Source: Arthrobacter castelli DSM 16402 (lineage in GTDB: Bacteria; Actinomycetota; Actinomycetes; Actinomycetales; Micrococcaceae). Taken from it: 64,000 nt of DNA. Position numbers and translations under genes: made by a program. Positions within the stretch are counted from its first letter, which is position 1, and each line of letters begins with the position of its first letter. A model generated the notes under the pieces. The model was not told the origin of the DNA. It saw nothing but the letters and a program-made list of their open reading frames with translations, and ran no database searches. Shown piece after piece: positions 1-64,000 of the stretch. The stretch lies in NCBI RefSeq assembly GCF_000430705.1, contig NZ_AUMN01000005.1, forward strand, positions 1 through 64,000, read 5' to 3'.

Positions 1-270
1 CAAACCACCACCACCGGCGGGACGAAGCTGGATGTCGGTGCGATGAATACCGAAACGGCCACCAGCCACCGGTATACCGAAACCGGTGACTATAACGTGT
101 CGCTGGTGACGTATTTCGCCGGCGATTATTCGGTCGACGGTGGCCCTTGGCGGCCGGTTGCGGGCGAGGCGGCGGTGCCCTCAGACCCGCACTTGATGAG
201 TATCTGGACCTCCGAGACATCCCTCTACGCCGACAACTGCATCGAAAACCCCAACGGCGCCGGCTGTTGA
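1..270 (+). CDS. C-terminal end of a PKD-like surface/secreted protein (5' partial)
   Basis: The frame is open from the first base and ends with TGA at 268-270, so this is the last 89 residues of a gene that begins outside the window. The tail contains a segment reading SHRYTETGDYNVSLVTYF, which resembles the closing strands of a PKD (polycystic kidney disease) fold, where an aromatic residue, Gly and an alternating hydrophobic strand are typical. The end is Cys-containing (NCIENPNGAGC), which fits an extracytoplasmic protein. No catalytic motif is visible in the part present. The family call rests on this short pattern only. The next gene is on the other strand and converges on it. Confidence 0.55.
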   Translation, partial: QTTTTGGTKLDVGAMNTETATSHRYTETGDYNVSLVTYFAGDYSVDGGPWRPVAGEAAVPSDPHLMSIWTSETSLYADNCIENPNGAGC

Positions 271-311
271 CCGATATGCGCCTCGCCACACGGTGAGTCC
301 CGGCCGAGCTG

Positions 312-785
312 TTACTCCACGCTCCACAGTTCCGGAATCCGGCGGATAGTCGCGTCTCCGTCCGGGCGCATTTCCACCAAGCCGACCTGGGTCAGCTCGA
401 TGACATCCCCGGGATGGACCCTCCGGCCATTGGTAACCGTTACGTGCGGGCGGAAATTCTCCATTGACTGGCGAGAACTGGTGACCGAAGCGTCGCTGGC
501 GGTGAGCCGGCGGACCATCGACTCATGACAGCTTTGCAATCTTGGGTCATGCTCCACCAAGGAGACCTGCACACTGCGGCGCCGCCCAAACATCTCGTCA
601 GGACCAATCCGGACGGCAGTGCCGAGCAGGTCGCGGGCGGGATCAGCCATCAGTTCGGCGATCGACGCTGGGGGCAGTTCGGACGTGAAGTGGACGAGGG
701 TGATGTGCAGCGGCCATTCGCCGCGACCAAACACCAGCCCTCGTTCGACCCGGTCGACGAATGCAACACTTACGTACGTGGCCAT
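312..785 (-). CDS. 2'-5' RNA ligase / 2H phosphoesterase family protein
   Basis: 157 residues carrying two His-x-Thr-hydrophobic signatures, PLHITLV near residue 25 and RPHVTV near residue 113. These are the paired catalytic motifs of the 2H phosphoesterase superfamily (2'-5' RNA ligase/ThpR-like, cyclic phosphodiesterases). Length is slightly below the usual 170-190 residues but both motifs are intact. The natural substrate in bacteria is generally unclear; cyclic phosphodiester bonds in RNA or nucleotides are the likely chemistry. It stands alone, convergent with the gene before it and divergent from the XRE regulator, with the palindrome at 826-861 upstream of its start. Confidence 0.75.
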   Translation of the reverse strand: MATYVSVAFVDRVERGLVFGRGEWPLHITLVHFTSELPPASIAELMADPARDLLGTAVRIGPDEMFGRRRSVQVSLVEHDPRLQSCHESMVRRLTASDASVTSSRQSMENFRPHVTVTNGRRVHPGDVIELTQVGLVEMRPDGDATIRRIPELWSVE

Positions 786-825
786 GCCCCGAGTATGGCA
801 CCCAACCGCCGAGGTAGCGCCCTGC

Positions 826-897
826 CCGTCAGGTAGCCCGTTGCAAGGGGCTACCTGACGGCCAAGCGGCTACCTCGCGGCCAAGGGGCTACCTCGG
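826..897. repeat. Perfect 14-bp-stem palindrome followed by degenerate direct repeats
   Basis: Arms at 826-839 and 848-861 (CCGTCAGGTAGCCC and its exact complement) flank GTTGCAAG. Immediately downstream the right-arm core recurs twice in units GGCCAAGCGGCTACCTCGC (861-879) and a second near-identical unit ending at about 897. It lies between divergent genes, so it is not a terminator for either. It shares the TTGCAA centre with the palindrome at 41362-41407. It could be a dispersed intergenic repeat or an operator. Confidence 0.7.
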
Positions 898-1089
898 CAA
901 GCTGTTTTCCGACGACGTCGAACGGAGACGTCGCGACAATCGTTATGCACCCGTGCCCGGCGGAGAGGCGAATTGCGTGCCGCGCAACATTGGTTTTCCA
1001 GTAGGCTCTTGTGACGTGGCTAACAATTCGCGGACCCTTCGTCGGAATCACCGGGCCCGCCGGAGCGCGTCGGATGTAGTAGGAGCGGT

Positions 1090-1662
1090 ATGAAAGCACT
1101 TCCGGTTGAACCGAGCTATTCGCAGGTGGCGATTGGCTCCCGGATCCGGGCTGCCCGGCAGGCGCAGCGGATGACTATCGAGCAGGTGGCGGACTCGAGC
1201 GGACTTACCAAGGGGTTCCTCAGTCGCATTGAGCGGGACCTGACATCACCGTCGGTGGCTTCGCTGGTCACATTGTGCGAGGTGCTGTCCGTTTCGATTG
1301 GCGAGTTGTTCACGGCCCCGGAGACAAATCTGGTGCGGCTCGACAGTGCACCGCGGATCAGCCTGGGCGGCGAGGGGATCGACGAGCACCTGCTCACTGT
1401 CCGGTCCGAGCGCCGCGTCCAGATGATCCGTGCCGTGATTTCCCCGCGGGGCAAGGGGGAGTCGGAGTTGTACAGCGTGGACTGCGAGGTGGATGTGCTC
1501 CACGTGGCTCAAGGAAGGCTGACGCTGATCATGACGCACGAAGCGTATGACCTCGGCCCGGGGGACACCATGACCTTCCCGGGACACGAACCGCACAGCT
1601 GGTCCAACGATACCGACGAGGAGACTGTCGTGATCTGGACCCTGGTGAACGCCCAGCGGTGA
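1090..1662 (+). CDS. XRE-family transcriptional regulator with C-terminal cupin
   Basis: 190 residues. An N-terminal helix-turn-helix of the XRE/lambda-repressor type covers about residues 15-68 ([19 protein letters not shown], then [13 protein letters not shown]). A small cupin barrel covers about 115-185 ([32 protein letters not shown]). This XRE-cupin layout is common in regulators that sense a small metabolite in the cupin and control amine or amino-acid catabolism. The start is set by AGGAG four bases upstream. It sits 85 bp ahead of the ureohydrolase/TPP enzyme pair in the same direction and is probably their regulator. The ligand is unknown. Confidence 0.85.
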
Positions 1663-1747
1663 CAACCGGAAAACATTTGATGCGTTTGAGAAAACCCTCA
1701 CGTACCATGGCGGATACGCACCGCCGCATCTTCAAGGAAGAGGATTT

Positions 1748-2785
1748 ATGACTGAAGCACGTATTACGGCAGCCAACGGCAACGTCGGGCCCATCGATTC
1801 CTCCCGGGTTCCGCGCTATTCCGGTGCCGCCACTTTCGCCCGACTGCCCCTGCTGGACGAGGTCGGCGCGGCGGACGTCACCGTCGTCGGAATCCCGTTC
1901 GATACAGGGGTATCGTTCCGTCCCGGCGCCCGCTTCGGGCCCAACCATGTCCGTGAAGCGTCCCGCCTGCTCCGCCCGTACAACCCGGCCCTCGAGGTCT
2001 CTCCGTTCGAGAATGTGCAAGTGGCCGACGCCGGCGATATCGCAGTCAACCCGTTCAACATCGAGGAAGCTTTGGACACCGCCAAGGCATCCGCACTGGA
2101 ATTGACGTCCGACGGCGGCAAGTTGGTCACCATCGGCGGCGACCACACCCTGGCGCTCCCATTGCTGCGTGCAGCGGCCGAGCGTCACGGACCAGTGGCG
2201 CTGCTGCACTTCGACGCGCACCTGGACACCTGGGACACCTACTTCGGCGCCGAATACACCCACGGCACCCCGTTCCGCAGGGCGTTCGAAGAAGGCATCA
2301 TCGACACCGAGGCGCTGTGCCACGTGGGAACCCGCGGGCCCTTGTACGGGGTGAAGGATCTTGAGGATGACCGGCGCTTCGGCTTCGGAATCGTCACCTC
2401 GGCCGACATCTTCCGTCTCGGGGTGGACGAGGTGGTCGACAAGCTGCGGGAGCGGATCGGTGACCGGCCGCTGTACATCTCGGTCGACATCGACGTGCTG
2501 GATCCGGCGCACGCCCCCGGCACCGGGACTCCGGAAGCGGGAGGGATGACCAGCCGGGAACTGCTGGAGATCCTGCGCGGGCTCCGTGGCCTGAACCTGA
2601 TCGGTGCCGACGTCGTCGAAGTTTCCCCTGCCTACGATCACGCTGACATCACCGGCGTTGCGGCCTCCCACGTGACCTACGATTTGGTGTCCTTGATGGC
2701 TCTGGGCACCTCGACTCAGGCGGAGGGGAACGACGACGGCAGGGTGGATATTGCCACCGTCCGGCAGCAGGATGCGATCGGATGA
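1748..2785 (+). CDS. speB: Agmatinase/guanidinobutyrase-family ureohydrolase
   Basis: 345 residues of the arginase/agmatinase (ureohydrolase) fold. The binuclear manganese ligands are all present: GGDH with His133, DAHLD with Asp156/His158/Asp160, and SVDIDVLDP with Asp247/Asp249. The family hydrolyses a guanidino group to release urea; agmatine to putrescine and 4-guanidinobutyrate to 4-aminobutyrate are the usual options and the sequence alone does not decide. It overlaps the next gene by 4 bp (ATGA), so the two are translationally coupled. Pairing with a TPP-dependent decarboxylase favours a guanidino-acid route over simple polyamine synthesis. The RBS is AGGAAGAGGA. The symbol denotes the family, not a proven substrate. 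Confidence 0.85.
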
Positions 2786-4461
2786 GCGAAGCGTCCGTAT
2801 CGCAATCCGCTGTCGAAGAACCCGCCGTGACGGCCGCCGGTAAACGCAACGGCGGGGACCTCGTCGTCGAAACCCTCACCGCGCTGGGCGCTGACACCGT
2901 CTTCGGAATACCGGGCCAGCACGCCCTGGGGCTGTTTGACGCCATGGGCCGCGGCAGCCTGCACTTCGTATCCTCACGGGTGGAGAACAACTCGGCCTTC
3001 GCCGCGGACGGTTACGCCAGAGCCACCGGCCGGCCCGGCGTCGTCTTCTTGTCCACAGGTCCCGGAGCCTTGACGTCGTTGTCCGGGCTGCAGGAGGCCT
3101 ACGCCACCGCCGTTCCGATGGTCGTGATCTCGTCGCAGATCCCATCGGAAGGCCTCGGGGCCCGGCGCAAGGGAATGCTGCACCAGCTCGATGACCAGCA
3201 GGCGTCGGCGGCGAACGTGTCCAAGACCCAACGACTCGTCCAGCACGCCTCGGCGATCCCGTCGGCCATTGCGGGCGCGTGGTCCGAAGCGCTCACCGCC
3301 CCGATGGGACCGGTGTGGGTGGAGGTACCCCAGGACATCCTGCTGGCCGGCCACCAGATTCCGCCGGTCCGCGACGTCGGCGCGGCGCCCTCACCGTTGC
3401 CTGCCCGGGCCGAATTGATCGAAGCCGCCGCGGACCAGCTCTCCGCAGCGAAACGGCCGGCCATCATCGCAGGTGGGGGAGTACGCCGCGGGCAGGGCGA
3501 ACAAGCTTTACTTCAGGTGGCCGAAAAGCTGCGGGCGCCGGTGCTCTCGTCCAACGGCGGCAACGGTTCCTTCCCGCGCGACCATGAACTGTCGCTGCAG
3601 AGCTGGGTGGAGGACCGCTATGCCACCGCGGTGATGGAGGACGCCGACGTGCTGCTGGTCATCGGTACGTCGCTGGGCGAAGTCACCTCCAACTACTTCA
3701 CGCTGACTCCGCGGGGGACGATGGTCCAGATCGACGCCGAGTGGCGGGTGCTGGAATCCAACCACCCAGCGCTCGGGATCCACGCCGACGCCGGTCTGGC
3801 CCTGGAAGCGCTCGCCGACGCGGTGCCTGCGACTCAGGCGAGGTCCTGGCACGGTACCTCCGTCGAGGACATGGTGGCTCAGACCCTGGCGAAGATCACC
3901 GCCCGGCTCGATCAGCAGGAGCTGACCATGGAACGGAAGTTCATGGCCGACCTGCGTGAAGCCACGCCGGAAACCATGCAGACTTTCTGGGACATGACTA
4001 TCGCCGGGTACTGGGGCTGGTCCTGTTGGGATCCCAAGTCCGGCCAGTTCCACTCCGCCCAAGGTGCCGGGGGGATCGGTTACGGTTTCCCCGCAGCCAT
4101 TGGCGGCGCCGTCGGACATGGCCAGCGGGTGCTGGCCGTCTCCGGGGACGGTTCGGCAATGTATTCCATTGCCGAGCTGGCCACTGCCAGGCAACACAAG
4201 GCCCCGGTCACCTGGCTGATCGTCGACGACGGCGGGTACGGCATCCTGCGTGAGTACATGGAAGGGGCCTTCGGACAGGCCACCGCCACCGAACTCGCCC
4301 GCCCCGATTACGTGGCGCTCGCTGAGTCGTTTGGTGTTCCGGCTCGGAAGGTCGGCCCGGACGGCATCGGGCCAGCGCTCGAGGATTCCTATGCGGCCGA
4401 CGGGCCGAACGTCGTCGTCGTTGAAGCCCGGTTGCAGCTGTTCGAACCAACACACCTGTAG
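2782..4461 (+). CDS. TPP-dependent enzyme, acetolactate synthase-like (possible 2-oxo-acid decarboxylase)
   Basis: 559 residues with three domains: N-terminal Pyr domain (about 15-185), central domain (about 210-345) and C-terminal PP domain (about 400-555). The TPP-activating Glu lies in SRVENN near residue 67. The cofactor/Mg motif begins at GDGSAMYS near residue 455 and closes at [11 protein letters not shown]. Length and architecture fit acetolactate synthase, benzoylformate decarboxylase and 2-ketoarginine decarboxylase (AruI). There is no regulatory subunit nearby, so a biosynthetic acetolactate synthase is unlikely. Coupling to a ureohydrolase suggests decarboxylation of a guanidino 2-oxo acid (inference). 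A decayed copy of this gene's 3' end lies at 5833-5972. Confidence 0.8.
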
Positions 4462-4466
4462 TTCGT

Positions 4467-4531
4467 CCAGGCGGGACAACGACGGTACGGAGCGCCCAAA
4501 CCGGTCGATTCGCCCGTTTTGTCCTGCCTGG
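4467..4531 (+). terminator. Hairpin after the ureohydrolase/TPP operon
   Basis: Arms CCAGGCGGGACAA (4467-4479) and TTGTCCTGCCTGG (4519-4531) pair over 13 positions with one G-T wobble, around a 39-base loop that can itself fold. It starts 6 bp after the TPP gene stop. No long T-run follows, as is common in actinobacterial terminators. Confidence 0.6.
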
Positions 4532-4612
4532 CCAAGCACTGACCCGGTCTGAATCCAAGTGACACCGGATGTTCTTTAGTGGCTCTTCCCTGGAACGCCG
4601 TAGCGTACGGAT

Positions 4613-4800
4613 ATGGCAAGCGTTCGAATCGAAACCGGACAGTCCCCCAGCAGGAAGCCGCGAAATATGCAAGGGTTCTTCAAAATCCGGTGAGTTCGAT
4701 ATCGAACTGTGGGCGCGTTCCTAGGCGTGTTGAGACGGCGGTGAGACTCGAGTGGAGTGGGACAAGAACAGAAAGGGTTGTGCTGCCTGCGTTGGCCGGT
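4613..4800 (+). pseudogene. Decayed copy of the small gene at 7084-7311
   Basis: The start region reads ATGGCAAGCGTTCGAATCGA, matching ATGGCAACCGTTCGTATCGA of the intact gene at 7084, and similarity continues through CAGGAAGC and the TTCTTCAAAA/TTTCCAGAAA stretch. Insertions and deletions break the frame: the copy stops after 26 codons (TGA 4691-4693). Weaker similarity may run to about 4800, where AAAGGGTTGTG matches the region of the intact gene near AAAGGCGCGGTTTGTG. The upstream bases (GTACGGAT versus GTCCCGGGT) also look related. The right boundary is approximate. Confidence 0.65.
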
Positions 4801-4967
4801 GGTTTGACTGACGCAATACGGAATTTTCTTCTGCAGATTCTGCCTACTCGTGGTTTCGTTCGTGACGCTTCATTGAGGGGAATGCGCGTAGTGTTGCAGT
4901 CACGATGTCACCCGTCAATGTTGTTACTGTGGATAACTAGAATTTGGGCGAATTCTATTTCGAAGCA

Positions 4968-4996
4968 TTGACCCGCGGTTTCTTTAGTTCTAGATT
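4968..4996 (+). promoter_or_regulatory. Sigma-70-type promoter for the 5005-5818 gene pair
   Basis: TTGACC at 4968-4973, a spacer of exactly 17 bp, and TAGATT at 4991-4996. The ATG at 5005 is nine bases past the -10 box, so the transcript would be leaderless for that start, or carry a leader of about 45 bases for the ATG at 5050. Confidence 0.6.
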
Positions 4997-5004
4997 CAGG
5001 ATTC

Positions 5005-5559
5005 ATGAAAGGAACACAAATACGGAAAACCACGGAACGCCGGATATCCATGACGCACAGGATCGGGGCGCTAATAGCCGGTCTGGCATTAGTTGCCACC
5101 TCCATGCTGACGACGGCAGGGATTGCCACTGCTGCTCCGTCCGGGGGGATTGCGGCCGCCTCCAACTGCAATGGCTACAACTACGAGGGGCCTTTCGTCC
5201 AGCAGGGTCTTGGCTATAGCAGCAAGGCCGTCGTGATGCTCGACTCCTGTGTCGCCAATGAAGTCGAATCCATACTGCAGACCGGGGGCACGGCAGGAGA
5301 AGTCGTCGCCGGCATCACTACAAAATTTCCTAGCTTGGTCGTGGGCAGCGCGATCTTCGGGTATATGTCCGGTGCTGCAGGTAACGCCATAGAGACCTGT
5401 GCGAATCAAGCCAACGGGAGAGGTATCATTTTCGATGTGGTGGTTGCATCAACTGGTGCGGTGTTCATTTCCAACTGTCGAGCGCAGACACCGGCCGTAA
5501 CTCCGCCCAACTGTCCACCCGGTAAAGTGTGCCCGTTCACGGCGAAGGAAAATGCGTAA
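5005..5559 (+). CDS. Small secreted Cys-rich protein, candidate bacteriocin-like
   Basis: 184 residues and no family recognised. A signal peptide is clear: a basic stretch, then IGALIAGLALVATSMLTTAG and a cleavage-type ATAAP site near residues 44-49. The mature part of about 135 residues has six Cys, enough for three disulfides. It also has a central hydrophobic, Gly-zipper-like helix (VVGSAIFGYMSGAAGNA) of the kind seen in membrane-inserting bacteriocins. The C-terminus is Pro/Cys-rich. The start at 5005 would be leaderless from the promoter at 4968-4996; ATG 5050 is an alternative that shortens the signal n-region. The next gene overlaps by 8 bp. The region is more AT-rich than its surroundings, suggesting acquisition. 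Function is inferred from layout only. Confidence 0.6.
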   Translation: MKGTQIRKTTERRISMTHRIGALIAGLALVATSMLTTAGIATAAPSGGIAAASNCNGYNYEGPFVQQGLGYSSKAVVMLDSCVANEVESILQTGGTAGEVVAGITTKFPSLVVGSAIFGYMSGAAGNAIETCANQANGRGIIFDVVVASTGAVFISNCRAQTPAVTPPNCPPGKVCPFTAKENA

Positions 5560-5818
5560 ACATCTACCTAGGATAGCCGCGTGGGCGACCGCCATCAGTG
5601 CGGTCGTCTTCGCGGCGTTCGCCGTTTTTGCGGTGATTTCCTTCTTCCAGTATCAGCAGGCTGAAACCTTCGAGATGCAACGCGAAATCCTCGGACGAAG
5701 GTCCGACCTGACACTGACCCTGGGAGTGATTCTTCCTGTTCTTCTGGGAAGCTACTACACGTGGCGTTACACGCGTCCAAGAACAAGTGATCGCAGCCAC
5801 GGGCACAACCAGGCGTGA
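5552..5818 (+). CDS. Small two-helix membrane protein, candidate immunity protein
   Basis: 88 residues with a basic N-terminus and two predicted transmembrane segments, about 8-32 (AAWATAISAVVFAAFAVFAV) and about 54-70 (LTLGVILPVLLGSYYTW). A polar, charged linker separates them and the tail is positively charged. It overlaps the secreted protein gene by 8 bp, and its RBS (GAAGGAAA) lies within that gene, so the two are coupled. Size, topology and coupling to a secreted hydrophobic product match the pattern of bacteriocin immunity proteins, but there is no recognised family and the role is an inference. Confidence 0.6.
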   Translation: MRKHLPRIAAWATAISAVVFAAFAVFAVISFFQYQQAETFEMQREILGRRSDLTLTLGVILPVLLGSYYTWRYTRPRTSDRSHGHNQA

Positions 5819-5832
5819 ATGACCGCAAAATC

Positions 5833-5972
5833 GCCAATGTGGCCACTGTTAGGCAGCACAACGTCCCCGTCGACTTGGCTGATCGTCGTCGAGGCGTGTA
5901 CCGGATCCTGCGCGAGTACATAGAAGACGCCTATAATCCCGGGTGAGGCTGTTCGAGCCGACGCACTTGTAA
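5833..5972 (+). pseudogene. Remnant of a second copy of the TPP enzyme 3' end
   Basis: Bases 5833-5935 align with the TPP gene from about 4171: GCCACTGTTAGGCAGCAC versus GCCACTGCCAGGCAACAC, and ATCCTGCGCGAGTACAT versus ATCCTGCGTGAGTACAT. A one-base insertion before CTGATCGTCG and a compensating deletion shift the frame in between. After a deletion of roughly 150 bp relative to the intact gene, 5941-5972 (GCTGTTCGAGCCGACGCA, then CTTGTAA) matches its last codons and stop. It is non-functional and lies directly upstream of the epimerase gene. Confidence 0.85.
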
Positions 5973-6007
5973 CGAGGGGTGGCACACTCCCGGCGGCCGG
6001 GCGAATA

Positions 6008-6994
6008 ATGGCCGTCATGAGGGTCTTGGTCTTGGGTGGCACGTCGTTTATCGGGCGCCGTGTCGTGGAACGTCTGCATGAGCGCGGTGACCAGCTGCTG
6101 GTGGTGCACCGGGGACACCATGAACCGCAACCGTGGGTACCTGTGGAACACCTGCGGACCGACCGTCATGCGCTGGCCGATCATGCAAACACTATCCACG
6201 CGTTCAGCGCGGATGCCGTCATCGATACGTGCGCGCTGACCGAAGGCGACGTGGCTGCCGTCGTCGGCGTGCTGCCGGATGTGCCCACCGTGGTGTTGTC
6301 CAGCCAGGACGTATACCAAGCTTACACGGGGATGAATACCAACCAGTGCGAGTCGGCGGTGCCGATCACAGAGGACTCCGAGCTGCGGCGCGATCGCTAT
6401 CCGCATCGTGGATCCGGTGTCGAAGGCATCCCGGACGACTACGAGAAGCTCGACGTCGAACGTCTCTGGTTGGAGCGTGGCGCCGTGGTGTTGCGGCTGC
6501 CCACGGTTTACGGCCAGCATGACTGGCAACGCCGCGAGGATGCGGTGCTCCGCCGGATTCGTGCCGGGCGGGAGCAGATGCCGATGGGTGCCGGAAACCT
6601 GCTCTGGACCCGGGCACACGTTGAAGACGTTGCCACGGGTGTGCTGGCAGCGCTCGATGTGCGCGCCGCGGACGGGACGGCCGTGAATCTGGGTGAGTTG
6701 CAGACCGTGCCGATCCGCCAGTGGCTGGCACAGATTGTCCGTGCCGCCGGGGCGGAGCTGGAATTCGTCACGGTTCCCGAATCCGCCCTCCACGACGAAC
6801 TTGTCATCACCTCCGCGCCGGCTCAGCACCTGCTGGTGTCCATGCGGCGGGCCGAGGAACTGCTGGGGTGGGATCCTGGAAGTCCGGAGCGACGCGTCGC
6901 CGAATCCGTTCAGTGGCATCTGGCCCACCCACCCGAACTGCCATGGACGGCCATGGACACCGCAGCGGATGAGGCCGCGCTCGCCCGCGCCTGA
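6008..6994 (+). CDS. NAD-dependent epimerase/dehydratase-family protein
   Basis: 328 residues with an N-terminal Rossmann fold. The nucleotide-binding GGTSFIGR motif is at about residues 10-17, followed by an acidic/basic second strand (LLVVHRG). It belongs to the extended SDR/epimerase superfamily (atypical or isoflavone-reductase-like branch). The usual YxxxK pair is not evident, as the region after SSQDVYQAY lacks the Lys, so it may bind a nucleotide without sugar epimerase chemistry. The ATG at 6017 (MRVLVLGG) is an equally plausible start. It follows the TPP-gene remnant and precedes the small gene at 7084. Confidence 0.7.
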   Translation: MAVMRVLVLGGTSFIGRRVVERLHERGDQLLVVHRGHHEPQPWVPVEHLRTDRHALADHANTIHAFSADAVIDTCALTEGDVAAVVGVLPDVPTVVLSSQDVYQAYTGMNTNQCESAVPITEDSELRRDRYPHRGSGVEGIPDDYEKLDVERLWLERGAVVLRLPTVYGQHDWQRREDAVLRRIRAGREQMPMGAGNLLWTRAHVEDVATGVLAALDVRAADGTAVNLGELQTVPIRQWLAQIVRAAGAELEFVTVPESALHDELVITSAPAQHLLVSMRRAEELLGWDPGSPERRVAESVQWHLAHPPELPWTAMDTAADEAALARA

Positions 6995-7083
6995 TTCGGC
7001 CCGCCCCTGATTCGGCCCGCGTTCGAACCGGGACCGGTGCACCGATCTGGGCAGGGCGCGGTGGCCGGTGTATGGTCCCGGGT

Positions 7084-7311
7084 ATGGCAACCGTTCGTAT
7101 CGAACTGGACAGTGACAAGCAGGAAGCACGCCGCATATTCGAGGCTTTCCAGAAAGGCCGCGACCATCGTCCGACATTGGACGCCGCGATAGAGGAAGCG
7201 TGGCGGCAAGGACGGACACCGACCGGAAAGGCGCGGTTTGTGGGGTTGTCCGAGGCCGAACCAGTGCGGCTGATGGTCGACGTCGACGTCGTATCCGATA
7301 CCATCCATTGA
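7084..7311 (+). CDS. Small conserved-looking hypothetical protein
   Basis: 75 residues, charged and soluble, beginning MATVRIELDSDKQEARRIF. The first third is an amphipathic helix-like stretch (KQEARRIFEAFQKG) and the end is strand-like (VRLMVDVDVVSDTIH). No known family is recognised. Its reality is supported by the decayed homologous copy at 4613, which starts at the equivalent ATG; this favours 7084 over the in-frame ATG at 7072. It lies between the epimerase and the hydrolase. Confidence 0.55.
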   Translation: MATVRIELDSDKQEARRIFEAFQKGRDHRPTLDAAIEEAWRQGRTPTGKARFVGLSEAEPVRLMVDVDVVSDTIH

Positions 7312-7352
7312 ACTGTCGCTGGTCGAGCATCGGGGACCGAGGAGGCACCGCA

Positions 7353-8021
7353 ATGAGCACGTTCGTACTGATTCATGGAGGTGGATCGACCGCGTGGGAC
7401 TGGCACCTCGTCGCCCCGTTGCTGGAGCGGAAGGGCCACCGCGCTGTGGCGGTCGACTTGCCCATCGAGGACGCGGAAGCCGGACTTGAGGACTACGTCC
7501 AGGCGATGACCGATGCCGTGGACAATCAGGTTCCAGGGGACGGACGGAAGGACGTCATCGTCGTCGGCCACTCGCTGGGAGGTTTCACGGCGCCATTGGC
7601 ATGCGAGGCGCTGCACGCCGACGGTCTTGTTTACCTCGCCGGCATGATCCCGTGGCCGGGCGAGGCCTTCATGGACTGGTGGACGAACACTTGCCACGAC
7701 CGGGAAGACGTCGACAGTGGCTCCGATGCCGCGTTCTTCAACTGGGTTCCCGGCGACCTCGCCGATGAAGCGCGGTCCAGGGAACGCGACCAGCAAGGCG
7801 AGTGGATGTCACGCCCCTGGCCGGCGGACCGGCATCCCGACGTGCCGACCGCCGCCATCCTGTGCCGCGATGATCAGTTTTTCCCGCCGTCGTTCATGAG
7901 GCGGCAGATCAGCGAGCGGTTGGGGATCGAACCGGTGGAGGTCGACGGCGGGCATTACGCCAGCCTCAGCAACCCCGAGTCAGTGGCGGAGGCGCTGGAT
8001 GACGTTGCCTGCACCTCATAA
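7353..8021 (+). CDS. Alpha/beta hydrolase
   Basis: 222 residues. The oxyanion-hole strand FVLIHGGGSTAWDW is at residues 4-17, the nucleophile elbow GHSLGG has Ser74, the acid is in CRDDQFF, and the catalytic His is in GGHYASLSNP near the end. This is a small lidded esterase-type hydrolase of the kind often annotated for unspecified esters. The start is fixed by GAGGAGG eight bases upstream; the longer open frame from 7200 overlaps the previous gene and lacks an RBS. Substrate is unknown. Confidence 0.85.
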   Translation: MSTFVLIHGGGSTAWDWHLVAPLLERKGHRAVAVDLPIEDAEAGLEDYVQAMTDAVDNQVPGDGRKDVIVVGHSLGGFTAPLACEALHADGLVYLAGMIPWPGEAFMDWWTNTCHDREDVDSGSDAAFFNWVPGDLADEARSRERDQQGEWMSRPWPADRHPDVPTAAILCRDDQFFPPSFMRRQISERLGIEPVEVDGGHYASLSNPESVAEALDDVACTS

Positions 8022-8062
8022 CCCCTGAGTACCGTAGGAACGCGAGCAGAAAGGCGGTCGCC

Positions 8063-9442
8063 ATGAACGAACACGTGGACGTGCTGGTTATCGGTTGGGG
8101 CAAAGGCGGAAAGACCCTGGCAGCGGCCATGGCCAAGTCGGGACAACGCGTGGCTATGGTGGAGCAATCGGACCAGATGTACGGGGGCACGTGCATCAAT
8201 ATCGGATGCGTGCCGACAAAGGCCTTGGTCCACGATGCCGACACCCGCCGGGACAGCGACGACCCCGAAACCTGGTTCCAGAATGCCGTGTCCCGGCGCG
8301 ACACCCTGACCGGAGCGATGCGGCGGAAGAACTTCTCCATGCTGGATTCGCTCGACGCGGCGCTGGCCATTACCGGACGCGCACGTTTCACCGGTCCACG
8401 CGAAGTTGAAGTCGCGGCCGGTGCTGACCGGATGCGGATAACCGCCGATACCGTGGTGCTCAACACCGGCGCCGTCCCGGCTTCTCCGCAGCTTGACGGG
8501 TCCCGTGTCGAGACCGGTAAGGGACGGGTCCACGATTCCACGTCCTTGCAGCATGCCGGCGAGCTGCCCGGGCACCTGGCAGTGGTGGGCGGAGGATATG
8601 TGGGCCTGGAGTTCGCCTCGATGTTCGCGCATTTCGGCTCGGAAGTCACAGTCCTTGACCACGGAGATCGTCCGCTGCGTCGGGAGGACCGGGACGTTGC
8701 CGATGTCGCGGTCCGCGCCTTGGAGCAGGACGGCGTTCGCTTTGTGACGGCCGCGTCGGTTACCGGAATAGAAGATTCTGACCAGGCGGCGGTGGTTTCG
8801 TATACGCAGGGAGGCGGCGCGCACACCGTGGAAGCCGATGCGGTGCTGGTCGCCCTCGGCCGGCGCCCGGCAACGGAGGGGCTGAACCTGGACGCCGCCG
8901 GTATCAGGGTCGACGACGGCGGGTACGTCGCCGTCGATGAACAGCTGCGGACCAGTGCCGAGGGCGTTTTCGCCGTCGGTGATGTCAAGGGAGGGCCTCA
9001 GTTCACCTACATCTCCCTTGACGACCACCGCATTGTGACTGACCAGCTCCTCGGCCAGGGGCAACGGTCCACCGCAGACCGGACGGCCGTGCCGTACACG
9101 ATATTCCTGACCCCGCCCTTAGCCAGAGTGGGCCTGACCGAGGAACAGGCCAGAAGCGCCGGCTACGACGTGCTCGTGGCCGGCAAGGAAGTGCCGGATA
9201 TTGCTGCCATGCCGCGGCCCAAAATCGTGGGCGAAGCCAGAGGAATCGTCAAGGTGGTGGTGGACGCAGCCACTGACCAGGTGCTTGGCGCTGCGCTGAT
9301 GCACGTTGATTCCCAGGAGGTCATCAACCTCCTGGCCATGGCGATGCGCCACGGGATCACGGCCAGTGAGCTCCGCGATGCTGTCTATACACACCCGTCA
9401 TCGACCGAGGCCTTGAACGAAGTCCTCGGATCGTTGTCCTGA
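8063..9442 (+). CDS. rclA: RclA-like pyridine nucleotide-disulfide oxidoreductase
   Basis: 459 residues of the class I disulfide reductase fold. The FAD-binding start is VDVLVIGWGKGGKTLA and the redox-active pair lies in GGTCINIGCVPTK (Cys44/Cys49). A second Rossmann motif, VVGGGYVGLEF, is near residue 175, and the dimerisation domain ends with HPSSTEALNEVL. The WGKGGKTLA start and the stretch around GGTCINIGC closely follow Escherichia coli RclA, an NADPH-dependent reductase of hypothiocyanous acid, rather than lipoamide dehydrogenase or mercuric reductase. It is probably a cytoplasmic oxidant-defence enzyme. It is a single gene with a good RBS (AAAGGCGG) and converges on the AIM24 gene. Confidence 0.75.
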   Translation: MNEHVDVLVIGWGKGGKTLAAAMAKSGQRVAMVEQSDQMYGGTCINIGCVPTKALVHDADTRRDSDDPETWFQNAVSRRDTLTGAMRRKNFSMLDSLDAALAITGRARFTGPREVEVAAGADRMRITADTVVLNTGAVPASPQLDGSRVETGKGRVHDSTSLQHAGELPGHLAVVGGGYVGLEFASMFAHFGSEVTVLDHGDRPLRREDRDVADVAVRALEQDGVRFVTAASVTGIEDSDQAAVVSYTQGGGAHTVEADAVLVALGRRPATEGLNLDAAGIRVDDGGYVAVDEQLRTSAEGVFAVGDVKGGPQFTYISLDDHRIVTDQLLGQGQRSTADRTAVPYTIFLTPPLARVGLTEEQARSAGYDVLVAGKEVPDIAAMPRPKIVGEARGIVKVVVDAATDQVLGAALMHVDSQEVINLLAMAMRHGITASELRDAVYTHPSSTEALNEVLGSLS

Positions 9443-9477
9443 CGAACGCTTCGTTCAGCGGTTTCCCCGCCGGGACT

Positions 9478-10149
9478 TCACCGGCTCTGGGCCGGAACCG
9501 GCATGCCTTCACTGGGTTGCACCACGACGAAGCCCGGCCCGTGGAACGCCAGTTGGAACGCCTCCCCGGAACCGCCACGGAGCATAGACCGCATGTTCAT
9601 CGAATTGTGCACCTGCGGCGTCAGATTGCCTGACCAGCACACTGCCGCCTGGGCATCGACGAAGGTGGGTTGTTGGCTGCAATCGAGGATCAGCGGTTCA
9701 CCCTCACAGCAGATGCCCACCATGCCTTGACCTTCCAGCAGCATGTTGAAGACGCCGCCGCTGACCGCCCCGGCCCCCTGCACCCGGCGGATATCCCAGT
9801 TGATGCTGGCATCCATGGCCAGCAGGTTTTTGCTGGCGACGGACACGGAGTCACCTTCGAGCTGCATCAGGAAGATGTTGTTGGCCTGGCGGGCAAAGAA
9901 GACCTCTCCCTGGCCGGAGACCCGCATCATCGGTGCATCCTCGCTGGTCAGCATCTTCTTCATGAGCTTTCCGATGCTGCCCGAGCCCTCGTGATTGAAC
10001 TCGATCTGCCCCTGGAATGCCACCATCGCTCCCTTGGTGGCGATCATGTCCTCGCCGAGCACGGTCCGCAACATCTTCGGGGATTGCAGGGCCCACCGTT
10101 CATTGGTCTGCGTTTCCTGGTTTTGGTCGCTGAACAGGGCGCTGCGCAT
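9478..10149 (-). CDS. AIM24 family protein
   Basis: 223 residues, beta-rich, with repeated Gly-containing strands (MVAFQGQIEF, VSGQGEVFFA, LLEGQGMVGI, AFHGPGFVVVQ). These are typical of the AIM24/TerD-associated beta-helix-like family. The role in bacteria is unknown; the family name comes from a yeast mitochondrial protein. The start at MRSALFSDQN is chosen because AAGGAG lies six bases upstream; the open frame continues 11 codons further without a ribosome site. It is a single gene, convergent with the reductase and separated by 35 bp. Confidence 0.8.
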   Translation of the reverse strand: MRSALFSDQNQETQTNERWALQSPKMLRTVLGEDMIATKGAMVAFQGQIEFNHEGSGSIGKLMKKMLTSEDAPMMRVSGQGEVFFARQANNIFLMQLEGDSVSVASKNLLAMDASINWDIRRVQGAGAVSGGVFNMLLEGQGMVGICCEGEPLILDCSQQPTFVDAQAAVCWSGNLTPQVHNSMNMRSMLRGGSGEAFQLAFHGPGFVVVQPSEGMPVPAQSR

Positions 10150-10342
10150 GATGTACTCCTTGGATCGGTGGTGATGTTCCATAGTCTGGCACGGCCGAGG
10201 GGCGTCCGCGCCGACATCAGGCGAATCCGCGGAAAATCATCCGGAAGGCGTAGCCGGTGTCTCTTCTACAATCGGTAGGATTAAGAGGGAAGCAGTCCCG
10301 CCGGCACCACCGGCTCATACGGCAATTGCCCGAAGGAATGTC

Positions 10343-11140
10343 ATGTCGAACCAATATCCCGGCCAGCAACCACCCGACGGCGGGGACGGGAGACCTTCCT
10401 CCGGCGGCCAATACGGCTATGGCCAGCAGAATCCCTATGGCCAGTCCGGCGCGGGCGAGCAGGACCCCTATACCCAGTATGGCCAGCACCAGCAGAACCC
10501 CTTCGCCCAGCAGAATCCATACGCTCAACCGGCCAATCCCTACCAGCAGCCCGGTCCCTACGGTTACCCCCAGAGTCCCTACCGCGGTCCCCAGCCGTCG
10601 AAGGGGATGGCGATTACGTCGCTGGTCTTCGGCATCGTTGCCGTGGTGTTGTGCCTGATCCCGTTCGTCGGATTCATCAGCATCGTTGGCGGTCTCGTAG
10701 CGGTCGTCCTCGGCATCATCGCCCTGGTCAAGAAGAAGCCGGGGCGCGGGATGTCCATCGCCGGGATCATCATGGGTGCGGTCGGGGCGGTCATCGCCGT
10801 CATCATCACGATTGTGAGCATCTGGGCGATCAATGCCGGGATGGAGTCGATGTCGGAACCGCGCCAAGTGGAGTACATCGTAACGACCAACGGGCCGGCA
10901 GAGGTGCAATATTTCGACGGCGACGGGACGGCCACCGAGCAGATCACCGGCGACTGGACCCAGCAGATCAACTTCACCGGCCCGCCCTTGAGCACCGTGA
11001 CAGTTGTCCCGGCAGACTCAGCTGACGGTTCCGCTCAAGTCAGTTGCGAAATCATTGTCAATGGCGAGTCCGTGGCCGAGCAACAAGCCGGCGGTTCCGG
11101 CGCCATGGCGGCGTGCACCGGATTGGCCGGAGGCCTTTAG
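10343..11140 (+). CDS. DUF4190 membrane protein with MmpS-like C-terminal domain
   Basis: 265 residues in three parts. Residues 1-85 are a disordered Gln/Pro/Tyr/Gly/Asn-rich region with repeated QNPY-type units. Residues 88-165 hold two strongly hydrophobic segments separated by KKKPGRGM, matching DUF4190. Residues 175-265 form an extracytoplasmic beta domain resembling MmpS (VEYIVTTNGPAEVQYF, then a closing Cys-containing GGSGAMAACTG). Such proteins are common in actinobacterial envelopes; MmpS-type domains accompany lipid export or surface functions, but no MmpL is nearby. The RBS is GAAGGA. Confidence 0.75.
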   Translation: MSNQYPGQQPPDGGDGRPSSGGQYGYGQQNPYGQSGAGEQDPYTQYGQHQQNPFAQQNPYAQPANPYQQPGPYGYPQSPYRGPQPSKGMAITSLVFGIVAVVLCLIPFVGFISIVGGLVAVVLGIIALVKKKPGRGMSIAGIIMGAVGAVIAVIITIVSIWAINAGMESMSEPRQVEYIVTTNGPAEVQYFDGDGTATEQITGDWTQQINFTGPPLSTVTVVPADSADGSAQVSCEIIVNGESVAEQQAGGSGAMAACTGLAGGL

Positions 11141-11201
11141 CAGCTTTTCCGGGGCTCCGGGTGGAGGCGGCTGACGACGCCGGCTCGTTGTACGTGGCCG
11201 G

Positions 11202-11621
11202 TCAGTTGCGCAGGAAGCGGGTAACCCTCTCCAGCAACGCATCCTGGTCCTTCAGCTCGCACTCCCAGATCACCAGTGGATCCCACCCCGACCCGAGCAA
11301 CTGTTCCAACTGGCCGGCGTCGCGCTCGAGTGTGCGGGTGCGCTTCGCGGCCCAGAATTCGGCGTTCTGCGCCGGCGCCTTTTCACCTGCCTTGCAGGAG
11401 TGGGAATGCCAGAAGCAGCCGTGCACAAAGATCACCTTGCGGCGCCCGGCGAACACCAGGTCCGGTTTTCCGGGCAAGTGTTTGTCGTGCAGCCTGTACC
11501 GGTACCCCGCGCCGTGAAGCAGCCGTCGGACCGTCATCTCCGGCTTGGTATTCTTCCCACGGATTCTGGACATGTTCCAGCTGCGTCGCTGCGGGCTGAG
11601 TGAATCGGCCATCACACTCAT
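11202..11621 (-). CDS. vsr: Very short patch repair endonuclease (Vsr)
   Basis: 139 residues. The start of the family is clear (RRSWNMSRIRGKNTKPE), then the catalytic core PGKPDLVF with the active-site Asp and VHGCFWHSHSC with the His/Cys metal region. The C-terminal WE motif (VIWECELKD) is also present. Vsr nicks DNA 5' of T-G mismatches that arise from 5-methylcytosine deamination. The longer open frame reaches 11837 but its first 72 residues lack Vsr similarity and overlap the toxin gene, so 11621 is chosen. No cytosine methyltransferase gene is present in the window. Confidence 0.85.
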   Translation of the reverse strand: MSVMADSLSPQRRSWNMSRIRGKNTKPEMTVRRLLHGAGYRYRLHDKHLPGKPDLVFAGRRKVIFVHGCFWHSHSCKAGEKAPAQNAEFWAAKRTRTLERDAGQLEQLLGSGWDPLVIWECELKDQDALLERVTRFLRN

Positions 11622-11668
11622 CTTATTGAGATGCAGCACAGGGCGCCCAGGACCGGTCCGGGGGCGGA

Positions 11669-12103
11669 TTATTGGATAGACGGCGTGCTGTCCTGCCAGG
11701 GGTCGAGTGCGGAAACTCCGGTTCCCGCGACATCGGAGACATTCCTCGTTACCAGGACAAGCCTGTGGTGCAGTGCTGTAGCAGCCAGCATCGTGTCGAT
11801 GACCGGACGCGGCCGTTCTGCCGATAGCCCTCCCCAAACTTTCGCCACGGCAGAGTCTATTGCCAACACATGTTCCTGATATGCGGTTTCCAACTCTGAA
11901 AGCCAGCTTTGCAGCCCGGGTGCGCGAGGATCCGATCCCAGCTTGGCGATACCCTTGTTGAGTTCACCAAGTGTCAACACCGAGATGAAGGCCGGTTGCC
12001 CTGAAACAGTCCGCAAGAATTCCAGCACGTGCTCATTCGGCCGGGGTTTCCGAGTCTCGGATAAGACATTCGTATCAAGCAGGTACCCGGTTGTCGTGGT
12101 CAC
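11669..12103 (-). CDS. PIN-domain toxin, VapC/FitB type
   Basis: 144 residues with the PIN-domain acidic residues in order: LLDTNVLSE at the start (first Asp), the Glu in LGELNKG, the Asp in PRPVIDTM, and a final acidic strand (LVTRNVSDV). PIN toxins are Mg-dependent ribonucleases that cut tRNA or rRNA. The start codon is GTG and overlaps the antitoxin stop by 4 bp, the usual coupling in type II systems. The family call is firm; the RNA target is unknown. Confidence 0.9.
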   Translation of the reverse strand: MTTTTGYLLDTNVLSETRKPRPNEHVLEFLRTVSGQPAFISVLTLGELNKGIAKLGSDPRAPGLQSWLSELETAYQEHVLAIDSAVAKVWGGLSAERPRPVIDTMLAATALHHRLVLVTRNVSDVAGTGVSALDPWQDSTPSIQ

Positions 12104-12348
12104 AATTCGACTTCCCGACCGGTGTCTTTAGTGCGCTCAACATCAAGCTCGATGGTGGCTGCGGGTTGCAGTAAGAAATCGACGAGCCCGGGTGCAATCG
12201 CCATCCGCCATTGGTGGTAGTCGGTATAGCTCATGATCACCCCGTAGTCCTTGCCATGCTTGGTAACGATCTGGGGCCCTTCGGCGGCCGCCGTTTCCAA
12301 GACTTCGCTGAACCGAGCCTTCGCTGTTTGAAGTTGCCACGTTGCCAT
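12100..12348 (-). CDS. Phd/YefM-family antitoxin
   Basis: 82 residues. The N-terminal WQLQTAKARFSEVLETA segment is the typical Phd/YefM DNA-binding fold, followed by GPQIVTKHGKDYGVIMSY. The C-terminal tail (about 45-82) is variable and would cover the toxin active site. It is first in the two-gene operon and should repress its own promoter together with the toxin. A consensus-like promoter lies just upstream at 12376-12404. Confidence 0.9.
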   Translation of the reverse strand: MATWQLQTAKARFSEVLETAAAEGPQIVTKHGKDYGVIMSYTDYHQWRMAIAPGLVDFLLQPAATIELDVERTKDTGREVEL

Positions 12349-12375
12349 ATGCTAAGCCCTATCTGACTAGTACAG

Positions 12376-12404
12376 AGTATATTCTGGTCTGAACGCTTGG
12401 ACAA
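12376..12404 (-). promoter_or_regulatory. Promoter of the Phd/PIN toxin-antitoxin operon
   Basis: On the minus strand TTGTCC (12404-12399), a 17-bp spacer, and TATACT (12381-12376), about 28 bp before the antitoxin ATG. The bases just downstream (CTGTACTAGTCAG) contain a small dyad (ACTAGT) that could be the autoregulatory operator. Confidence 0.6.
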
Positions 12405-12417
12405 GATGTTCCTGGCG

Positions 12418-13413
12418 TTATCCCTCCAGGATCTTGATGATCCTGGCGTCAGATTCCAGCTGCGCCCCGACGTCGTACGCCCCTCCGGTCACCAGCAGTT
12501 CGTTGGCGCCTGTGGACACAACGAGGTCGTCCAGTCGCCGGTGCACTTCGCCTTCGGTGCCGTAGATGGCCATCTCCAGGTTCTGTTCAACGAATCTCTG
12601 TTCCCGATCCGTGGTCTGTCCAGTGTCCAATTCGGTGGCTGGCTGCAGCGCCGTGAACTCGCCCCGGGTGCGGGACAGTGCCAATGCCCATGCCTCCGGC
12701 AACAGCAGGTCACGGGCTGCGGCGGCAGAGGAGCCGACGGCGATGTTGGCCGATACGATGATGTGCGGTTCGGCGTACCACCTCGAGGGCCGGAACATCC
12801 GGCGGTACCGGGTAAGGGGCTGTTCCCCGCCTTCAGGTGCGCGGAACAGCCCCGGCCCGCCGAAGACGACGGCCAGTCCGGCGCGTGCTGCGATGTCGAC
12901 GCCGGCTCCGGTTGCCAGCACGAACACGGGAGTTTGTGCGCGGTTCGCCGGCCGGGCGGTGATCGCGGAGGTGCCCGACAGATAGTCCAGCAAGCTTCCC
13001 AGGTCTTCTTCGAATCTGGCGGCGTCTTCCCTGTCGGCGCCAAGCGCCCGCCGCACTCCGGAGGTGAAGCCGAGCGAACGGCCCAGTCCCGCATCGATCC
13101 GTCCGCCGAAGAGCGCTTCCAGCGTGGCGAGCTGTTCGGACACCACGAGCGGCTGATGGTTGGGCAGCATGATGCCGCCGGAACCGATGCGAATGGACTC
13201 GGTGGCAGCAGCGAGGGCTGCCATCAGTACGGTCGGAGCCGATCCGGTAATGCCCGGAACTCCGTGGTGTTCGGCCACCCAGAAGCGACGGTAGCCCAGC
13301 CGCTCGGCACGTTGTGCGCGTTCGACCGTGCTCTGCAACGCTGCGGCTTCAGTCCAGCCGGCCCGGGCATTGGCCCGGTCGAGGATGGAGACCGGAATCT
13401 TCGTAAGCGCCAT
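12418..13413 (-). CDS. LLM-class flavin-dependent oxidoreductase
   Basis: 331 residues of the bacterial luciferase-like TIM barrel. Typical elements are the FWVAEHHG motif near residue 45, RIGSGGIMLPNHQPL and VVSEQLATLEALFGGRIDAGLGR near 75-115. It belongs to the single-subunit FMN-dependent alkanal-monooxygenase-like branch, which usually accepts reduced flavin from a separate reductase. It faces away from the ABC importer/monooxygenase operon at 14024 and may share its regulation, which would suit an organosulfur role, but that is inference. Substrate is unknown. Confidence 0.85.
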   Translation of the reverse strand: MALTKIPVSILDRANARAGWTEAAALQSTVERAQRAERLGYRRFWVAEHHGVPGITGSAPTVLMAALAAATESIRIGSGGIMLPNHQPLVVSEQLATLEALFGGRIDAGLGRSLGFTSGVRRALGADREDAARFEEDLGSLLDYLSGTSAITARPANRAQTPVFVLATGAGVDIAARAGLAVVFGGPGLFRAPEGGEQPLTRYRRMFRPSRWYAEPHIIVSANIAVGSSAAAARDLLLPEAWALALSRTRGEFTALQPATELDTGQTTDREQRFVEQNLEMAIYGTEGEVHRRLDDLVVSTGANELLVTGGAYDVGAQLESDARIIKILEG

Positions 13414-14023
13414 ATTATGTACAACCGATCAGCGCGACAGGAATTCCATTGGAAGATTGCTAAAAGCGGTGGCTCGGGGAAGCAGGAATAGCCCCGAATG
13501 CAATGCAGGAAAAAAGATTACGAATGATTAATGCCATTGCTGGTTTCGACGCGGCGGACCTGCATATACTCAGAACAGCTTCAAGAGATGTGGCCTTCCA
13601 AGCTCCGACTTGGCCATGCACCAACCCCATGCTTCACGGGTGGTTCGGATGATGAAGCGGCCTGTACTCGCCGCGTTGGCGGCACCTGGTGCAGGCAAGA
13701 GCACACCGAAAGGAATCGGTGCACCGCACCGTATTGTCATGAATTCCTGTCCCAGCTGATCCCGCTTAGCATTTCATTCACCCCTTGCCCTTAACCGGCT
13801 GACAGGGCATCTTTTTCGCGCCGTCTGTTTCCCGCCGTTGAACGGCTAATCAGTCAGCCTTCGTCGCGCAGATTGTCTGATCTTGCCGTTATCTCCGGCC
13901 GCCGGTGGCCGTTTCGTCACCGGTACTAATGAACCGATCCGCGCCCTCCGGGCACTTGTAGTGGCCTACTCACCCGGCGCCTGAATGGCAGGCGCACTCA
14001 CGATAGAAAGAACCTACCGACCG
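13414..14023. other. 610-bp divergent intergenic region with several hairpins
   Basis: No convincing gene. On the plus strand several short stems lie in sequence: CCAAG/CTTGG near 13588-13604, ACC-ACCC/GGGTGGT near 13620-13648, and CACCGA-AAGGAA-TCGGTG near 13706-13723, within a larger GGTGC/GCACC closing pair. This could be a structured leader for the ABC operon, or only operator DNA between two divergent genes. It matches no riboswitch consensus I can name. Confidence 0.35.
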
Positions 14024-15667
14024 ATGAAAAAACCAATTGCCCACGTAGTGGGAAGTGCGATGATAGCCGTCGTCGTGCTGGCTGTGACGGGATGCTCCGG
14101 GGCCGCCGAGGCCCGGGACCCGGCACAAGACGGCGGCGGTCAGTTTGTGTTTGCGACTGGCAAGAACATCACGTGCCTTGACCCTCACGTCGGTGGCGAC
14201 ATGCCTCAGGCGTCCCTTGCCGCCAACTACCTGGACTCAATCGTTTCGATGGACAAGGACGGCGAAATCCACCCCTGGCTCGCCACCTCCTGGGAGGTCT
14301 CCGACGACGGACTCCGGTACACCTTCCATCTGCGCGACGACGTCACGTTCACGGATGGAACACCCTTCAATGCCGCAGCGGTGAAGGCGAACCTGGAGCA
14401 CATGGTCGATCCGGACACGCATTCCGGTACGGCTGGCGGCTACCTGGAGCCGTACGTCAAAACCACGGTGGTGGATGAGACGACGGCGGTGGTGACCCTT
14501 GATCGGCCGTACGCCGCGTTCCTCGAGGTCCTCGCCCAGCCGTTCCTTGGCATCCAGTCTCCGAAGGCGCTGAAGCGGTCGCAGGCGGAGAACTGCGCGT
14601 CACCGGTTGGCACGGGTCCGTTCAAGGTGGTGGATTACGTGCCGCAGAGCAAGGTCAAACTGGTTCGTAACGAGGACTACAACAGTGCGCCGCCCTTCGC
14701 CGAGCACGAGGGGCCAGCGCATATCGCCGAGCTGGTGTGGCGGATTATCCCCGAGGACGCCACCCGCTACGGCATGCTGCGGGCGGGCCAGGTGGACGCC
14801 ATCGACCGGATGCCGGCGGTCAATTTCGCCGAGGCCAGAGCCGATGACCGGGTGTCCCTGATCCTGCAGGACCGGCCCGGCAATCCGACCAACCTGACCT
14901 TTAACATCACCCGGCCGCCGTTCGACGACATCCGGGTCCGCAAGGCGTTCCTCTACGGCTCCTACGTGAAGGCCGGCATCGAGAGCGTGTACTTCGGCAC
15001 GGTCACCCACGCCGGTGGGCCCCTGAGTTCGGCCACGCGTTTCTACTCGCCACGATTCGAAGACGTTTACGCTCCGGACCAGGAGAAGGCGAACCGGTTG
15101 CTGGACGAGGCGGGCTGGACCGGCCGCGACGACGAAGGCTACCGGACCAAGGACGGCAAGCGGCTTTCCGTGGTGCTGCCTTACGATCCAGGTTCCTGGC
15201 CGTCGGCGTTCACGGCACTGATGACCCAGCTGCAGGCCAGCGCGAAGCAGATCGGCATCGAGATGGTGATCCAGAACCTGGACACGGCGACCGTGACCAA
15301 GCGGACGAATACCTTCCAGTACGACCTCCGCGCGGGGTACTGGAACACCAACACCGCCGATGTGCTGCGGATCATTCTGGGCTCCGAATATTTGCCTTCC
15401 AACGGATTCGGCTCCAATAGGGCCGGGCTCAGCGATCCGGAACTGGACCGCATCCTGAACGATGCGCTGGCCACGAATGACCCCGATGAGCGGCGTCGGC
15501 TCTACCTCGAGGCCCAGCAGATCGTCAGCGATGGAGCGTACCAGTTGACGCTGTTCAACCAGGCCAGCCAGATCGGCGTGAGGACGGACCGGGTCAGCGG
15601 CGTCCGGCTGGAGCCATCGCTGTCGGTTCCCTATCTCTATGACGCAAAGGTGGTGGCTGCATCATGA
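14024..15667 (+). CDS. ABC transporter substrate-binding lipoprotein, family 5
   Basis: 547 residues. A basic start (MKKPIAHVV), a hydrophobic segment and the lipobox LAVTGC give a lipoprotein anchored outside the membrane. The rest is a family 5 solute-binding protein (oligopeptide/nickel/glutathione type) with WLATSWEVSDDGLRYTFHLR and GTGPFKVVDYVPQS motifs. It would capture the substrate for the permeases at 15664 and 16668. The start at 14024 is chosen because it gives a proper lipoprotein signal; an upstream in-frame ATG at 13985 does not. It overlaps the next gene by 4 bp. The downstream monooxygenases suggest organosulfur ligands rather than peptides. Confidence 0.85.
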   Translation: MKKPIAHVVGSAMIAVVVLAVTGCSGAAEARDPAQDGGGQFVFATGKNITCLDPHVGGDMPQASLAANYLDSIVSMDKDGEIHPWLATSWEVSDDGLRYTFHLRDDVTFTDGTPFNAAAVKANLEHMVDPDTHSGTAGGYLEPYVKTTVVDETTAVVTLDRPYAAFLEVLAQPFLGIQSPKALKRSQAENCASPVGTGPFKVVDYVPQSKVKLVRNEDYNSAPPFAEHEGPAHIAELVWRIIPEDATRYGMLRAGQVDAIDRMPAVNFAEARADDRVSLILQDRPGNPTNLTFNITRPPFDDIRVRKAFLYGSYVKAGIESVYFGTVTHAGGPLSSATRFYSPRFEDVYAPDQEKANRLLDEAGWTGRDDEGYRTKDGKRLSVVLPYDPGSWPSAFTALMTQLQASAKQIGIEMVIQNLDTATVTKRTNTFQYDLRAGYWNTNTADVLRIILGSEYLPSNGFGSNRAGLSDPELDRILNDALATNDPDERRRLYLEAQQIVSDGAYQLTLFNQASQIGVRTDRVSGVRLEPSLSVPYLYDAKVVAAS

Positions 15668-16671
15668 GTACGACGTCGACAAGCACCGGCCCGGCCGTCC
15701 ACACCGAGCTGCCCCGCACCACAGCCTCGAGGGGATCGCTTCCGCTGGTGATCGCCAAGCGGACACTGGGCTCGCTGTTCGTATTGTGGGCAGCGGTTAC
15801 GGTGGCATTCTTCGTGTTGCGCCTCGTCCCCGGAGATCCGGTCAAGGTGATTCTGGGGCCGAATGCCAGTTCGCCCTCGCCGGCCACGATCGCCAGCATC
15901 CGCGAGGATTTCGGGCTCGACCAGCCGCTGGTACTGCAGTACCTGGACTATCTGGCCGGCCTGCTGCAGGGCGACTTCGGCACCTCCTATGTGTACAAGG
16001 TGCCGGTGCTGGAGATACTGGGACCGCAGATCCTTCCCACCCTGCAACTGGCCGCACTGGCCATGGTGTTCGCCTGGGCGATGGCCCTGGCTTTCACCCT
16101 GCTGACTGTCGGACGGAGCCGGGTCCTCGAATCGGTGGGCCGGGGCGTGGAAGTGCTCTTCGCCTCTGTGCCGCAGTTCTGGGCGGGCATCGTGCTGCTG
16201 GTGATCTTCGCCGTCGTACTTGGCTGGTTCCCGGTGGCCGGAAATGGCGGCTTCGCGGCGCTGGTGCTGCCCTCGCTGGCGCTGGCCATTCCGCTGGCCG
16301 GCTTCATCGCCCAGGTCACGCGCACCTCCTTTGAGGAAGCACTCGTCCAGCCCTTCGTGCTTTCAGCACGGGCCCGCGGACTCAGCGACTGGTCGGTCCG
16401 GATCCGGCACGTGCTCCGGCACGCGCTGCTGCCCGGTCTGACGCTGTCGGCCTGGGCGATCGGCTCGCTGGTCAGCGCCGCCGTCGTCGTGGAAGTTATT
16501 TTCGCCCGGCAGGGCCTGGGCCGCAGCCTGGTCGACGCCATTACCAGCCGCGATCTGCCGATCACGCTGGCGGTGGTGCTGATGATCGCCGCCGTCTACA
16601 TCATTGTGAACCTGATCGTCGACGTGCTGTACCGCGTGGTCGATCCCCGGGTCCAGGAGGAGCAAGCATGA
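15664..16671 (+). CDS. ABC transporter permease (DppB type)
   Basis: 335 residues with about six transmembrane helices, the first following KRTLGSLFVLWAAVTVAFF. The conserved N-terminal loop reads RLVPGDPVKVILGP and the EAA-like cytoplasmic loop is around ARARGLSDWSVRIRHVLRHA. It forms the inner-membrane channel with the next gene product. It overlaps its neighbours on both sides by 4 bp, so it is translationally coupled in the operon. Confidence 0.9.
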   Translation: MSTTSTSTGPAVHTELPRTTASRGSLPLVIAKRTLGSLFVLWAAVTVAFFVLRLVPGDPVKVILGPNASSPSPATIASIREDFGLDQPLVLQYLDYLAGLLQGDFGTSYVYKVPVLEILGPQILPTLQLAALAMVFAWAMALAFTLLTVGRSRVLESVGRGVEVLFASVPQFWAGIVLLVIFAVVLGWFPVAGNGGFAALVLPSLALAIPLAGFIAQVTRTSFEEALVQPFVLSARARGLSDWSVRIRHVLRHALLPGLTLSAWAIGSLVSAAVVVEVIFARQGLGRSLVDAITSRDLPITLAVVLMIAAVYIIVNLIVDVLYRVVDPRVQEEQA

Positions 16672-17570
16672 GTATTGCAGTTCAAGACCCGGAGGTAACA
16701 CAGCCGTCCGGGCCGCAACAGGGCCGGAACCGCCGTCTGCGGTCGAGCGAACTTACCCGTTTTGCCCTCGATATCCCACTTGGCATCTGGACGGCCGGTG
16801 CCGTGCTGGTGTTCCTGTTGCTGGCGGCTGCCGCGCCGCAATTGTTCATGACGCACGATCCGTACGCGATCGATCCGTCGGCGGCGTTCACGGCCCCGGG
16901 GGCAGAGCACCTGTTCGGGACGGACCAGAACGGCAGGGATGTCTTTTCCCGGGTGGTGGCCGGCGCGGGCCAATCGCTGCTGATCGGCTTTACTGCGACG
17001 GCGATCGGGCTCACCCTCGGCGGATTGCTGGGCATCACCGCCGGCGTGATGGGCCGGTTCGTGGACACGGCGATCAGCCGTGCGGTGGAGATCCTGTTTG
17101 CGTTTCCCGGCCTGCTGCTCGCCTTGATCGTGATCGCGATCTCCGGCACCGGCGTCGTCACCTCGGCAGTCGCCGTCGGCATTGGAACCGCGCCGGGGTA
17201 TGCGCGGATGCTGCGAACCCAGACGCTCCAGGTCGTCGCCGCCCCGTATGTGGAAACCGCGCATGCGCTCGGACGCTCGCCTGCCTACACGCTGTGGCAC
17301 ACCGTGATTCCCAACGTCGTCCGGCCGCTGCTGGTGCTGGCCACCCTCGGCGTCGGGCAGGCCGTGGTCTGGGCATCGTCGCTGAGCTTCCTTGGCCTCG
17401 GCGCGCAACCACCGGCAGCCGAATGGGGCGCAATGCTCGCCGACGGACGCAGCTACATCCAAATCGCCTGGTGGATTGCGGTCTTTCCCGGCATCTTCAT
17501 CACCCTTGCCGCGCTGACCACGACCGTCGTCGGCCGCTATGCACAGCGCAGGCTGGAAGGACAGGAGTAA
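16668..17570 (+). CDS. ABC transporter permease (DppC type)
   Basis: 300 residues. The N-terminal helix is followed by the typical HLFGTDQNGRDVFSRVVAGA motif, five further helices, and the EAA loop near VETAHALGRSPAYTLWHTV. It is the heterodimer partner of the DppB-type permease. The end is three bases short of the ATP-binding gene, in the same operon. Confidence 0.9.
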   Translation: MSIAVQDPEVTQPSGPQQGRNRRLRSSELTRFALDIPLGIWTAGAVLVFLLLAAAAPQLFMTHDPYAIDPSAAFTAPGAEHLFGTDQNGRDVFSRVVAGAGQSLLIGFTATAIGLTLGGLLGITAGVMGRFVDTAISRAVEILFAFPGLLLALIVIAISGTGVVTSAVAVGIGTAPGYARMLRTQTLQVVAAPYVETAHALGRSPAYTLWHTVIPNVVRPLLVLATLGVGQAVVWASSLSFLGLGAQPPAAEWGAMLADGRSYIQIAWWIAVFPGIFITLAALTTTVVGRYAQRRLEGQE

Positions 17571-17573
17571 GTC

Positions 17574-19313
17574 ATGAGTACAACACCAGTAAAGTCCGAC
17601 GCCGGAACCTCCTTGCGTCCTGCGGGGCTCCTCGAGGTGCGGGACCTGAATATCAGCTTCCGCAGCGGCCGGAGCAGCCGTGCGGTGGTCGAAGACGTGT
17701 CGCTGGCGTTGGCTCCGGGTGAATGCCTGGCGCTGGTGGGCGAATCGGGCTCGGGAAAGTCTGTCACGGCGCGGGCATTGCTGGGCCTTAACGCAGCAAA
17801 CGCCGTCGTTACCGCGGGGAAACTGGATGTCCTCGGAACCGAGGTGGCGGCGGCTTCGGAGCGGACTCTGGGGTCCCTCCGCGGCAAGGAGATTGGCTAC
17901 ATCCTGCAGGACGCGCTGGTCTCACTGGATCCACTGCGCACTATCGGACAGGAAATCGACGAGGCGCTGCGGGCCCATGGCGTCCGTTCCGCGGTTGAGC
18001 GATCCGCCAGGACCGAGGCGGCGCTGCTGGAGGCTGGAGTTGATGATCCGCAGCTGCGGCGGCGGCAACTCTCCGGTGAACTCTCCGGCGGACTGCGGCA
18101 GCGGGCCTTGATCGCCCAGGCCACGGTGTTGAACCCGTCGCTGGTGATTGCTGACGAGCCGACGACGGCGCTTGATGCGACCGTGCAGGCACAGATCCTG
18201 AAGCTGCTGCAGTCGTTCAAGGACAAGGGCCGCGGATTGATCATCATCTCGCATGACCTGTCGGTGGTTGCCGAGCTGGCGGACGAAGTGGCCGTGATGA
18301 AGTCCGGACGCATTGTTGAATCGGGCCGGACGTCTGAAGTGCTGACGAACCCGCGGCATGCGTACACCCAGGCGTTGCTGGATGCGGTTCCCTCAGCCGC
18401 GAAGGAGCGGCGCCGGGACGTGGCAGCAGCATCAGGGGCGGGCAGTAGTGCACCAGGGGCGGACAGCATGGAGCCGGCCAAAACCGGGCGGCCCAGCGAC
18501 CTCGACCCCAACGCTCCGGCGCTGCAGGCCACCGGATTGTCCAAGAGGTACCCACAGCCCGGAGGCGCCAGCCGACAGGTGGTTCGCGATGTCTCGTTCA
18601 CTGTGGAACGCGGCCGCACGCTGGGAATCGTCGGCGAATCCGGCTCGGGAAAATCCACCACCGCGCGGATCGCCCTCGGATTGAGCAGGGCCGACGGCGG
18701 CACGGTGACCCTCGGCGGGCTGCAGTGGTCCGGCATTCCCGAGAAGGAGCGGCGCCGGCACCGGCCGGATATCCAGCTGGTGAACCAGGATCCGCTCAGT
18801 TCCTTCGACCCCCGCTTTACCGTCGAACGCGTACTGTGCGATGCCCTCCACGCGGGAGGCATCGGCACCCGCCGCGACCGAACTGAGCGGGCAGCTGCGT
18901 TGCTGGAGCAGGTGGGCTTGGCCCGCGACGTCCTTCGGCGCAGGCCGCTCACCCTCTCCGGCGGGCAGCGGCAGCGGGTGGCGATCGCCCGGGCACTGGC
19001 CACCGAACCGCAGGTGCTGCTGCTCGACGAACCGGTTTCGGCCCTCGACGTGTCCATCCAGGCACAGGTGCTGGACCTGCTTGAAGACCTGCAGCGTCGC
19101 CTTGGGTTGAGTTACCTCTTCATCAGCCACGACCTGGGCGTGATCCAACAGGTCAGCGACGAGGTGCTGGTGCTCAAAGACGGACAGACCGTTGAGTACG
19201 GCACCGCCGGCGACATTTTCACCCATCCGCAGCACGAATACACACAACAGCTGCTGGCCGCCGTGCCGACACTGCCGCAGCGCGAGAACAAGCCAACAGG
19301 AGGGCAAGCGTGA
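17574..19313 (+). CDS. ABC transporter ATP-binding protein with two fused ATPase domains
   Basis: 579 residues holding DppD- and DppF-like halves in one chain. Half one (about 15-270) has Walker A GESGSGKSVTA, a slightly degenerate signature (LSGGLRQRALIAQ) and Walker B VIADEPTTALD. A Gly/Ala/Ser-rich linker follows (about 280-315). Half two (about 320-570) has GESGSGKSTTA, a full LSGGQRQRVAIAR and LLLDEPVSALD. The fusion is usual for this importer class in actinobacteria. It powers uptake through the two permeases encoded upstream. Confidence 0.9.
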   Translation: MSTTPVKSDAGTSLRPAGLLEVRDLNISFRSGRSSRAVVEDVSLALAPGECLALVGESGSGKSVTARALLGLNAANAVVTAGKLDVLGTEVAAASERTLGSLRGKEIGYILQDALVSLDPLRTIGQEIDEALRAHGVRSAVERSARTEAALLEAGVDDPQLRRRQLSGELSGGLRQRALIAQATVLNPSLVIADEPTTALDATVQAQILKLLQSFKDKGRGLIIISHDLSVVAELADEVAVMKSGRIVESGRTSEVLTNPRHAYTQALLDAVPSAAKERRRDVAAASGAGSSAPGADSMEPAKTGRPSDLDPNAPALQATGLSKRYPQPGGASRQVVRDVSFTVERGRTLGIVGESGSGKSTTARIALGLSRADGGTVTLGGLQWSGIPEKERRRHRPDIQLVNQDPLSSFDPRFTVERVLCDALHAGGIGTRRDRTERAAALLEQVGLARDVLRRRPLTLSGGQRQRVAIARALATEPQVLLLDEPVSALDVSIQAQVLDLLEDLQRRLGLSYLFISHDLGVIQQVSDEVLVLKDGQTVEYGTAGDIFTHPQHEYTQQLLAAVPTLPQRENKPTGGQA

Positions 19314-20698
19314 GCAAGGAGATCCACTTCAACGGGTTCGAAATGAACACCGTCAGCCACATCAACCATGGATTGTGGGTGCACCCGGAAAACCGGCGGC
19401 ACCACTACACCGACCTGGAATACTGGACGGAAACAGCCCAGCTGCTCGAGCGCGGCTTGTTCGACGCGATCTTCCTGGCCGACGTCGTCGGAACGTACAA
19501 CGTCTACCGCGGCAGCCGGGATCCCGCCGTCGAACGGGGTGTGCAGGTGCCCAATAATGATCCGTACCTGGTGGTCCCGGCGATGGCGGCGGCCACGGAG
19601 CACCTCGGTTTCGCCGTCACATATTCCACCACCTACGAGCCGCCGTTCGGCAATGCGCGCCGGCTGTCCACGCTGGATCATCTGACCAAGGGCCGGCTGG
19701 CGTGGAATGTGGTCACCGGTTACCTGCCCGACGCCGCCCGCAACTTTGGCCTGCCGGCGCATGTGAAGCACGACGACCGTTACGATCTGGCCGAGGAATT
19801 CCTCGATGTCTCGTACAAACTGTGGGAAGGGTCCTGGGAGGACGACGCGGTGATCCGGGACCGCGGCCGTGGCGTCTACACCGATCCGGCCAAGGTCCAC
19901 GAGATCGGCCATGAGGGCAAGTACTTCACGGTCGATGGACCGCACCTGTCCGAGCCGAGTCCACAGCGCACCCCCGTGATCTACCAGGCGGGTACCTCCG
20001 AGCGGGGCAAGGCATTCGCCGCCCGGCACGCGGAGGCGGTCTTTGTCGGCGGGCGCAGCGTGCAGCGGGTGGCGGCCAGCGTCGCGGACCTGCGCGCCCG
20101 GGCCGAGGCGGCTGGGCGCGGCCGGGACGCGATCAAGGCGCTCGCATCGGTCAACATCGTCCTCGGTGAGACCGAGGCAGAGGTGAAACGCAAGGTCGCC
20201 GAAGTAGTGCGGCTGCGTGACGTCGAGGGACATCTGGTGCACTTCGGTGGCGGTTCCGGAATCGACATCGCCTCGCTGGAGACCGACGAATACCTCAAAT
20301 ACGTGGGCCGCGACCATGGCCAGACCGCGGAGGCCGAATTCTCCACCGGGCCGAACCGCAAGCGTGCCCACGAGGTGATCGACTCCATGGCAGACCCCCG
20401 CAACGACGAATTCTTCATCGCCGGCACCGCCGAACAGGTGGCTGACCGGATCGAGGAGATCGTCGAGACGGCAGACCTGGACGGGTTCAACATCGTCCAG
20501 TTCCTCTCGCCCGGAACCTTCACCGACGTCGTCGAACAACTGGTGCCGGAACTGCAGAAGCGCGGCCGGTACCGGAAGGAATACCGCGAATCCACCCTGC
20601 GCGAGCGGCTATTCCCTGGAGCGAGTCCGCTACTGCCGCCGACCCACCGCGGCGCGGCCTATCGTGGCGCGTTCAACCAGGTGGGGGTGACGGCATGA
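19310..20698 (+). CDS. FMN-dependent monooxygenase, NtaA/SnaA/DszA family
   Basis: 462 residues. The family start (IHFNGFEMNTVSHINHGLW), LERGLFDAIFLADVVGTYN, and the flavin-site stretch GRLAWNVVTGYLPDAARNFG near residue 130-150 are all clear. The C-terminal half closes with DGFNIVQFL. Members use FMNH2 from a partner reductase to cleave C-S or C-N bonds (dibenzothiophene sulfone, alkanesulfonates, nitrilotriacetate). It is fifth in the operon, with 4-bp overlaps to the ABC ATPase and to the next gene. Together with the SfnB/DszC-type enzyme it suggests desulfurisation of an imported compound. No flavin reductase gene is in the operon. Confidence 0.85.
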   Translation: MSKEIHFNGFEMNTVSHINHGLWVHPENRRHHYTDLEYWTETAQLLERGLFDAIFLADVVGTYNVYRGSRDPAVERGVQVPNNDPYLVVPAMAAATEHLGFAVTYSTTYEPPFGNARRLSTLDHLTKGRLAWNVVTGYLPDAARNFGLPAHVKHDDRYDLAEEFLDVSYKLWEGSWEDDAVIRDRGRGVYTDPAKVHEIGHEGKYFTVDGPHLSEPSPQRTPVIYQAGTSERGKAFAARHAEAVFVGGRSVQRVAASVADLRARAEAAGRGRDAIKALASVNIVLGETEAEVKRKVAEVVRLRDVEGHLVHFGGGSGIDIASLETDEYLKYVGRDHGQTAEAEFSTGPNRKRAHEVIDSMADPRNDEFFIAGTAEQVADRIEEIVETADLDGFNIVQFLSPGTFTDVVEQLVPELQKRGRYRKEYRESTLRERLFPGASPLLPPTHRGAAYRGAFNQVGVTA

Positions 20699-21945
20699 CG
20701 ACGACAGCGAGCATAGAAGCGGAAACAGCTCCACCGACTGACGCGGAACTGGCCGCCAAGTATCGCCCGGTCTTTGAACGGATCGCAGCAGGAGCAGTCG
20801 AGCGCGAGCGGCACCGGATTCTGCCGTCCGAGCAGATCCGCTGGCTTGGCGATGCCGGTTTCGGAGCGATCCGGATTCCCCGCGAGCTCGGCGGAGACGG
20901 CGCGACGCTGCCGCAGTTCTTCACGCTGTTGATCGAACTCGCGGCCGCGGATTCCAATCTCCCGCAGGCCCTGCGATCGCACTTTGCCTTCGTGGAGGAC
21001 CGGCTGTACTCAGGCGGCAGTACACACAGCACACACGGCACCCCCAGCACTGACTGGCTGCGCCGGATTGGCAAGGGCCAGCTGGTCGGAAACGCCTGGA
21101 GCGAGACGGGGCCGGCGAAGGTTGGTGAGGTTGGTACGCGGATTGAGCCGGACGAAGAGGGCTGGCGTATCACCGGTACGAAGTACTACACCACCGGCAG
21201 CCTGTTCGCCGACTGGATCCTCACGGGAGCACGCGATTCCGAAGGCGTGGATGTCAATGCCTTGGTCGATACTTCCGCCCCTGGCGTGGACATCCGCGAC
21301 GATTGGGACGGCTTCGGCCAACGGCTGACGGCCAGCGGAACCACCATCTACGATAACGTCCCGGTCCCTGCTGAGAACGTGCTGTTCAGCGAGGACCGCG
21401 CTCCGTATCTGACCGGGATCTTCCAGCTGATCCACAACGCGACGCTCGCCGGAATCTGCAAGGCCATCGTGACGGAGACCGCCGCGCATGTCCGCGACCG
21501 CACCCGGGTCTACAGCCACGGCAACGGCGAAAGATCCAGCGCCGATGTGCAGATACAGCAGGTGGTCGGGGAACTGTCCGCCAATGCGTTCGCGACGTCG
21601 GCGGCGACGCTGGAGGTTGCCCGGCTGGCTCAGACTGCCTTCGACCAGCGCCATACGGCCACCCCGGAGTCGCAACAAGCGGCAATTACCGCCGTCGAAC
21701 TTGGTTCCAGCCAAACCCAGGTTGTGGCGGGGGAGTTGACGCAGCGTTCCGGGTCGCGGCTCTTTGACGCCCTCGGCGCCTCCGCGACCAAGGCGCCGGC
21801 ACAGCTGGACCGGTTCTGGCGCAATGCCCGCACGTTGAGTTCGCACAATCCGGCGATCTATAAGGCACGGATTCTGGGGGACTGGGAGGTCAACGGTAAT
21901 CTGCCCGAATTCGTCTGGCGGGCAGGCGAGGCCAAAGGGATCTGA
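20695..21945 (+). CDS. Acyl-CoA dehydrogenase-like flavin monooxygenase, SfnB/DszC type
   Basis: 416 residues with the acyl-CoA dehydrogenase fold: N-terminal helices (LPSEQIRWLGDAGFGAIRIP), middle beta domain (GEVGTRIEPDEEGWRITGTKYYTTGS), C-terminal helices. The usual catalytic Glu of dehydrogenases is not obvious, and the GFGAIRIPRELGG start resembles SfnB and DszC, which oxygenate organosulfur substrates with FMNH2. It is last in the six-gene operon, which ends with the strong hairpin at 21989-22032. The exact substrate is unknown; sulfones, sulfides or sulfonates are likely. Confidence 0.8.
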   Translation: MTTTASIEAETAPPTDAELAAKYRPVFERIAAGAVERERHRILPSEQIRWLGDAGFGAIRIPRELGGDGATLPQFFTLLIELAAADSNLPQALRSHFAFVEDRLYSGGSTHSTHGTPSTDWLRRIGKGQLVGNAWSETGPAKVGEVGTRIEPDEEGWRITGTKYYTTGSLFADWILTGARDSEGVDVNALVDTSAPGVDIRDDWDGFGQRLTASGTTIYDNVPVPAENVLFSEDRAPYLTGIFQLIHNATLAGICKAIVTETAAHVRDRTRVYSHGNGERSSADVQIQQVVGELSANAFATSAATLEVARLAQTAFDQRHTATPESQQAAITAVELGSSQTQVVAGELTQRSGSRLFDALGASATKAPAQLDRFWRNARTLSSHNPAIYKARILGDWEVNGNLPEFVWRAGEAKGI

Positions 21946-21988
21946 CGGAGCGGTGACAACCAAGCGGATGGTCATCGACCACGTGAGA

Positions 21989-22032
21989 AGGCAGCTGTGG
22001 CGGCGAACCCCCGGATACCGCCACAGCTGCCT
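21989..22032. terminator. 15-bp-stem bidirectional hairpin terminator
   Basis: The arms AGGCAGCTGTGGCGG (21989-22003) and its exact complement (22018-22032) enclose a 14-base loop. It sits in the 114-bp gap between the converging oxidoreductase gene and fdhA, so it can serve both. There is no T-run. Confidence 0.8.
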
Positions 22033-22059
22033 ATACCCCCGCCGGGAGAGCCCCGGTCG

Positions 22060-23274
22060 CTATGCGGGCAAGTACCCGTTCGGGTTGAGCACGTACTTGG
22101 TGGCGGCGCCGGCGTCGAACTCCTCGTAGCCGCGCGGCGCCTCTTCCAAGCCAATCGCCTTGGCGTTGACGGCCTTGGCGATGTGCACCTTGTCGTGCAG
22201 TATCGCCTGCATCAGGCCACGGTTGTATCTCATTACCGGGCACTGGCCAGTGGTGAACGACAGGGACTTGGCCCATCCGGTGCCCAGGCTCAATGACAGC
22301 GACCCCTTCTGCGCTGCCTCGTCGACCCCGCCCGGATCTCCGGTCACGTAGAGACCGGGGATGCCCATGGAACCACCGGCGGCCGTGACATCCATCAACG
22401 AGTTCAGCACCGTCGCGGGTGCCTCCGCCGCGCCCTCGCCGTGGCCCTTGGCTTCGAAACCGACGGCATCGACCGCGGCGTCGACCTCCGGCACACCGAG
22501 CAGCTGCTCGATCTGGTCCTTGGGATGGCCCTTGGACACGTCAACCGTTTCGCATCCGAAGCTGCGTGCCTGCTTGAGCCGGTCGGCATTCATATCACCG
22601 ACAATGACGACGGCGGCGCCGAGCAACTGTGCGCCGACGGCGGTCGCCAGCCCCACAGGTCCTGCGCCGGCGACGTAGACCGTTGAACCAGCCCCGACGC
22701 CGGCCGTATAGGCACCGTGGAACCCGGTGGGGAAGATGTCGGAGAGCATGGTCAGGTCCATGATCTTCTCCAGGGCCTGATCCCGGTCCGGGAACGTCAG
22801 CAGATTCCAATCGGCGTAGGGAACCAATACGTAGTTGGCCTGGCCGCCGACCCAGCCACCCATGTCCACGTAACCGTAGGCGCTGCCGGGCCGGTCGGGG
22901 TTGACGTTCAAGCAGATCCCGGTTTTGCGCTCAATACAGTTCTTGCACCGACCGCAGGAAATGTTGAAGGGAACCGAGCAGATGTCGCCCTTCTTAACGA
23001 ATTCCACATCCCGGCCGGTTTCGACCACTTCGCCGGTGATCTCGTGCCCGAGGACCAGATCTTTGGGAGCGGTGGTGCGGCCGCGGACCATGTGCTGGTC
23101 GGAGCCGCAGATATTGGTGGCGACGGTCTTGATGATCGCACCGTGATGCACTTGGCGGCCGACATTGGCCGGGTTCACCCCCGGGCCGTCCTTGAGCTCG
23201 AACTCCGGGTAGTCGATATCGATAACCTCGACCCGGCCCGGTTCCTTGTAGGCAACAGCTCTGTTCCCTGCCAT
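22060..23274 (-). CDS. fdhA: Glutathione-independent formaldehyde dehydrogenase
   Basis: 404 residues of the zinc alcohol dehydrogenase superfamily with the long insertion of formaldehyde dehydrogenase/dismutase. Catalytic zinc Cys lies in NICGSDQHMVRG and GHE follows (VLGHEITGEV). The structural zinc Cys are in SCGRCKNCIERKTGIC, and the NAD site is VYVAGAGPVGLA. The start (MAGNRAVAYKEPGRVEV) and the distinctive PGSAYGYVDMGGWVGGQA segment match FdhA of Pseudomonas putida. It oxidises formaldehyde to formate with a bound NAD, a detoxification role. The gene stands alone and converges on the sulfur-type operon, so any link to demethylation of methylated sulfur compounds is speculative. Confidence 0.9.
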   Translation of the reverse strand: MAGNRAVAYKEPGRVEVIDIDYPEFELKDGPGVNPANVGRQVHHGAIIKTVATNICGSDQHMVRGRTTAPKDLVLGHEITGEVVETGRDVEFVKKGDICSVPFNISCGRCKNCIERKTGICLNVNPDRPGSAYGYVDMGGWVGGQANYVLVPYADWNLLTFPDRDQALEKIMDLTMLSDIFPTGFHGAYTAGVGAGSTVYVAGAGPVGLATAVGAQLLGAAVVIVGDMNADRLKQARSFGCETVDVSKGHPKDQIEQLLGVPEVDAAVDAVGFEAKGHGEGAAEAPATVLNSLMDVTAAGGSMGIPGLYVTGDPGGVDEAAQKGSLSLSLGTGWAKSLSFTTGQCPVMRYNRGLMQAILHDKVHIAKAVNAKAIGLEEAPRGYEEFDAGAATKYVLNPNGYLPA

Positions 23275-23485
23275 TTGATACCCCTCCTGTTCGCAGTAGA
23301 TCCGCCCATCTTTGGTGCGGATCCGATCACAAAAGTCTCACTCCGCGCCGGAAGTGGAATGCAGGCCTTGTCAGGGCGTGCCCGGTTCCCGGAGCGGGTA
23401 GGGCTTGACCACATACTAGGCCGCGCCGCCGGGGAATGCCATGGGTAGGGCCGGTGCACCGGAGGGCACCTGAGGCGCTCCGCCC

Positions 23486-24640
23486 TCACATCGCCCTGGC
23501 CACGCTGCGGCGCAGTGCCCATGCACCGAGTGCCAGCAGCACCGCAGCCATCGCGGCCAGCTGTGGGAGGATATCCGTCAAGCCGCCTCCGTGTCGCTGG
23601 ATCTCGGCGTAGGCCTCGTAGGCCCAGGCGTGGGGCGTGACATTCGCGATGGTCCGCAGGGTGTCAGGGAACAGCTCGAGGGGCAGCATGCAGCCTCCCA
23701 GCGCAGCGAGCACGAGGCCAACGCCCACGCCCACGCCGCTGGCAGCGTTGTCGCTGTCCATCAGCGAGCCGATCAGCATTGCCCCGCCGGCCGCGACGGC
23801 CCCGAACACCATGAGCACCAGTAGCGACAGCCACAGGTTGCCCCAGTCCACGTCGAAGATCAAGGCTGTAGCCGCCATGATGTAGGAACCTTGGAAAACT
23901 GCGATCACCCACCGCCCCAGGGCTTGTCCCGCCAATGCCTGCCTCGGAGAGACAGGGGCAGCCACGATCCGTCGCTGCACGCCATACTGCCGGGACTGGA
24001 TGAGCGTGACCGAGCCGGCCAGGGAGATCAGGAAGACAAACAGCAGCAGCTGGCTGGCCGCGCCGAGATCGAACTGGCCAAGCCCGCTGAATTCCTCGTC
24101 CAGCTCGCTGACGCTCTCAATTGTCACGTGCACCGGACCTACGTCCTGCTCGGCCGCGGCCAGCGCCCGCTCCGCCTCATCGGGCGGGATGCCCTGCCCG
24201 GTCAACGCAGCCCGCTGCGCGCTCTCCAGCGACACCGCCTGCAGCGCGGTCGTGACCTGTTGCGTGATGAGCTGCGAGCCGCCCTGGGTGCCGACGATGA
24301 GCTCGACCTGTGTCGGATCCCCGGCAGCGAAGGCCGCGGCGGCGTCGTTGGGGATGTACACACCTGCGGCGGCCCGGCCCCGGGCCACTTGATCGCGCAT
24401 GGCTTCGTCGCCGGTGGCGCCTACCGCCACTGACAGCTCATCCAGTTCGGCGGCCAACGCTTGCCGCAGCCGTCCACCGGCACCGCTGACCGCCACACGC
24501 GATTCGGAGCCGCCACCGCCGAACTGCAGCCCCAGGACCACCACGAGCAGCAGCGGCATGAAAAAGACAAAGAAGATGTTTGACCGGTCTCGTATGAACC
24601 GCCGCAGCTCGGTCGCCGAGATGGCGAGCAGGTTCCTCAT
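23486..24640 (-). CDS. ABC-2 type transporter permease
   Basis: 384 residues. An N-terminal helix (RSNIFFVFFMPLLLVVVLG) is followed by a large extracytoplasmic domain (about 40-190) and five further helices (from LLLFVFLISLAGSV onward). This is the ABC-2 layout of drug, antibiotic or lipid exporters. It overlaps the upstream permease gene by 4 bp and is last in a three-gene operon with the second permease and the ATPase at 25806. Confidence 0.85.
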   Translation of the reverse strand: MRNLLAISATELRRFIRDRSNIFFVFFMPLLLVVVLGLQFGGGGSESRVAVSGAGGRLRQALAAELDELSVAVGATGDEAMRDQVARGRAAAGVYIPNDAAAAFAAGDPTQVELIVGTQGGSQLITQQVTTALQAVSLESAQRAALTGQGIPPDEAERALAAAEQDVGPVHVTIESVSELDEEFSGLGQFDLGAASQLLLFVFLISLAGSVTLIQSRQYGVQRRIVAAPVSPRQALAGQALGRWVIAVFQGSYIMAATALIFDVDWGNLWLSLLVLMVFGAVAAGGAMLIGSLMDSDNAASGVGVGVGLVLAALGGCMLPLELFPDTLRTIANVTPHAWAYEAYAEIQRHGGGLTDILPQLAAMAAVLLALGAWALRRSVARAM

Positions 24641-25806
24641 GCCGCCGCCCCTCGGTCGGGGACCAGTCGGGAAACCACAAGAGCCGCCACAGCGAAGCCG
24701 AGCATGATGAGCACCGGCTGACTGATGTCCCCCAGCCCGCCGCCGCCGGCACTGATTCCCAGGCCACGGGTGAAGGCGGCCACGGGATTGAGATCGAGCA
24801 GCATCCCGGCCGGGCCGGATGCGGTGATCGGGAAGAAGGCCCCGCCTGCCACACCGAGCACGATCGCGAAGATCGACTGCATCACGCCCGCCTGCTCGGG
24901 GGTGCGCGCCACTCGGGCGATGATGAACATCAGCGAGGTGCCGGCCGCCACCACGCAGAGCACGAGCACCAGCACCGTCAGTGGCGCACCGAAGGAAACG
25001 CCGAACAGCAGGGAGCCGGCGGTCAACAGCACCAGCGTGGCCACCACGCCCAGGATAAAGCTGGACAGCGCCTTGGAGAGCACGACCAGACCGGGCGGCA
25101 TGGGCATCGCCTGCAGCCGTGCGAGGGTTCCCTGCTGTCGCTCATTGAGCAGCGCGAGCACCCCAAAGCCGACCGTGAAGAGCAGGAACAGCCCGGCCTG
25201 GCCGGCCACGATACTCGCACCGGCGCCCAGCTGCTCGGTGGCCGTCCGGCCCTCGACGGCACTCACGCGCGCCTCGGACTCAATGACCTGCTGAGCGATC
25301 CGGCCGGCCTCATCCGGCGGCAGCGCCAGCCCGGCGGCGGCAGTAGTGGCTTCGGCAGCTGCGGCGAACTGCCCGGTCACCCCTTCGATCACGGAGGTCA
25401 GGATCCCGACCTCCATGGCGGCGCTCTCGCCTTGGATGAGCTTCAGCTGTGCGCCCTGGCCGCCGGTGACGTTCTCTGTGAAGTCGGCCGGCACGGTGAT
25501 CCCCAACTGCGCGTCGCCGGCCTCCACCAGCGGTCGGATCTCCGAGGCCGGAACGTCGGTAACGGTGAGGTCGATCCCCGGCACTTCGGTCACGGCGTCG
25601 ACGACGACGGCGCCCAGTTCGCCGGAGTCCTGTTGGGCTGCGGCAACGGTCACGGCATCGAGATCGGTGTCGCCCGTGTCGCCGAAGACGAGGTTCATCA
25701 CGAAGATCAGGGCGAACGGCACCAGCAGGCCGAAGATCGGCACCGACTTGTCCCGGATCCGCAGCCGGATATCCGACGCGGTCATAGTCCACAGCTGCCG
25801 CAGCAT
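24637..25806 (-). CDS. ABC-2 type transporter permease
   Basis: 389 residues with the same topology as the neighbouring permease: one N-terminal helix (VPIFGLLVPFALIFVMNLV), a long external loop, then five helices. The two are probably tandem-duplicated partners of one exporter. Its ATG overlaps the stop codon of the ATPase gene by one base (TGATG) and its end overlaps the next permease by four, so the operon is tightly coupled. Confidence 0.85.
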   Translation of the reverse strand: MLRQLWTMTASDIRLRIRDKSVPIFGLLVPFALIFVMNLVFGDTGDTDLDAVTVAAAQQDSGELGAVVVDAVTEVPGIDLTVTDVPASEIRPLVEAGDAQLGITVPADFTENVTGGQGAQLKLIQGESAAMEVGILTSVIEGVTGQFAAAAEATTAAAGLALPPDEAGRIAQQVIESEARVSAVEGRTATEQLGAGASIVAGQAGLFLLFTVGFGVLALLNERQQGTLARLQAMPMPPGLVVLSKALSSFILGVVATLVLLTAGSLLFGVSFGAPLTVLVLVLCVVAAGTSLMFIIARVARTPEQAGVMQSIFAIVLGVAGGAFFPITASGPAGMLLDLNPVAAFTRGLGISAGGGGLGDISQPVLIMLGFAVAALVVSRLVPDRGAAA

Positions 25807-26786
25807 CAGTCGCGCAAAGCCTTGCCGGTCAGATGGAGAAACACTGACTCGAGGTCCGGACGCGAAATCTCGACATCGGCCAATTCCATACCGGCTTGGC
25901 CGGCAGCGTTGACGATCCCCGCCACCGCTGTGGGGGCCTCGCGTACCGTCAACCGCAGTGTACGGGCCTCGGTCAGCACGTGCTCCACGGCTGGCAAGCG
26001 CTCGAGTGCGCCGGCTGCGGCGGCGATATCCCCGGAGCCGTCAAGGCGGATTTCGTCGAGTTCGCCGACGATCCGGATCAGCTCGGTACGGGTGCCCTCC
26101 GCCTGGATCCGTCCGGAGTCGACGATTGCGATCCGGTCGCACAGCCGCTCCGCCTCTTCCATGTAGTGGGTTGTGTACAGTACGGACATTCCTTCGGTGG
26201 CCAGTGCCTCCACCGATTCGAGGATCGAGTTGCGGGACTGCGGGTCGACGCCCACGGTCGGCTCGTCGAGGATGAGCAGAGCCGGACGGTGCAGCAGTCC
26301 GATACCGATGTTCAACCGGCGTTTCATCCCGCCGGAAAACTCCTTGGTGGCACTCTTGGCGCGGTCGGACAGTCCGATGATGTCGAGGACCTCGTCGGTG
26401 CGCGATCGCAACTCGGCGCCGCCCAAGCCTTGCAGCCTGCCGAAGAACCTGAGGTTTTCGGCGGCGCTCAGTTCCGGGTAGATGGCCAGTTCCTGCGGGA
26501 CGAGCCCCAGCAGTGCCTTCGGCCCGACCTGCCGCGGCCCCATGAGCTGCCCTGCCACGTGCACGCTGCCGGAGTCCGGACGCAGGAGACCGGCGATCAT
26601 CGAGATCGAAGTGGTCTTGCCCGCGCCATTGGGGCCCAATACACCGTAGGTCTCGCCCGGCGCGATGCGGAACGACACGCCATCGACGGCACGTAGCTCA
26701 CCGAAATTGCGCACCAGGTCTTGCACAACGAGGACATCCGATCCGGTGGCGGGGGATTCGGTATCGTGCTGGGTCATGGTCACCAT
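25806..26786 (-). CDS. ABC transporter ATP-binding protein, DrrA/CcmA type exporter
   Basis: 326 residues with Walker A GPNGAGKTTSI, signature FSGGMKRRLNIG and Walker B LLILDEPTVGVD, then the DrrA-type C-terminal extension. It energises the two ABC-2 permeases; the set resembles daunorubicin-type self-resistance or drug efflux. The open frame runs up to 26888, but that would start upstream of the extended -10 promoter at 26877-26882 and include a 12-bp tandem repeat. The ATG at 26786, with GAGG nine bases upstream, is therefore chosen. The ATG at 26777 is also possible. Confidence 0.85.
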   Translation of the reverse strand: MVTMTQHDTESPATGSDVLVVQDLVRNFGELRAVDGVSFRIAPGETYGVLGPNGAGKTTSISMIAGLLRPDSGSVHVAGQLMGPRQVGPKALLGLVPQELAIYPELSAAENLRFFGRLQGLGGAELRSRTDEVLDIIGLSDRAKSATKEFSGGMKRRLNIGIGLLHRPALLILDEPTVGVDPQSRNSILESVEALATEGMSVLYTTHYMEEAERLCDRIAIVDSGRIQAEGTRTELIRIVGELDEIRLDGSGDIAAAAGALERLPAVEHVLTEARTLRLTVREAPTAVAGIVNAAGQAGMELADVEISRPDLESVFLHLTGKALRD

Positions 26787-26807
26787 GGGCCGGGCCTCAT
26801 GCGGTCG

Positions 26808-26882
26808 GGGTGTGCATCTGGGTGTGCATCTGGGTGGCGCAATTCCATGCATCGTCGAACCGATGCGGATGGGCGTATTATA
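26808..26882 (-). promoter_or_regulatory. Extended -10 promoter, dyad and 12-bp tandem repeat upstream of the exporter operon
   Basis: On the minus strand TGT-TATAAT (-10 at 26882-26877) is an extended -10 box without a good -35. Directly downstream, GCATCG and CGATGC (26849-26854 and 26861-26866) form a dyad that could be a repressor site. The untranslated leader then carries a tandem 12-bp unit, read on the plus strand as GGTGTGCATCTG twice from 26808. Confidence 0.5.
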
Positions 26883-26907
26883 ACACACGTCACGTCGCCT
26901 ACCCGGA

Positions 26908-29900
26908 CTATGCGAGCAGGCCCCTGACGTCGTCGGCGGTGAGCTGGGAGGCGAAGACGCCGTCGTCGTCCATTACCGAGGAGAAGAGCTGGCTTTTGCG
27001 TTCCTTCAAAGCCATCACCTTTTCCTCAATGGTGTCGCGGGAGACCAGCCGGTAGACCATCACGTTCTTGGTCTGGCCGATCCGGTGGGTGCGGTCGACT
27101 GCCTGGGATTCGGTGGCAGGATTCCACCACGGGTCCAGCAGGAAGCAGTAGTCCGCCTCGGTCAGGTTCAGTCCGAACCCGCCGGCCTTGAGGCTGATCA
27201 GGAACACCGGCGCTTCGCCGTCCTTGAACCGGTCGATGGCCCCGGCGCGGTGCCGGGTGGAGCCGTCCAGGTAGCAGTAGTCGATGCCCTCCGCCTCCAG
27301 TCGTTCGGCCGCCTTCTTCAGGAAGCTGGTGAACTGGCTGAACACCAGCGCGCGGTGCCCTTCGCCCACCACATCGCCGAGCTGTTCGAAGAGGGCGTCG
27401 AGCTTGGCCGAGGGGACGGCGGCGTACTCGTCATCGACCAGTGAGGCGTCCAAGCTCAGCAACCGCAGCAGCGTCAGCGATTGGAAAATGGTGAACCGGT
27501 TCCGATCCATGTCCTCGACCAAGCGGAGGATCTTCTGCCGCTCCGCCTGCAGATGCGTCTGGTAGATCTTCTGGTGCTTGGACCCCAGTTCCACCTCAAG
27601 GTGCTGTTCCTGCTTGGCAGGCAGGTCCGCGGCGACCGCTTCCTTGGTGCGGCGCATCATCAACGGCCTGATCCGTCGCCGCAGCTGTGCCAGCAGATCC
27701 TTGTCCCCGTTCCGCTCGATAGGTCGTTGGTACTGCTCGGCGAACTTCGTTGAGATGGGGAAGAGGCCCGGCGCAACGATGGAGAAGATGGAATGCAGCT
27801 CCATCAGGTTGTTCTCCATCGGCGTGCCGGTGATTGCCAGTTTGAACGGCGCTTGCAGGTCACGGGCACAGCGGTGCACCTTGGCCGTCCGGTTTTTCAC
27901 GAACTGGGCCTCGTCCAGCACCAGCCCATCCCATCGAATCTTCTGGTACGCCTCGAAGTCGATGCGGAACAACGCGTAGGAAGTGACGACGACGTCGGCG
28001 GAGGCAGCTTGTGCCTCCAGCGACTGGCGGCTGCGCTTCCGGCTCTCGGAAATCCCGATGACGTTCAGCCCCGGCGCGAATTTGGTCGCTTCGGCAACCC
28101 AGTTGGGAACCACCGACGTCGGCGCCACCACCAGGAACGGCCGGTTTCCGGTGCTGCCGCCGGCCACCTCCTTGCGGTGCACCAGCAGGGACAGCGTCTG
28201 CAGCGTCTTGCCTAGTCCCATGTCGTCGGCGAGCACGCCGCCCAACCCGTGGTGCCAGAGGAACGCCAGCCAGTTGAAGCCGTCGACCTGGTACGGGCGC
28301 AAATCCGCCTGCACGGCGGCGGGCACGGCGGTCTGCTCCACCGACTCGAGTTCCAGCAGGCCCGAAACGGACTGTCGCCAGGCCCTCGCCTGCTCGGTTT
28401 CTTCGGCCAGCTCCTCCAACTCGGCCCACAGTCCGGCCTGGTACCGGCTGATCCGCAATTCATCCGCCACATCCGGCACCGGTTCCTGTCCGGAACCGGA
28501 CAGCTTCTTCTCCTGCGTCCTGCCCTGCAGCAGCAAAGCCTCATCGACCAACCGGCGCAACCGGTCGAAGATAGGCTGCTCCAGTGACAAGTATGTCTTA
28601 TCGACGAGCATAATCTTCCGTTCGCCGCGGGTCAGCGCCTTGAAGATATCGTTGAACGGCACCTTCCGCCCCTCGACCGTGACCAGCACGCCGAGGTCGA
28701 ACCAGTCACTCTGGTCGGTCTCCACGGTACTGACTGTCAGCTCAGGCGTCTCGGTCAGTTCCCGGTAGTCCGGCCGTTCGCCGACGATGTCGACCCGCAC
28801 GCCCTCGAGTTCTTCGACGCGCGGCAGCATCTGTTCAGTGAAATCGACTGCATCGAAGTTCTGGAACGTGGCATCGGCGGGCAGCTCCCGGATCTGCAGG
28901 GCACGGCACGCGGCGTTCATCAATGCCGCTTCGGCCGCGTGGTCCCGGTGGCCGGTTTCGCCGGGCTCCGGGCGCAGCGGCTTACGGCTGGTGCGCTGCC
29001 CGTGGGTGTACTCCCAGTCCCAGGCGGTGCCAAGGGTGTTCGCCGGACCGTAGGTTGCCGTGAGTACCAGCACCGGAGGAACCACTTCGGGGAAGCAGAC
29101 CGACGAATCGCTGCTGGCCACTTCCACCCGCTGGCTCAGGGCGGGGTAGAAATCCTCCAGGAAATGGTCAACCTCGTCCGCCGGAATGGTCAGCGGATTC
29201 GTATCGGCCAGCAGTTGGCGTTCTTGCTCTGCCAGCGGTTTAGCCACTGGCGCCAGCGTGATCACTTTCGGATCCGTGGTGCTGTAACTGTAGATGCCGT
29301 GGTGACCGATGGTCCCGGACGTTTCCACCGGGTGGGGGTCGCCGTCGATCTCCACTGTGGGCGCCAAGGTGAGGTCGCCCCCGGGTCCCGAGCTATCCCT
29401 GGACCCGGACCCGGAGCCGGGCCTGGAGCCGCCGCCGTCGCCCGTGGCCAGCCGCGCATCCATACCCAGCACCGCCTGCTGGCCGACGACCACGCTCAGG
29501 TTTTTGCGGGCGCCGACCAATTCGATGCCGAGCCGTTCGGCTTCCTTGAGCAGCTGCCACAGCAGCGGACTGCTGAATTCGTCCAGCTGCAGCCAGTCGT
29601 TGTCCTCGCCATAGTAGGCCAGCCCATTGGCGCGGTGCAGGGGAGCGAACTGGCTGAACCAACGGTGCTGTTCCGGGTCCAGGTTCAGCCCGTAGGTCTT
29701 GTAGCTGATGGTGTTCCACCGCAGGTTGTTCTTCACCCAGCGCCCATTGCTGTTAAGCATCACCGGGCGCACCACCGGCCGGAGCTGCCTTCCGGCCGGT
29801 TTGGGGTTCTCCTGCCTGCGGGCCGAACGCCACGGGGCCGGGACGCGTGCCGGCGGCGCGGCGAGGTCGAACTGCAACCCGAGCGGTGTGATGGCCTGCC

Positions 29901-30372
29901 GACCGCCGTCCGGTGAGGTGGAGCGTTGGGAGGGGCCGACGTCGTCCAGCAGCCCGGTCAGCGACTGGCGCCAATCGAATTTCTGCCGACTCTCGGACTC
30001 TTCCTGCAAACCGGACTGAGGCTGGCGCGAATCGGAGAACACGTTCGAGCTCAGCATGTGGTTTGTGTTGCCATGCAGCAACGTCGCGGCAACGTGTTTG
30101 CACTGCTCAACCATGGGGCAACTGCACGAACTGTCCTCTGGCCGGTGCCGGCCATTGTTCATCCGGACCAGCTGAATCCGGCAGCGGTACGGAATTGCCG
30201 CCGTCCCATAGACCCGGCTGGTCACCCGGCCCGTGACGTCGTCGAACTCCAGCTCGGCGACCGAATCATCACGAGCATAGCTCTGCGCCCGGGCAAACGC
30301 GGCCCCGCCGACGTGGCGGATAATGTCGCCGACGTCGACCAACGGGAAGCTGGAAGGGGCCATGCCATTCAT
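26908..30372 (-). CDS. SWIM-domain SNF2 family DNA helicase/ATPase
   Basis: 1154 residues. An N-terminal SWIM zinc motif (SCSCPMVEQCKH, near residue 85) is followed by a long N-terminal region of the bacterial SNF2 type. The ATPase core has the Walker A box DDMGLGKTLQTL near residue 715, VVAPTSVVPNW, a DEAQ box (LVLDEAQFVKN near 820), and the helicase C lobe with LVFSQFTSF and the closing QAVDRTHRIGQTKNVMVYRL. Such proteins translocate on double-stranded DNA; in bacteria they are tied to transcription or DNA repair, with no defined role here. A start at 30363 is possible because GGAAAG is better spaced from it. The gene stands alone. Confidence 0.85.
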   Translation of the reverse strand: MNGMAPSSFPLVDVGDIIRHVGGAAFARAQSYARDDSVAELEFDDVTGRVTSRVYGTAAIPYRCRIQLVRMNNGRHRPEDSSCSCPMVEQCKHVAATLLHGNTNHMLSSNVFSDSRQPQSGLQEESESRQKFDWRQSLTGLLDDVGPSQRSTSPDGGRQAITPLGLQFDLAAPPARVPAPWRSARRQENPKPAGRQLRPVVRPVMLNSNGRWVKNNLRWNTISYKTYGLNLDPEQHRWFSQFAPLHRANGLAYYGEDNDWLQLDEFSSPLLWQLLKEAERLGIELVGARKNLSVVVGQQAVLGMDARLATGDGGGSRPGSGSGSRDSSGPGGDLTLAPTVEIDGDPHPVETSGTIGHHGIYSYSTTDPKVITLAPVAKPLAEQERQLLADTNPLTIPADEVDHFLEDFYPALSQRVEVASSDSSVCFPEVVPPVLVLTATYGPANTLGTAWDWEYTHGQRTSRKPLRPEPGETGHRDHAAEAALMNAACRALQIRELPADATFQNFDAVDFTEQMLPRVEELEGVRVDIVGERPDYRELTETPELTVSTVETDQSDWFDLGVLVTVEGRKVPFNDIFKALTRGERKIMLVDKTYLSLEQPIFDRLRRLVDEALLLQGRTQEKKLSGSGQEPVPDVADELRISRYQAGLWAELEELAEETEQARAWRQSVSGLLELESVEQTAVPAAVQADLRPYQVDGFNWLAFLWHHGLGGVLADDMGLGKTLQTLSLLVHRKEVAGGSTGNRPFLVVAPTSVVPNWVAEATKFAPGLNVIGISESRKRSRQSLEAQAASADVVVTSYALFRIDFEAYQKIRWDGLVLDEAQFVKNRTAKVHRCARDLQAPFKLAITGTPMENNLMELHSIFSIVAPGLFPISTKFAEQYQRPIERNGDKDLLAQLRRRIRPLMMRRTKEAVAADLPAKQEQHLEVELGSKHQKIYQTHLQAERQKILRLVEDMDRNRFTIFQSLTLLRLLSLDASLVDDEYAAVPSAKLDALFEQLGDVVGEGHRALVFSQFTSFLKKAAERLEAEGIDYCYLDGSTRHRAGAIDRFKDGEAPVFLISLKAGGFGLNLTEADYCFLLDPWWNPATESQAVDRTHRIGQTKNVMVYRLVSRDTIEEKVMALKERKSQLFSSVMDDDGVFASQLTADDVRGLLA

Positions 30373-30577
30373 CTTTCCACGCGCCACTGACAGTATGTAA
30401 AACCCGGACGCCGTGGTCACCAGGGCTTTCTTGACTTCGCCGCGTCGATTGGCGCGCCGTTACCACCACGTGCCGAACAGATTGCGCATCAGCGTCGCGA
30501 GGAAGGGCCCTGAAGGCCAGGGTGCAACGCACGCTCTGTACAAGGACCGGCATTGTGGATCCCTCAGGCGCGGTGCA

Positions 30578-31921
30578 TTACCGTCCGCCGGTCCAACCGC
30601 CGGCCCGCGCTGCCGAAGCGATCATCGCGGCCAGCTCAGCATGTGAATCGCTGGCCGCACCCACGGTCACCCGGATGTGACCGCTCTTATCCGGAAGTAC
30701 GGAGAACGGCGCTCCGGGGGTGACGCCGATGCCCTGGCTGGCCAACCGGACAATGGCGGCCGATTCGTCCATGACAGGTACCCAGATGTTGATCCCATCC
30801 GGGCGGCCCACTTCGATGCCGTGTGCGGCCAGTTCGCTGACAACTGCCTGCCGCCGTCGTTGGTATTCATCCCGCGCATCGGCAACCTGCTGGCGTGGGG
30901 CCTCCCCAGTGAGCAGGGCGAGCAGGATGCGTTGCAGCAACCGGCTGCTCCATCCCTGGCCCAATTGGCGACGCGCGGAGATGTCACCCATGATGCTGGA
31001 CGGTCCGCTCATGGCTGCCAGCCGCAGGTCGGGGCCGTGCGATTTGGAGAAGCTGCGCACATGCACGGTCTGCTCCGGAATCCACTGTCCGAGGCTGACC
31101 GACGGGCTCGACGCGACGGCGCCGGCGGAGTCGTCTTCAACCGCCAAGGCGCCGGAACCGCTGATGATTCCGGCCAGTTCGCCGGCCCGCTCCGGTGTCA
31201 TGGATGCGCCCGTCGGATTGTGGGCGCGTGGCTGGAGCCACACGGCCGTCGCAGGGGTGCGCAAGGCTTCGGCCAGCGGGCCCGGCTGCATGCCCTGCCC
31301 ATCGACGGGGGCCCCGACGATCTCCGCTCCGGCTGTTTCCAACTGATCGATCAGCAGGGGGAAGGAAGGATGTTCGACGACGACGCGGTCACCAAAGCGG
31401 ATCCGGGCGCGGGTCACCATTTCCAATGCATCAAGGGCCCCGTCAGTGATGATCATTTCCTCTGCGCGGTATGGCCAATCCTGGCGCAGCACTTCAATCA
31501 GCTCGGGAACTTCCGGTTCGTCGAGGTAGCCGCCGGGGGTGGCCGCAGTGGTCAGCGTCTGCATCGCAGGACCCAAATCCGGCAGCAGCCGGGCGTCGGG
31601 AACGCCCGTGGACAGATCCTGCGTGAACAAACCCCGCTGATCCATTGCCCGGCGGTACCGTCCCGAACCCTGGCGGAATTCGGCAACGGTGGTCCCGCGC
31701 CGGCCGTTCGTTTGAATGGAGCCGGACCGTGCCAGCAGCGACCACCCGGCGCTGACCGTGGTGGGAGAGAGCTTCAACGTTGCTGCCACCGTGCGTATGG
31801 GCGGTAGCTTTTCTCCCGGCTGCAGCGTTCCCTCGCGGATGGCGCGGCTGACGGCGTTGGCGACCCCGCGGGCCGTGGGTTCTTCAGGGGACCACCCCAG
31901 CTGAGTGCCTCGGTCGTTCAT
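30578..31921 (-). CDS. MocR-family PLP-dependent transcriptional regulator
   Basis: 447 residues. A GntR-type winged helix covers about residues 5-78 (LQPGEKLPPIRTVAATLKLSP). It is joined to a class I aminotransferase-like domain with the Schiff-base Lys in SFSKSHGPDLR near residue 293 and the substrate Asn in HNPTGASM. MocR/GabR proteins sense amino compounds through PLP and control aminotransferase and dehydrogenase genes. It is divergent from exactly such a pair (32014, 33513), with an AT-rich 92-bp intergenic region. The effector is probably an omega-amino acid (inference). Confidence 0.9.
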   Translation of the reverse strand: MNDRGTQLGWSPEEPTARGVANAVSRAIREGTLQPGEKLPPIRTVAATLKLSPTTVSAGWSLLARSGSIQTNGRRGTTVAEFRQGSGRYRRAMDQRGLFTQDLSTGVPDARLLPDLGPAMQTLTTAATPGGYLDEPEVPELIEVLRQDWPYRAEEMIITDGALDALEMVTRARIRFGDRVVVEHPSFPLLIDQLETAGAEIVGAPVDGQGMQPGPLAEALRTPATAVWLQPRAHNPTGASMTPERAGELAGIISGSGALAVEDDSAGAVASSPSVSLGQWIPEQTVHVRSFSKSHGPDLRLAAMSGPSSIMGDISARRQLGQGWSSRLLQRILLALLTGEAPRQQVADARDEYQRRRQAVVSELAAHGIEVGRPDGINIWVPVMDESAAIVRLASQGIGVTPGAPFSVLPDKSGHIRVTVGAASDSHAELAAMIASAARAGGWTGGR

Positions 31922-32013
31922 TTTTGTAGTGTAACAAAGATACTATTGTATTAGTAAGGTGTGGCACGTATGCTTCCGGAAGAAGCACATTACTGACCGG
32001 CAGGAGCGCCACA
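31922..32013. promoter_or_regulatory. AT-rich divergent promoter/operator of the MocR-aminotransferase pair
   Basis: The 92-bp gap is far more AT-rich than its flanks in its first half. It holds the dyad ACAA-N8-TTGT inside TAACAAAGATACTATTGTA, placed between the two start codons and a likely MocR site. CAGGAG lies upstream of the aminotransferase start. Confidence 0.45.
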
Positions 32014-33390
32014 ATGACACCATCCATTGCTCAGGAGGGAGCGGACCCTGCGACGGGTGACCGCGTCCAGGAGCTTGATAAGGCCCACGTATTCCATTCC
32101 TGGTCTGCCCAGGCCCAAATCGAGCCGCTACCGATTGCCGGTGGAAGCGGGTCGTACTTTTGGGATTACGAAGGCAAGAAGTATCTGGACTTCTCCTCGC
32201 AGCTGGTCAACCTGAACATCGGCCATCAGCACCCCAAACTGGTGGCAGCCATTCAGGAGCAGGCGGGCAAGCTTGCCACGGTCGCGCCGCCGTTTGCCAA
32301 TGACGCCAGGTCGGAAGCAGCCCGGCTGATCTCAGACCTTGCGCCCGGGGATCTCGATGCTGTCTTCTTCACCAACGGGGGAGCGGACGCCACCGAGAAT
32401 GCCATCCGGATGGCCCGGCTGCACACCGGCCGGCACAAGATCCTCGCCGCCTACCGCAGCTACCACGGTTCCACGGCCGGTGCCATTTCCATGACCGGTG
32501 ACCCGCGCCGCTGGCCCTCGGAACCTGCCATGCCCGGCGTCGTGCATTACTGGGGCCCTTATCCGTACCGCTCTGCCTTCCACGCTGACGATGAGCAGCA
32601 GGAATGCGAACGTGCACTGCAACATTTGCGGGACACCCTCATGGTGGAAGGCGCACACACTGTCGCCGCCATCATCCTCGAGCCGGTGGTCGGGACCAAC
32701 GGGATCCTGGTGCCGCCCGATGGCTACCTGGCCGGTGTCCGCGCCATCTGCGATGAGTTCGGGATCATGATGATCTCCGACGAGGTCATGGCCGGCTTCG
32801 GCCGCTGCGGCGAATGGTTCGCGATCGACCACTGGGGCGTGACCCCGGACCTCATCACCTTCGCCAAGGGCGTCAACTCCGGTTATGTGCCAATGGGCGG
32901 GGTGGTTATCTCCCGACGTATCGCCGAAACCTTCGATGACCGGCCGTACCCCGGCGGGCTGACCTACTCGGGCCATCCGCTGGCCTGCGCCTCCGCGGTT
33001 GCATCGATCAACATCTTCCGCGATGAAGGCATCAACGAAAACGCGAAGATGCTGGGTGACGAGGTGATCGGGCCCGAGCTGGCGAAAATCGCCGAACGAC
33101 ACCCAAGCGTCGGGGATGTCAGGGGCCTGGGGGTCTTCTGGGCCGTGGAGCTGGTCAAGGACCGCGACACGCGGGAACCGCTGGTGCCCTTCAACGCCAG
33201 CGGCCCGGAAGCCGCTCCCATGGGCGAATTCGCGGCCGCGTGCAAGAGCCGCGGCCTGTGGCCGTTCACTCACTTCAACCGCACCCATGTGGTGCCGCCG
33301 TGCACGGCAACTCCCGACGAAGTCCGCGAGGGGCTGGCCATTCTGGACGAGGCGTTGGACGTGGCCGACACGTACTACACCGGCAGCTGA
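32014..33390 (+). CDS. Class III omega-aminotransferase (beta-alanine/taurine:pyruvate type)
   Basis: 458 residues of the class III PLP aminotransferase fold. Landmarks are YLDFSSQLVNLNIGHQHP, VFFTNGGADATENAIRMA, the Asp in MMISDEVMAGFGR and the Schiff-base Lys285 in TFAKGVNSGY. The closest functional relatives are omega-amino acid:pyruvate aminotransferases (beta-alanine, taurine). It is followed by a CoA-acylating semialdehyde dehydrogenase and opposite a MocR regulator. The likely route is beta-alanine (or beta-aminoisobutyrate) to malonate semialdehyde to acetyl-CoA. Taurine cannot be excluded from the sequence alone. Confidence 0.85.
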   Translation: MTPSIAQEGADPATGDRVQELDKAHVFHSWSAQAQIEPLPIAGGSGSYFWDYEGKKYLDFSSQLVNLNIGHQHPKLVAAIQEQAGKLATVAPPFANDARSEAARLISDLAPGDLDAVFFTNGGADATENAIRMARLHTGRHKILAAYRSYHGSTAGAISMTGDPRRWPSEPAMPGVVHYWGPYPYRSAFHADDEQQECERALQHLRDTLMVEGAHTVAAIILEPVVGTNGILVPPDGYLAGVRAICDEFGIMMISDEVMAGFGRCGEWFAIDHWGVTPDLITFAKGVNSGYVPMGGVVISRRIAETFDDRPYPGGLTYSGHPLACASAVASINIFRDEGINENAKMLGDEVIGPELAKIAERHPSVGDVRGLGVFWAVELVKDRDTREPLVPFNASGPEAAPMGEFAAACKSRGLWPFTHFNRTHVVPPCTATPDEVREGLAILDEALDVADTYYTGS

Positions 33391-33512
33391 TTCAAAAGCC
33401 AGCCCGGAACCGGCCGGTCCGACGCGGTCCTGGCCGTACTGACAGCACCGGGTCAGCACCGGGCCAGGCCGGAAACGACGACTGAGAGCAACAAGACGTA
33501 AGGACTTTATTG

Positions 33513-35009
33513 ATGGCGAGTACGATTGCGCATTTTATTAATGGTGAGGTGACTTCGGGTTCGGGGTCGCGGTCGCAGGATGTGTTTAACCCGGCGACCG
33601 GGCAGGTCACTGGTGAGTTGCGGTTGGCGAACCAGGACGATATTAAGAGTGTGGTTGCTGCTGCCCGGGCCGCGGCGGATTCCTGGGCGCAGGTGTCGTT
33701 GTCGAAGCGGACGGCGGTGTTGTTCCGGTTTCGTGAACTGCTCTCGGCGCATGTTGATGAGCTGGCTGAGCTGGTCACGGCCGAGCATGGCAAGGTCCTC
33801 TCCGATGCCGCCGGTGAGATCGGCCGCGGCCTGGAGGTCGTCGAGTTCGCCTGCGGGCTGGTCGAGCACCTCAAGGGTGAGTATTCGGATCAGGTCTCGA
33901 CCGGCATTGATGTGTACTCGTTCCGGCAGCCCCTCGGTGTGGTGGCCGGGATTACTCCGTTCAATTTCCCGGTGATGGTGCCGTTGTGGATGGCTCCGGT
34001 GGCGATCGCCACCGGTAACGCGTTCATTTTGAAGCCGTCGGAGCGGGACCCGTCCGCCTCAATGCTGATGGCGCGGCTGTGGAAGGAGGCGGGCCTGCCG
34101 GACGGGGTGTTCAATGTGCTCCAGGGCGATAAGGAGGCCGTCGACGGTCTGCTGACCCACCCGGAGGTGGACGGTGTCTCGTTTGTGGGCTCGACGCCGA
34201 TCGCGAAGCATGTGCACGAGACGGCCACCGCCCATGGTAAGCGGGTCCAGGCCCTCGGCGGGGCGAAGAACCACGCGGTGGTGTTGCCGGACGGTGACAT
34301 GGACCTGGCCGCCGACCACTTGAACGCTGCAGCGTTCGGGTCGGCCGGCCAACGCTGCATGGCAATCTCCGTCGCGGTCGCCGTCGGCGACGCCGCCGAC
34401 ACCCTGGTCGGCAAGGTCACCGAACGCGCGAACAACGTCACGGTCGCCGAGGGCACCAACCCGGATTCGGATATGGGCCCGGTGATCACCCCCGCCGCCC
34501 GGGAGAAAGTCACCCGCATTGTCGGTGAGGCCGAGGCCGATGGTGCCGCCCTGGTCGTGGACGGCCGGGATCTGGTCGTGGAGGGTAATGAGGAGGGGTT
34601 CTTCGTCGGGCCCACCGTCATCGACCAGGTCAAAACGCAGATGAGTGCGTATACGGAGGAGATCTTCGGACCGGTGCTCGTCGTGGTCCGCGCCGCGGAT
34701 CTGGATGAGGCGATCGGACTGATCAACGCCAACCCGTACGGTAACGGCACCGCGGTGTTCACCTCCTCCGGTGCCTACGCGCGGAAGTTCCAGCGTTCGG
34801 TGCAGGTGGGCATGGTGGGGGTCAATATCCCGTTGCCGGTACCGGTGGCCTGGCACTCCTTCGGCGGGTGGAACGATTCCCTGTTCGGGGACCTGCACAT
34901 CTACGGGCCCGACGGCATTCGCTTCTACACCCGCAACAAAGTCATCACTCAACGCTGGCCCGAACCAGCCCACACCTCCAACGCCACCTTCAACTTCCCC
35001 TCCAACTGA
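33513..35009 (+). CDS. mmsA: CoA-acylating methylmalonate-semialdehyde dehydrogenase
   Basis: 498 residues of the aldehyde dehydrogenase superfamily with the MmsA pattern: GVVAGITPFNFPVMVPLWM, FVGSTPIAKHVHE, and the catalytic Cys282 in AGQRCMAIS. MmsA makes propionyl-CoA or acetyl-CoA plus CO2 from methylmalonate or malonate semialdehyde with NAD and CoA. It follows the aminotransferase and completes a beta-alanine-type route. The start is ATG 33513, preceded by AAGGAC; an adjacent TTG is less likely. The first ~400 bases use many T-ending codons (GTT, ATT, GGT, TCG), unlike the aminotransferase upstream. Confidence 0.9.
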   Translation: MASTIAHFINGEVTSGSGSRSQDVFNPATGQVTGELRLANQDDIKSVVAAARAAADSWAQVSLSKRTAVLFRFRELLSAHVDELAELVTAEHGKVLSDAAGEIGRGLEVVEFACGLVEHLKGEYSDQVSTGIDVYSFRQPLGVVAGITPFNFPVMVPLWMAPVAIATGNAFILKPSERDPSASMLMARLWKEAGLPDGVFNVLQGDKEAVDGLLTHPEVDGVSFVGSTPIAKHVHETATAHGKRVQALGGAKNHAVVLPDGDMDLAADHLNAAAFGSAGQRCMAISVAVAVGDAADTLVGKVTERANNVTVAEGTNPDSDMGPVITPAAREKVTRIVGEAEADGAALVVDGRDLVVEGNEEGFFVGPTVIDQVKTQMSAYTEEIFGPVLVVVRAADLDEAIGLINANPYGNGTAVFTSSGAYARKFQRSVQVGMVGVNIPLPVPVAWHSFGGWNDSLFGDLHIYGPDGIRFYTRNKVITQRWPEPAHTSNATFNFPSN

Positions 35010-35461
35010 CAACGGAAGTTGCCCGGCCGGCCATGAACTTCGGTCCGGCCGGGGCGAGGCAGTATCGGCGCACCGTCGGACAGGGCGGCTTAAATACTTC
35101 AAGCAAGCTCTGCGAGTGAGGAGTTTCCGGAATCCGGCTCTCCCAAACTCACTGTTTGCCCTTGCCGTCGTCGGCTACGTGTTACGCAAATTCGGAGAAA
35201 ACACATCGAATATTGTCAAGACGATGACGGGATCGTCATCAAATTGATATTCACAGCTGGCGTTAAGGTCATTTAGGGCGTTTGTTTACATTCGATCCGT
35301 AGGTTTTTAAGTACCTCATGAAGGTGCGAGTGATGAACGGCCGATCTTCCCCCGGATCGGTCACGGTGCCGGTGAGCGATGGAGTTTCCCCCAACTACTC
35401 CTCGCTCGCCGGCACCATTTCGTTTAATCAGCGGCTCAATCAGCGGGTTAGCCAGGTTTAG
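35010..35461. other. 450-bp convergent intergenic region
   Basis: No gene seen. It contains a run of lower-GC sequence (about 35210-35310), a short hairpin CCGATC/GATCGG at 35341-35360 and the strong hairpin annotated at 35365-35416. Confidence 0.5.
35365..35416. terminator. 20-bp-stem hairpin, likely bidirectional terminator
   Basis: Left arm 35365-35385 (GGTGCCGGTGAGCGATGGAGT) pairs with 35397-35416 (ACTCCTCGCTCGCCGGCACC). There is one G-T wobble and one bulged base, around an 11-base loop. It lies between the converging mmsA and D-amino-acid dehydrogenase genes, and a short T-run follows it (ATTTCGTTT). Confidence 0.75.
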
Positions 35462-36760
35462 TCAGCTGCGGCTGAACCGGTCGGGCGAGAAAGCCGCTTC
35501 ATGCAGGGTCGGGGCAGCTTCGAGCAGGCCCCGCGCCACCAGTTCTCCTGTGACTGGTCCGAGAGTCAGCCCCCACATTCCATGCCCGGCAGTCACCGTC
35601 AGGTTGGGACGCTTCGTGCTGCGGCCGATGACCGGGACGCCGTCGGAGGTGCAGGGCCGTTGTCCGGCCCAGGTCTGGATGGTCCTGCTGATGTTCAGCC
35701 GGGGGAGCCCACGGTCGCCGGCGTCGCGGATGGCCTGAATTCTACGTTGGTTGAGTTCCCGCGGATCGCCGCCCAACTCCAACGTGCCGGAGAGCCGCAG
35801 CCGGTCCGGATACGGCGTGGCAACCACTTTCAGCTCCTTGAACAGCATGGGAATCTCCGGAACCTCACCGGTCACCTCGAGGTCAACCACATACCCCTTC
35901 GCACCTTGCAGCGGCATTCGGACACCCACGTTCCCGCACAGCCGGTCGGATTCCAGCCCGGCGGCCACGACGTATTCGTCGCCGGTGAAACGGCCGCGGT
36001 TCGTGCTGACGCCGGTGATGCGTGTGGCGCCGGCGTCCAGTTGCCGGACGTGGGTTCCCCAGTGGATGGTGGCGCCGTGTTGCTCTGCGGTCTTCAACGT
36101 GGCGGCGACGAACTCCTGGCTTCCGCAGATGGCCTCGGCCGGCCGGTGAATCGCCCCGGCGACCGTTCCCAATGCTGGTTCCAATGTGCGGGTTTCGTCT
36201 GCGGTCAGTAATCGGGTCTGGCCGGAATCAGCCCCGGGCTGATGGGTTCCGCCTCCGGGCGCACCTGCTCCGTCGTCGAAGGTTTCCCGCGTCTGCTCGT
36301 AGTGCTGTTCTGTGAGGAACACATCCATCGAGCCGCTGTGCCGGTAGCCGGTGTCCATCCCGTCGTCCGCGTATGCGGCATGCAGTTGCAGGCTGTGTTC
36401 GGCCAGTTCCTGCAGCCGCGCGGTCATGGCGCGGGCACGCCGGGGGGTGGATGCGGCCGCGAACTGGAGGAACCACGGCAGCAGCTTCGGGTTGGGGTGG
36501 ACGTGGAACGGACTGTCCGGGGCGAACATATAGCGCAGCCCGTCCAGCACATTCGCCGGCGTCGTCAGTGGCTCAACATGGCTGGGTGCCAGCAGCCCGG
36601 CGTTAGCGTAGGAACAGCCGTTGCCCACGGCATCGCCTGCTTCGAGCACGGTGACCGAGGCTCCGCGCCTTGCCAGTTCGCACGCAGTGGCCGCTCCCAC
36701 GGCTCCTGCTCCAATAATGACGACGTCGGCATGTGAGTTATTGGTGCCCATATTCGCCAT
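35462..36760 (-). CDS. dadA: FAD-dependent D-amino-acid dehydrogenase-like oxidoreductase
   Basis: 432 residues of the DAO superfamily. The dinucleotide-binding start ADVVIIGAGAVGAATACELARRG is followed by Glu (VLEAG), GNGCSYANAGLL, and a C-terminal GHGMWGLTLGPVTGELVA. The layout matches DadA, the membrane-associated D-amino-acid dehydrogenase. Sarcosine or glycine oxidases are related alternatives. The start is uncertain: ATG 36760 is used, with GTG 36769 and ATG 36751 in frame and no strong RBS for any. No alanine racemase is adjacent. The gene converges on mmsA. Confidence 0.75.
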   Translation of the reverse strand: MANMGTNNSHADVVIIGAGAVGAATACELARRGASVTVLEAGDAVGNGCSYANAGLLAPSHVEPLTTPANVLDGLRYMFAPDSPFHVHPNPKLLPWFLQFAAASTPRRARAMTARLQELAEHSLQLHAAYADDGMDTGYRHSGSMDVFLTEQHYEQTRETFDDGAGAPGGGTHQPGADSGQTRLLTADETRTLEPALGTVAGAIHRPAEAICGSQEFVAATLKTAEQHGATIHWGTHVRQLDAGATRITGVSTNRGRFTGDEYVVAAGLESDRLCGNVGVRMPLQGAKGYVVDLEVTGEVPEIPMLFKELKVVATPYPDRLRLSGTLELGGDPRELNQRRIQAIRDAGDRGLPRLNISRTIQTWAGQRPCTSDGVPVIGRSTKRPNLTVTAGHGMWGLTLGPVTGELVARGLLEAAPTLHEAAFSPDRFSRS

Positions 36761-36856
36761 TGTAGGCACGGACCCGCAATCGGGGTGCCCGCCACGGCCG
36801 GAACGATTTCCAAGCCTGGCCCAAGGCTGGCCGAAGCCGGGCCGAAGCCGGGCTCC

Positions 36857-38578
<1,722 letters not shown>

Positions 38579-39202
38579 TTAGAAGAGTGTTTTTGCGGTG
38601 GCGTAGTAGTCGGTGAGAACCGTGCGATAGCTGTCGTCGTTGTCGGCGCTGAAGTATTTCTGGCCCGCCTTTTGGGACAAACCTGTCAGTAGGACCGTGG
38701 CGGTGACGGCGCGGGTATCATCCGGATCCAGCTGCTCGCGCTCTGCGATCAGCTCGACAATCTCCGCCTCCCACTTGTCCTTGCTGCCAATAATCTTTGC
38801 CAGCAAGGCCGGTTCTTTCTCGATGGCAGCAATCAACTTGCGATGCTGCGTCCGGTCCAAGGGGGACTGCTCCATCATCCGGCAGGACAATTCCACGAGA
38901 TCGTCGAACAGCGAGCCCGAGATTTCACCAGCCGGCGATTCAACCCCGCCGGCGACGAATGCCTCGGCAAGATGTTCGGGCACGCCGTCCTCGTGGTGCC
39001 CTATCAGCGCATCTTCCTTGCTGGGAAAGTAGTTGAAGAAGGTGCGCCGGGAAATGCCCACCTGCTCGCACAGCTGCTCAATGGTGAAGTGCGAGAAGCC
39101 GTGCTCCAAGGTCAGCGCGCGCGCAGCATCGCTGATGGAGGCACGCAACGCACTGCGCTTCCGTTCCCGCAGGCCCCCGGCAGGAGTTGCACTATTACTC
39201 AC
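38579..39202 (-). CDS. TetR-family regulator of the MFS exporter
   Basis: 207 residues. The HTH is at about residues 20-65 (HFTIEQLCEQVGISRRTFFNYFPSKEDAL), followed by a helical ligand domain. The GTG at 39202 is chosen because the frame upstream of it runs through a set of TTGCAC boxes (39187-39192, 39214-39219 and the inverted 39233-39238). These look like the operator/promoter rather than coding sequence. It is cotranscribed with the exporter, which it probably represses. Confidence 0.8.
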   Translation of the reverse strand: MSNSATPAGGLRERKRSALRASISDAARALTLEHGFSHFTIEQLCEQVGISRRTFFNYFPSKEDALIGHHEDGVPEHLAEAFVAGGVESPAGEISGSLFDDLVELSCRMMEQSPLDRTQHRKLIAAIEKEPALLAKIIGSKDKWEAEIVELIAEREQLDPDDTRAVTATVLLTGLSQKAGQKYFSADNDDSYRTVLTDYYATAKTLF

Positions 39203-39283
39203 AAAGTGTATTTTTGCACTCACGCAATGACGGTGCAAGTTATGTGCGCGAGCACACATTGCTCACGGCGATGTCACAATCGG

Positions 39284-39484
39284 CTACTCGTTGTCGCGGG
39301 GGTACTCTTCGTCGTCCTCCACATAGAGCTCCTGCTCGGCGACGTCAGCCTCGTTGGCTTCTGTCGGCGACTGCGGTGCGTGGGGGACGTCTTCTTCGTC
39401 ATCCCAGGAGGCGGTCCGGCGCTGTTCCAGGATGTCCGCCTCAGGTGCGTCCGGTTCCAAGGGGTCGGGGACTGGGTCGCTCAT
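39284..39484 (-). CDS. Small acidic hypothetical protein
   Basis: 66 residues, strongly acidic and Pro/Glu/Asp-rich (LEPDAPEADILEQ, YVEDDEEYP), probably disordered. No family recognised with confidence. The start is set by a perfect AGGAGG five bases upstream of ATG 39484; the open frame extends 14 codons further without support. It lies between the TetR gene and the FGGY kinase. Confidence 0.65.
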   Translation of the reverse strand: MSDPVPDPLEPDAPEADILEQRRTASWDDEEDVPHAPQSPTEANEADVAEQELYVEDDEEYPRDNE

Positions 39485-39618
39485 ATCAACCTCCTGTACA
39501 GCTGACGATTTCACTCTGCAGTCCATACCCTACCCGCGGTGCATGGCCTTGGATAGCGCGGATTGTCTGGGGCGGCCGATAGCATGGAGTGGACTCTTCG
39601 CGACGGGTGGATACGACG

Positions 39619-41100
39619 ATGTTCCTGGGAATCGATATAGGCACTGGAAGCAGCAAGGCCGTGCTGGCCGCTGCCGACGGTTCCATAGTGGACCGTGCCA
39701 GTGTCACCCATGATGTCGAGTTGCCTCACCCCGGGTGGGCGGAGTTCGACGCCGAGGCGGTCTGGTGGCAGGAGATCGCCGTGCTGTCACGTGAACTGTT
39801 TTCACGGAACGACGCCGGCAGCCTCAAGGGAGTCTGCGTCAGCGGGATGGGGCCGTGCCTGGTGGTGACTGACGACGCGTTCACGCCGTTGCGTCCGGCC
39901 ATCCTGTACGGGGTTGACACCCGCGCCACCGCGGAAATTGCGGAGCTGACCGAAGAATTCGGCCCCGGGAGCATCTTCGAGACCTGCGGAAAGGATTTAT
40001 CCTCGCAGGCCGTAGGGCCCAAGCTCCGCTGGTTGGCCAATCACGAGCCCGAAGTGTTCGCGCGTGCGACGCACTGGTTCGGGCTCAACTCCTATATCGT
40101 GGCCAAGCTGACTGGCGAGTACATCCAGGACCATCACTCGGCGAGCCAATGCGATCCGCTCTACGACGTGAGGCGGCTGGATTGGCATCCGGAGCACGTC
40201 GCAGCGGTCGCCGGGCACCTGGCAACACCGCGGCTGGCCTGGTCTGACGAGGTGGTTGGTACAGTCACCGCTGCCGCGGCGGATTTCACCGGCATTCCCG
40301 CCGGGACGCCGGTGTGCGCCGGAACGGTGGATGCGTGGGCCGAGGCGTTCAGCGCCGGCGTGCAGCAGCCCGGAGACCTGATGTTGATGTATGGATCCAC
40401 CATGTTCCTGGTCCATATCCTCAGCGAACCCCGCAGCCACCCCATGCTCTGGGCCTGCTCAGGCGTCACCAAGGACACCTTGACCCTGGCTGCCGGCATG
40501 GCGACGTCGGGCAGTCTGATCAGCTGGCTGCGGCAATTGTTCGGGGATGTGCCAATCAACCAATTGCTCGAGGAAGCCGCGGCGGTCCAGCCCGGCGCGG
40601 AGGGCCTGTTGGTGCTGCCCTACTTCGCCGGCGAGCGCTCGCCGATCCAGGATCCGGACGCTCGCGGCACGGTGACCGGGCTGACTCTGCGGCACGGCCG
40701 GGGACACCTGCTGCGTGCCGCCTATGAAGGTATGGCATTCGGCGTCCGGCAGATCCTCGAGTCAGTTGAAGGCAGCGGCGAACCCGTGCGGCGCCTCGTC
40801 GCCGTCGGTGGCGGCACCAATGCGCCGCTGTGGACCCAGATCATCAGCGATATCACCGGCCGGACCCAGGTGGTGCCTCACCAGACGATCGGCGCCAGCT
40901 ATGGCGATGCGCTGATGGCGGCGATCGGCACCGGATCGGTTCCGGCCGATACGGTGTGGGCGCAGCCCGACCACACCGTCGAGCCGAATCCGGCCAATGT
41001 CGAAATCTATGACCGGCTGTTCGACACCTACGCCGGGTTGTATCCGGCCATCCGCGACCAGATGCACGCGCTCGCGGCAGTCCAGCGCGATTACAGTTGA
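39619..41100 (+). CDS. FGGY-family carbohydrate kinase
   Basis: 493 residues of the FGGY fold. The N-terminal phosphate loop FLGIDIGTGSSKAVL and the Asp-containing VDTRA/CAGTVDAWAEAFSAG are visible. The C-terminal FGGY signature region is MLMYGSTMFLV, with GGGTNAPLWTQIISDITGR and HQTIGASYGDALMA following. It phosphorylates a pentulose, tetritol or similar sugar with ATP; xylulokinase is the generic label. ATG 39619 is used; the in-frame GTG at 39589 is less likely. It is convergent with the SorC-type regulator and next to the tetritol genes, so it may act in the same sugar-alcohol network. Confidence 0.8.
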   Translation: MFLGIDIGTGSSKAVLAAADGSIVDRASVTHDVELPHPGWAEFDAEAVWWQEIAVLSRELFSRNDAGSLKGVCVSGMGPCLVVTDDAFTPLRPAILYGVDTRATAEIAELTEEFGPGSIFETCGKDLSSQAVGPKLRWLANHEPEVFARATHWFGLNSYIVAKLTGEYIQDHHSASQCDPLYDVRRLDWHPEHVAAVAGHLATPRLAWSDEVVGTVTAAAADFTGIPAGTPVCAGTVDAWAEAFSAGVQQPGDLMLMYGSTMFLVHILSEPRSHPMLWACSGVTKDTLTLAAGMATSGSLISWLRQLFGDVPINQLLEEAAAVQPGAEGLLVLPYFAGERSPIQDPDARGTVTGLTLRHGRGHLLRAAYEGMAFGVRQILESVEGSGEPVRRLVAVGGGTNAPLWTQIISDITGRTQVVPHQTIGASYGDALMAAIGTGSVPADTVWAQPDHTVEPNPANVEIYDRLFDTYAGLYPAIRDQMHALAAVQRDYS

Positions 41101-41361
41101 GCCCCGGCGCGGGGCCGCGCGGATGGGCGGGGCCGTGCGCTGTCCGGCGCGTGAGCGCCGGCGCGGGGCCGCGCGCCATCGCGGGGTCATAGACGTTCGA
41201 ATGGAGCCATTCGTGCGCGTGGACGCCGTCATTCGTGCGTCATGCGCGGTGGGATGGAGTCATGCATGGGGCCTTGGCATGGGACCCCGCGCTGCGCTGG
41301 CATAAGGCTTCCCGAGATGCCGTTACCCAAGGAATCGCCGCTTACCTGAACAGAGCAGCCG
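41101..41361. repeat. GC-rich intergenic stretch with an 18-bp direct repeat
   Basis: CCGGCGCGGGGCCGCGCG occurs exactly at 41104-41121 and 41158-41175. The rest of the stretch up to the palindrome at 41362 shows no gene. ATTCGTGCG recurs at 41210 and 41231, and CCCAAGGAATCGCCG at about 41325 resembles an arm of the following palindrome. Confidence 0.5.
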
Positions 41362-41407
41362 CTTCCCTAAGGAGTCGCCGGTTGCAACCGGCGATTCCTT
41401 AGGGAAG
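41362..41407. repeat. 46-bp near-perfect palindrome with a TTGCAA centre
   Basis: Arms of 22 bases (41362-41383 and 41386-41407) pair throughout with one G-T wobble. The left arm begins CTTCCCTAAGGAGTCGCC and the centre reads GGTTGCAACC. It lies between the converging FGGY kinase and SorC-type regulator, so it can serve as a bidirectional terminator. The shared centre with the palindrome at 826-861 suggests a dispersed repeat family. Confidence 0.75.
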
Positions 41408-41480
41408 GTCGTATTCTGTGGCGACTGGACAGAGCGTGCGGTGCTGTGTCCGGCAGCAGGACGGGGCGGGGCGGCTGCGC

Positions 41481-42494
41481 CTACTCTTCCTCCACGAGGT
41501 CGATGACGGCGCGGGCGGTGCGGGCGTCGGTGATCAACCGGTTGAAGTAGCCCGCCTTCGCCCCGGCGACGATGCTGGAGGCCTTGTTGAGTCCGACGGC
41601 GGCAGCGACCGTGTGCGGTACCTGCTGCAGGGTTTCCAACCGGGTGTTGATCATCCGCTCGCTGCCGGGGAAGGGGACATCGTGTCCGGCGGCGTCGAAG
41701 AAGTTCAGGCAAATGTCACCCACCGCGCGCAGCAGCGAGTCGTCATCGCTCGGGATGAATTTGGAGATCGATCCCCGGCTGGATGGGGGCGCGCCGACGC
41801 CGAGCAGCGCCATTGAGGCGTTTTCCCAGAGGCGCTGGATCCGCTGGAACGATGCATCGCGGTGGATGCTGGTGTACATCTCCGGTGATGGCAGTGCCTG
41901 GGCGAAGAGGAACGCCGGGCTGCCGCCGGTCTTTTCGGCCATCGTCCGGGCGATCTCGTTGGTTTGGTACCACGGTTCAGGTTCGGCCTGCCCGCCCACG
42001 GTGGGGGAGATGATGACGCCGGGCAGGCGCGGCAGTACGCCTTCGACGATGTCGTATACGGTGCGGCCCGAAGAGACCAGCAGTACGTCGCCGGCGGTCA
42101 GGCCGATATCGGCGAACACCTCGTCCACTTGGGCCGACAGGCCAGCTCCCATGCGGGCGGACTGGTCGCCGTCGGCCACGTAGGCCTTGTGCAGTCCCAG
42201 GGTGCGGGCAAGGTCTTCGGCGAGCAGCCGGCCCTCGTCGTTGGCTGGATTGATCACCTCTATGCGCACCAGCCCCACACGGCGGGCCTCGGCGAGCAGT
42301 CGGCTCACCGTGGGGCGGGATACCTGCATCCGTTCGGCGATCTGCACCTGGTTCGCCTCTTCCAGGTAGTACATCCGGGCAGCCTCGTAGAGGGTGGCCA
42401 GGGAAAACTTGCTCCCGGGCGCTTCAGCGGTGGTGCTCGGCTTCATTCCCCTCCTCGGCGGGTGCGGATGATGGACTTCCGACTTTACCGCCAT
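41481..42494 (-). CDS. SorC/DeoR-type sugar-binding transcriptional regulator
   Basis: 337 residues. The N-terminal HTH is at about 20-60 (EANQVQIAERMQVSRPTVSRLL), followed by a SorC-type sugar-phosphate-binding domain (LLVSSGRTVYDIVEGVLPRLPG, VVAGAKAGYFNRLITD). The start at 42494 is set by GAAGGAGG five bases upstream; the open frame continues to 42566 into the promoter region. It is divergent from the EltD/DerK/DerI cluster and is very likely its regulator, with a phosphorylated tetrulose or the tetritol as effector (inference). Confidence 0.85.
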   Translation of the reverse strand: MAVKSEVHHPHPPRRGMKPSTTAEAPGSKFSLATLYEAARMYYLEEANQVQIAERMQVSRPTVSRLLAEARRVGLVRIEVINPANDEGRLLAEDLARTLGLHKAYVADGDQSARMGAGLSAQVDEVFADIGLTAGDVLLVSSGRTVYDIVEGVLPRLPGVIISPTVGGQAEPEPWYQTNEIARTMAEKTGGSPAFLFAQALPSPEMYTSIHRDASFQRIQRLWENASMALLGVGAPPSSRGSISKFIPSDDDSLLRAVGDICLNFFDAAGHDVPFPGSERMINTRLETLQQVPHTVAAAVGLNKASSIVAGAKAGYFNRLITDARTARAVIDLVEEE

Positions 42495-42559
42495 CGGTGC
42501 CTCCTTCCAGCCATCCGGGAACAAAATTTCCGGAAAAACATCAAATAGAAATATTGTTC

Positions 42560-42587
42560 TTGACAAATGTTCAGATGCGACTAGGGT
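42560..42587 (+). promoter_or_regulatory. Promoter of the tetritol operon
   Basis: TTGACA at 42560-42565, a 16-bp spacer and TAGGGT at 42582-42587, 45 bp before the eltD start. TGTTC occurs twice around the -35 box (inside TGTTCTTGACAAATGTTCAG), a possible SorC-type half-site pair. The surrounding DNA is clearly AT-rich. Confidence 0.6.
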
Positions 42588-42632
42588 ACTTGATGTTGAC
42601 GCAGATCACATAAACTTTCTGAGGAGCGGGAC

Positions 42633-43751
42633 ATGTCGACAACAACACTGGAGCAGCAAAGGGCCTCCGAAGCGCTGCCGGAGAAGATGACCGCGGTGGT
42701 GTGCCACGGTCCGGAAGACTATCGGCTCGAACAACTTGATACCCCGGCTCCTGCCGCCGGCGAGATGCTGATGCAGGTCGAGGCCGTCGGCGTATGCGCC
42801 AGCGACCTGAAGTGCTACCACGGCGCCGCGAAGTTCTGGGGCGACGAGAACCGCCCGGCCTGGGCCCAGCACGGAGTCACCCCGGGCCACGAGCTGGTGG
42901 GCGTCATCGTGTCCGCCGACCAGCAGGGCCGCGACACCCACGGCGTCGCCGTCGGCGACCGCGTCGCCTGCGAGCAGATCGTGCCCTGCGGTGAATGCCG
43001 CTACTGCCAGCGCGGCGAATACTGGATGTGCGGTCCGCACGACATGTTCGGCTTCCGCAATTACAACGGCGCGATGGCGCAGTACATGGTCGTTCCGTCC
43101 AAGGCCCGGGTGCACAAAGTTTCCAAGGAACTTCCCCCGGCCCACGCCGCGTTCGCCGAGCCGCTTTCCTGTTCGCTGCACGGTGTGGAGCGTGCCAACA
43201 TCAAGTTCGACGACGTCGTCGTGGTGGCCGGTTGCGGCCCCATCGGCCTGGGGATGATCGCCGGCGCCAAGGCCAAGAGTCCGATGAAGGTGGTGGCCCT
43301 GGACATGGTCGACGACAAGCTGGAACTGGCCAAAAAGTGCGGCGCGGACGAAGTCATCAACATCGGCACAGAAGACGCAGTGGCGCGCATCAAGGATATG
43401 ACCGGCGGCTACGGCGCCGACGTCTACATTGAGAGCACCGGCCACCCGTCCGCCGTCGGACAGGGATTGAACCTGCTGCGCAAGCTCGGCACCTATGTTG
43501 AGTATTCCGTGTTCGGCTCGGATGTCTCGGTCGACTGGTCAATCATCAGCGACGACAAGGAACTCGACGTCCTCGGCGCCCACCTCGGCCCGCACTGCTG
43601 GCCCGCCGCCATCAAGATGATCGAATCGTCCATCCTGCCGATGGACGAGATCTGCACCAACCAGTTTCCCCTGGAGCAGTTCCAGGAAGCGCTGGACATG
43701 GTATCCGACACCTCGGGTGCATCCGTGAAGGTATCCATCCTGCCCAACTAA
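42633..43751 (+). CDS. eltD: Erythritol/L-threitol dehydrogenase
   Basis: 372 residues of the zinc-dependent medium-chain dehydrogenase family. Catalytic zinc ligands are Cys55 and His86-Glu87, structural zinc Cys119/122/125/133, and NAD site VVVAGCGPIGLGMIAG. Long stretches (CASDLKCYHGAAKFWGDEN, AEPLSCSLH, SVDWSIISDDKELDVLGAHL) are nearly as remembered for EltD of Mycolicibacterium smegmatis. That enzyme oxidises erythritol to D-erythrulose and L-threitol to L-erythrulose with NAD. It is the first gene of the operon, with RBS GAGGAG. The kinase and isomerase downstream give the expected next steps. Confidence 0.85.
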   Translation: MSTTTLEQQRASEALPEKMTAVVCHGPEDYRLEQLDTPAPAAGEMLMQVEAVGVCASDLKCYHGAAKFWGDENRPAWAQHGVTPGHELVGVIVSADQQGRDTHGVAVGDRVACEQIVPCGECRYCQRGEYWMCGPHDMFGFRNYNGAMAQYMVVPSKARVHKVSKELPPAHAAFAEPLSCSLHGVERANIKFDDVVVVAGCGPIGLGMIAGAKAKSPMKVVALDMVDDKLELAKKCGADEVINIGTEDAVARIKDMTGGYGADVYIESTGHPSAVGQGLNLLRKLGTYVEYSVFGSDVSVDWSIISDDKELDVLGAHLGPHCWPAAIKMIESSILPMDEICTNQFPLEQFQEALDMVSDTSGASVKVSILPN

Positions 43752-43784
43752 CGTCCTCGCTCAATGGCGTGAGAGGAGATAATC

Positions 43785-45119
43785 GTGACTGCAACAGCAG
43801 CATCGTCAGGCGGGCGGGAGACCCGCCTGGACCGGATCGGCATCCCGCATTCGCTACGCTGGGGCTTCCTTGGCGTACTGATCTTCATGACCGGCAACGG
43901 CGTGGAGTCCAACTTCATCGCCCCGCACATGTCGGAGGCACTCGGGTCCGACAACCTGGTTCCCACCATCATCACCATGTACGGCGTGGCGGTGCTGGTG
44001 TCCTCCTACCTGTCGGGCGCGCTGTCCGATCTGTGGGGGCCACGCAAGGTGATGACCCTCGGGTTCGGCATCTGGGTCGTTTTCGAGGCACTGTTCCTGC
44101 TCAGCCTTGCGGCTGATTCCACGGTGGGGGCCTTCGTCACCTATTTCGCCCGCGGCTTCGGCTATCCGCTGTTCGCGTTCGCGTTCCTGGTGTGGATCAA
44201 CGCCGTGGTCCCGCGCAAGCGCAACGGCACGGCCGTGGGCTGGTTCTACGTGATGTTCACCGGCGGGCTTCCCACCTTCGGCTCGCTCTTCGCGCTGATC
44301 TTCATCCCGGTCTTCGGCGGCGGCCATGAGGGCGAAACGCTGACCATGATCGCATCTGCGACCCTGGTGGGCGTCGGTTACTTGATCGCGATGCTCGGCG
44401 TACGGGACAACGCCGGCACCAAACGGCTTGCTCCGGAAGGCGAATCGGCCTCGCAGGTGATCTTCGGCGGCATCCGGCTCAGCTTCAAGCAACCGAAGAT
44501 CTTCACCGGGTTCGTGGTGCGGCTGATCAATACCGCCCCGCAGTACGGAATGTTCATCATCCTGCCCACCATTATCGGCGGGTCCCTCGGCTGGTCGCAG
44601 ACACAGTGGCTGGCGATGACGGTGATCGTCTATGCCTCGAACATCGCCTTCAACGCCGTCTTCGGCGCCATCGGCGACAAATGGGGCTGGCAGCGCACGG
44701 TCAAATGGTTCGGCGTGGCCGGCTCGGCCGTCGGACTGCTGTTGTGGTGGTACGTGCCGCACTGGGTGGAACCGGGCTCCGACTGGGGTTTCGTACTCTC
44801 GGTGATCGCCGGCGTGACCTTCGGCATCCTGCTGGCCGGTTTCGTCCCGATGGGCGCCATCATGCCCGCGCTGACACCGGAGCATAAGGGCGCCGCCATG
44901 GCGATGTATACGACGGCGGCCGGCGGCGCTGCCTTCCTCGGCGGAGCCGTGGTGGCCGCGGTGCTGCCGTGGGGCGGGCCCGAAGCCGTGGTCTGGGCGT
45001 TCGTCGCACTCTACGGGTTGGCGTTCTTCCTGATGAAGTACCTGCACGTGGACGCAGACGCCCACGATCCGGTGGCACATCCGGACACCGCGCCGGCCTC
45101 GGCCCGGGGAAAGGCATAA
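43785..45119 (+). CDS. MFS transporter, polyol permease type
   Basis: 444 residues with twelve transmembrane segments. The first stretch is LRWGFLGVLIFMTGNGVESNF. The cytoplasmic loop LSGALSDLWGPRKVM is the MFS motif A, and the second half has GAIGDKWGWQRTV. It resembles ribitol/arabitol-type polyol permeases rather than drug exporters. It starts at GTG 43785 behind GAGAGGAG, 33 bp after eltD, and is presumably the tetritol importer of the operon. Confidence 0.85.
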   Translation: MTATAASSGGRETRLDRIGIPHSLRWGFLGVLIFMTGNGVESNFIAPHMSEALGSDNLVPTIITMYGVAVLVSSYLSGALSDLWGPRKVMTLGFGIWVVFEALFLLSLAADSTVGAFVTYFARGFGYPLFAFAFLVWINAVVPRKRNGTAVGWFYVMFTGGLPTFGSLFALIFIPVFGGGHEGETLTMIASATLVGVGYLIAMLGVRDNAGTKRLAPEGESASQVIFGGIRLSFKQPKIFTGFVVRLINTAPQYGMFIILPTIIGGSLGWSQTQWLAMTVIVYASNIAFNAVFGAIGDKWGWQRTVKWFGVAGSAVGLLLWWYVPHWVEPGSDWGFVLSVIAGVTFGILLAGFVPMGAIMPALTPEHKGAAMAMYTTAAGGAAFLGGAVVAAVLPWGGPEAVVWAFVALYGLAFFLMKYLHVDADAHDPVAHPDTAPASARGKA

Positions 45120-45121
45120 CC

Positions 45122-46852
45122 GTGACCAGGATCTTCAACGAACCGGAGAACTTCGTCGACGACCAGCTGGCCGGCTTCGCCGACCTCTATGCGGACCGCC
45201 TGAGGGCAGTTCCCGGGGGAGTGGTCTCCCGCCAAGGCGGGCAACCGCAGGTCGCGGTGGTGATCGGCGGAGGTTCGGGCCACTACCCGGCCTTCGCCGG
45301 GCTGGTCGGCCCGGGACTGGCGACTGGCGCGGTGGTGGGCAACATCTTCACCTCCCCGTCGGCCGCGCAAGTCTACTCCGTGGCCAAGGCGGCCGACCAG
45401 GGCCGCGGCGTCATCCTCAGCTTCGGCAACTATGCCGGCGACACGATGAACTTCGGTATTGCCGCGGCGCGGTTGCGTAAAGAGGGAATCGACACCCGGA
45501 TTGTGATCGTCACCGACGACATCGCCTCGGCTCAGACGGAGCAGCAGCGCCGCGGAATTGCCGGCGACTTCACCGTCTTCAAGGTGATGGGAGCCGCGGC
45601 TGCGGCAGGCCAGGGGGTCGACGACGTCGAACGCGTCGGCCTGGCAGCCAACGGCGCCACCCGGTCGCTGGGCGCCGCGTTCTCCGGGTGCACCATGCCC
45701 GGGGCGGACACCCCGCTGTTTACCGTGCCCGAAGGGCAGATCGGCGTGGGGCTGGGGATCCATGGCGAACCGGGCATTCGGGACGAGGCACTGCCCACCG
45801 CGGCGGACCTCGCGGCGACCCTGGCGGATCCGGTGCTGGCACAGGCCCCTGACGAAGCCGGCACCAGGGTGGGAGTGATCCTCAACGGTCTGGGCACCAC
45901 CAAGTACGAGGAACTCTTCCTGCTCTGGGGGCTGATCGCCGCCCGGCTGCGCGAAGCGGGACTGGAAGTGGTCGATCCCGAGGTGGGCGAACTGGTGACC
46001 AGCCTGGACATGGGCGGTGTTTCCCTGACGCTGATGTGGCTGGACGACGAACTCGCCGAATACTGGACGGCCGATACCTACACTCCGGCGTACCGTAAGC
46101 AGCAGACACCGCTGGCAGGCATGGTCCGCGGCGCTTCCGGCGAAACCGGCGTGGAGGAAGCGGAATCCATTCCCGCCGCCACTGCCGCGGCACGCCAACT
46201 GGCCACCATCGTCGTGCAGGGTCTGCAGACCATGGCACAGACCCTGCACGCCAATGAGAAGGAACTCGGTGACATCGACGCCGTGGCCGGCGACGGCGAC
46301 CATGGCCGAGGCATGGTCAAGGGCGTGGACGCCGCCCTCGATGCGGTCCAGCACGAATCGCGGCGGGGCGAGCCGGGCGCGGCCTGGTTGCTGAGACAGG
46401 CCGGACTGGCCTGGGCCGAACACGCCGGCGGAACCTCCGGGGTGCTCTGGGGCGCGGCGCTGGAGGCGGCCGGCGGATCGTTGACCGACGAGCGGGACAG
46501 CTACGCCGCGGCCGACTACGTGGCCGCCGCGGCGGCCTTCAGCGGTGCCATCACCGACCTCGGCGGCGCGGCTGTGGAGGACAAGACGCTGGTGGACTCC
46601 CTGGCTCCCTTTGTCGACACCCTGCAGGCCGGCGTCGACGACGGAACTCAATTCGGCGAAGCCTTCGCCGCAGCGGCCGCCGTCGCCCATCAAAAGGCCG
46701 CCGATACGGCAGACCTGGTGCCCAAACTCGGCCGGGCACGGCCGCTGGCGGACAAGAGCGTCGGCACCCCCGACGCCGGGGCGACGTCGTTCGCCATGAT
46801 TGTCGGAGGGCTGGCACCCTCCACCCCGGTTGGACAACGGCACGACGCTTGA
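45122..46852 (+). CDS. derK: D-erythrulose 4-kinase-like (DhaK-DhaL fusion)
   Basis: 576 residues combining a DhaK domain (about 1-330) and a DhaL ATP-binding domain (about 365-576). DhaK shows [12 protein letters not shown] and the substrate-binding His214 in [10 protein letters not shown]. DhaL shows the Mg-ATP motif GDGDHGRGM near residue 390, then [11 protein letters not shown]. The family phosphorylates dihydroxyacetone or tetruloses. With eltD and an RpiB-like isomerase next to it, D-erythrulose kinase (DerK of M. smegmatis) is the best reading; dihydroxyacetone kinase is the alternative. GTG 45122 is the start, two bases after the permease stop; the open frame further upstream is only the permease shadow. 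Confidence 0.8.
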
Positions 46853-46868
46853 GAAAGGAAGAATCACT

Positions 46869-47333
46869 ATGGCATTGAGGATTGTGGTCGGCGCGGACGA
46901 CGCCGGTTACGACTATAAGGAAGCCCTCAAGCGGGACCTTCAAGCCAGCGATGTGGTGTCGGAGGTGATCGACGCCGGCGTGGAGGCGGATGCCGACGCG
47001 GACACCGCCTACCCGCACATCGCCGTCGACGCCGCCAGGATGGTGGCCGAGGGCAGGGCCGATCGCGGTCTACTGGTCTGCGGAACCGGGCTCGGCGTGG
47101 CCATCTCCGCCAACAAGGTCAAAGGCATACGCGCCGTCACCGCCCACGACTCCTACTCCGTGGAGCGCTCCGTGCTCAGCAACAACGCCCAGGTGCTGTG
47201 CTTCGGCCAGCGGGTCGTCGGACTGGAGCTGGCCCGCAAACTGGCCGGCGAATGGCTCACCTACACCTTCGATGAATCCAGTTCGTCGGCGGAGAAGGTC
47301 GCGGCCATTGGCAGCTACGAGGAAGGCCCATGA
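46869..47333 (+). CDS. derI: D-erythrulose-4-phosphate isomerase-like (RpiB family)
   Basis: 154 residues of the RpiB/LacAB sugar-phosphate isomerase family. The start [18 protein letters not shown], the catalytic Cys71 in [12 protein letters not shown], and [15 protein letters not shown] are diagnostic. Generic RpiB interconverts ribose and ribulose 5-phosphates. In this setting it fits DerI, which makes D-erythrose 4-phosphate for the pentose phosphate pathway. The RBS GAAAGGAAG precedes ATG 46869. It overlaps the next gene by 4 bp. Confidence 0.8.
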
Positions 47334-48073
47334 GCACCACGTTCTCCGGCCGCATTGCGCTGGTCACCGGCGCGGCGAGCGGCATCGGACTCGCCGTCGC
47401 CACGCATCTGGCCGAGCGCGGGGCGCGGGTGGTCAGCGTCGATATCTCCGACCGGCTCGCCGAAGCAACCGACGGGCTGCCCGGCGAGGGGCACCACGCG
47501 ATCGTGGCGGACCTGACCCGTGAGGGTGCGGCCACGGAGGTCGTCGCGGAAGCGGTGGACGCCACCGGGCAAGTCGACATCCTGGTCAACTCCGCCGGCG
47601 TGGCGCTGCTCGACAAGGCAGTGGACCTCTCGCTGGATAAGTGGAACGCCACGATGGCCCTCAACCTGACCGCCAGCTTCACCATGGCACAGGCTGCCGG
47701 CCGGCAGATGACCGAGCGCGGCTACGGGCGGATCATCAACCTGGCCTCGCAAGCCAGCGTGGTCGGGCTGGACCAGCACGTCGCCTACTGCACCAGCAAG
47801 GCCGGAATCGTCGGGATGACCAAGGCCATGTCCCTGGAGTGGGCACCGGCCGGGGTCACGATCAATGCGGTGTCGCCCACCGTGGTGGAGACCGAATTAG
47901 GTAAGAAAGCCTGGGCCGGGCAGAAGGGTGAGGACATGAAGAAACTGATCCCCGCCGGCCGGTTCGCCCAGCCGGAGGAAGTCGCGGCCATGATCGGCTA
48001 CCTCGCCAGCGACGACGCCGGCATGGTCACCGGAGAGAATCTGCTGATCGACGGCGGGTACTCGGCGGTGTAG
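47330..48073 (+). CDS. Short-chain dehydrogenase, D-threitol dehydrogenase-like
   Basis: 247 residues of the classical SDR family: TGAASGIG at residues 13-20, NSAG near 87-90, catalytic Ser140, Tyr153 and Lys157 (AYCTSKAG). The operon position after DerK- and DerI-like genes matches DthD of the M. smegmatis tetritol loci, which oxidises D-threitol to D-erythrulose with NAD. Sequence alone does not fix the substrate, so no symbol is given. It is the last gene of the operon, overlapping derI by 4 bp. Confidence 0.8.
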
Positions 48074-48514
48074 TTTGGCCCCCGGCAAGTCGGTTGTAAA
48101 GTTCCGGAGCAATTTGTCACCAGCCCCAATTTCGTATCACCACCGTGTCGGCCCGTCCGGATTTCGTGTCGCCAGTAGCCCCATCGGAGGCGTGACTGAA
48201 GCTGTATAAGTATGCGCCCTGTTGAGTGAGCACCGATTGGTTAATACAGCCCCGTTCTAGTGTCTGCAGGGCTGGAGGGCACGGCAATGCTGGCACGCTC
48301 GACATCTTCTGGGTGTCGCAGCAGGTGTGTCGTATAGGGCCCCGTCACCGGACAGATCACCGGACGGGGTAACTGGGACGGTCTCGGCCGCGACACTTCA
48401 ACGGTGCTGGTCAGGGCTGGGTGTGACCGGTGAGGGTTGCTCTTACGGGACTGCCGCCGCAGTCGCGCCGGCTTCATGTCCCCGAGCGGCAGTGGTCCAG
48501 GCAGCGCAGCCTTT
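48074..48514. other. 440-bp gene-poor region, possible insertion-sequence remnant
   Basis: No intact gene. Two imperfect direct repeats of about 27 bp lie at 48116-48142 and 48147-48173 (CAATTTCGTATCACC versus GGATTTCGTGTCGCC as their cores), a pattern seen at the ends of IS21-like elements. On the minus strand, stop-limited frames at 48117-48305 and 48241-48477 give no recognisable transposase. The remnant call is tentative. Confidence 0.3.
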
Positions 48515-50077
48515 TCATCGTTTCCCCGCGTCTTCCGGCGGGTGCGTAGGCCGGGCCGGGGGTCTTCCGCGATGGAGCAGTATCGGGCACACGATGGCGG
48601 TCGCGACCAGGACGAGTCCCCCGGTTATCGTGGCGGCATTCAGCCCGTGGGTGAAGGCGTGGCGGGCAAGGTCAGCGAGGTGAGCCGCGGCTTCGGCCGG
48701 AAGCTGCTCGGCGACACTGAGGGCTGCGCCGAGGCTGGAGCTGACGGCCTCAGTGGCCTCCGGGGGGAGGTCGGCGGGCACCCCGTCGAGGACGCGTGAC
48801 CGGTACAGGGCGGTGCCGATCGAGCCGAGCACGGCAATACCCAGCGCGGCACCCAGCTCCGCGGCAGTCTCCGACAGTGCGGACGCGGCACCGGAGCGGG
48901 ATGGCGGGGCGGCATCAACCACGACGTCGGTGGCCAGCGTCATCATCGGCGCGATGCCGGCACCGATGAAAGCCGAGGCGACGACTGCGACGATCAGGCC
49001 GTCGTCGACCGGGACCCTGCTGAAGGCGAGCATCCCTGCCGCTGCCACGGCCGAGCCTGCTCCGAAGACGAGGGGGTAGCCGAAGCGGGGCACGAGCACG
49101 GAGGCCAGAACAGACATCCCGCCGACAGCGGCCATGATCGGCAACATCGCGAAGGCCGCGATGAGCGGCGACAGGCCTGCAACGAGCTGCAGGTACTGCG
49201 CGCTGTAGAACATCACCCCGACCAGCGAGAACATCGCCAGACCCGCCCCCAGGACGGCCCCGCTGAAGCGCGGGTTGACGAACAGGCCGACATCGACCAG
49301 GGGAGACTGCAGACGCCGTTGCCGGATGAGGAACACGGCGCCGGCGAACACGCCGACGACCAGCCCGGTCACCGCGGCCGGTGTGAGAGCGAGTTCCTCG
49401 GCGGCGGTCTTGATCGCCCAAACGACCGGCAGGATCGTGGCAAAGGACAGCAGGACGCTGAGCACGTCCAACCGCTCCGGTGCCTGATTCCGGTACTCGG
49501 GGACGAACCGGGGTGCCAGCACCAGCAGGAGCACGATGACGGGTACGTTGATGAGGAAGACCGACCCCCACCAGAAGACTTCAAGCAGCGCACCGCCGAT
49601 GATCGGACCCAGCGCGATGCCACCGGACAGGCTCGCGGTCCAGATACCGATGGCCCGGGTGCGCTCCGCCGGGTCGGTGAACATGTTGCGGATCAGTGAC
49701 AGCGTCGAGGGCATCAGCGTGGCACCGCCGATCCCCATCAGGGCCCGGGCGGCGATGAGCACCTCCGGGCCCGGTGCGAACGCCGCCAGCGTCGAGGCCG
49801 CACCGAACACTGCCCCACCGATCAGGAGCAGCCTACGCCGGCCGATGCGGTCGCCGACGTTGCCCATGACGATGAGCAGGCCGGCCAGCAGGAACCCGTA
49901 GGCATCCAATATCCACAGGGTCTGGCTGGGAGACGGCGTCAGCTCACGGGTAATCGTCGGGATCGCGATGTGCAGGATCGTGATGTCCATCGAGGTCAGG
50001 ATCACCGGCAGCGTCAGCACGGCAAGACCGAGCCACCGCGACCGCGCATCGAGGGAACGGGAAGTTGAGGCGGACAT
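48515..50077 (-). CDS. DHA2-type MFS exporter
   Basis: 520 residues. The family start RWLGLAVLTLPVILTSMDITILHIAIPTI, the loop NVGDRIGRRRLLLIGG (motif A) and LSGGIALGPIIGGALLEVFWWG (motif C) are clear, with about 14 transmembrane helices. It is the SmvA/EmrB-like drug:proton antiporter type. The start is fixed by AAGGAGG four bases before ATG 50077; the open frame to 50599 covers the operator and the opposing TetR gene and is not real. It is divergently controlled by the TetR at 50163. Confidence 0.9.
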   Translation of the reverse strand: MSASTSRSLDARSRWLGLAVLTLPVILTSMDITILHIAIPTITRELTPSPSQTLWILDAYGFLLAGLLIVMGNVGDRIGRRRLLLIGGAVFGAASTLAAFAPGPEVLIAARALMGIGGATLMPSTLSLIRNMFTDPAERTRAIGIWTASLSGGIALGPIIGGALLEVFWWGSVFLINVPVIVLLLVLAPRFVPEYRNQAPERLDVLSVLLSFATILPVVWAIKTAAEELALTPAAVTGLVVGVFAGAVFLIRQRRLQSPLVDVGLFVNPRFSGAVLGAGLAMFSLVGVMFYSAQYLQLVAGLSPLIAAFAMLPIMAAVGGMSVLASVLVPRFGYPLVFGAGSAVAAAGMLAFSRVPVDDGLIVAVVASAFIGAGIAPMMTLATDVVVDAAPPSRSGAASALSETAAELGAALGIAVLGSIGTALYRSRVLDGVPADLPPEATEAVSSSLGAALSVAEQLPAEAAAHLADLARHAFTHGLNAATITGGLVLVATAIVCPILLHRGRPPARPTHPPEDAGKR

Positions 50078-50090
50078 GATTCCTCCTTGA

Positions 50091-50126
50091 GTACGTCGTA
50101 CGCAACAAGCGTAGCGTACGGCGTAC
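50091..50126. promoter_or_regulatory. TetR operator: paired GTACGNCGTAC dyads
   Basis: GTACGTCGTACGC (50091-50103) and GCGTACGGCGTAC (50114-50126) are inverted copies with one mismatch, separated by 10 bp. Each contains a smaller dyad (GTAC-N3-GTAC). They lie exactly between the divergent MFS and TetR starts. Confidence 0.8.
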
Positions 50127-50162
50127 CCATTACGGTAGAGTGGGGTCCTCAGGAGGTATCGG

Positions 50163-50822
50163 TTGAGTCCACGAGTTGGGGCCACGGGCCCGTTGTCCCG
50201 TGAGCGGATCGTCGCGGCGGCGATTGAGCTTGCCGACGAGGATGGTCTCGACGCGGTGACGATGCGTCGCGTCGCCGAACGGCTGGGTGCCGGGGCAATG
50301 TCGCTGTATCGGCACGTCTCCGATAAGGACGAGCTGATCGGCGCCATGGTAGAGCAGGTCACCTCTGAATATTCGTACCCCGATCCATCCCGTCTGAGCT
50401 GGCGGGAGGCCATGCATGCACTTGCCCGCCAGGACTGGTCAGCATTTTTGACCCACCCGTGGATGCTCACCGCCACCACCACCGTTACCCCACCTTTCGG
50501 CACGGCTTCTCTAGCGGCGATGGAATGGGCGCTGTCCGCCCTGGACGAGCTGAAGCTGACACCGGACGCGGCTGCCCGTGCAATCATGACCATCAACAAC
50601 TACGTCCAGGGCAGCGCACGCGTCGTCCTCGGGGACCGGCACGCCAACGCAGGGGACGACCCCGGCCGTACCTGGCAGCACCGACTCCACGATGTGGACC
50701 TGAGAGACTTCCCCCACCTGAGCCGGCTCATCGCCCAGCCGCTCCCCGCCGGCGAACGAGACTGGTTCAAAGACGGGCTGGATGTCATCCTCGACGGCGT
50801 CCAGGCGCACCAAAACCCCTGA
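50163..50822 (+). CDS. TetR-family regulator with TetR_C-type ligand domain
   Basis: 219 residues. The HTH is at about 12-58 (LSRERIVAAAIELADEDGL, VTMRRVAERLGAGAMSLYRHV), followed by a C-terminal domain of the TetR_C/tetracyclin-repressor-like type. The start is TTG 50163 behind AGGAGG. It is divergent from the MFS exporter and the likely repressor at the dyads at 50091-50126. The inducing drug is unknown. Confidence 0.9.
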   Translation: MSPRVGATGPLSRERIVAAAIELADEDGLDAVTMRRVAERLGAGAMSLYRHVSDKDELIGAMVEQVTSEYSYPDPSRLSWREAMHALARQDWSAFLTHPWMLTATTTVTPPFGTASLAAMEWALSALDELKLTPDAAARAIMTINNYVQGSARVVLGDRHANAGDDPGRTWQHRLHDVDLRDFPHLSRLIAQPLPAGERDWFKDGLDVILDGVQAHQNP

Positions 50823-50945
50823 CCCGGGGCGGCGGAGACCAACAGTGTCACGCGAGGACACTGCCTGCCTCAGGACTCCAAATAGCCCTGCCGTCATTAA
50901 CACCGGGCTCCGAATGCCCCGGGGAAGGATCGGGCAGCGGGACGT

Positions 50946-51665
50946 TCAGGTCCGAGCAGGTGCGCCTAGTGACGCGTCGACGGCGGCCTCGACGTGCAGG
51001 CGGGTAGTCGGGAAAACGGGAACCTGGCTGTCTGCCGCCGAGATGAGCAGTTCGATCTCGGTACAGCCGAGCACGACGCCATCGGCACCGGCTTCGGCCA
51101 AGCGGCTGATAACGTCGCGATAGATCTGCCGTGATTCCTCGTGCAGCAGGCCCTGGCATAGCTCGTCGTAGATGATGCGGTGCACATCGGCTCGATCGTC
51201 CGCGGACGGCACGAGCACGGTGAGGCCGTGGCTGGCCAGCCGGTCCCGGTAGAAGTTCTGCTCCATGGTGAAGGCGGTGCCGAGCAGCCCGACAGTGCCG
51301 AGGCCGGCACGGATGATCGCCTGAGCGGTCGCGTCAGCCAGGTGCAGCAGGGGGATATGGATCGCGGCCTGTACCCGGTCGGCGACCTTATGCATCGTGT
51401 TGGTGCAGATCAGCAGCAGCTCGGCGCCGCCCGCCTCGAGCCCCTTGGCGGCCTCCGCGAGCACCTTTCCGGCCTCGTCCCATTGCCCGGCGGCCTGCAG
51501 CGCCTCGATGTCGGCGAAGTCCACCGACGCCAGCAGCACACGAGCCGAGTGCAGCCCGCCCAGCCGTTCTCGCACGAGCTCGTTAGCAAGGCGGTAGTAC
51601 TGAGCGCTGGACTCCCAGCTCATTCCGCCCAGCATTCCGATCACTCGTGCTCGGTTGGTGGTCAT
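50946..51665 (-). CDS. Aspartate/glutamate racemase family protein
   Basis: 239 residues. The two catalytic Cys are in LLICTNTMH (Cys87) and VLGCTEIEL (Cys201), and the N-terminal IGMLGGMSWESSAQYY is characteristic of the cofactor-independent Asp/Glu racemase (YgeA/RacX) branch. It may racemise amino acids other than Asp or Glu. The start at 51665 is preceded by AGGA at a good distance; the longer frame to 51716 is not needed. It is a monocistronic unit. Confidence 0.85.
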   Translation of the reverse strand: MTTNRARVIGMLGGMSWESSAQYYRLANELVRERLGGLHSARVLLASVDFADIEALQAAGQWDEAGKVLAEAAKGLEAGGAELLLICTNTMHKVADRVQAAIHIPLLHLADATAQAIIRAGLGTVGLLGTAFTMEQNFYRDRLASHGLTVLVPSADDRADVHRIIYDELCQGLLHEESRQIYRDVISRLAEAGADGVVLGCTEIELLISAADSQVPVFPTTRLHVEAAVDASLGAPART

Positions 51666-51737
51666 GACTCCATCCTGCCAGCGGAACGAAATTCCGTCCC
51701 TTACGAAAGGGTACATCGGCTTCAGTCGGCGCTGAAG

Positions 51738-52247
51738 TCATTCTCCCGTGGTGCCGTCAATTGCCTCGCGCAACAGGTCTGCATGGCCGTTGTGTCGGGC
51801 GGTCTCCTCGACTAAGTGGGTCATCACCCAGCGTAAGCTCCATTGGTGACCATCCCGGTCGCGTCCGGCTGACAAAGTGTCCAGTTCCACGTCGTCCACG
51901 GCTTGGCGGCTGCGGTCGCATGCGTAGCGATAGAGCACGCGCAACGTGTCAGGTTCGTCGTCGCTGGCGGTGTGGAACTCCCAGTCTCGGTCTTCATCCC
52001 AGGGGGCGCTGGCCCAAGGTTCTAGCTCGGCTCGACCCAGGAATTTGACATGGAACCAGTCGTCTTCCACGTGGGCGAGGTGTTTGAGCAGGCCGGCTAA
52101 CGTTAGGTCGGACGTCGGGAGCTGCTGGTTCAGTTGCTGCCGATCCAGTCCCTCGGTTTTGATCAACAACGTTTCGCGCTGATAGTCCAGGAACTGCTGG
52201 AGAGTGGTCCGCTCGTCGACGGCGGGCTGAGGATCGTGACGGCTCAT
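51738..52247 (-). CDS. DinB-family protein
   Basis: 169 residues of the DinB/DUF664 four-helix bundle. The metal-binding His are spread as usual: GLLKHLAHVEDDWF (about 55-70), and the closing HLVEETARHNGHADLLREAIDG. Family members are metal-dependent, often thiol-linked (mycothiol or bacillithiol) transferases. Function here is not determined. ATG 52247 (MSRHDPQ) is taken as start; the open frame upstream lacks an RBS. Confidence 0.85.
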   Translation of the reverse strand: MSRHDPQPAVDERTTLQQFLDYQRETLLIKTEGLDRQQLNQQLPTSDLTLAGLLKHLAHVEDDWFHVKFLGRAELEPWASAPWDEDRDWEFHTASDDEPDTLRVLYRYACDRSRQAVDDVELDTLSAGRDRDGHQWSLRWVMTHLVEETARHNGHADLLREAIDGTTGE

Positions 52248-52405
52248 TCGTAGAGTCTGACATGCTGTGTCAGTTGAGGGATCGGCCAACGGGCCGCTCG
52301 GTCAGCTTCTATGAGGTGCAACTGGAGACGCGGGTTTGGCCTGAGTGCGATTCCGCTAATGGGGTGGTTGGACTGGCCAGAGTTCTATGGGGATGATGAT
52401 TGGTG

Positions 52406-53095
52406 ATGCGGTTTTATCTTGGTGGCGGTGGCAGCGAACACGACGAGGCGGCCTTGTGGGACGAGGCGTTCAGTTCTGGTCAGGGCGTCAGCATCTGGCC
52501 GTTTGCGATGGCAGCCGGTGCCGCACGCACCGGAAGTGTGCAGTGGCTTAGCAACGCCCTGCGCGGCCGCGGTGACTTCACCATCGATCCCTGGGGTCTG
52601 GACGACACCAACAGCAGCCCCGAGGATAGTATGCTGCGGCTGCGGGGAAGCGACGTGCTGGCAATTCCAGGTGGCAATACCTTCGATCTGTTACAGCATC
52701 TGCAGCAGCGCCAGCTACTGCAGGTGGTGCTCGATTTCCTGGCCGGCGGGGGCCGTGTGTATGGAGGAAGTGCCGGAGCCATCCTGTTTGGTGCTGACAT
52801 TGCCATGGCAGAGCTGGCCGATCCCAATGACGCAGGCCTGACCGACCTCGCCGGGTTGGATCTCCTTGCTGGCGCTGTCGTCCTCCCGCATTACCGGCCC
52901 TCGCAGGATGCGGAAGTGCAGCAGTGGGTCCACCAGCGCGGACGGACCATCATCGCCCTACCCGAGCGCAGTGGCGTGGCCGTCGCAGATTGGCAGGCCC
53001 GCAATGTCGGGCCAGACCCGGTGCGAATCTTCACACCCGATGGAGAGCAACACACCCACGAATCCGGTTCGAGTTGGAGGTTGACCGACTTGTGA
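52406..53095 (+). CDS. Peptidase S51 / type 1 glutamine amidotransferase-like protein
   Basis: 229 residues. The nucleophile elbow YGGSAGAILFG carries Ser122, preceded by AIPGGNTFDLLQHLQ, the pattern of the peptidase E (S51) family. Members cut Asp-X dipeptides or act as cyanophycinases; the exact substrate is open. ATG 52406 is chosen over the TTG/GTG codons just upstream. It is followed after 209 bp by the PanC-like gene in the same direction. Confidence 0.8.
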   Translation: MRFYLGGGGSEHDEAALWDEAFSSGQGVSIWPFAMAAGAARTGSVQWLSNALRGRGDFTIDPWGLDDTNSSPEDSMLRLRGSDVLAIPGGNTFDLLQHLQQRQLLQVVLDFLAGGGRVYGGSAGAILFGADIAMAELADPNDAGLTDLAGLDLLAGAVVLPHYRPSQDAEVQQWVHQRGRTIIALPERSGVAVADWQARNVGPDPVRIFTPDGEQHTHESGSSWRLTDL

Positions 53096-53304
53096 CACCC
53101 ATCCCCACTCGGCTCAAAATGGCCCCTTCCCCTTGGGACAGGGATTCGGAAAGCCGCGATGGGCTCGTTCTCGTAGGCCGATCCCTGCATGGCCAGGACC
53201 GACGAATGGGCAGTGCACAGGTACAGGTTGAGCAGGCTGTCACTGCGTGGGGTTTCGACGATGAACGCTAACGCTGCGGATCAGGTTCGTCTCAGAGGAA
53301 GGGA

Positions 53305-54156
53305 GTGGCCATGGAGATATTTCATTCCATCGCCGAATACCAGCGGTGGCGCGAGGCCACGGTGGGATGGGTGGGCCATGTGGCCTCTCTCGGTTATCTC
53401 CACGAAGGGCATCGTTCCCTCATGCGCCGCGCACGCGCAGAGAACGAGCATGTGGTGGTTACCCTCTACGTAAATCCTCTGCAATTCGGTCCTGGTGAGG
53501 ATTTCGACACGTACCCTCGTGATCCGGCGAAGGACGAGTTCGTTTGTGCACAGGAGGATGTAAGTGCACTGCTTCTGTTGAGTGACGATGAAATGTATCC
53601 GCAGAATTTCGGTACCAAGGTGTCGCCGACCGTAGCCATGGACCGATACGAGGCGGCGTCCCGCCCGGAACACTTCGCGGGAGTAGCTACAGTGGTCACC
53701 AAGTTGTTCAACATCGTCCGCCCGCACCGGTCGTACTTCGGGTTGAAGGATTATCAGCAGGTACAGGTCGTTCGGCGGATAACGGAAGACCTTCACTTAA
53801 GTGTCGAAGTGGTCGGCGCACGGACCGAACGGGAGCCGGACGGGCTCGCCATGAGCAGCCGGAACGTCCGTCTCTCCGGGGCGGAGCGGAGCAGTGCGCC
53901 ACTGCTCTATCGGGCGCTGCAAGAGGTACAGGCCTGTCTCTCCTCCGGCGAACGGTCGGTTGCCGAGGGGCTGCGCCGGGGACGATCCGTGCTCGATGCG
54001 ACCAAAGTGCCGATGACTCTTGAGTACTTCGACGCCGTCGCCCCAATCACCCTGGATAGGGTCGACGAACTCAAAGATGGCGCAGTGGTGCTCGCAGCGC
54101 TGCGGCTGCCATCAGCCCGGTTAATCGACAACATCGTGCTTGAAGACGAAGCGTGA
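53305..54156 (+). CDS. Pantothenate synthetase-like ligase, divergent paralogue
   Basis: 283 residues with most PanC motifs: HEGH at residues 33-36, VNPLQFGPGEDF, ASRPEHFAGVATVVTKLFNIV, YFGLKDYQQ, and MSSRNVRLS (KMSKS equivalent). PanC joins pantoate and beta-alanine using ATP. The N-terminal substrate loop normally reading PTMG is ASLG (27-30) and the strand before it is altered, which may change specificity. No panB or panD is nearby, so it is probably not the housekeeping enzyme. The start may be GTG 53305 or ATG 53311. The surrounding DNA is less GC-rich than the window average, suggesting transfer. Confidence 0.75.
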   Translation: MAMEIFHSIAEYQRWREATVGWVGHVASLGYLHEGHRSLMRRARAENEHVVVTLYVNPLQFGPGEDFDTYPRDPAKDEFVCAQEDVSALLLLSDDEMYPQNFGTKVSPTVAMDRYEAASRPEHFAGVATVVTKLFNIVRPHRSYFGLKDYQQVQVVRRITEDLHLSVEVVGARTEREPDGLAMSSRNVRLSGAERSSAPLLYRALQEVQACLSSGERSVAEGLRRGRSVLDATKVPMTLEYFDAVAPITLDRVDELKDGAVVLAALRLPSARLIDNIVLEDEA

Positions 54157-54458
54157 CGGTCGCCCCGTTTCCTCCGGCAGTGGTGCTCCACGCTGCCAAT
54201 CTGGATCCCCGATAACACTTGGCTCATTGCGATCCCACTTCGGTATGCGCCGATGAAGGATCCCCAACTGACACACGTTGCCAGCCGGGCGTGGGCATGG
54301 CGGTGGAGGTGGAACCGAGGCTGATTGCATGAGTCAGGAAGACTGCTTCGGTCGAATAATTATGCATTCGAAGGGTCCGAAATGGAGAAGGTCGTCGAGG
54401 ACCGCCAGATGAGTGGCGTTTGGGGCTTACATCGGTGGGCAAGTGGTGTGTGTGCCGG
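54157..54458. other. 300-bp convergent intergenic region
   Basis: Nothing recognisable: no intact frame, no strong hairpin. Base composition is lower in GC, like the PanC-like gene before it, so it may be the edge of a transferred segment. Confidence 0.4.
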
Positions 54459-56003
54459 TCAATTGCCAATGTGCCGCTGAAGCGCAGCGGCGAATTCCGC
54501 TGCGGCCTGGTCGGGGTAGGCGGCCGCGGCGACGAATCCGTCCGGCCGGACCAGCAGCACCTTCCCGCCGGTCAGGCCATTGGCCGGCGCGGCGGGGAAC
54601 TGGCGTACGTCGACGTCGAGTTCGTCCCGCAGCGACCGCAACCGGTCCTCGGCGACCTCCCCGTACACGTGCGCCATCCACGCGGCGGCCTTCAACGATT
54701 CGAAGTTCTGCCCGGTCCAGGGCAGCCGCCGCCCCACAATCCGGTCCCGCTGTCCCTGCGCACGTTCACGCGCCGACTCGTCCATCCAGTAATGGATCCG
54801 CACCTGGGCCAGGTACTCAAACATCCGCGAGCTGCCGGACAGCCTGGGAATGATCCGCAGCAGCACCGGCGCCGCGATCCGCGGCAGGAACCTCCGCACC
54901 GCCCGCAGTACCGGATTATTGGAGGTGACAGCGGCAAACAGCCGGTCGGTGGTGTTGGTCAGCCGCAGCGCCACCGGGCGGCGTTCAGCCTCATAGCGTT
55001 GAAGGTACGACGGCGGCGCCTCGCCTTTGAGCACGGCACCGAGCTTGAAGGCCAGATTGTGCGAGTCCTGCAATCCGGTGTTCATGCCCTGGGCGCCGAC
55101 CGGCGAATGGACGTGGCCGGCGTCTCCGGCCAGCAGCACCGGACCGTCGGTAAACTGCGCAGCCACCCGGTGATGCAAGCGGTAAGTGGAAAACCACGAC
55201 GTCGAAGCATAGGTCACGCCGAAGACCCGCTGCAGCATCGGTCGGATGGACGACTCGGCGACATCGTCGGCTGGATCGTCCGATCCATGAGGAACCACGC
55301 CCAGCAACCGGTTGTGCCCGTCGCTTCCCATCGGGAACGTGAGCAGGAAGAATTTCCGGCCGAACCGGAGGTTGATCGAGGTGGGGACCAGCCCTTCGAC
55401 CCCCGCGGCGTCGGCCACGAAGAAGGTGTGCTCGTTGGTGCGGCCCTCAAAGTCGATACCACGCAGCTTGCGCACCACCGACGACGGTCCATCCGTTCCG
55501 ACGCAGTAACGCGACCGGATCGTCACTTCCCCGTCCGGGCCCTGCAGCGTGACAGTCACCCGGCTGCCGCCGTCGTCCGCTGTCTCCTGGTCCAGGTCCT
55601 GAAGCCGATGCTGCCACAGCACCGCACCACTGAGCCGCTGCAAGTTCGAGTACAGCAACTTCTCGTTGCGGCTCTGCTCCAGGATGTACAAGTGGGGATA
55701 GGGCGAGACACCGGAGCCGATATTGGCGAACCGGACGAAGCCGAATGCCTTGTCTTGATAGCCAGGGGCGACACCTTGGGCGATATAGGCCTCGTCCAGC
55801 ACCTGGTCCGCGACGCCCAGCTGGTCGTAGATCTCCATGGTCCGCGCCTGCACCCCGAGCGCACGCGACTCCCGGGTGGGGCCGGACTTGCCGTCGACCA
55901 GGATGGCGTCGACGCCGAGCTTCGCCAGCCAGTTGGCCAGCATCAGCCCGGTGGGGCCGGCGCCCACAATCAGAACATCGGTGGTCCTTTCAACTGCCGG
56001 CAT
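54459..56003 (-). CDS. FAD-dependent aromatic monooxygenase (PheA/TfdB/MhpA-like)
   Basis: 514 residues of the class A flavoprotein hydroxylase family. FAD-binding starts with TDVLIVGAGPTGLMLANWLAKLG, the DG motif region is YCVGTDGPSSVVRK (near 170-180), and the GD motif is GPVLLAGDAGHVHSPVGAQGM. It uses NAD(P)H and O2 to hydroxylate an aromatic or polyketide-like ring; the substrate is not predictable. The start at 56003 is set by GGAGG five bases upstream, and the frame beyond it overlaps the GerW-like gene. It follows that gene on the same strand by 34 bp. Confidence 0.85.
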   Translation of the reverse strand: MPAVERTTDVLIVGAGPTGLMLANWLAKLGVDAILVDGKSGPTRESRALGVQARTMEIYDQLGVADQVLDEAYIAQGVAPGYQDKAFGFVRFANIGSGVSPYPHLYILEQSRNEKLLYSNLQRLSGAVLWQHRLQDLDQETADDGGSRVTVTLQGPDGEVTIRSRYCVGTDGPSSVVRKLRGIDFEGRTNEHTFFVADAAGVEGLVPTSINLRFGRKFFLLTFPMGSDGHNRLLGVVPHGSDDPADDVAESSIRPMLQRVFGVTYASTSWFSTYRLHHRVAAQFTDGPVLLAGDAGHVHSPVGAQGMNTGLQDSHNLAFKLGAVLKGEAPPSYLQRYEAERRPVALRLTNTTDRLFAAVTSNNPVLRAVRRFLPRIAAPVLLRIIPRLSGSSRMFEYLAQVRIHYWMDESARERAQGQRDRIVGRRLPWTGQNFESLKAAAWMAHVYGEVAEDRLRSLRDELDVDVRQFPAAPANGLTGGKVLLVRPDGFVAAAAYPDQAAAEFAAALQRHIGN

Positions 56004-56037
56004 GGCAACCTCCTTTTCGTGCGCTTCGATTCCAAGG

Positions 56038-56361
56038 CTATCGGCGCGACTCCTTGAGAACCCGGGACGCAGCCCGGCCAACGGTCCACACCAAGGGGGT
56101 AAGCGATACCAGCAGCGCGAGGGTGTTGGGCCGGAACACCGGTTTGCCGCAGTCGTTCGTGCGGTAGATGCCAACCGGCACCGCGATTCCACCGCCACCA
56201 CCGCCGCCCTCGTCATCGGCGGTGCCTCCTCCACCAAACCCGTACTGGACGTAGCAGACCGGCACTATTTCCGCGCCGTTAATCGTGACGGGATCTCCAT
56301 AGACGGTGGAGGCCCCAAAGCTCTTGAACGATTCGGCGATCTTTTCGATGATGTTGGACAT
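56038..56361 (-). CDS. GerW/YtfJ-like protein
   Basis: 107 residues. The family pattern is clear: FGASTVYGDPVTINGAEIVPVCYVQYGFG, then a Gly-rich stretch of seven Gly, then GIAVPVGIYR. A C-terminal hydrophobic helix (NTLALLVSLTPLVWTV) follows. In Bacillus GerW is a spore coat/germination protein; homologues in non-sporulating actinobacteria have no established role. It shares direction with the FAD monooxygenase. Confidence 0.8.
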   Translation of the reverse strand: MSNIIEKIAESFKSFGASTVYGDPVTINGAEIVPVCYVQYGFGGGGTADDEGGGGGGGIAVPVGIYRTNDCGKPVFRPNTLALLVSLTPLVWTVGRAASRVLKESRR

Positions 56362-56419
56362 GGACCCAATCTAATACCGATTCACGCTGGAGGGGAGCAG
56401 TCGCCGCCCTCCGATACCC

Positions 56420-57121
56420 CTATTTCAACAGCGCGACGTCTGAGACGAGTTCGATATGCGATTGCATGGCATCGGCGGCCTGCTGCGGGTCCTGCGCGCG
56501 GATGGCCTCGGCAATGGTGCGGTGCGAGGCCAGAGACTGCTCCGGGCGGTTGGGCTGGCCGAGCGATTCCAGCCGGGTTTCGAGGACCATCTCGGCGATA
56601 AATGCCATCAGCTGTTCCAGCACCGACGAGTGCGCCGCCGCGGTGACCGCTTGGTGGAACAATTCGTCGCCGTGGGCGCCCTTGTCCCCGGAGCTGACTT
56701 CCGCTGCCATGGCCTCGATCGCCGCATCGATGGCGTCCATGTCCGCGTCGGTGCGCCGGGCCGCGGCCAGCGTAGCGAGCTTAACTTCCAGGGTGCTGCG
56801 GGCTTCGACGATGTCCGGCAGCCGGTTGCTGTGTTCGCGCAGCCCCTTGATCACCGGGGCAATGCTGGGCCGGTACACGAGTACCGCGCCGGTGCCGTGC
56901 TGCACGTCGATGACGCCGAGCACTTCCAGGGCGACCAGCGCCTGGGCCAGCGTGGCACGGGAGACACCCAGCTGCTCTGCCAGTTCGCGTTCGGCGGGCA
57001 ATACGTCGCCCGGTCCGAGTTGGCGTGCCTCAATATAGCCGAGCAGCTGTTCGACAAGTTGTTCATACAATCGGGGGCGCGGCACGCGGGTGAACGGGCC
57101 CGAGGCTGATGATTCACGCAT
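56420..57121 (-). CDS. FadR/GntR-family regulator with FCD domain
   Basis: 233 residues. The winged helix covers about 15-75 (ARQLGPGDVLPAERELAEQLGVSRATLAQAL), followed by an FCD all-helical ligand domain with metal-type His and Asp residues (ELFHQAV, SHRTIAEAIRAQD). It is divergent from the MatC-like carrier operon at 57279 and is probably its regulator, binding a carboxylate or dicarboxylate. The start at 57121 has GGAGG six bases upstream; the open frame to 57685 is a shadow of the carrier gene. Confidence 0.9.
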   Translation of the reverse strand: MRESSASGPFTRVPRPRLYEQLVEQLLGYIEARQLGPGDVLPAERELAEQLGVSRATLAQALVALEVLGVIDVQHGTGAVLVYRPSIAPVIKGLREHSNRLPDIVEARSTLEVKLATLAAARRTDADMDAIDAAIEAMAAEVSSGDKGAHGDELFHQAVTAAAHSSVLEQLMAFIAEMVLETRLESLGQPNRPEQSLASHRTIAEAIRAQDPQQAADAMQSHIELVSDVALLK

Positions 57122-57194
57122 GTTTCCCCTCCTGGCGGCGCGACACTGGGCGCCAATGTGGTGACGTTTTTCGAGTCTACAGCCGCTCCGCCTG

Positions 57195-57227
57195 TTGACA
57201 AGGAGACCTAGTGTGCAGGAGGCTAGG
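57195..57227 (+). promoter_or_regulatory. Candidate promoter/operator of the carrier operon
   Basis: TTGACA at 57195-57200 is a good -35 box; the -10 is not clear. CCTAG (57207-57211) and CTAGG (57223-57227) form an 11-bp-spaced dyad inside the expected promoter, a plausible site for the divergent FadR-type regulator. Confidence 0.4.
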
Positions 57228-57278
57228 CCACTGGACCTGTTAGCCCAATCACAAGCACGCCGGGTGTAAGGAGAATTC

Positions 57279-58652
57279 ATGTCGGCCCCTGTTCTATCCA
57301 TCATCGTGTTGGCGGTGATGTTCCTGCTCGCCACGTTCCTGCCTATCAATATGGGTGCGCTGGCGTTTGTGGGGGCATTCTTCCTCGGCGTCGTCTTCCT
57401 TGGCATGGAGGCCGACGCCGTTCTGGCCAACTTCCCCGGCGGGCTGTTCCTGACGCTCGTCGGTGTCACGTATCTATTCGCTATCGCGCAGAACAACGGC
57501 ACCATTGACCTGCTGATCCAGGGAGCATTGCGGCTGGTCCGCAACCGGGTGGCAATGATCCCGTGGATCATGTTCACCATCACCGCGGCAATCACCGCCG
57601 TCGGCGCGCTGGGCCCGGCCGCCGTCGCCATCATGGCCCCCATCGCCCTGAGCTTCGCAGCCAAGCACAAGATCAACCCGCTCATGATGGGGATGATGGT
57701 GGTGCACGGCGCGCAGGCGGGCGGTTTCTCGCCGATCGCCGTCTATGGCGTGATTGTCAATGGGATCGTCTCCGACACCGGATTCGATTACAGCCCGCTG
57801 GCGCTGTTTTTGACCAGCCTGATCTTCAACTTCCTGATCGCACTGACTCTCTTCCTGGTCCTCGGCGGACGCAAGCTCATCTCCGGCAAGGTCGGACACT
57901 TCGTCGAGCAGGCGGCCGAGGCGCGGATGAAAGCCAGCGTCGGCCACCGGATCAGCGGCAGCGATGCCGCCGGCTCCGGATCCGAAGCCGGCGGGCCGAA
58001 CGGTACGGCGGGAGGCTCCGGCACCGGCGCAGCGCCGGCGAAGACCCGCGAGGACATCATCTCGCAGGTGGCCACGGTTCTCGGGCTGATCGCCCTGGCG
58101 GTCCTGGCGCTCGGGTTCAAGATCGACGTCGGCTTCGTCGCCATCACCATTGCAGTGATCCTGGCGCTGGTCTCGCCGAAGGCACAGCACGGCGCGGTCA
58201 ACAAGATCAGCTGGTCGACCGTGCTGTTGATCTGCGGGATGCTGACCTTCGTCGGCGTGCTGCAGGAAGCAGGGACCATTGACTACGTATCGGACGCTGT
58301 ATCCCGGTTGGGTATGCCTATGCTCGCGGCGCTGCTGATCTGCTACATCGGCGCCGTCGTTTCGGCGTTCGCCTCCTCCACGGCGATCCTGGCCGCGCTG
58401 ATTCCGCTGGCCATCCCGTTCCTCGAATCGGGGGAAGTCGGCGCCGTGGGCGTGATCTGCGCGCTGGCCGTGGCATCGACCATCGTCGATGTGTCCCCCT
58501 TCTCCACGAACGGTGCGCTGGTGCTGGCCAATGCGCCGGAGGGCACCAACCGGGACCGGTTCTACAAGCAGATCCTCGGCTATGGCGCCATCGTGGTGGT
58601 CGCCGGACCGCCCATCGCCTGGCTGACGCTGGTGGTGCCGGGATGGCTGTAG
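57279..58652 (+). CDS. MatC-like dicarboxylate carrier
   Basis: 457 residues with about 12 transmembrane helices. The N-terminal LATFLPINMGALAFVGAFFLG and the sequence up to VTYLFAIAQNNGTIDLLI follow the MatC N-terminal family (malonate/dicarboxylate carriers). A Gly/Ser/Ala-rich cytoplasmic loop lies at about 230-255. The C-terminal half contains SPFSTNGALVLANA, similar to DASS-type transporters. It is the first gene of a three-gene operon with a CoA-transferase and a carboxyltransferase-like enzyme, so the cargo is probably malonate or a related dicarboxylate. The RBS is AAGGAG. Confidence 0.8.
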   Translation: MSAPVLSIIVLAVMFLLATFLPINMGALAFVGAFFLGVVFLGMEADAVLANFPGGLFLTLVGVTYLFAIAQNNGTIDLLIQGALRLVRNRVAMIPWIMFTITAAITAVGALGPAAVAIMAPIALSFAAKHKINPLMMGMMVVHGAQAGGFSPIAVYGVIVNGIVSDTGFDYSPLALFLTSLIFNFLIALTLFLVLGGRKLISGKVGHFVEQAAEARMKASVGHRISGSDAAGSGSEAGGPNGTAGGSGTGAAPAKTREDIISQVATVLGLIALAVLALGFKIDVGFVAITIAVILALVSPKAQHGAVNKISWSTVLLICGMLTFVGVLQEAGTIDYVSDAVSRLGMPMLAALLICYIGAVVSAFASSTAILAALIPLAIPFLESGEVGAVGVICALAVASTIVDVSPFSTNGALVLANAPEGTNRDRFYKQILGYGAIVVVAGPPIAWLTLVVPGWL

Positions 58653-58730
58653 CTGCCACCTGGCCCGGCTGCGGGTCCCTGCGGCGCTATTGACTCCGGC
58701 CGCCCGAGCCGACGCGAAGTCCGTACTGAA

Positions 58731-59948
58731 ATGAGGAACATGGAACAAGAAACAGCATCGCAGAACGCCGGACCGCTCGGCGGCTACCTCGTGGTGGACC
58801 TGAGTCGGGCGCTGGCGGGGCCGCATGCCGGGATGATGCTCGGCGACCTGGGTGCTCGGGTGATCAAGGTGGAGAATCCGCAGTCCGGCGACGATACCCG
58901 CGGCTGGGGGCCGCCGTTCGTGGGCCCGGACGAGGATCCGCAGGCGACCTATTTCCTGTCCTGCAACAGGAACAAGGAATCGATCGCCATCGACCTGAAG
59001 AGCGACGGCGGCCAGGCCGAGCTGGCTGAGTTGATCCGGCGTGCCGATGTGGTGGTGGAGAACTTCCGGCCCGGTGTGCTGGACCGGCTGGGGTTTTCGG
59101 CGGCTCAGATGCAGGAACTCAACCCGGCGCTGGTGATTCTGTCCATCACCGGGTTTGGCCATGACGGGCCGGAATCCTCCCGCAGTGGCTACGACCAGAT
59201 TGTCCAGGGCGAGGCAGGGTTGATGTCGCTGACCGGCTCGGGGCCGGACGATCCGCAGCGCGTCGGGGTGCCGATCGCGGACCTGCTGTCCGGAATGTAC
59301 GGCGCGTTCGGGTGCCTGTCCGCCTTGCTCGAGCGCGAACGCACCGGCAAGGGGCAGGTGGTGCGGACCTCGCTGCTGGCCGCGCTGGTGGGCGTGCACG
59401 CATTCCAGGGCACCCGCTCCACGGTGGCCGGCGAAGTCCCGCAGGCCCAAGGCAACCACCATCCCTCGATCGCCCCGTACGGGCTGTTCGCCTGTGCCGG
59501 AGGCAAAGTGCAGATCAGCGTGGGCAGCGAGCGGCTCTGGACGCGCTTCGCCGAAGGCTTCGGCATCGATGCCACCCGTGAGGAGCTGGCGACCAACGCG
59601 CAGCGGGTGGTCAACCGGGACAAACTCATCGCCGAGGTGGAGGCAGCCTTCTCCGGCTACGGCCCCGAGGACCTGCTGGCCAGGCTGAACGAGATGGGGA
59701 TCCCGGCGGGCAAGGTCCGGTCGCTGGACGAGGTCTATGACTGGGACCAGGTCCGCTCCCAAGGCTTGCTGGTCGACGTCGACCACGACCTGCTGGGCAA
59801 TGTCACCCTGCCCGGGCCGCCGCTGAGATTCTTCAACGCCGACGACGAGGAGGAGACCACCTACCGCTCCCATTCCGCCCCGCCAGGGCTGGACCAGGAC
59901 GGCGAGCGCATCCGGCAGTGGCTCGCAGCGGGGGAAGCGGGGGAGTAA
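58731..59948 (+). CDS. Family III CoA-transferase (CaiB/BaiF)
   Basis: 405 residues. The family III core is visible: LVVDLSRALAGPHAGMMLGDLGARVIKVENP, ENFRPGVLDRLG, the catalytic Asp in SGYDQIVQGEAG near residue 155, and GNHHPSIAPYGLF. It moves CoA between a donor acyl-CoA and a carboxylate. Between a dicarboxylate carrier and an AccDA-like enzyme, it would activate the imported acid to its CoA thioester (inference). The start could be ATG 58731 or ATG 58740. Confidence 0.85.
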   Translation: MRNMEQETASQNAGPLGGYLVVDLSRALAGPHAGMMLGDLGARVIKVENPQSGDDTRGWGPPFVGPDEDPQATYFLSCNRNKESIAIDLKSDGGQAELAELIRRADVVVENFRPGVLDRLGFSAAQMQELNPALVILSITGFGHDGPESSRSGYDQIVQGEAGLMSLTGSGPDDPQRVGVPIADLLSGMYGAFGCLSALLERERTGKGQVVRTSLLAALVGVHAFQGTRSTVAGEVPQAQGNHHPSIAPYGLFACAGGKVQISVGSERLWTRFAEGFGIDATREELATNAQRVVNRDKLIAEVEAAFSGYGPEDLLARLNEMGIPAGKVRSLDEVYDWDQVRSQGLLVDVDHDLLGNVTLPGPPLRFFNADDEEETTYRSHSAPPGLDQDGERIRQWLAAGEAGE

Positions 59949-59950
59949 CA

Positions 59951-61516
59951 ATGAGCACCACGCAACGGACCCGCCGGCTGGCCGCCGCGGAGCTGGTGGC
60001 CACGGTGCTGGACGACGGCTCGTTCAGTTCCTGGGATGAGCCGACGCGCGGGCCGGAGACCAGCGCCGGGTACCGCGAGGAGCTGGCCGCGGCGACCGCC
60101 AAGTCGGGGCAGGACGAATCGGTCATCACCGGCGAGGGGCTGATCCGCGGGAGGCGGGTCGCGCTGATCGTCAGCGAATTTTCCTTCCTGGCCGGCTCCA
60201 TCGGCCAGGCCGCAGCGGACCGCATTGTCGCCGCCGTCGACCGCGCCACCGCGGCAGGATTGCCGCTGCTGGCCGGACCCGCCTCCGGAGGAACCCGGAT
60301 GCAGGAAGGCACGCTGGCGTTCCTGTCCATGGTGCGGATCACGGCGGCAGTGCGGGCCCACCGGCAGGCCGGACTGCCGTACCTGGTCTACCTGCGCCAC
60401 CCGACCACCGGGGGAGTGATGGCCTCCTGGGGGTCGCTGGGGCACATGACCGTTGCCGAGCCCGGGGCGCTGCTGGGTTTCCTCGGGCCGCGGGTGTACG
60501 AGGCGATCCACGGTGAACCGTTTCCGCCCAATGTGCAGGTCGCCGAGAACCTCTTCGACAAAGGGCTGATCGACGCCGTCGTCCCCGCCGCGCAACTGCC
60601 GGAGATTATCGACCGGGCGCTGGCCATCCTCACTCCTGAACCGGCCGGCCCGGTGCCGTCGCCGGCCACCCTGGACGTGGTGCCCTCGGCCGTCGACGCC
60701 TGGACGTCGGTGGAGATCTCACGCAACCCCCGCCGCCCGGACCTGCGCAGCCTGCTCAAGTACGGGGCCGACGACGCGCTGCCGCTCAACGGCACCGGAC
60801 AGGGCGAAAAGGATCCGGGACTGCTGCTGGCACTGGCGAAGTTCGGCGGACAATCCTGCGTCGTGCTCGGGCACCAGCGACCGGCCGGGGCGTCCGACGA
60901 CGGCATGGGCCCGGCCTCGCTGCGGGAAGCCCGGCGGGGCATGCGGCTGGCCGAAGAGTTGGCGCTGCCGTTGCTGGCGGTGATCGATACCGCCGGGGCG
61001 GCGATGTCGCCCGAGGCGGAGGAAGGCGGACTGGCCGGCGAAATAGCCAGGTCACTGCACGACCTGATCGGGCTGCAGTCGCCGACCGTGTCCGTGCTGT
61101 TCGGCCAGGGCGCCGGGGGCGGGGCATTGGCGCTGCTGCCCGCGGACCGGACCATCGCCGCCCACCACGGCTGGCTGTCCCCGCTTCCCCCGGAAGGCGC
61201 CAGCGCGATCGTCCACCGCACGGTCGAACATGCCCCCGCTATGTCCGCCGCCCAGGGCATCAATGCCGCGTCGCTGCATGCCAACGGCGTCGTGGACCAC
61301 CTGGTCGATGAGCAACCCGATGCCGCTGCCGAGGCCAAGGCGTTCTGCCGGCGCATGGGCACGGCGATTGAGTACGAATTGGCGTCCCTGGCGACGCTGC
61401 CACCCGGCGGCCGGGTGGAACGCCGGGCCAACCGGTATCGGCACTTGGGGCGGCCGGCGCGGAAGAATGCTCAGGAGAATCCTCAGGAGCGGGACTGGTT
61501 CGCAGCCGCTCCGTAG
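59951..61516 (+). CDS. Fused AccD-AccA-type carboxyltransferase
   Basis: 521 residues with both carboxyltransferase halves in one chain. The AccD-like half (about 1-235) has PASGGTRMQEGTLAFLSM, HPTTGGVMASW and EPGALLGFLGPRVYEA; the usual zinc finger is absent. The AccA-like half (about 245-500) has NPRRPDLRSLL, EARRGMRLAEE, GQGAGGGALALLPADRT and a PEGASAIVHRT loop. No biotin carboxylase or biotin carrier gene lies in the window. It may be a biotin-dependent carboxylase component or, given the operon, act like the MdcD/MdcE subunits of malonate decarboxylase. The start ATG 59951 has GGAG five bases upstream. Confidence 0.8.
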   Translation: MSTTQRTRRLAAAELVATVLDDGSFSSWDEPTRGPETSAGYREELAAATAKSGQDESVITGEGLIRGRRVALIVSEFSFLAGSIGQAAADRIVAAVDRATAAGLPLLAGPASGGTRMQEGTLAFLSMVRITAAVRAHRQAGLPYLVYLRHPTTGGVMASWGSLGHMTVAEPGALLGFLGPRVYEAIHGEPFPPNVQVAENLFDKGLIDAVVPAAQLPEIIDRALAILTPEPAGPVPSPATLDVVPSAVDAWTSVEISRNPRRPDLRSLLKYGADDALPLNGTGQGEKDPGLLLALAKFGGQSCVVLGHQRPAGASDDGMGPASLREARRGMRLAEELALPLLAVIDTAGAAMSPEAEEGGLAGEIARSLHDLIGLQSPTVSVLFGQGAGGGALALLPADRTIAAHHGWLSPLPPEGASAIVHRTVEHAPAMSAAQGINAASLHANGVVDHLVDEQPDAAAEAKAFCRRMGTAIEYELASLATLPPGGRVERRANRYRHLGRPARKNAQENPQERDWFAAAP

Positions 61517-62094
61517 CGCAGTCCGTCGATGATGACGCCGATCATCCGCTGGCTGTACGCGGCCGGCTCGTCGGCGTCGGTCATGCACAGGCTCGCCACG
61601 GCATTCAACAGGTCCCTGGAGCCGATGTCGGCCCGGACCTCGCCGTCGTCGGCCGCTGCATTCAGCAGTGAGTCGAGAGCGGGACCAAGCCGGGCCATGA
61701 AGTAGTCAGGCAGTTCGTCGAACGCCGGGTCGCCGGAGTGCAGGGCCGAGGCGAGGCCCCGTTTGGCTGCGATGAACTGGGTGTATCGGTGGAGCCACTT
61801 CTCCAATGCTGTTCCCGGTTCGTGTTCGGCAGCCAGTGGCCCCGCGGCGTCTGCACAGGCGTCCACCTCGTGCCGGAAGACGGCCTTGACCAGGTCCGAG
61901 CGCTGCGGGAAGTGCCGGTAGAGCGTTCCGACGCCGACGCCGGCCAGATCGGTGATCTCCTTCGCGGGCGCATCCACGCCTGAGGAGCCGAATACAGTCT
62001 TGGCCGCGTCCAGCAGAGAGTCGATATTGCGCTGAGCGTCGGCACGGCGCCGGCGCGGCACTGATTCGCCTGTTGGCGAGATGTTCCCAGTCAC
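61483..62094 (-). CDS. TetR-family regulator
   Basis: 203 residues. The N-terminal HTH is at about 25-70 (ITDLAGVGVGTLYRHFPQRSDLV), followed by a ligand domain with a C-terminal region of the SbtR type. The stop lies 34 bp inside the converging carboxyltransferase gene. The start is GTG 62094 with TGGAG seven bases upstream; the longer frame to 62133 overlaps the first operator dyad. It is divergent from the aldo/keto reductase and probably represses it. Confidence 0.85.
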   Translation of the reverse strand: MTGNISPTGESVPRRRRADAQRNIDSLLDAAKTVFGSSGVDAPAKEITDLAGVGVGTLYRHFPQRSDLVKAVFRHEVDACADAAGPLAAEHEPGTALEKWLHRYTQFIAAKRGLASALHSGDPAFDELPDYFMARLGPALDSLLNAAADDGEVRADIGSRDLLNAVASLCMTDADEPAAYSQRMIGVIIDGLRYGAAANQSRS

Positions 62095-62118
62095 GACACT
62101 CCATCCACTGATTTTTCC

Positions 62119-62181
62119 GGAATCACTTTCCACCTATTGTTTTCCGGAACGCCTTTCCGTATAGTTCTGGAATAGCGTTCC
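62119..62181. promoter_or_regulatory. Three GGAA-N5-TTCC dyads, candidate TetR operators
   Basis: GGAATCACTTTCC (62119-62131), GGAACGCCTTTCC (62146-62158) and GGAATAGCGTTCC (62169-62181) share one architecture, each preceded by C-(C/T). Their centres are 27 and 23 bp apart. They lie between the divergent TetR and aldo/keto reductase genes. Confidence 0.75.
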
Positions 62182-62244
62182 GCTTAAATCCAGAATACGC
62201 CATCGTGGAGCGCTGATCCTAAACACAACCTCAGGAGCACACTC

Positions 62245-63273
62245 ATGCAGTACCGCAATCTCGGACGAACCGGTATCAAAGTCAGCCCTTACGCTCTCGG
62301 CGCGATGATGTTCGGCGCCCTGGGCAATCCCGACCACATCGACTCGATTAAGATCATCCACAAGGCCCTCGACGCCGGGATCAACTTCATCGACACCGCG
62401 GATGTGTACGCCCACGGCGAGTCGGAAGAGATCGTGGGAAAGGCACTTAAGGGGCGGCGCGACGACGTCGTCCTCGCCACGAAAGTGAGCCTTTCCATGG
62501 GGGACGATCCGAATCAGCGTGGCGCATCACGGCGCTGGATCACGACGGCGGTGGAGAACTCGCTGCGTCGCCTGCAGACAGACCACATTGATCTTTATCA
62601 AATGCAGCGACCGGACCCGGACACTGATATCGAGGAAACGCTGTCCGCGCTCTCGGACCTGATTCGCAGCGGAAAGGTCCGTGCCGTTGGAACGTCCACC
62701 ATGGACGCCTCGGACATCGTCAAGGCTCAGTGGGTCGCCGAGCGGCGCGGCGTGGAACGCTTCCGCACCGAGCAGCCCCCGTACTCGATCCTCGATCGTG
62801 GTATTGAACGCGAGGTGCTGCCGCTCGCGCAGGAGTATGGCATGGGCACTCTGGTCTACAGCCCCCTCGCTGGCGGAATGCTCACCGGCAACTACCGGAA
62901 GGGGCAACAGAACAGCACACACAGATCCCAGTACGGCTTCCGGCACCTGGCCGATGAGCGCCGCATGGAGGCCGTTGAGCAACTCATTCCCGTCGCACAG
63001 GACGCCGGGATCCCGCTGACCCAGCTCGCAATGGCTTTTGCGGTTGCCCATCCGGGGGTCACCTCGGCGCTGATCGGGCCCCGTACGATGGAGCATCTCG
63101 ACAGTACGCTCGCCGGTCTCGACGTCACCCTCACTGACGAGACCCTCGACCGCATCGACGCCATCGTGCCGCCCGGATACGGGGTCGGCAGGTTGGACAT
63201 GGCCTACAACCCACCCGCCATCGAGCAAGCCGCCCTGCGTCGCCGGCCCGTCAATGAGCGAGCCGCGGCATGA
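62245..63273 (+). CDS. Aldo/keto reductase
   Basis: 342 residues, TIM barrel. The family motifs are complete: GRTGIKVSPYALGAMMFG, the catalytic Asp and Tyr in NFIDTADVYAHGESEEIVG, Lys in DDVVLATKVS, and His/Asp in QTDHIDLYQMQRPDP. It reduces carbonyls with NADPH; the substrate is unknown. It is controlled by the divergent TetR through the triple dyads, which suggests induction by a toxic carbonyl or xenobiotic. The RBS is AGGAG seven bases upstream. Confidence 0.9.
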   Translation: MQYRNLGRTGIKVSPYALGAMMFGALGNPDHIDSIKIIHKALDAGINFIDTADVYAHGESEEIVGKALKGRRDDVVLATKVSLSMGDDPNQRGASRRWITTAVENSLRRLQTDHIDLYQMQRPDPDTDIEETLSALSDLIRSGKVRAVGTSTMDASDIVKAQWVAERRGVERFRTEQPPYSILDRGIEREVLPLAQEYGMGTLVYSPLAGGMLTGNYRKGQQNSTHRSQYGFRHLADERRMEAVEQLIPVAQDAGIPLTQLAMAFAVAHPGVTSALIGPRTMEHLDSTLAGLDVTLTDETLDRIDAIVPPGYGVGRLDMAYNPPAIEQAALRRRPVNERAAA

Positions 63274-63305
63274 GCCGCGGAGCTGCCGACTACGTAATTC
63301 AACCC

Positions 63306-63340
63306 GATAAACCCACCCGACGGGATCGGCGGGGTTTATC
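63306..63340 (+). terminator. Hairpin terminator after the aldo/keto reductase
   Basis: GATAAACCC (63306-63314) and GGGTTTATC (63332-63340) pair over 9 bp, with a further CCG/CGG inside. It is 33 bp after the stop codon. The right half overlaps the beginning of the decayed SDR tail. Confidence 0.65.
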
Positions 63341-63486
63341 TGAAGGACAGTGACATCTCTCCATTGGATGACGATTCGCAGTCCCTCACGGCGGAGACTT
63401 TCCCGTCCGACGTCGCGTCGCACTCCATCGAGCCGGAATCAGCGCAGCGGCTCTGGGAGCTGAGCGGGCAACTACTCGCGGCATAG
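63319..63486 (+). pseudogene. Decayed 3' end of a short-chain dehydrogenase gene
   Basis: A 55-codon frame with no start ends at TAG 63484-63486. It reads GGVYLKDSDISPL near its start and closes with SIEPESAQRLWELSGQLLAA. This is the typical C-terminus of actinobacterial SDRs of the retinol-dehydrogenase-like group (GVYCEDCDI, then DPEAAxRLWELS). The catalytic part of such an enzyme is absent, so only the tail is left. Confidence 0.65.
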
Positions 63487-63603
63487 GACCCCCGCGCACC
63501 GGCAGCCAGGGGCGGTCCCGGCGCTGGTTTCTGGCCAAGATCGCGGTTTTTGGACACAATGAGATCAGAAGATCAGCCTGCTACCTATTGAGGAGTGCGC
63601 CCG

Positions 63604-64000
63604 ATGTCACTGGATACCACTCGGCCACGGCACCGCTTATGGCTGCCCGTGTTCGCCGCAGCCACACTGGCGATGACCGGATGCACCGCCACTAACGGAG
63701 AAGGCGGCGGGCAGCAAACCACTGCCAGCGAATCGGCCAGGCCGGGTGGCGGTTCCCAAACCCAGGGCGGCAACGGTGCCGGCAGCAATGGGCAGGACGA
63801 CGGCGGCCAAAGTGGCGGCGGCGATGAAGTAGGTTTCGCCGATATCCCGGGGATCATCGACGACGTTCAACCCTCGGTGGTAACGGTCTTCAACGACCAG
63901 GGCTTGGGCAGCGGTGTCATCTACACCGAGGACGGGCTGATCCTCACCAATGCGCACGTGGTGGGAGAAGCCGAACGCGTGGAAATCGGGTTCGCAGACG
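63604..64000 (+). CDS. HtrA/DegP-like trypsin-fold lipoprotein protease (3' partial)
   Basis: 132 residues up to the window edge, with no stop. A lipoprotein signal (LPVFAAATLAMTGC, Cys near residue 26) is followed by a Gly/Gln/Asn/Ser-rich linker to about residue 75. The trypsin-like domain then begins: VQPSVVTVFNDQGLGSGVIYTEDGLILTNAHVV, where the His is the catalytic-triad base. HtrA proteases degrade misfolded envelope proteins. PDZ domains, if present, lie beyond the window. The start is ATG 63604, after the weak GAGG of TGAGGAGTGCGCCCG. Confidence 0.85.
   Translation, partial: MSLDTTRPRHRLWLPVFAAATLAMTGCTATNGEGGGQQTTASESARPGGGSQTQGGNGAGSNGQDDGGQSGGGDEVGFADIPGIIDDVQPSVVTVFNDQGLGSGVIYTEDGLILTNAHVVGEAERVEIGFAD

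What the first reader, a model, noticed from the sequence alone, without database searches (positions are those of the whole stretch)
57279..61516. Carrier, CoA-transferase and fused AccDA without biotin partners: possible acyl-CoA-based malonate-type decarboxylation system
Seen: MatC-like carrier, family III CoA-transferase and a single-chain AccD+AccA enzyme in one operon under a FadR-type regulator, with no biotin carboxylase or carrier protein nearby. Known: MdcD/MdcE of malonate decarboxylase are carboxyltransferase homologues that decarboxylate malonyl-ACP without biotin. Inferred: the CoA-transferase could load malonate (or a related dicarboxylate) onto CoA from acetyl-CoA, and the AccDA-like protein decarboxylate it back to acetyl-CoA. 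This would give a catalytic cycle with no ACP and no biotin, a variant I cannot name from known systems.
Basis: partly seen in the sequence, partly recalled or inferred. Interest (0 to 1): 0.68.

Follow-up and report, generated by a model that had tools for sequence, protein, structure and literature searches.

The report
Biotin-free malonate decarboxylation operon, CoA-transferase type
A soil actinobacterium carries a four-gene operon that most likely imports malonate, attaches it to coenzyme A with a CoA-transferase, and decarboxylates it with a repurposed part of a fatty-acid-synthesis enzyme that no longer uses biotin; an orphan mycobacterial protein, AccD3, appears to belong to the same family.

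Summary
A GntR/FCD regulator, MatC-type carrier, family III CoA-transferase (CoAT) and fused AccD+AccA-like protein form a block found whole in 69 of 76 testable Arthrobacter/Cryobacterium loci. In streptomycete-type genomes the same block has a ligase matching PDB 3nyq, malonyl-CoA ligase, where CoAT stands here. Of 81 fused AccDA loci, 12 have a biotin carboxylase gene within 6 kb and all 12 keep the zinc ribbon; the other 69, the window's class, have none, and 72 of 73 rows of that class lack the full ribbon. Best reading: a malonyl-CoA decarboxylase without biotin or ACP, fed by a CoA-transferase. No enzyme was assayed; substrate, direction and CoA donor are inferred. Against it: four biotin carboxylases elsewhere in the genome, no CoAT or malonate ligase near 48 of the 69 loci, and a tree placing this clade nearer to true carboxylases than to the streptomycete one. 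Prior art: one paper calls actinobacterial CT homologues malonyl-CoA decarboxylases without an assay that I saw; another lists the S. coelicolor protein as a carboxylase. My searches found no CoA-transferase version. The mycobacterial relative looks like AccD3, of unknown function.

The parts
56420..57121 (-). GntR/FCD regulator, divergent from the operon
   Evidence: FCD 5.1e-27 and GntR 5.5e-16 on 56420-57085; ATG at 57121 read by eye from the sequence printed; regulators 45-83% identical beside AccDA or MatC in related loci
57195..57230 (+). Conserved promoter/operator: TTGACA at 57195 and AGGCTAGGCCA at 57220-57230, one mismatch from the TGGC-N3-GCCA repeat seen in streptomycete-type and mycobacterial-type spacers
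   Evidence: Pattern in 66 of 69 GntR-MatC spacers (68 loci plus the window; L056, L060 and L083 lack it), 0 in base shuffles; the pattern was read off the same sequences. TGGC-N3-GCCA twice in each of L188, L189 and L190, beside MatC; strict pattern absent from the window
57279..58652 (+). MatC-type dicarboxylate carrier, inferred malonate importer
   Evidence: PF07158 6.9e-58, PF03600 3.9e-32
58731..59948 (+). Family III CoA-transferase, inferred malonate CoA-transferase; Asp184 aligns with an Asp of E. coli Frc that I count as Asp169 (catalytic role recalled)
   Evidence: PF02515 1.2e-112; best NCBIfam model succinate--glutarate CoA-transferase, 315.4 bits, below its 750 cut-off; alignment with YfdE and Frc
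59951..61516 (+). Fused AccD+AccA-like protein without zinc ribbon, inferred biotin-independent malonyl-CoA decarboxylase (ORF opens at GTG 59918)
   Evidence: PF01039 3.1e-46, PF03255 2e-45; class B signature

Best explanation
A malonate catabolic operon. MatC imports malonate (inferred). The family III CoA-transferase moves CoA from acetyl-CoA or succinyl-CoA to malonate, probably through Asp184 (inferred from family chemistry). The AccDA-like protein binds malonyl-CoA in its AccD-like half, whose Gly-Gly motif (residues 165-166 of the 532-aa reading) is kept, and decarboxylates it to acetyl-CoA and CO2 without biotin; its AccA-like half has lost residues that all biotin-carboxylase-linked relatives share. 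If acetyl-CoA is the donor the cycle is catalytic in CoA: malonate gives acetate and CO2, with no ATP and no ACP. The GntR regulator controls the operon through a conserved operator. Shown: genes, conserved linkage, swap of the activating enzyme, loss of carboxylase signatures, conserved promoter. Inferred: substrate, direction, donor, inducer.
For: Block of four whole in 69 of 76 loci. CoAT-AccDA pair at 43-47% AccDA identity in L136, L137, L143, L146, L147 and on 3 of 4 plasmids examined, out of 71 records matched. In L188, L189 and L190 GntR, MatC, a ligase and AccDA stand together; the ligase matches PDB 3nyq 'Malonyl-CoA Ligase' at 980.7 bits and is 73-85% identical in six other loci and 66% in L127, whose AccDA lies in the window's own clade. 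In L137 the carrier genes are TctA, TctB, TctC instead of MatC. 12 of 12 fused AccDA with an adjacent biotin carboxylase have the zinc ribbon; 0 of the 69 others has a biotin carboxylase within 6 kb (Fisher 1.4e-14). AccA Asn131, Cys233, Gln177: 12 of 12 class A, 0 of 73 class B (columns picked from the same alignment). No MCD, no MdcD at E <= 1e-40 in this genome; its best MatB-like ligase fails both relevant models (394.7 of 558 and 296.7 of 575 bits). In L209 a ligase that passes the malonyl-CoA synthase model lies beside an MCD. Published: mycobacterial AccD3 bound no carboxylase partner (PMC4347857, passages); MdcD-MdcE, a distant CT homologue, decarboxylates malonyl-CoA in vitro, weakly (PMC5534430, passages).
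Against: Nothing was assayed. Four biotin carboxylases in the genome could act in trans. 48 of the 69 class B loci have neither CoAT nor the MatB-type ligase within 6 kb (some loci are cut by contig ends), and 3 of 76 close loci (L040, L072, L093) have AccDA alone. On the tree the CoAT label is no more clustered than shuffled labels (12 changes, shuffled mean 13.1, 102 of 500 as low), class B is not one clade, and the window's clade is sister to the true-carboxylase class, not to the streptomycete ligase-linked clade (quick method, SH-aLRT only); the shared losses may thus be old or convergent. The AccA half keeps its Gly-Gly motif (401-402), and the drop in identity is only slightly larger in the AccA half (CoAT-linked 35.9/30.3%, ligase-linked 35.2/33.5%). 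L222 of class B keeps all four zinc cysteines. MatC_N carriers also stand with PrpF genes. G171 has ligase-MCD but also an unlinked class B AccDA, L204. Malonate feeding did not raise flavonoid yield in S. albus (PMC5447737, passages). The biotin pocket was not mapped; the structure model is poor (pLDDT 64).
Confidence: 0.7

Rival explanations
1. The AccDA-like protein is a genuine carboxyltransferase that works in trans with a biotin carboxylase/carrier encoded elsewhere; the operon supplies malonyl-CoA both from malonate and from acetyl-CoA.
For: Four biotin carboxylase genes in the genome; window's clade is sister to the carboxylase class in the tree; Gly-Gly motifs of both halves kept; PMC10302056 (passage) lists SCO2445/44 as a carboxylase pair.
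Against: No biotin carboxylase within 6 kb of any of 69 class B loci against 12 of 12 for class A; zinc ribbon and AccA-half residues lost. PMC10302056 counts SCO2444 as a carboxylase subunit, but SCO2444 is, as I recall, the ligase MatB of PDB 3nyq. Mycobacterial AccD3 bound no partner (PMC4347857) and its deletion in M. smegmatis left fatty and mycolic acids unchanged (PMC5311964).
Confidence: 0.13
2. Same chemistry on another acid: a substituted malonate such as methylmalonate, or another dicarboxylate, is loaded and decarboxylated.
For: The CoA-transferase's best named model is succinate--glutarate CoA-transferase, below cut-off; several distant loci place hydantoinase A/B genes beside CoAT-AccDA; plasmid pUSK13_1 places the pair in an aromatic catabolic cluster.
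Against: The ligase and MatC neighbours point to malonate first; beta-decarboxylation of this kind needs a malonyl-type thioester (established chemistry).
Confidence: 0.14
3. CoA-transferase and AccDA serve different pathways and only share a promoter.
For: 48 of 69 class B loci have no CoAT or MatB-type neighbour; CoAT linkage is not clustered on the tree.
Against: Adjacent in 73 of 76 close loci; within 6 kb in 13 of 69 wider loci, 9 of these with a gap under 100 bp; together on 3 of 4 plasmids examined.
Confidence: 0.03

Closest known systems
Rhizobial MatABC malonate pathway
   Same: GntR-type regulator (MatR, recalled), MatC carrier, CoA-level activation of malonate, decarboxylation of malonyl-CoA
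   Different: MatB ligase replaced by a family III CoA-transferase; MatA (MCD, PF05292, GNAT-like fold, PMC3701320 passages) replaced by an AccDA-like protein; no MCD in this genome
Streptomycete-type GntR-MatC-MatB-AccDA block (SCO2444/SCO2445 type; locus names from the papers and recall)
   Same: Same regulator, carrier and AccDA families; similar operator in the three MatC-containing loci
   Different: Ligase instead of CoA-transferase; AccDA only 33-36% identical to the window's and in a separate clade
Biotin-independent malonate decarboxylase MdcABCDE
   Same: A CT-like decarboxylase acting without biotin
   Different: Uses an ACP with a special prosthetic group and MdcA (PMC5534430); MdcDE is a distant, long branch; no MdcD here at E <= 1e-40
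Heteromeric acetyl-CoA carboxylase carboxyltransferase AccD/AccA
   Same: Same ancestry and Gly-Gly motifs, fused in one chain
   Different: No zinc ribbon, several AccA-half residues lost, no biotin carboxylase neighbour
Oxalate Frc/Oxc and E. coli ScpB/ScpC (logic; chemistry recalled, genes named)
   Same: CoA-transferase plus CoA-ester decarboxylase
   Different: Decarboxylases of other families; other substrates
Mycobacterial AccD3
   Same: Apparent orthologue: 57-60% identity in nine Mycobacterium-like loci; in L125 the order AccDA, enoyl-CoA hydratase, two beta-lactamase-fold genes, P-type ATPase, which I recall as that around Rv0904c
   Different: No CoAT or MatC found beside it; function reported as unknown. 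No named AccD3 sequence was compared

Membership tests
Biotin-dependent acetyl-CoA carboxylase CT (AccD/AccA) | N-terminal four-cysteine zinc ribbon of AccD | tested here: not met
   None in the window protein; 4 of 4 Cys in 12 of 12 class A rows; full set in 1 of 73 class B rows, L222
Biotin-dependent acetyl-CoA carboxylase CT (AccD/AccA) | AccA-half residues shared by biotin-carboxylase-linked members (Asn131, Cys233, Gln177) | tested here: not met
   12 of 12 class A, 0 of 73 class B. Columns were picked from this alignment; their role in biotin binding is not established. Cruder motif tests: R[NVA]FG 10 of 12 against 1 of 69, GAYxG 10 of 12 against 0, PEGC 11 of 12 against 0
Biotin-dependent acetyl-CoA carboxylase CT (AccD/AccA) | Gly-Gly motifs of both halves | tested here: met
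   Gly165-166 and Gly401-402 align with E. coli AccD 204-205 and AccA 206-207; oxyanion role recalled
Biotin-dependent acetyl-CoA carboxylase CT (AccD/AccA) | Biotin carboxylase/carrier partner | tested here: inconclusive
   None within 6 kb in 69 class B loci; four biotin carboxylases elsewhere in the genome
Malonate decarboxylase MDC (MdcD/MdcE) | Match to MdcD/MdcE models above cut-off | tested here: not met
   TIGR03133 42.7 bits against 278.15; TIGR03134 24.1 against 237.15
Malonate decarboxylase MDC (MdcD/MdcE) | ACP and MdcA partners | tested here: inconclusive
   None among the operon genes scanned; no MdcD in the genome at E <= 1e-40; MdcA and MdcC were not searched for
Malonyl-CoA decarboxylase MCD (PF05292) | MCD domain | tested here: not met
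   Pfam scan of the operon; no PF05292 in the genome at E <= 0.001
Family III CoA-transferase | CoA_transf_3 domain and active-site Asp | tested here: met
   1.2e-112; Asp184 aligned with the Frc Asp counted as 169
MatC carrier | MatC_N domain | tested here: met
   6.9e-58
Malonyl-CoA decarboxylase by function | Malonyl-CoA to acetyl-CoA plus CO2 without biotin | not testable with these tools
   Needs an assay

The most novel reading that the evidence does not exclude
A widespread actinobacterial family of AccDA-like proteins, including mycobacterial AccD3, is a biotin-free malonyl-CoA decarboxylase family that shares ancestry with acetyl-CoA carboxylase's own carboxyltransferase and takes the place of MCD in these bacteria; it is fed either by MatB or, as here, by a family III malonate CoA-transferase in an ATP-free, ACP-free cycle.
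Probability: 0.4. Interest if true: 0.75.

Novelty: new variant of a known kind. Interest (0 to 1): 0.6.

Why it matters
It would give a further genetic form of malonate catabolism, help explain how actinobacteria without MCD could use malonate (MCD found in 4 of 396 phylum genomes), correct the annotation of many 'acetyl-CoA carboxylase' genes, and offer a testable function for the orphan AccD3. It bears on malonyl-CoA supply in polyketide hosts, where a neighbour of MatB may drain malonyl-CoA rather than make it.

Tried and rejected
Origin from MdcD/MdcE: rejected; AccD/AccA models score far higher and MdcDE is a long branch outside (its exact place is unsure). Recycling of acetate by a neighbouring synthetase: the 668-aa gene downstream in L123 is an ABC-2 membrane protein. 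Clean MCD-for-AccDA swap in G171: weakened, since G171 also has an unlinked class B AccDA, L204. Structure model (pLDDT 64, pTM 0.71): too weak for pocket analysis; its fold search listed carboxyltransferase structures in general. MCD loci L210-L212 showed no match to my malonate queries. TGGC-N3-GCCA: of 23 loci scanned, copies beside MatC only in L188, L189, L190 and L123; single or double copies elsewhere in L199, L143, L146, L141 and L194; none in 14 loci, among them the ligase-linked L154, L200, L201 and L127; none in the window in strict form. MatB absence: the streptomycete-type MatB itself fails the 'malonyl-CoA synthase' model (359.6 of 558) and passes PRK07787 (750.3 of 575); the window genome's best ligase fails both (394.7 and 296.7), but only the best of 12 matches was scanned.

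Limits of method: genes in fetched loci were called by a home-made GC-frame script that missed some AccDA genes (L118, L126, L134, L151); tblastn then found them. L124 gave a 28-residue frame and its gene-caller protein was used instead. L188's ligase was filtered out because it overlaps AccDA by 8 bases, and is counted. The 81 loci are the listed matches that span both halves, without G000 and G008; weaker, unlisted matches (for example G193) were not fetched, and unfused AccD hits were not examined. The set is weighted towards the window's clade. Some loci are cut by contig ends, so neighbour counts are lower bounds. The tree used 86 of 89 rows; L144, L221 and L251 were dropped as fragments. 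Papers were open PMC ones; PMC6491548 and PMC5534430 were seen as one section each plus passages, the others as passages or listings.
Full report
What is there. The window's genome is of the Micrococcaceae by kinship: its same-family genome G008 has a contig of 434374 bases, the length of the Arthrobacter ipis contig of L041. The operon region holds GntR/FCD 56420-57121 (-), MatC carrier 57279-58652 (+), family III CoA-transferase 58731-59948 (+) and a fused AccD+AccA-like protein from ATG 59951 to 61516 (+). The last three run in one direction; the last two are two bases apart. A TetR gene converges on the end of AccDA.

Is it more than chance? Of 80 fetched Arthrobacter/Cryobacterium-type loci, 76 have at least 3.7 kb upstream. 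In these CoAT is adjacent in 73, MatC present in 70, GntR in 71, and all four in 69. The seven exceptions are L040, L072 and L093 (AccDA alone), L077 (no MatC, no GntR), L064 and L105 (no full MatC) and L109 (no GntR). A promoter/operator block TTGAC...GGCTAG[GT]CCA is in 66 of 69 GntR-MatC spacers and in no base shuffle; the pattern was read off these same sequences. In distant loci the CoAT-AccDA pair survives at 43-47% AccDA identity with gaps under 100 bases (L136, L137, L143, L146, L147). In another deep branch a 54-56% identical CoAT lies 221 bases (L245), 2.3 kb (L236) and 2.9 kb (L152, other strand) away.

The activating enzyme is swapped. In three streptomycete-type loci (L188, L189, L190) GntR, MatC, an acyl-CoA ligase and AccDA stand together. 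The ligase matches PDB 3nyq, named Malonyl-CoA Ligase, at 980.7 bits. The ligase-AccDA pair without MatC in the fetched stretch occurs in L154, L199, L200 and L201. In L127, whose AccDA belongs to the window's own 22-row clade, the ligase is divergent from AccDA and a MatC fragment lies at the contig end. Two unrelated ways of making malonyl-CoA beside the same protein family point to malonyl-CoA as its substrate. The carrier can differ too: L137 has TctA, TctB and TctC. Four plasmid loci were examined of 71 records matched. Three carry CoAT and AccDA side by side: Paenarthrobacter pYJN5-2 after an amidohydrolase gene, Rhodococcus pUSK13_1 inside an aromatic catabolic cluster, and Arthrobacter StoSoilB13-2, where AccDA matches in two frames and may be broken. 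The Tsukamurella plasmid has AccDA without CoAT.

Carboxylase or decarboxylase? Among 81 fused AccDA loci, 12 (class A) have a biotin carboxylase within 6 kb. All 12 have the four zinc cysteines and AccA Asn131, Cys233 and Gln177, and they group with E. coli AccD+AccA. The other 69 (class B) have no biotin carboxylase within 6 kb. Of 73 class B rows (69 plus the window, L045, L040 and L093) none has Asn131, Cys233 or Gln177, and one, L222, has the full zinc set. The three AccA columns were picked from the alignment because they differ; the zinc ribbon and the gene neighbour are independent criteria. CoAT lies near 13 of the 69 and the MatB-type ligase near 8 (7 plus L188). The remaining 48 have neither, so the linkage is common but not general. 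Identity to E. coli is about 50% in both halves for class A, 35.9/30.3% (AccD half/AccA half) for CoAT-linked, 35.2/33.5% for ligase-linked rows and 35.9/28.3% for the window. A weaker AccA-type half is what PMC5534430 describes for MdcE, which does not bind biotin (passages), but here the difference between halves is small, and the Gly-Gly motif of the AccA half is kept.

The tree (quick method, SH-aLRT only). The window lies in a 33-row clade (100) of class B that is sister to class A plus E. coli (97); the streptomycete ligase-linked clade (100) and the L152/L236/L245 clade (100) branch elsewhere. Class B is therefore not one clade as rooted, and the losses may be old or may have happened more than once. 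The ligase and biotin carboxylase labels are clustered on the tree (0 of 500 shuffles as low); the CoAT label is not (102 of 500). I read this as frequent gain and loss of the neighbour; it could also mean looser coupling.

What else could do the job in this genome? No MCD (PF05292 in 4 of 396 phylum genomes, none in G000), no MdcD at E <= 1e-40 (4 of 396, none in G000). The best of 12 ligase matches fails both the malonyl-CoA synthase model and the model that the streptomycete-type MatB passes; the other 11 were not scanned. The genome does have four biotin carboxylases and two other carboxyltransferases, so a partner in trans is not excluded.

Regulation. In L188, L189 and L190 the only copies of TGGC-N3-GCCA in 18 kb are two beside MatC, on the regulator side; the mycobacterial-type block L123 has TGGCTAGGCCA twice. 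The window has AGGCTAGGCCA, one mismatch away. The ligase-linked loci without MatC do not have the repeat at the ligase gene. With 50-51% identical regulators this suggests one regulator family, and perhaps one kind of inducer, for the MatC-containing ligase and CoA-transferase versions.

Prior work. PMC6491548 (section 5 read) states that CT group IV includes malonyl-CoA decarboxylases of malonate assimilation and calls SACE_3856 an orthologue of MatA of S. coelicolor; the citation is to rhizobial MatA, and I saw no assay. PMC10302056 (passage) lists SCO2445/44 as a carboxylase. In S. albus, malonate feeding did not raise flavonoids, and its authors suspect that the mat-like genes there do something else (PMC5447737, passages). 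Malonate CoA-transferase is a known activity, EC 2.8.3.3 (PMC8307300, passage). So the decarboxylase idea is in print for the streptomycete type, unproven as far as I saw and contradicted. My searches (listings and abstract starts, few papers opened) did not turn up a CoA-transferase-AccDA malonate system.

AccD3. The window's clade includes the AccDA of nine Mycobacterium-like loci. In L125 it stands next to an enoyl-CoA hydratase, two beta-lactamase-fold genes and a P-type ATPase, the order around Rv0904c/AccD3 as I recall it; PMC5501465 (passages) says that Rv0904c and the enoyl-CoA hydratase gene Rv0905 are in one cluster. PMC4347857 (passages) reports that AccD3 interacted with no partner tested and doubts that it is a carboxylase subunit. 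PMC5311964 (passages) reports no lipid change in the M. smegmatis deletion, an unknown function, and a second homologue, MSMEG_2169. Genes called accD3 in C. glutamicum have a mycolate role (PMC5501465); whether that is the same gene was not checked. None of the 14 sampled genomes of that family has MCD. I recall a malonyl-CoA decarboxylase purified from mycobacteria in 1978 (Kim and Kolattukudy is cited for bacterial enzymes in PMC3701320, passage; not read); AccD3 is a candidate for its gene.

Verdict. A malonate operon of a new variant: CoA-transferase activation plus an AccDA-type, biotin-free decarboxylase. Confidence 0.70 for the mechanism; CoA donor and exact substrate are open.

Noticed in passing
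L136, L143, L146, L147, L152, L236: Hydantoinase A and/or B genes lie within about 6 kb of CoAT and AccDA in distant actinobacteria, perhaps an upstream amide-splitting step that yields malonate or a relative.
   Followed up: partly
L222 (and the truncated L220): A fused AccDA of class B that keeps the four zinc cysteines (L220 two of them) but lacks the AccA-half residues; a possible intermediate.
   Followed up: partly
L072 and L093 (Cryobacterium): AccDA 75-76% identical to the window's but without CoAT, MatC or GntR, next to a luciferase-like monooxygenase gene (Pfam run on L093).
   Followed up: no
L191, L194, L195: Other MatC_N carriers share two neighbour gene clusters, identified in L194 as PrpF and LysR, with no AccDA beside them, so MatC_N alone is not a malonate marker.
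   Followed up: partly
L256 (plasmid pYJN5-2, typed conjugative): Amidase, amidohydrolase, CoAT and AccDA in a stretch; the CoAT is not in the PLSDB gene table but is 73% identical to the window's.
   Followed up: partly
L259:6001-7570 (Arthrobacter StoSoilB13-2): The AccDA beside CoAT matches in two pieces in different frames, possibly a broken copy or a sequencing error.
   Followed up: no
G074 (L123, L129, L216): One Mycobacterium-like genome holds the GntR-MatC-CoAT-AccDA block, a separate AccD3-type copy, and an MdcD match.
   Followed up: partly
L209 (G171): Malonyl-CoA synthase gene beside an MCD gene with a divergent, only 27% identical GntR gene; the same genome has an unlinked class B AccDA, L204.
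   Followed up: partly
window 61483-62133: TetR-type regulator convergent with AccDA, overlapping its 3' end by 34 bases.
   Followed up: no
window 53305-54156 and 54459-56006: Pantoate--beta-alanine ligase gene and an FAD-dependent monooxygenase gene upstream of the operon.
   Followed up: no
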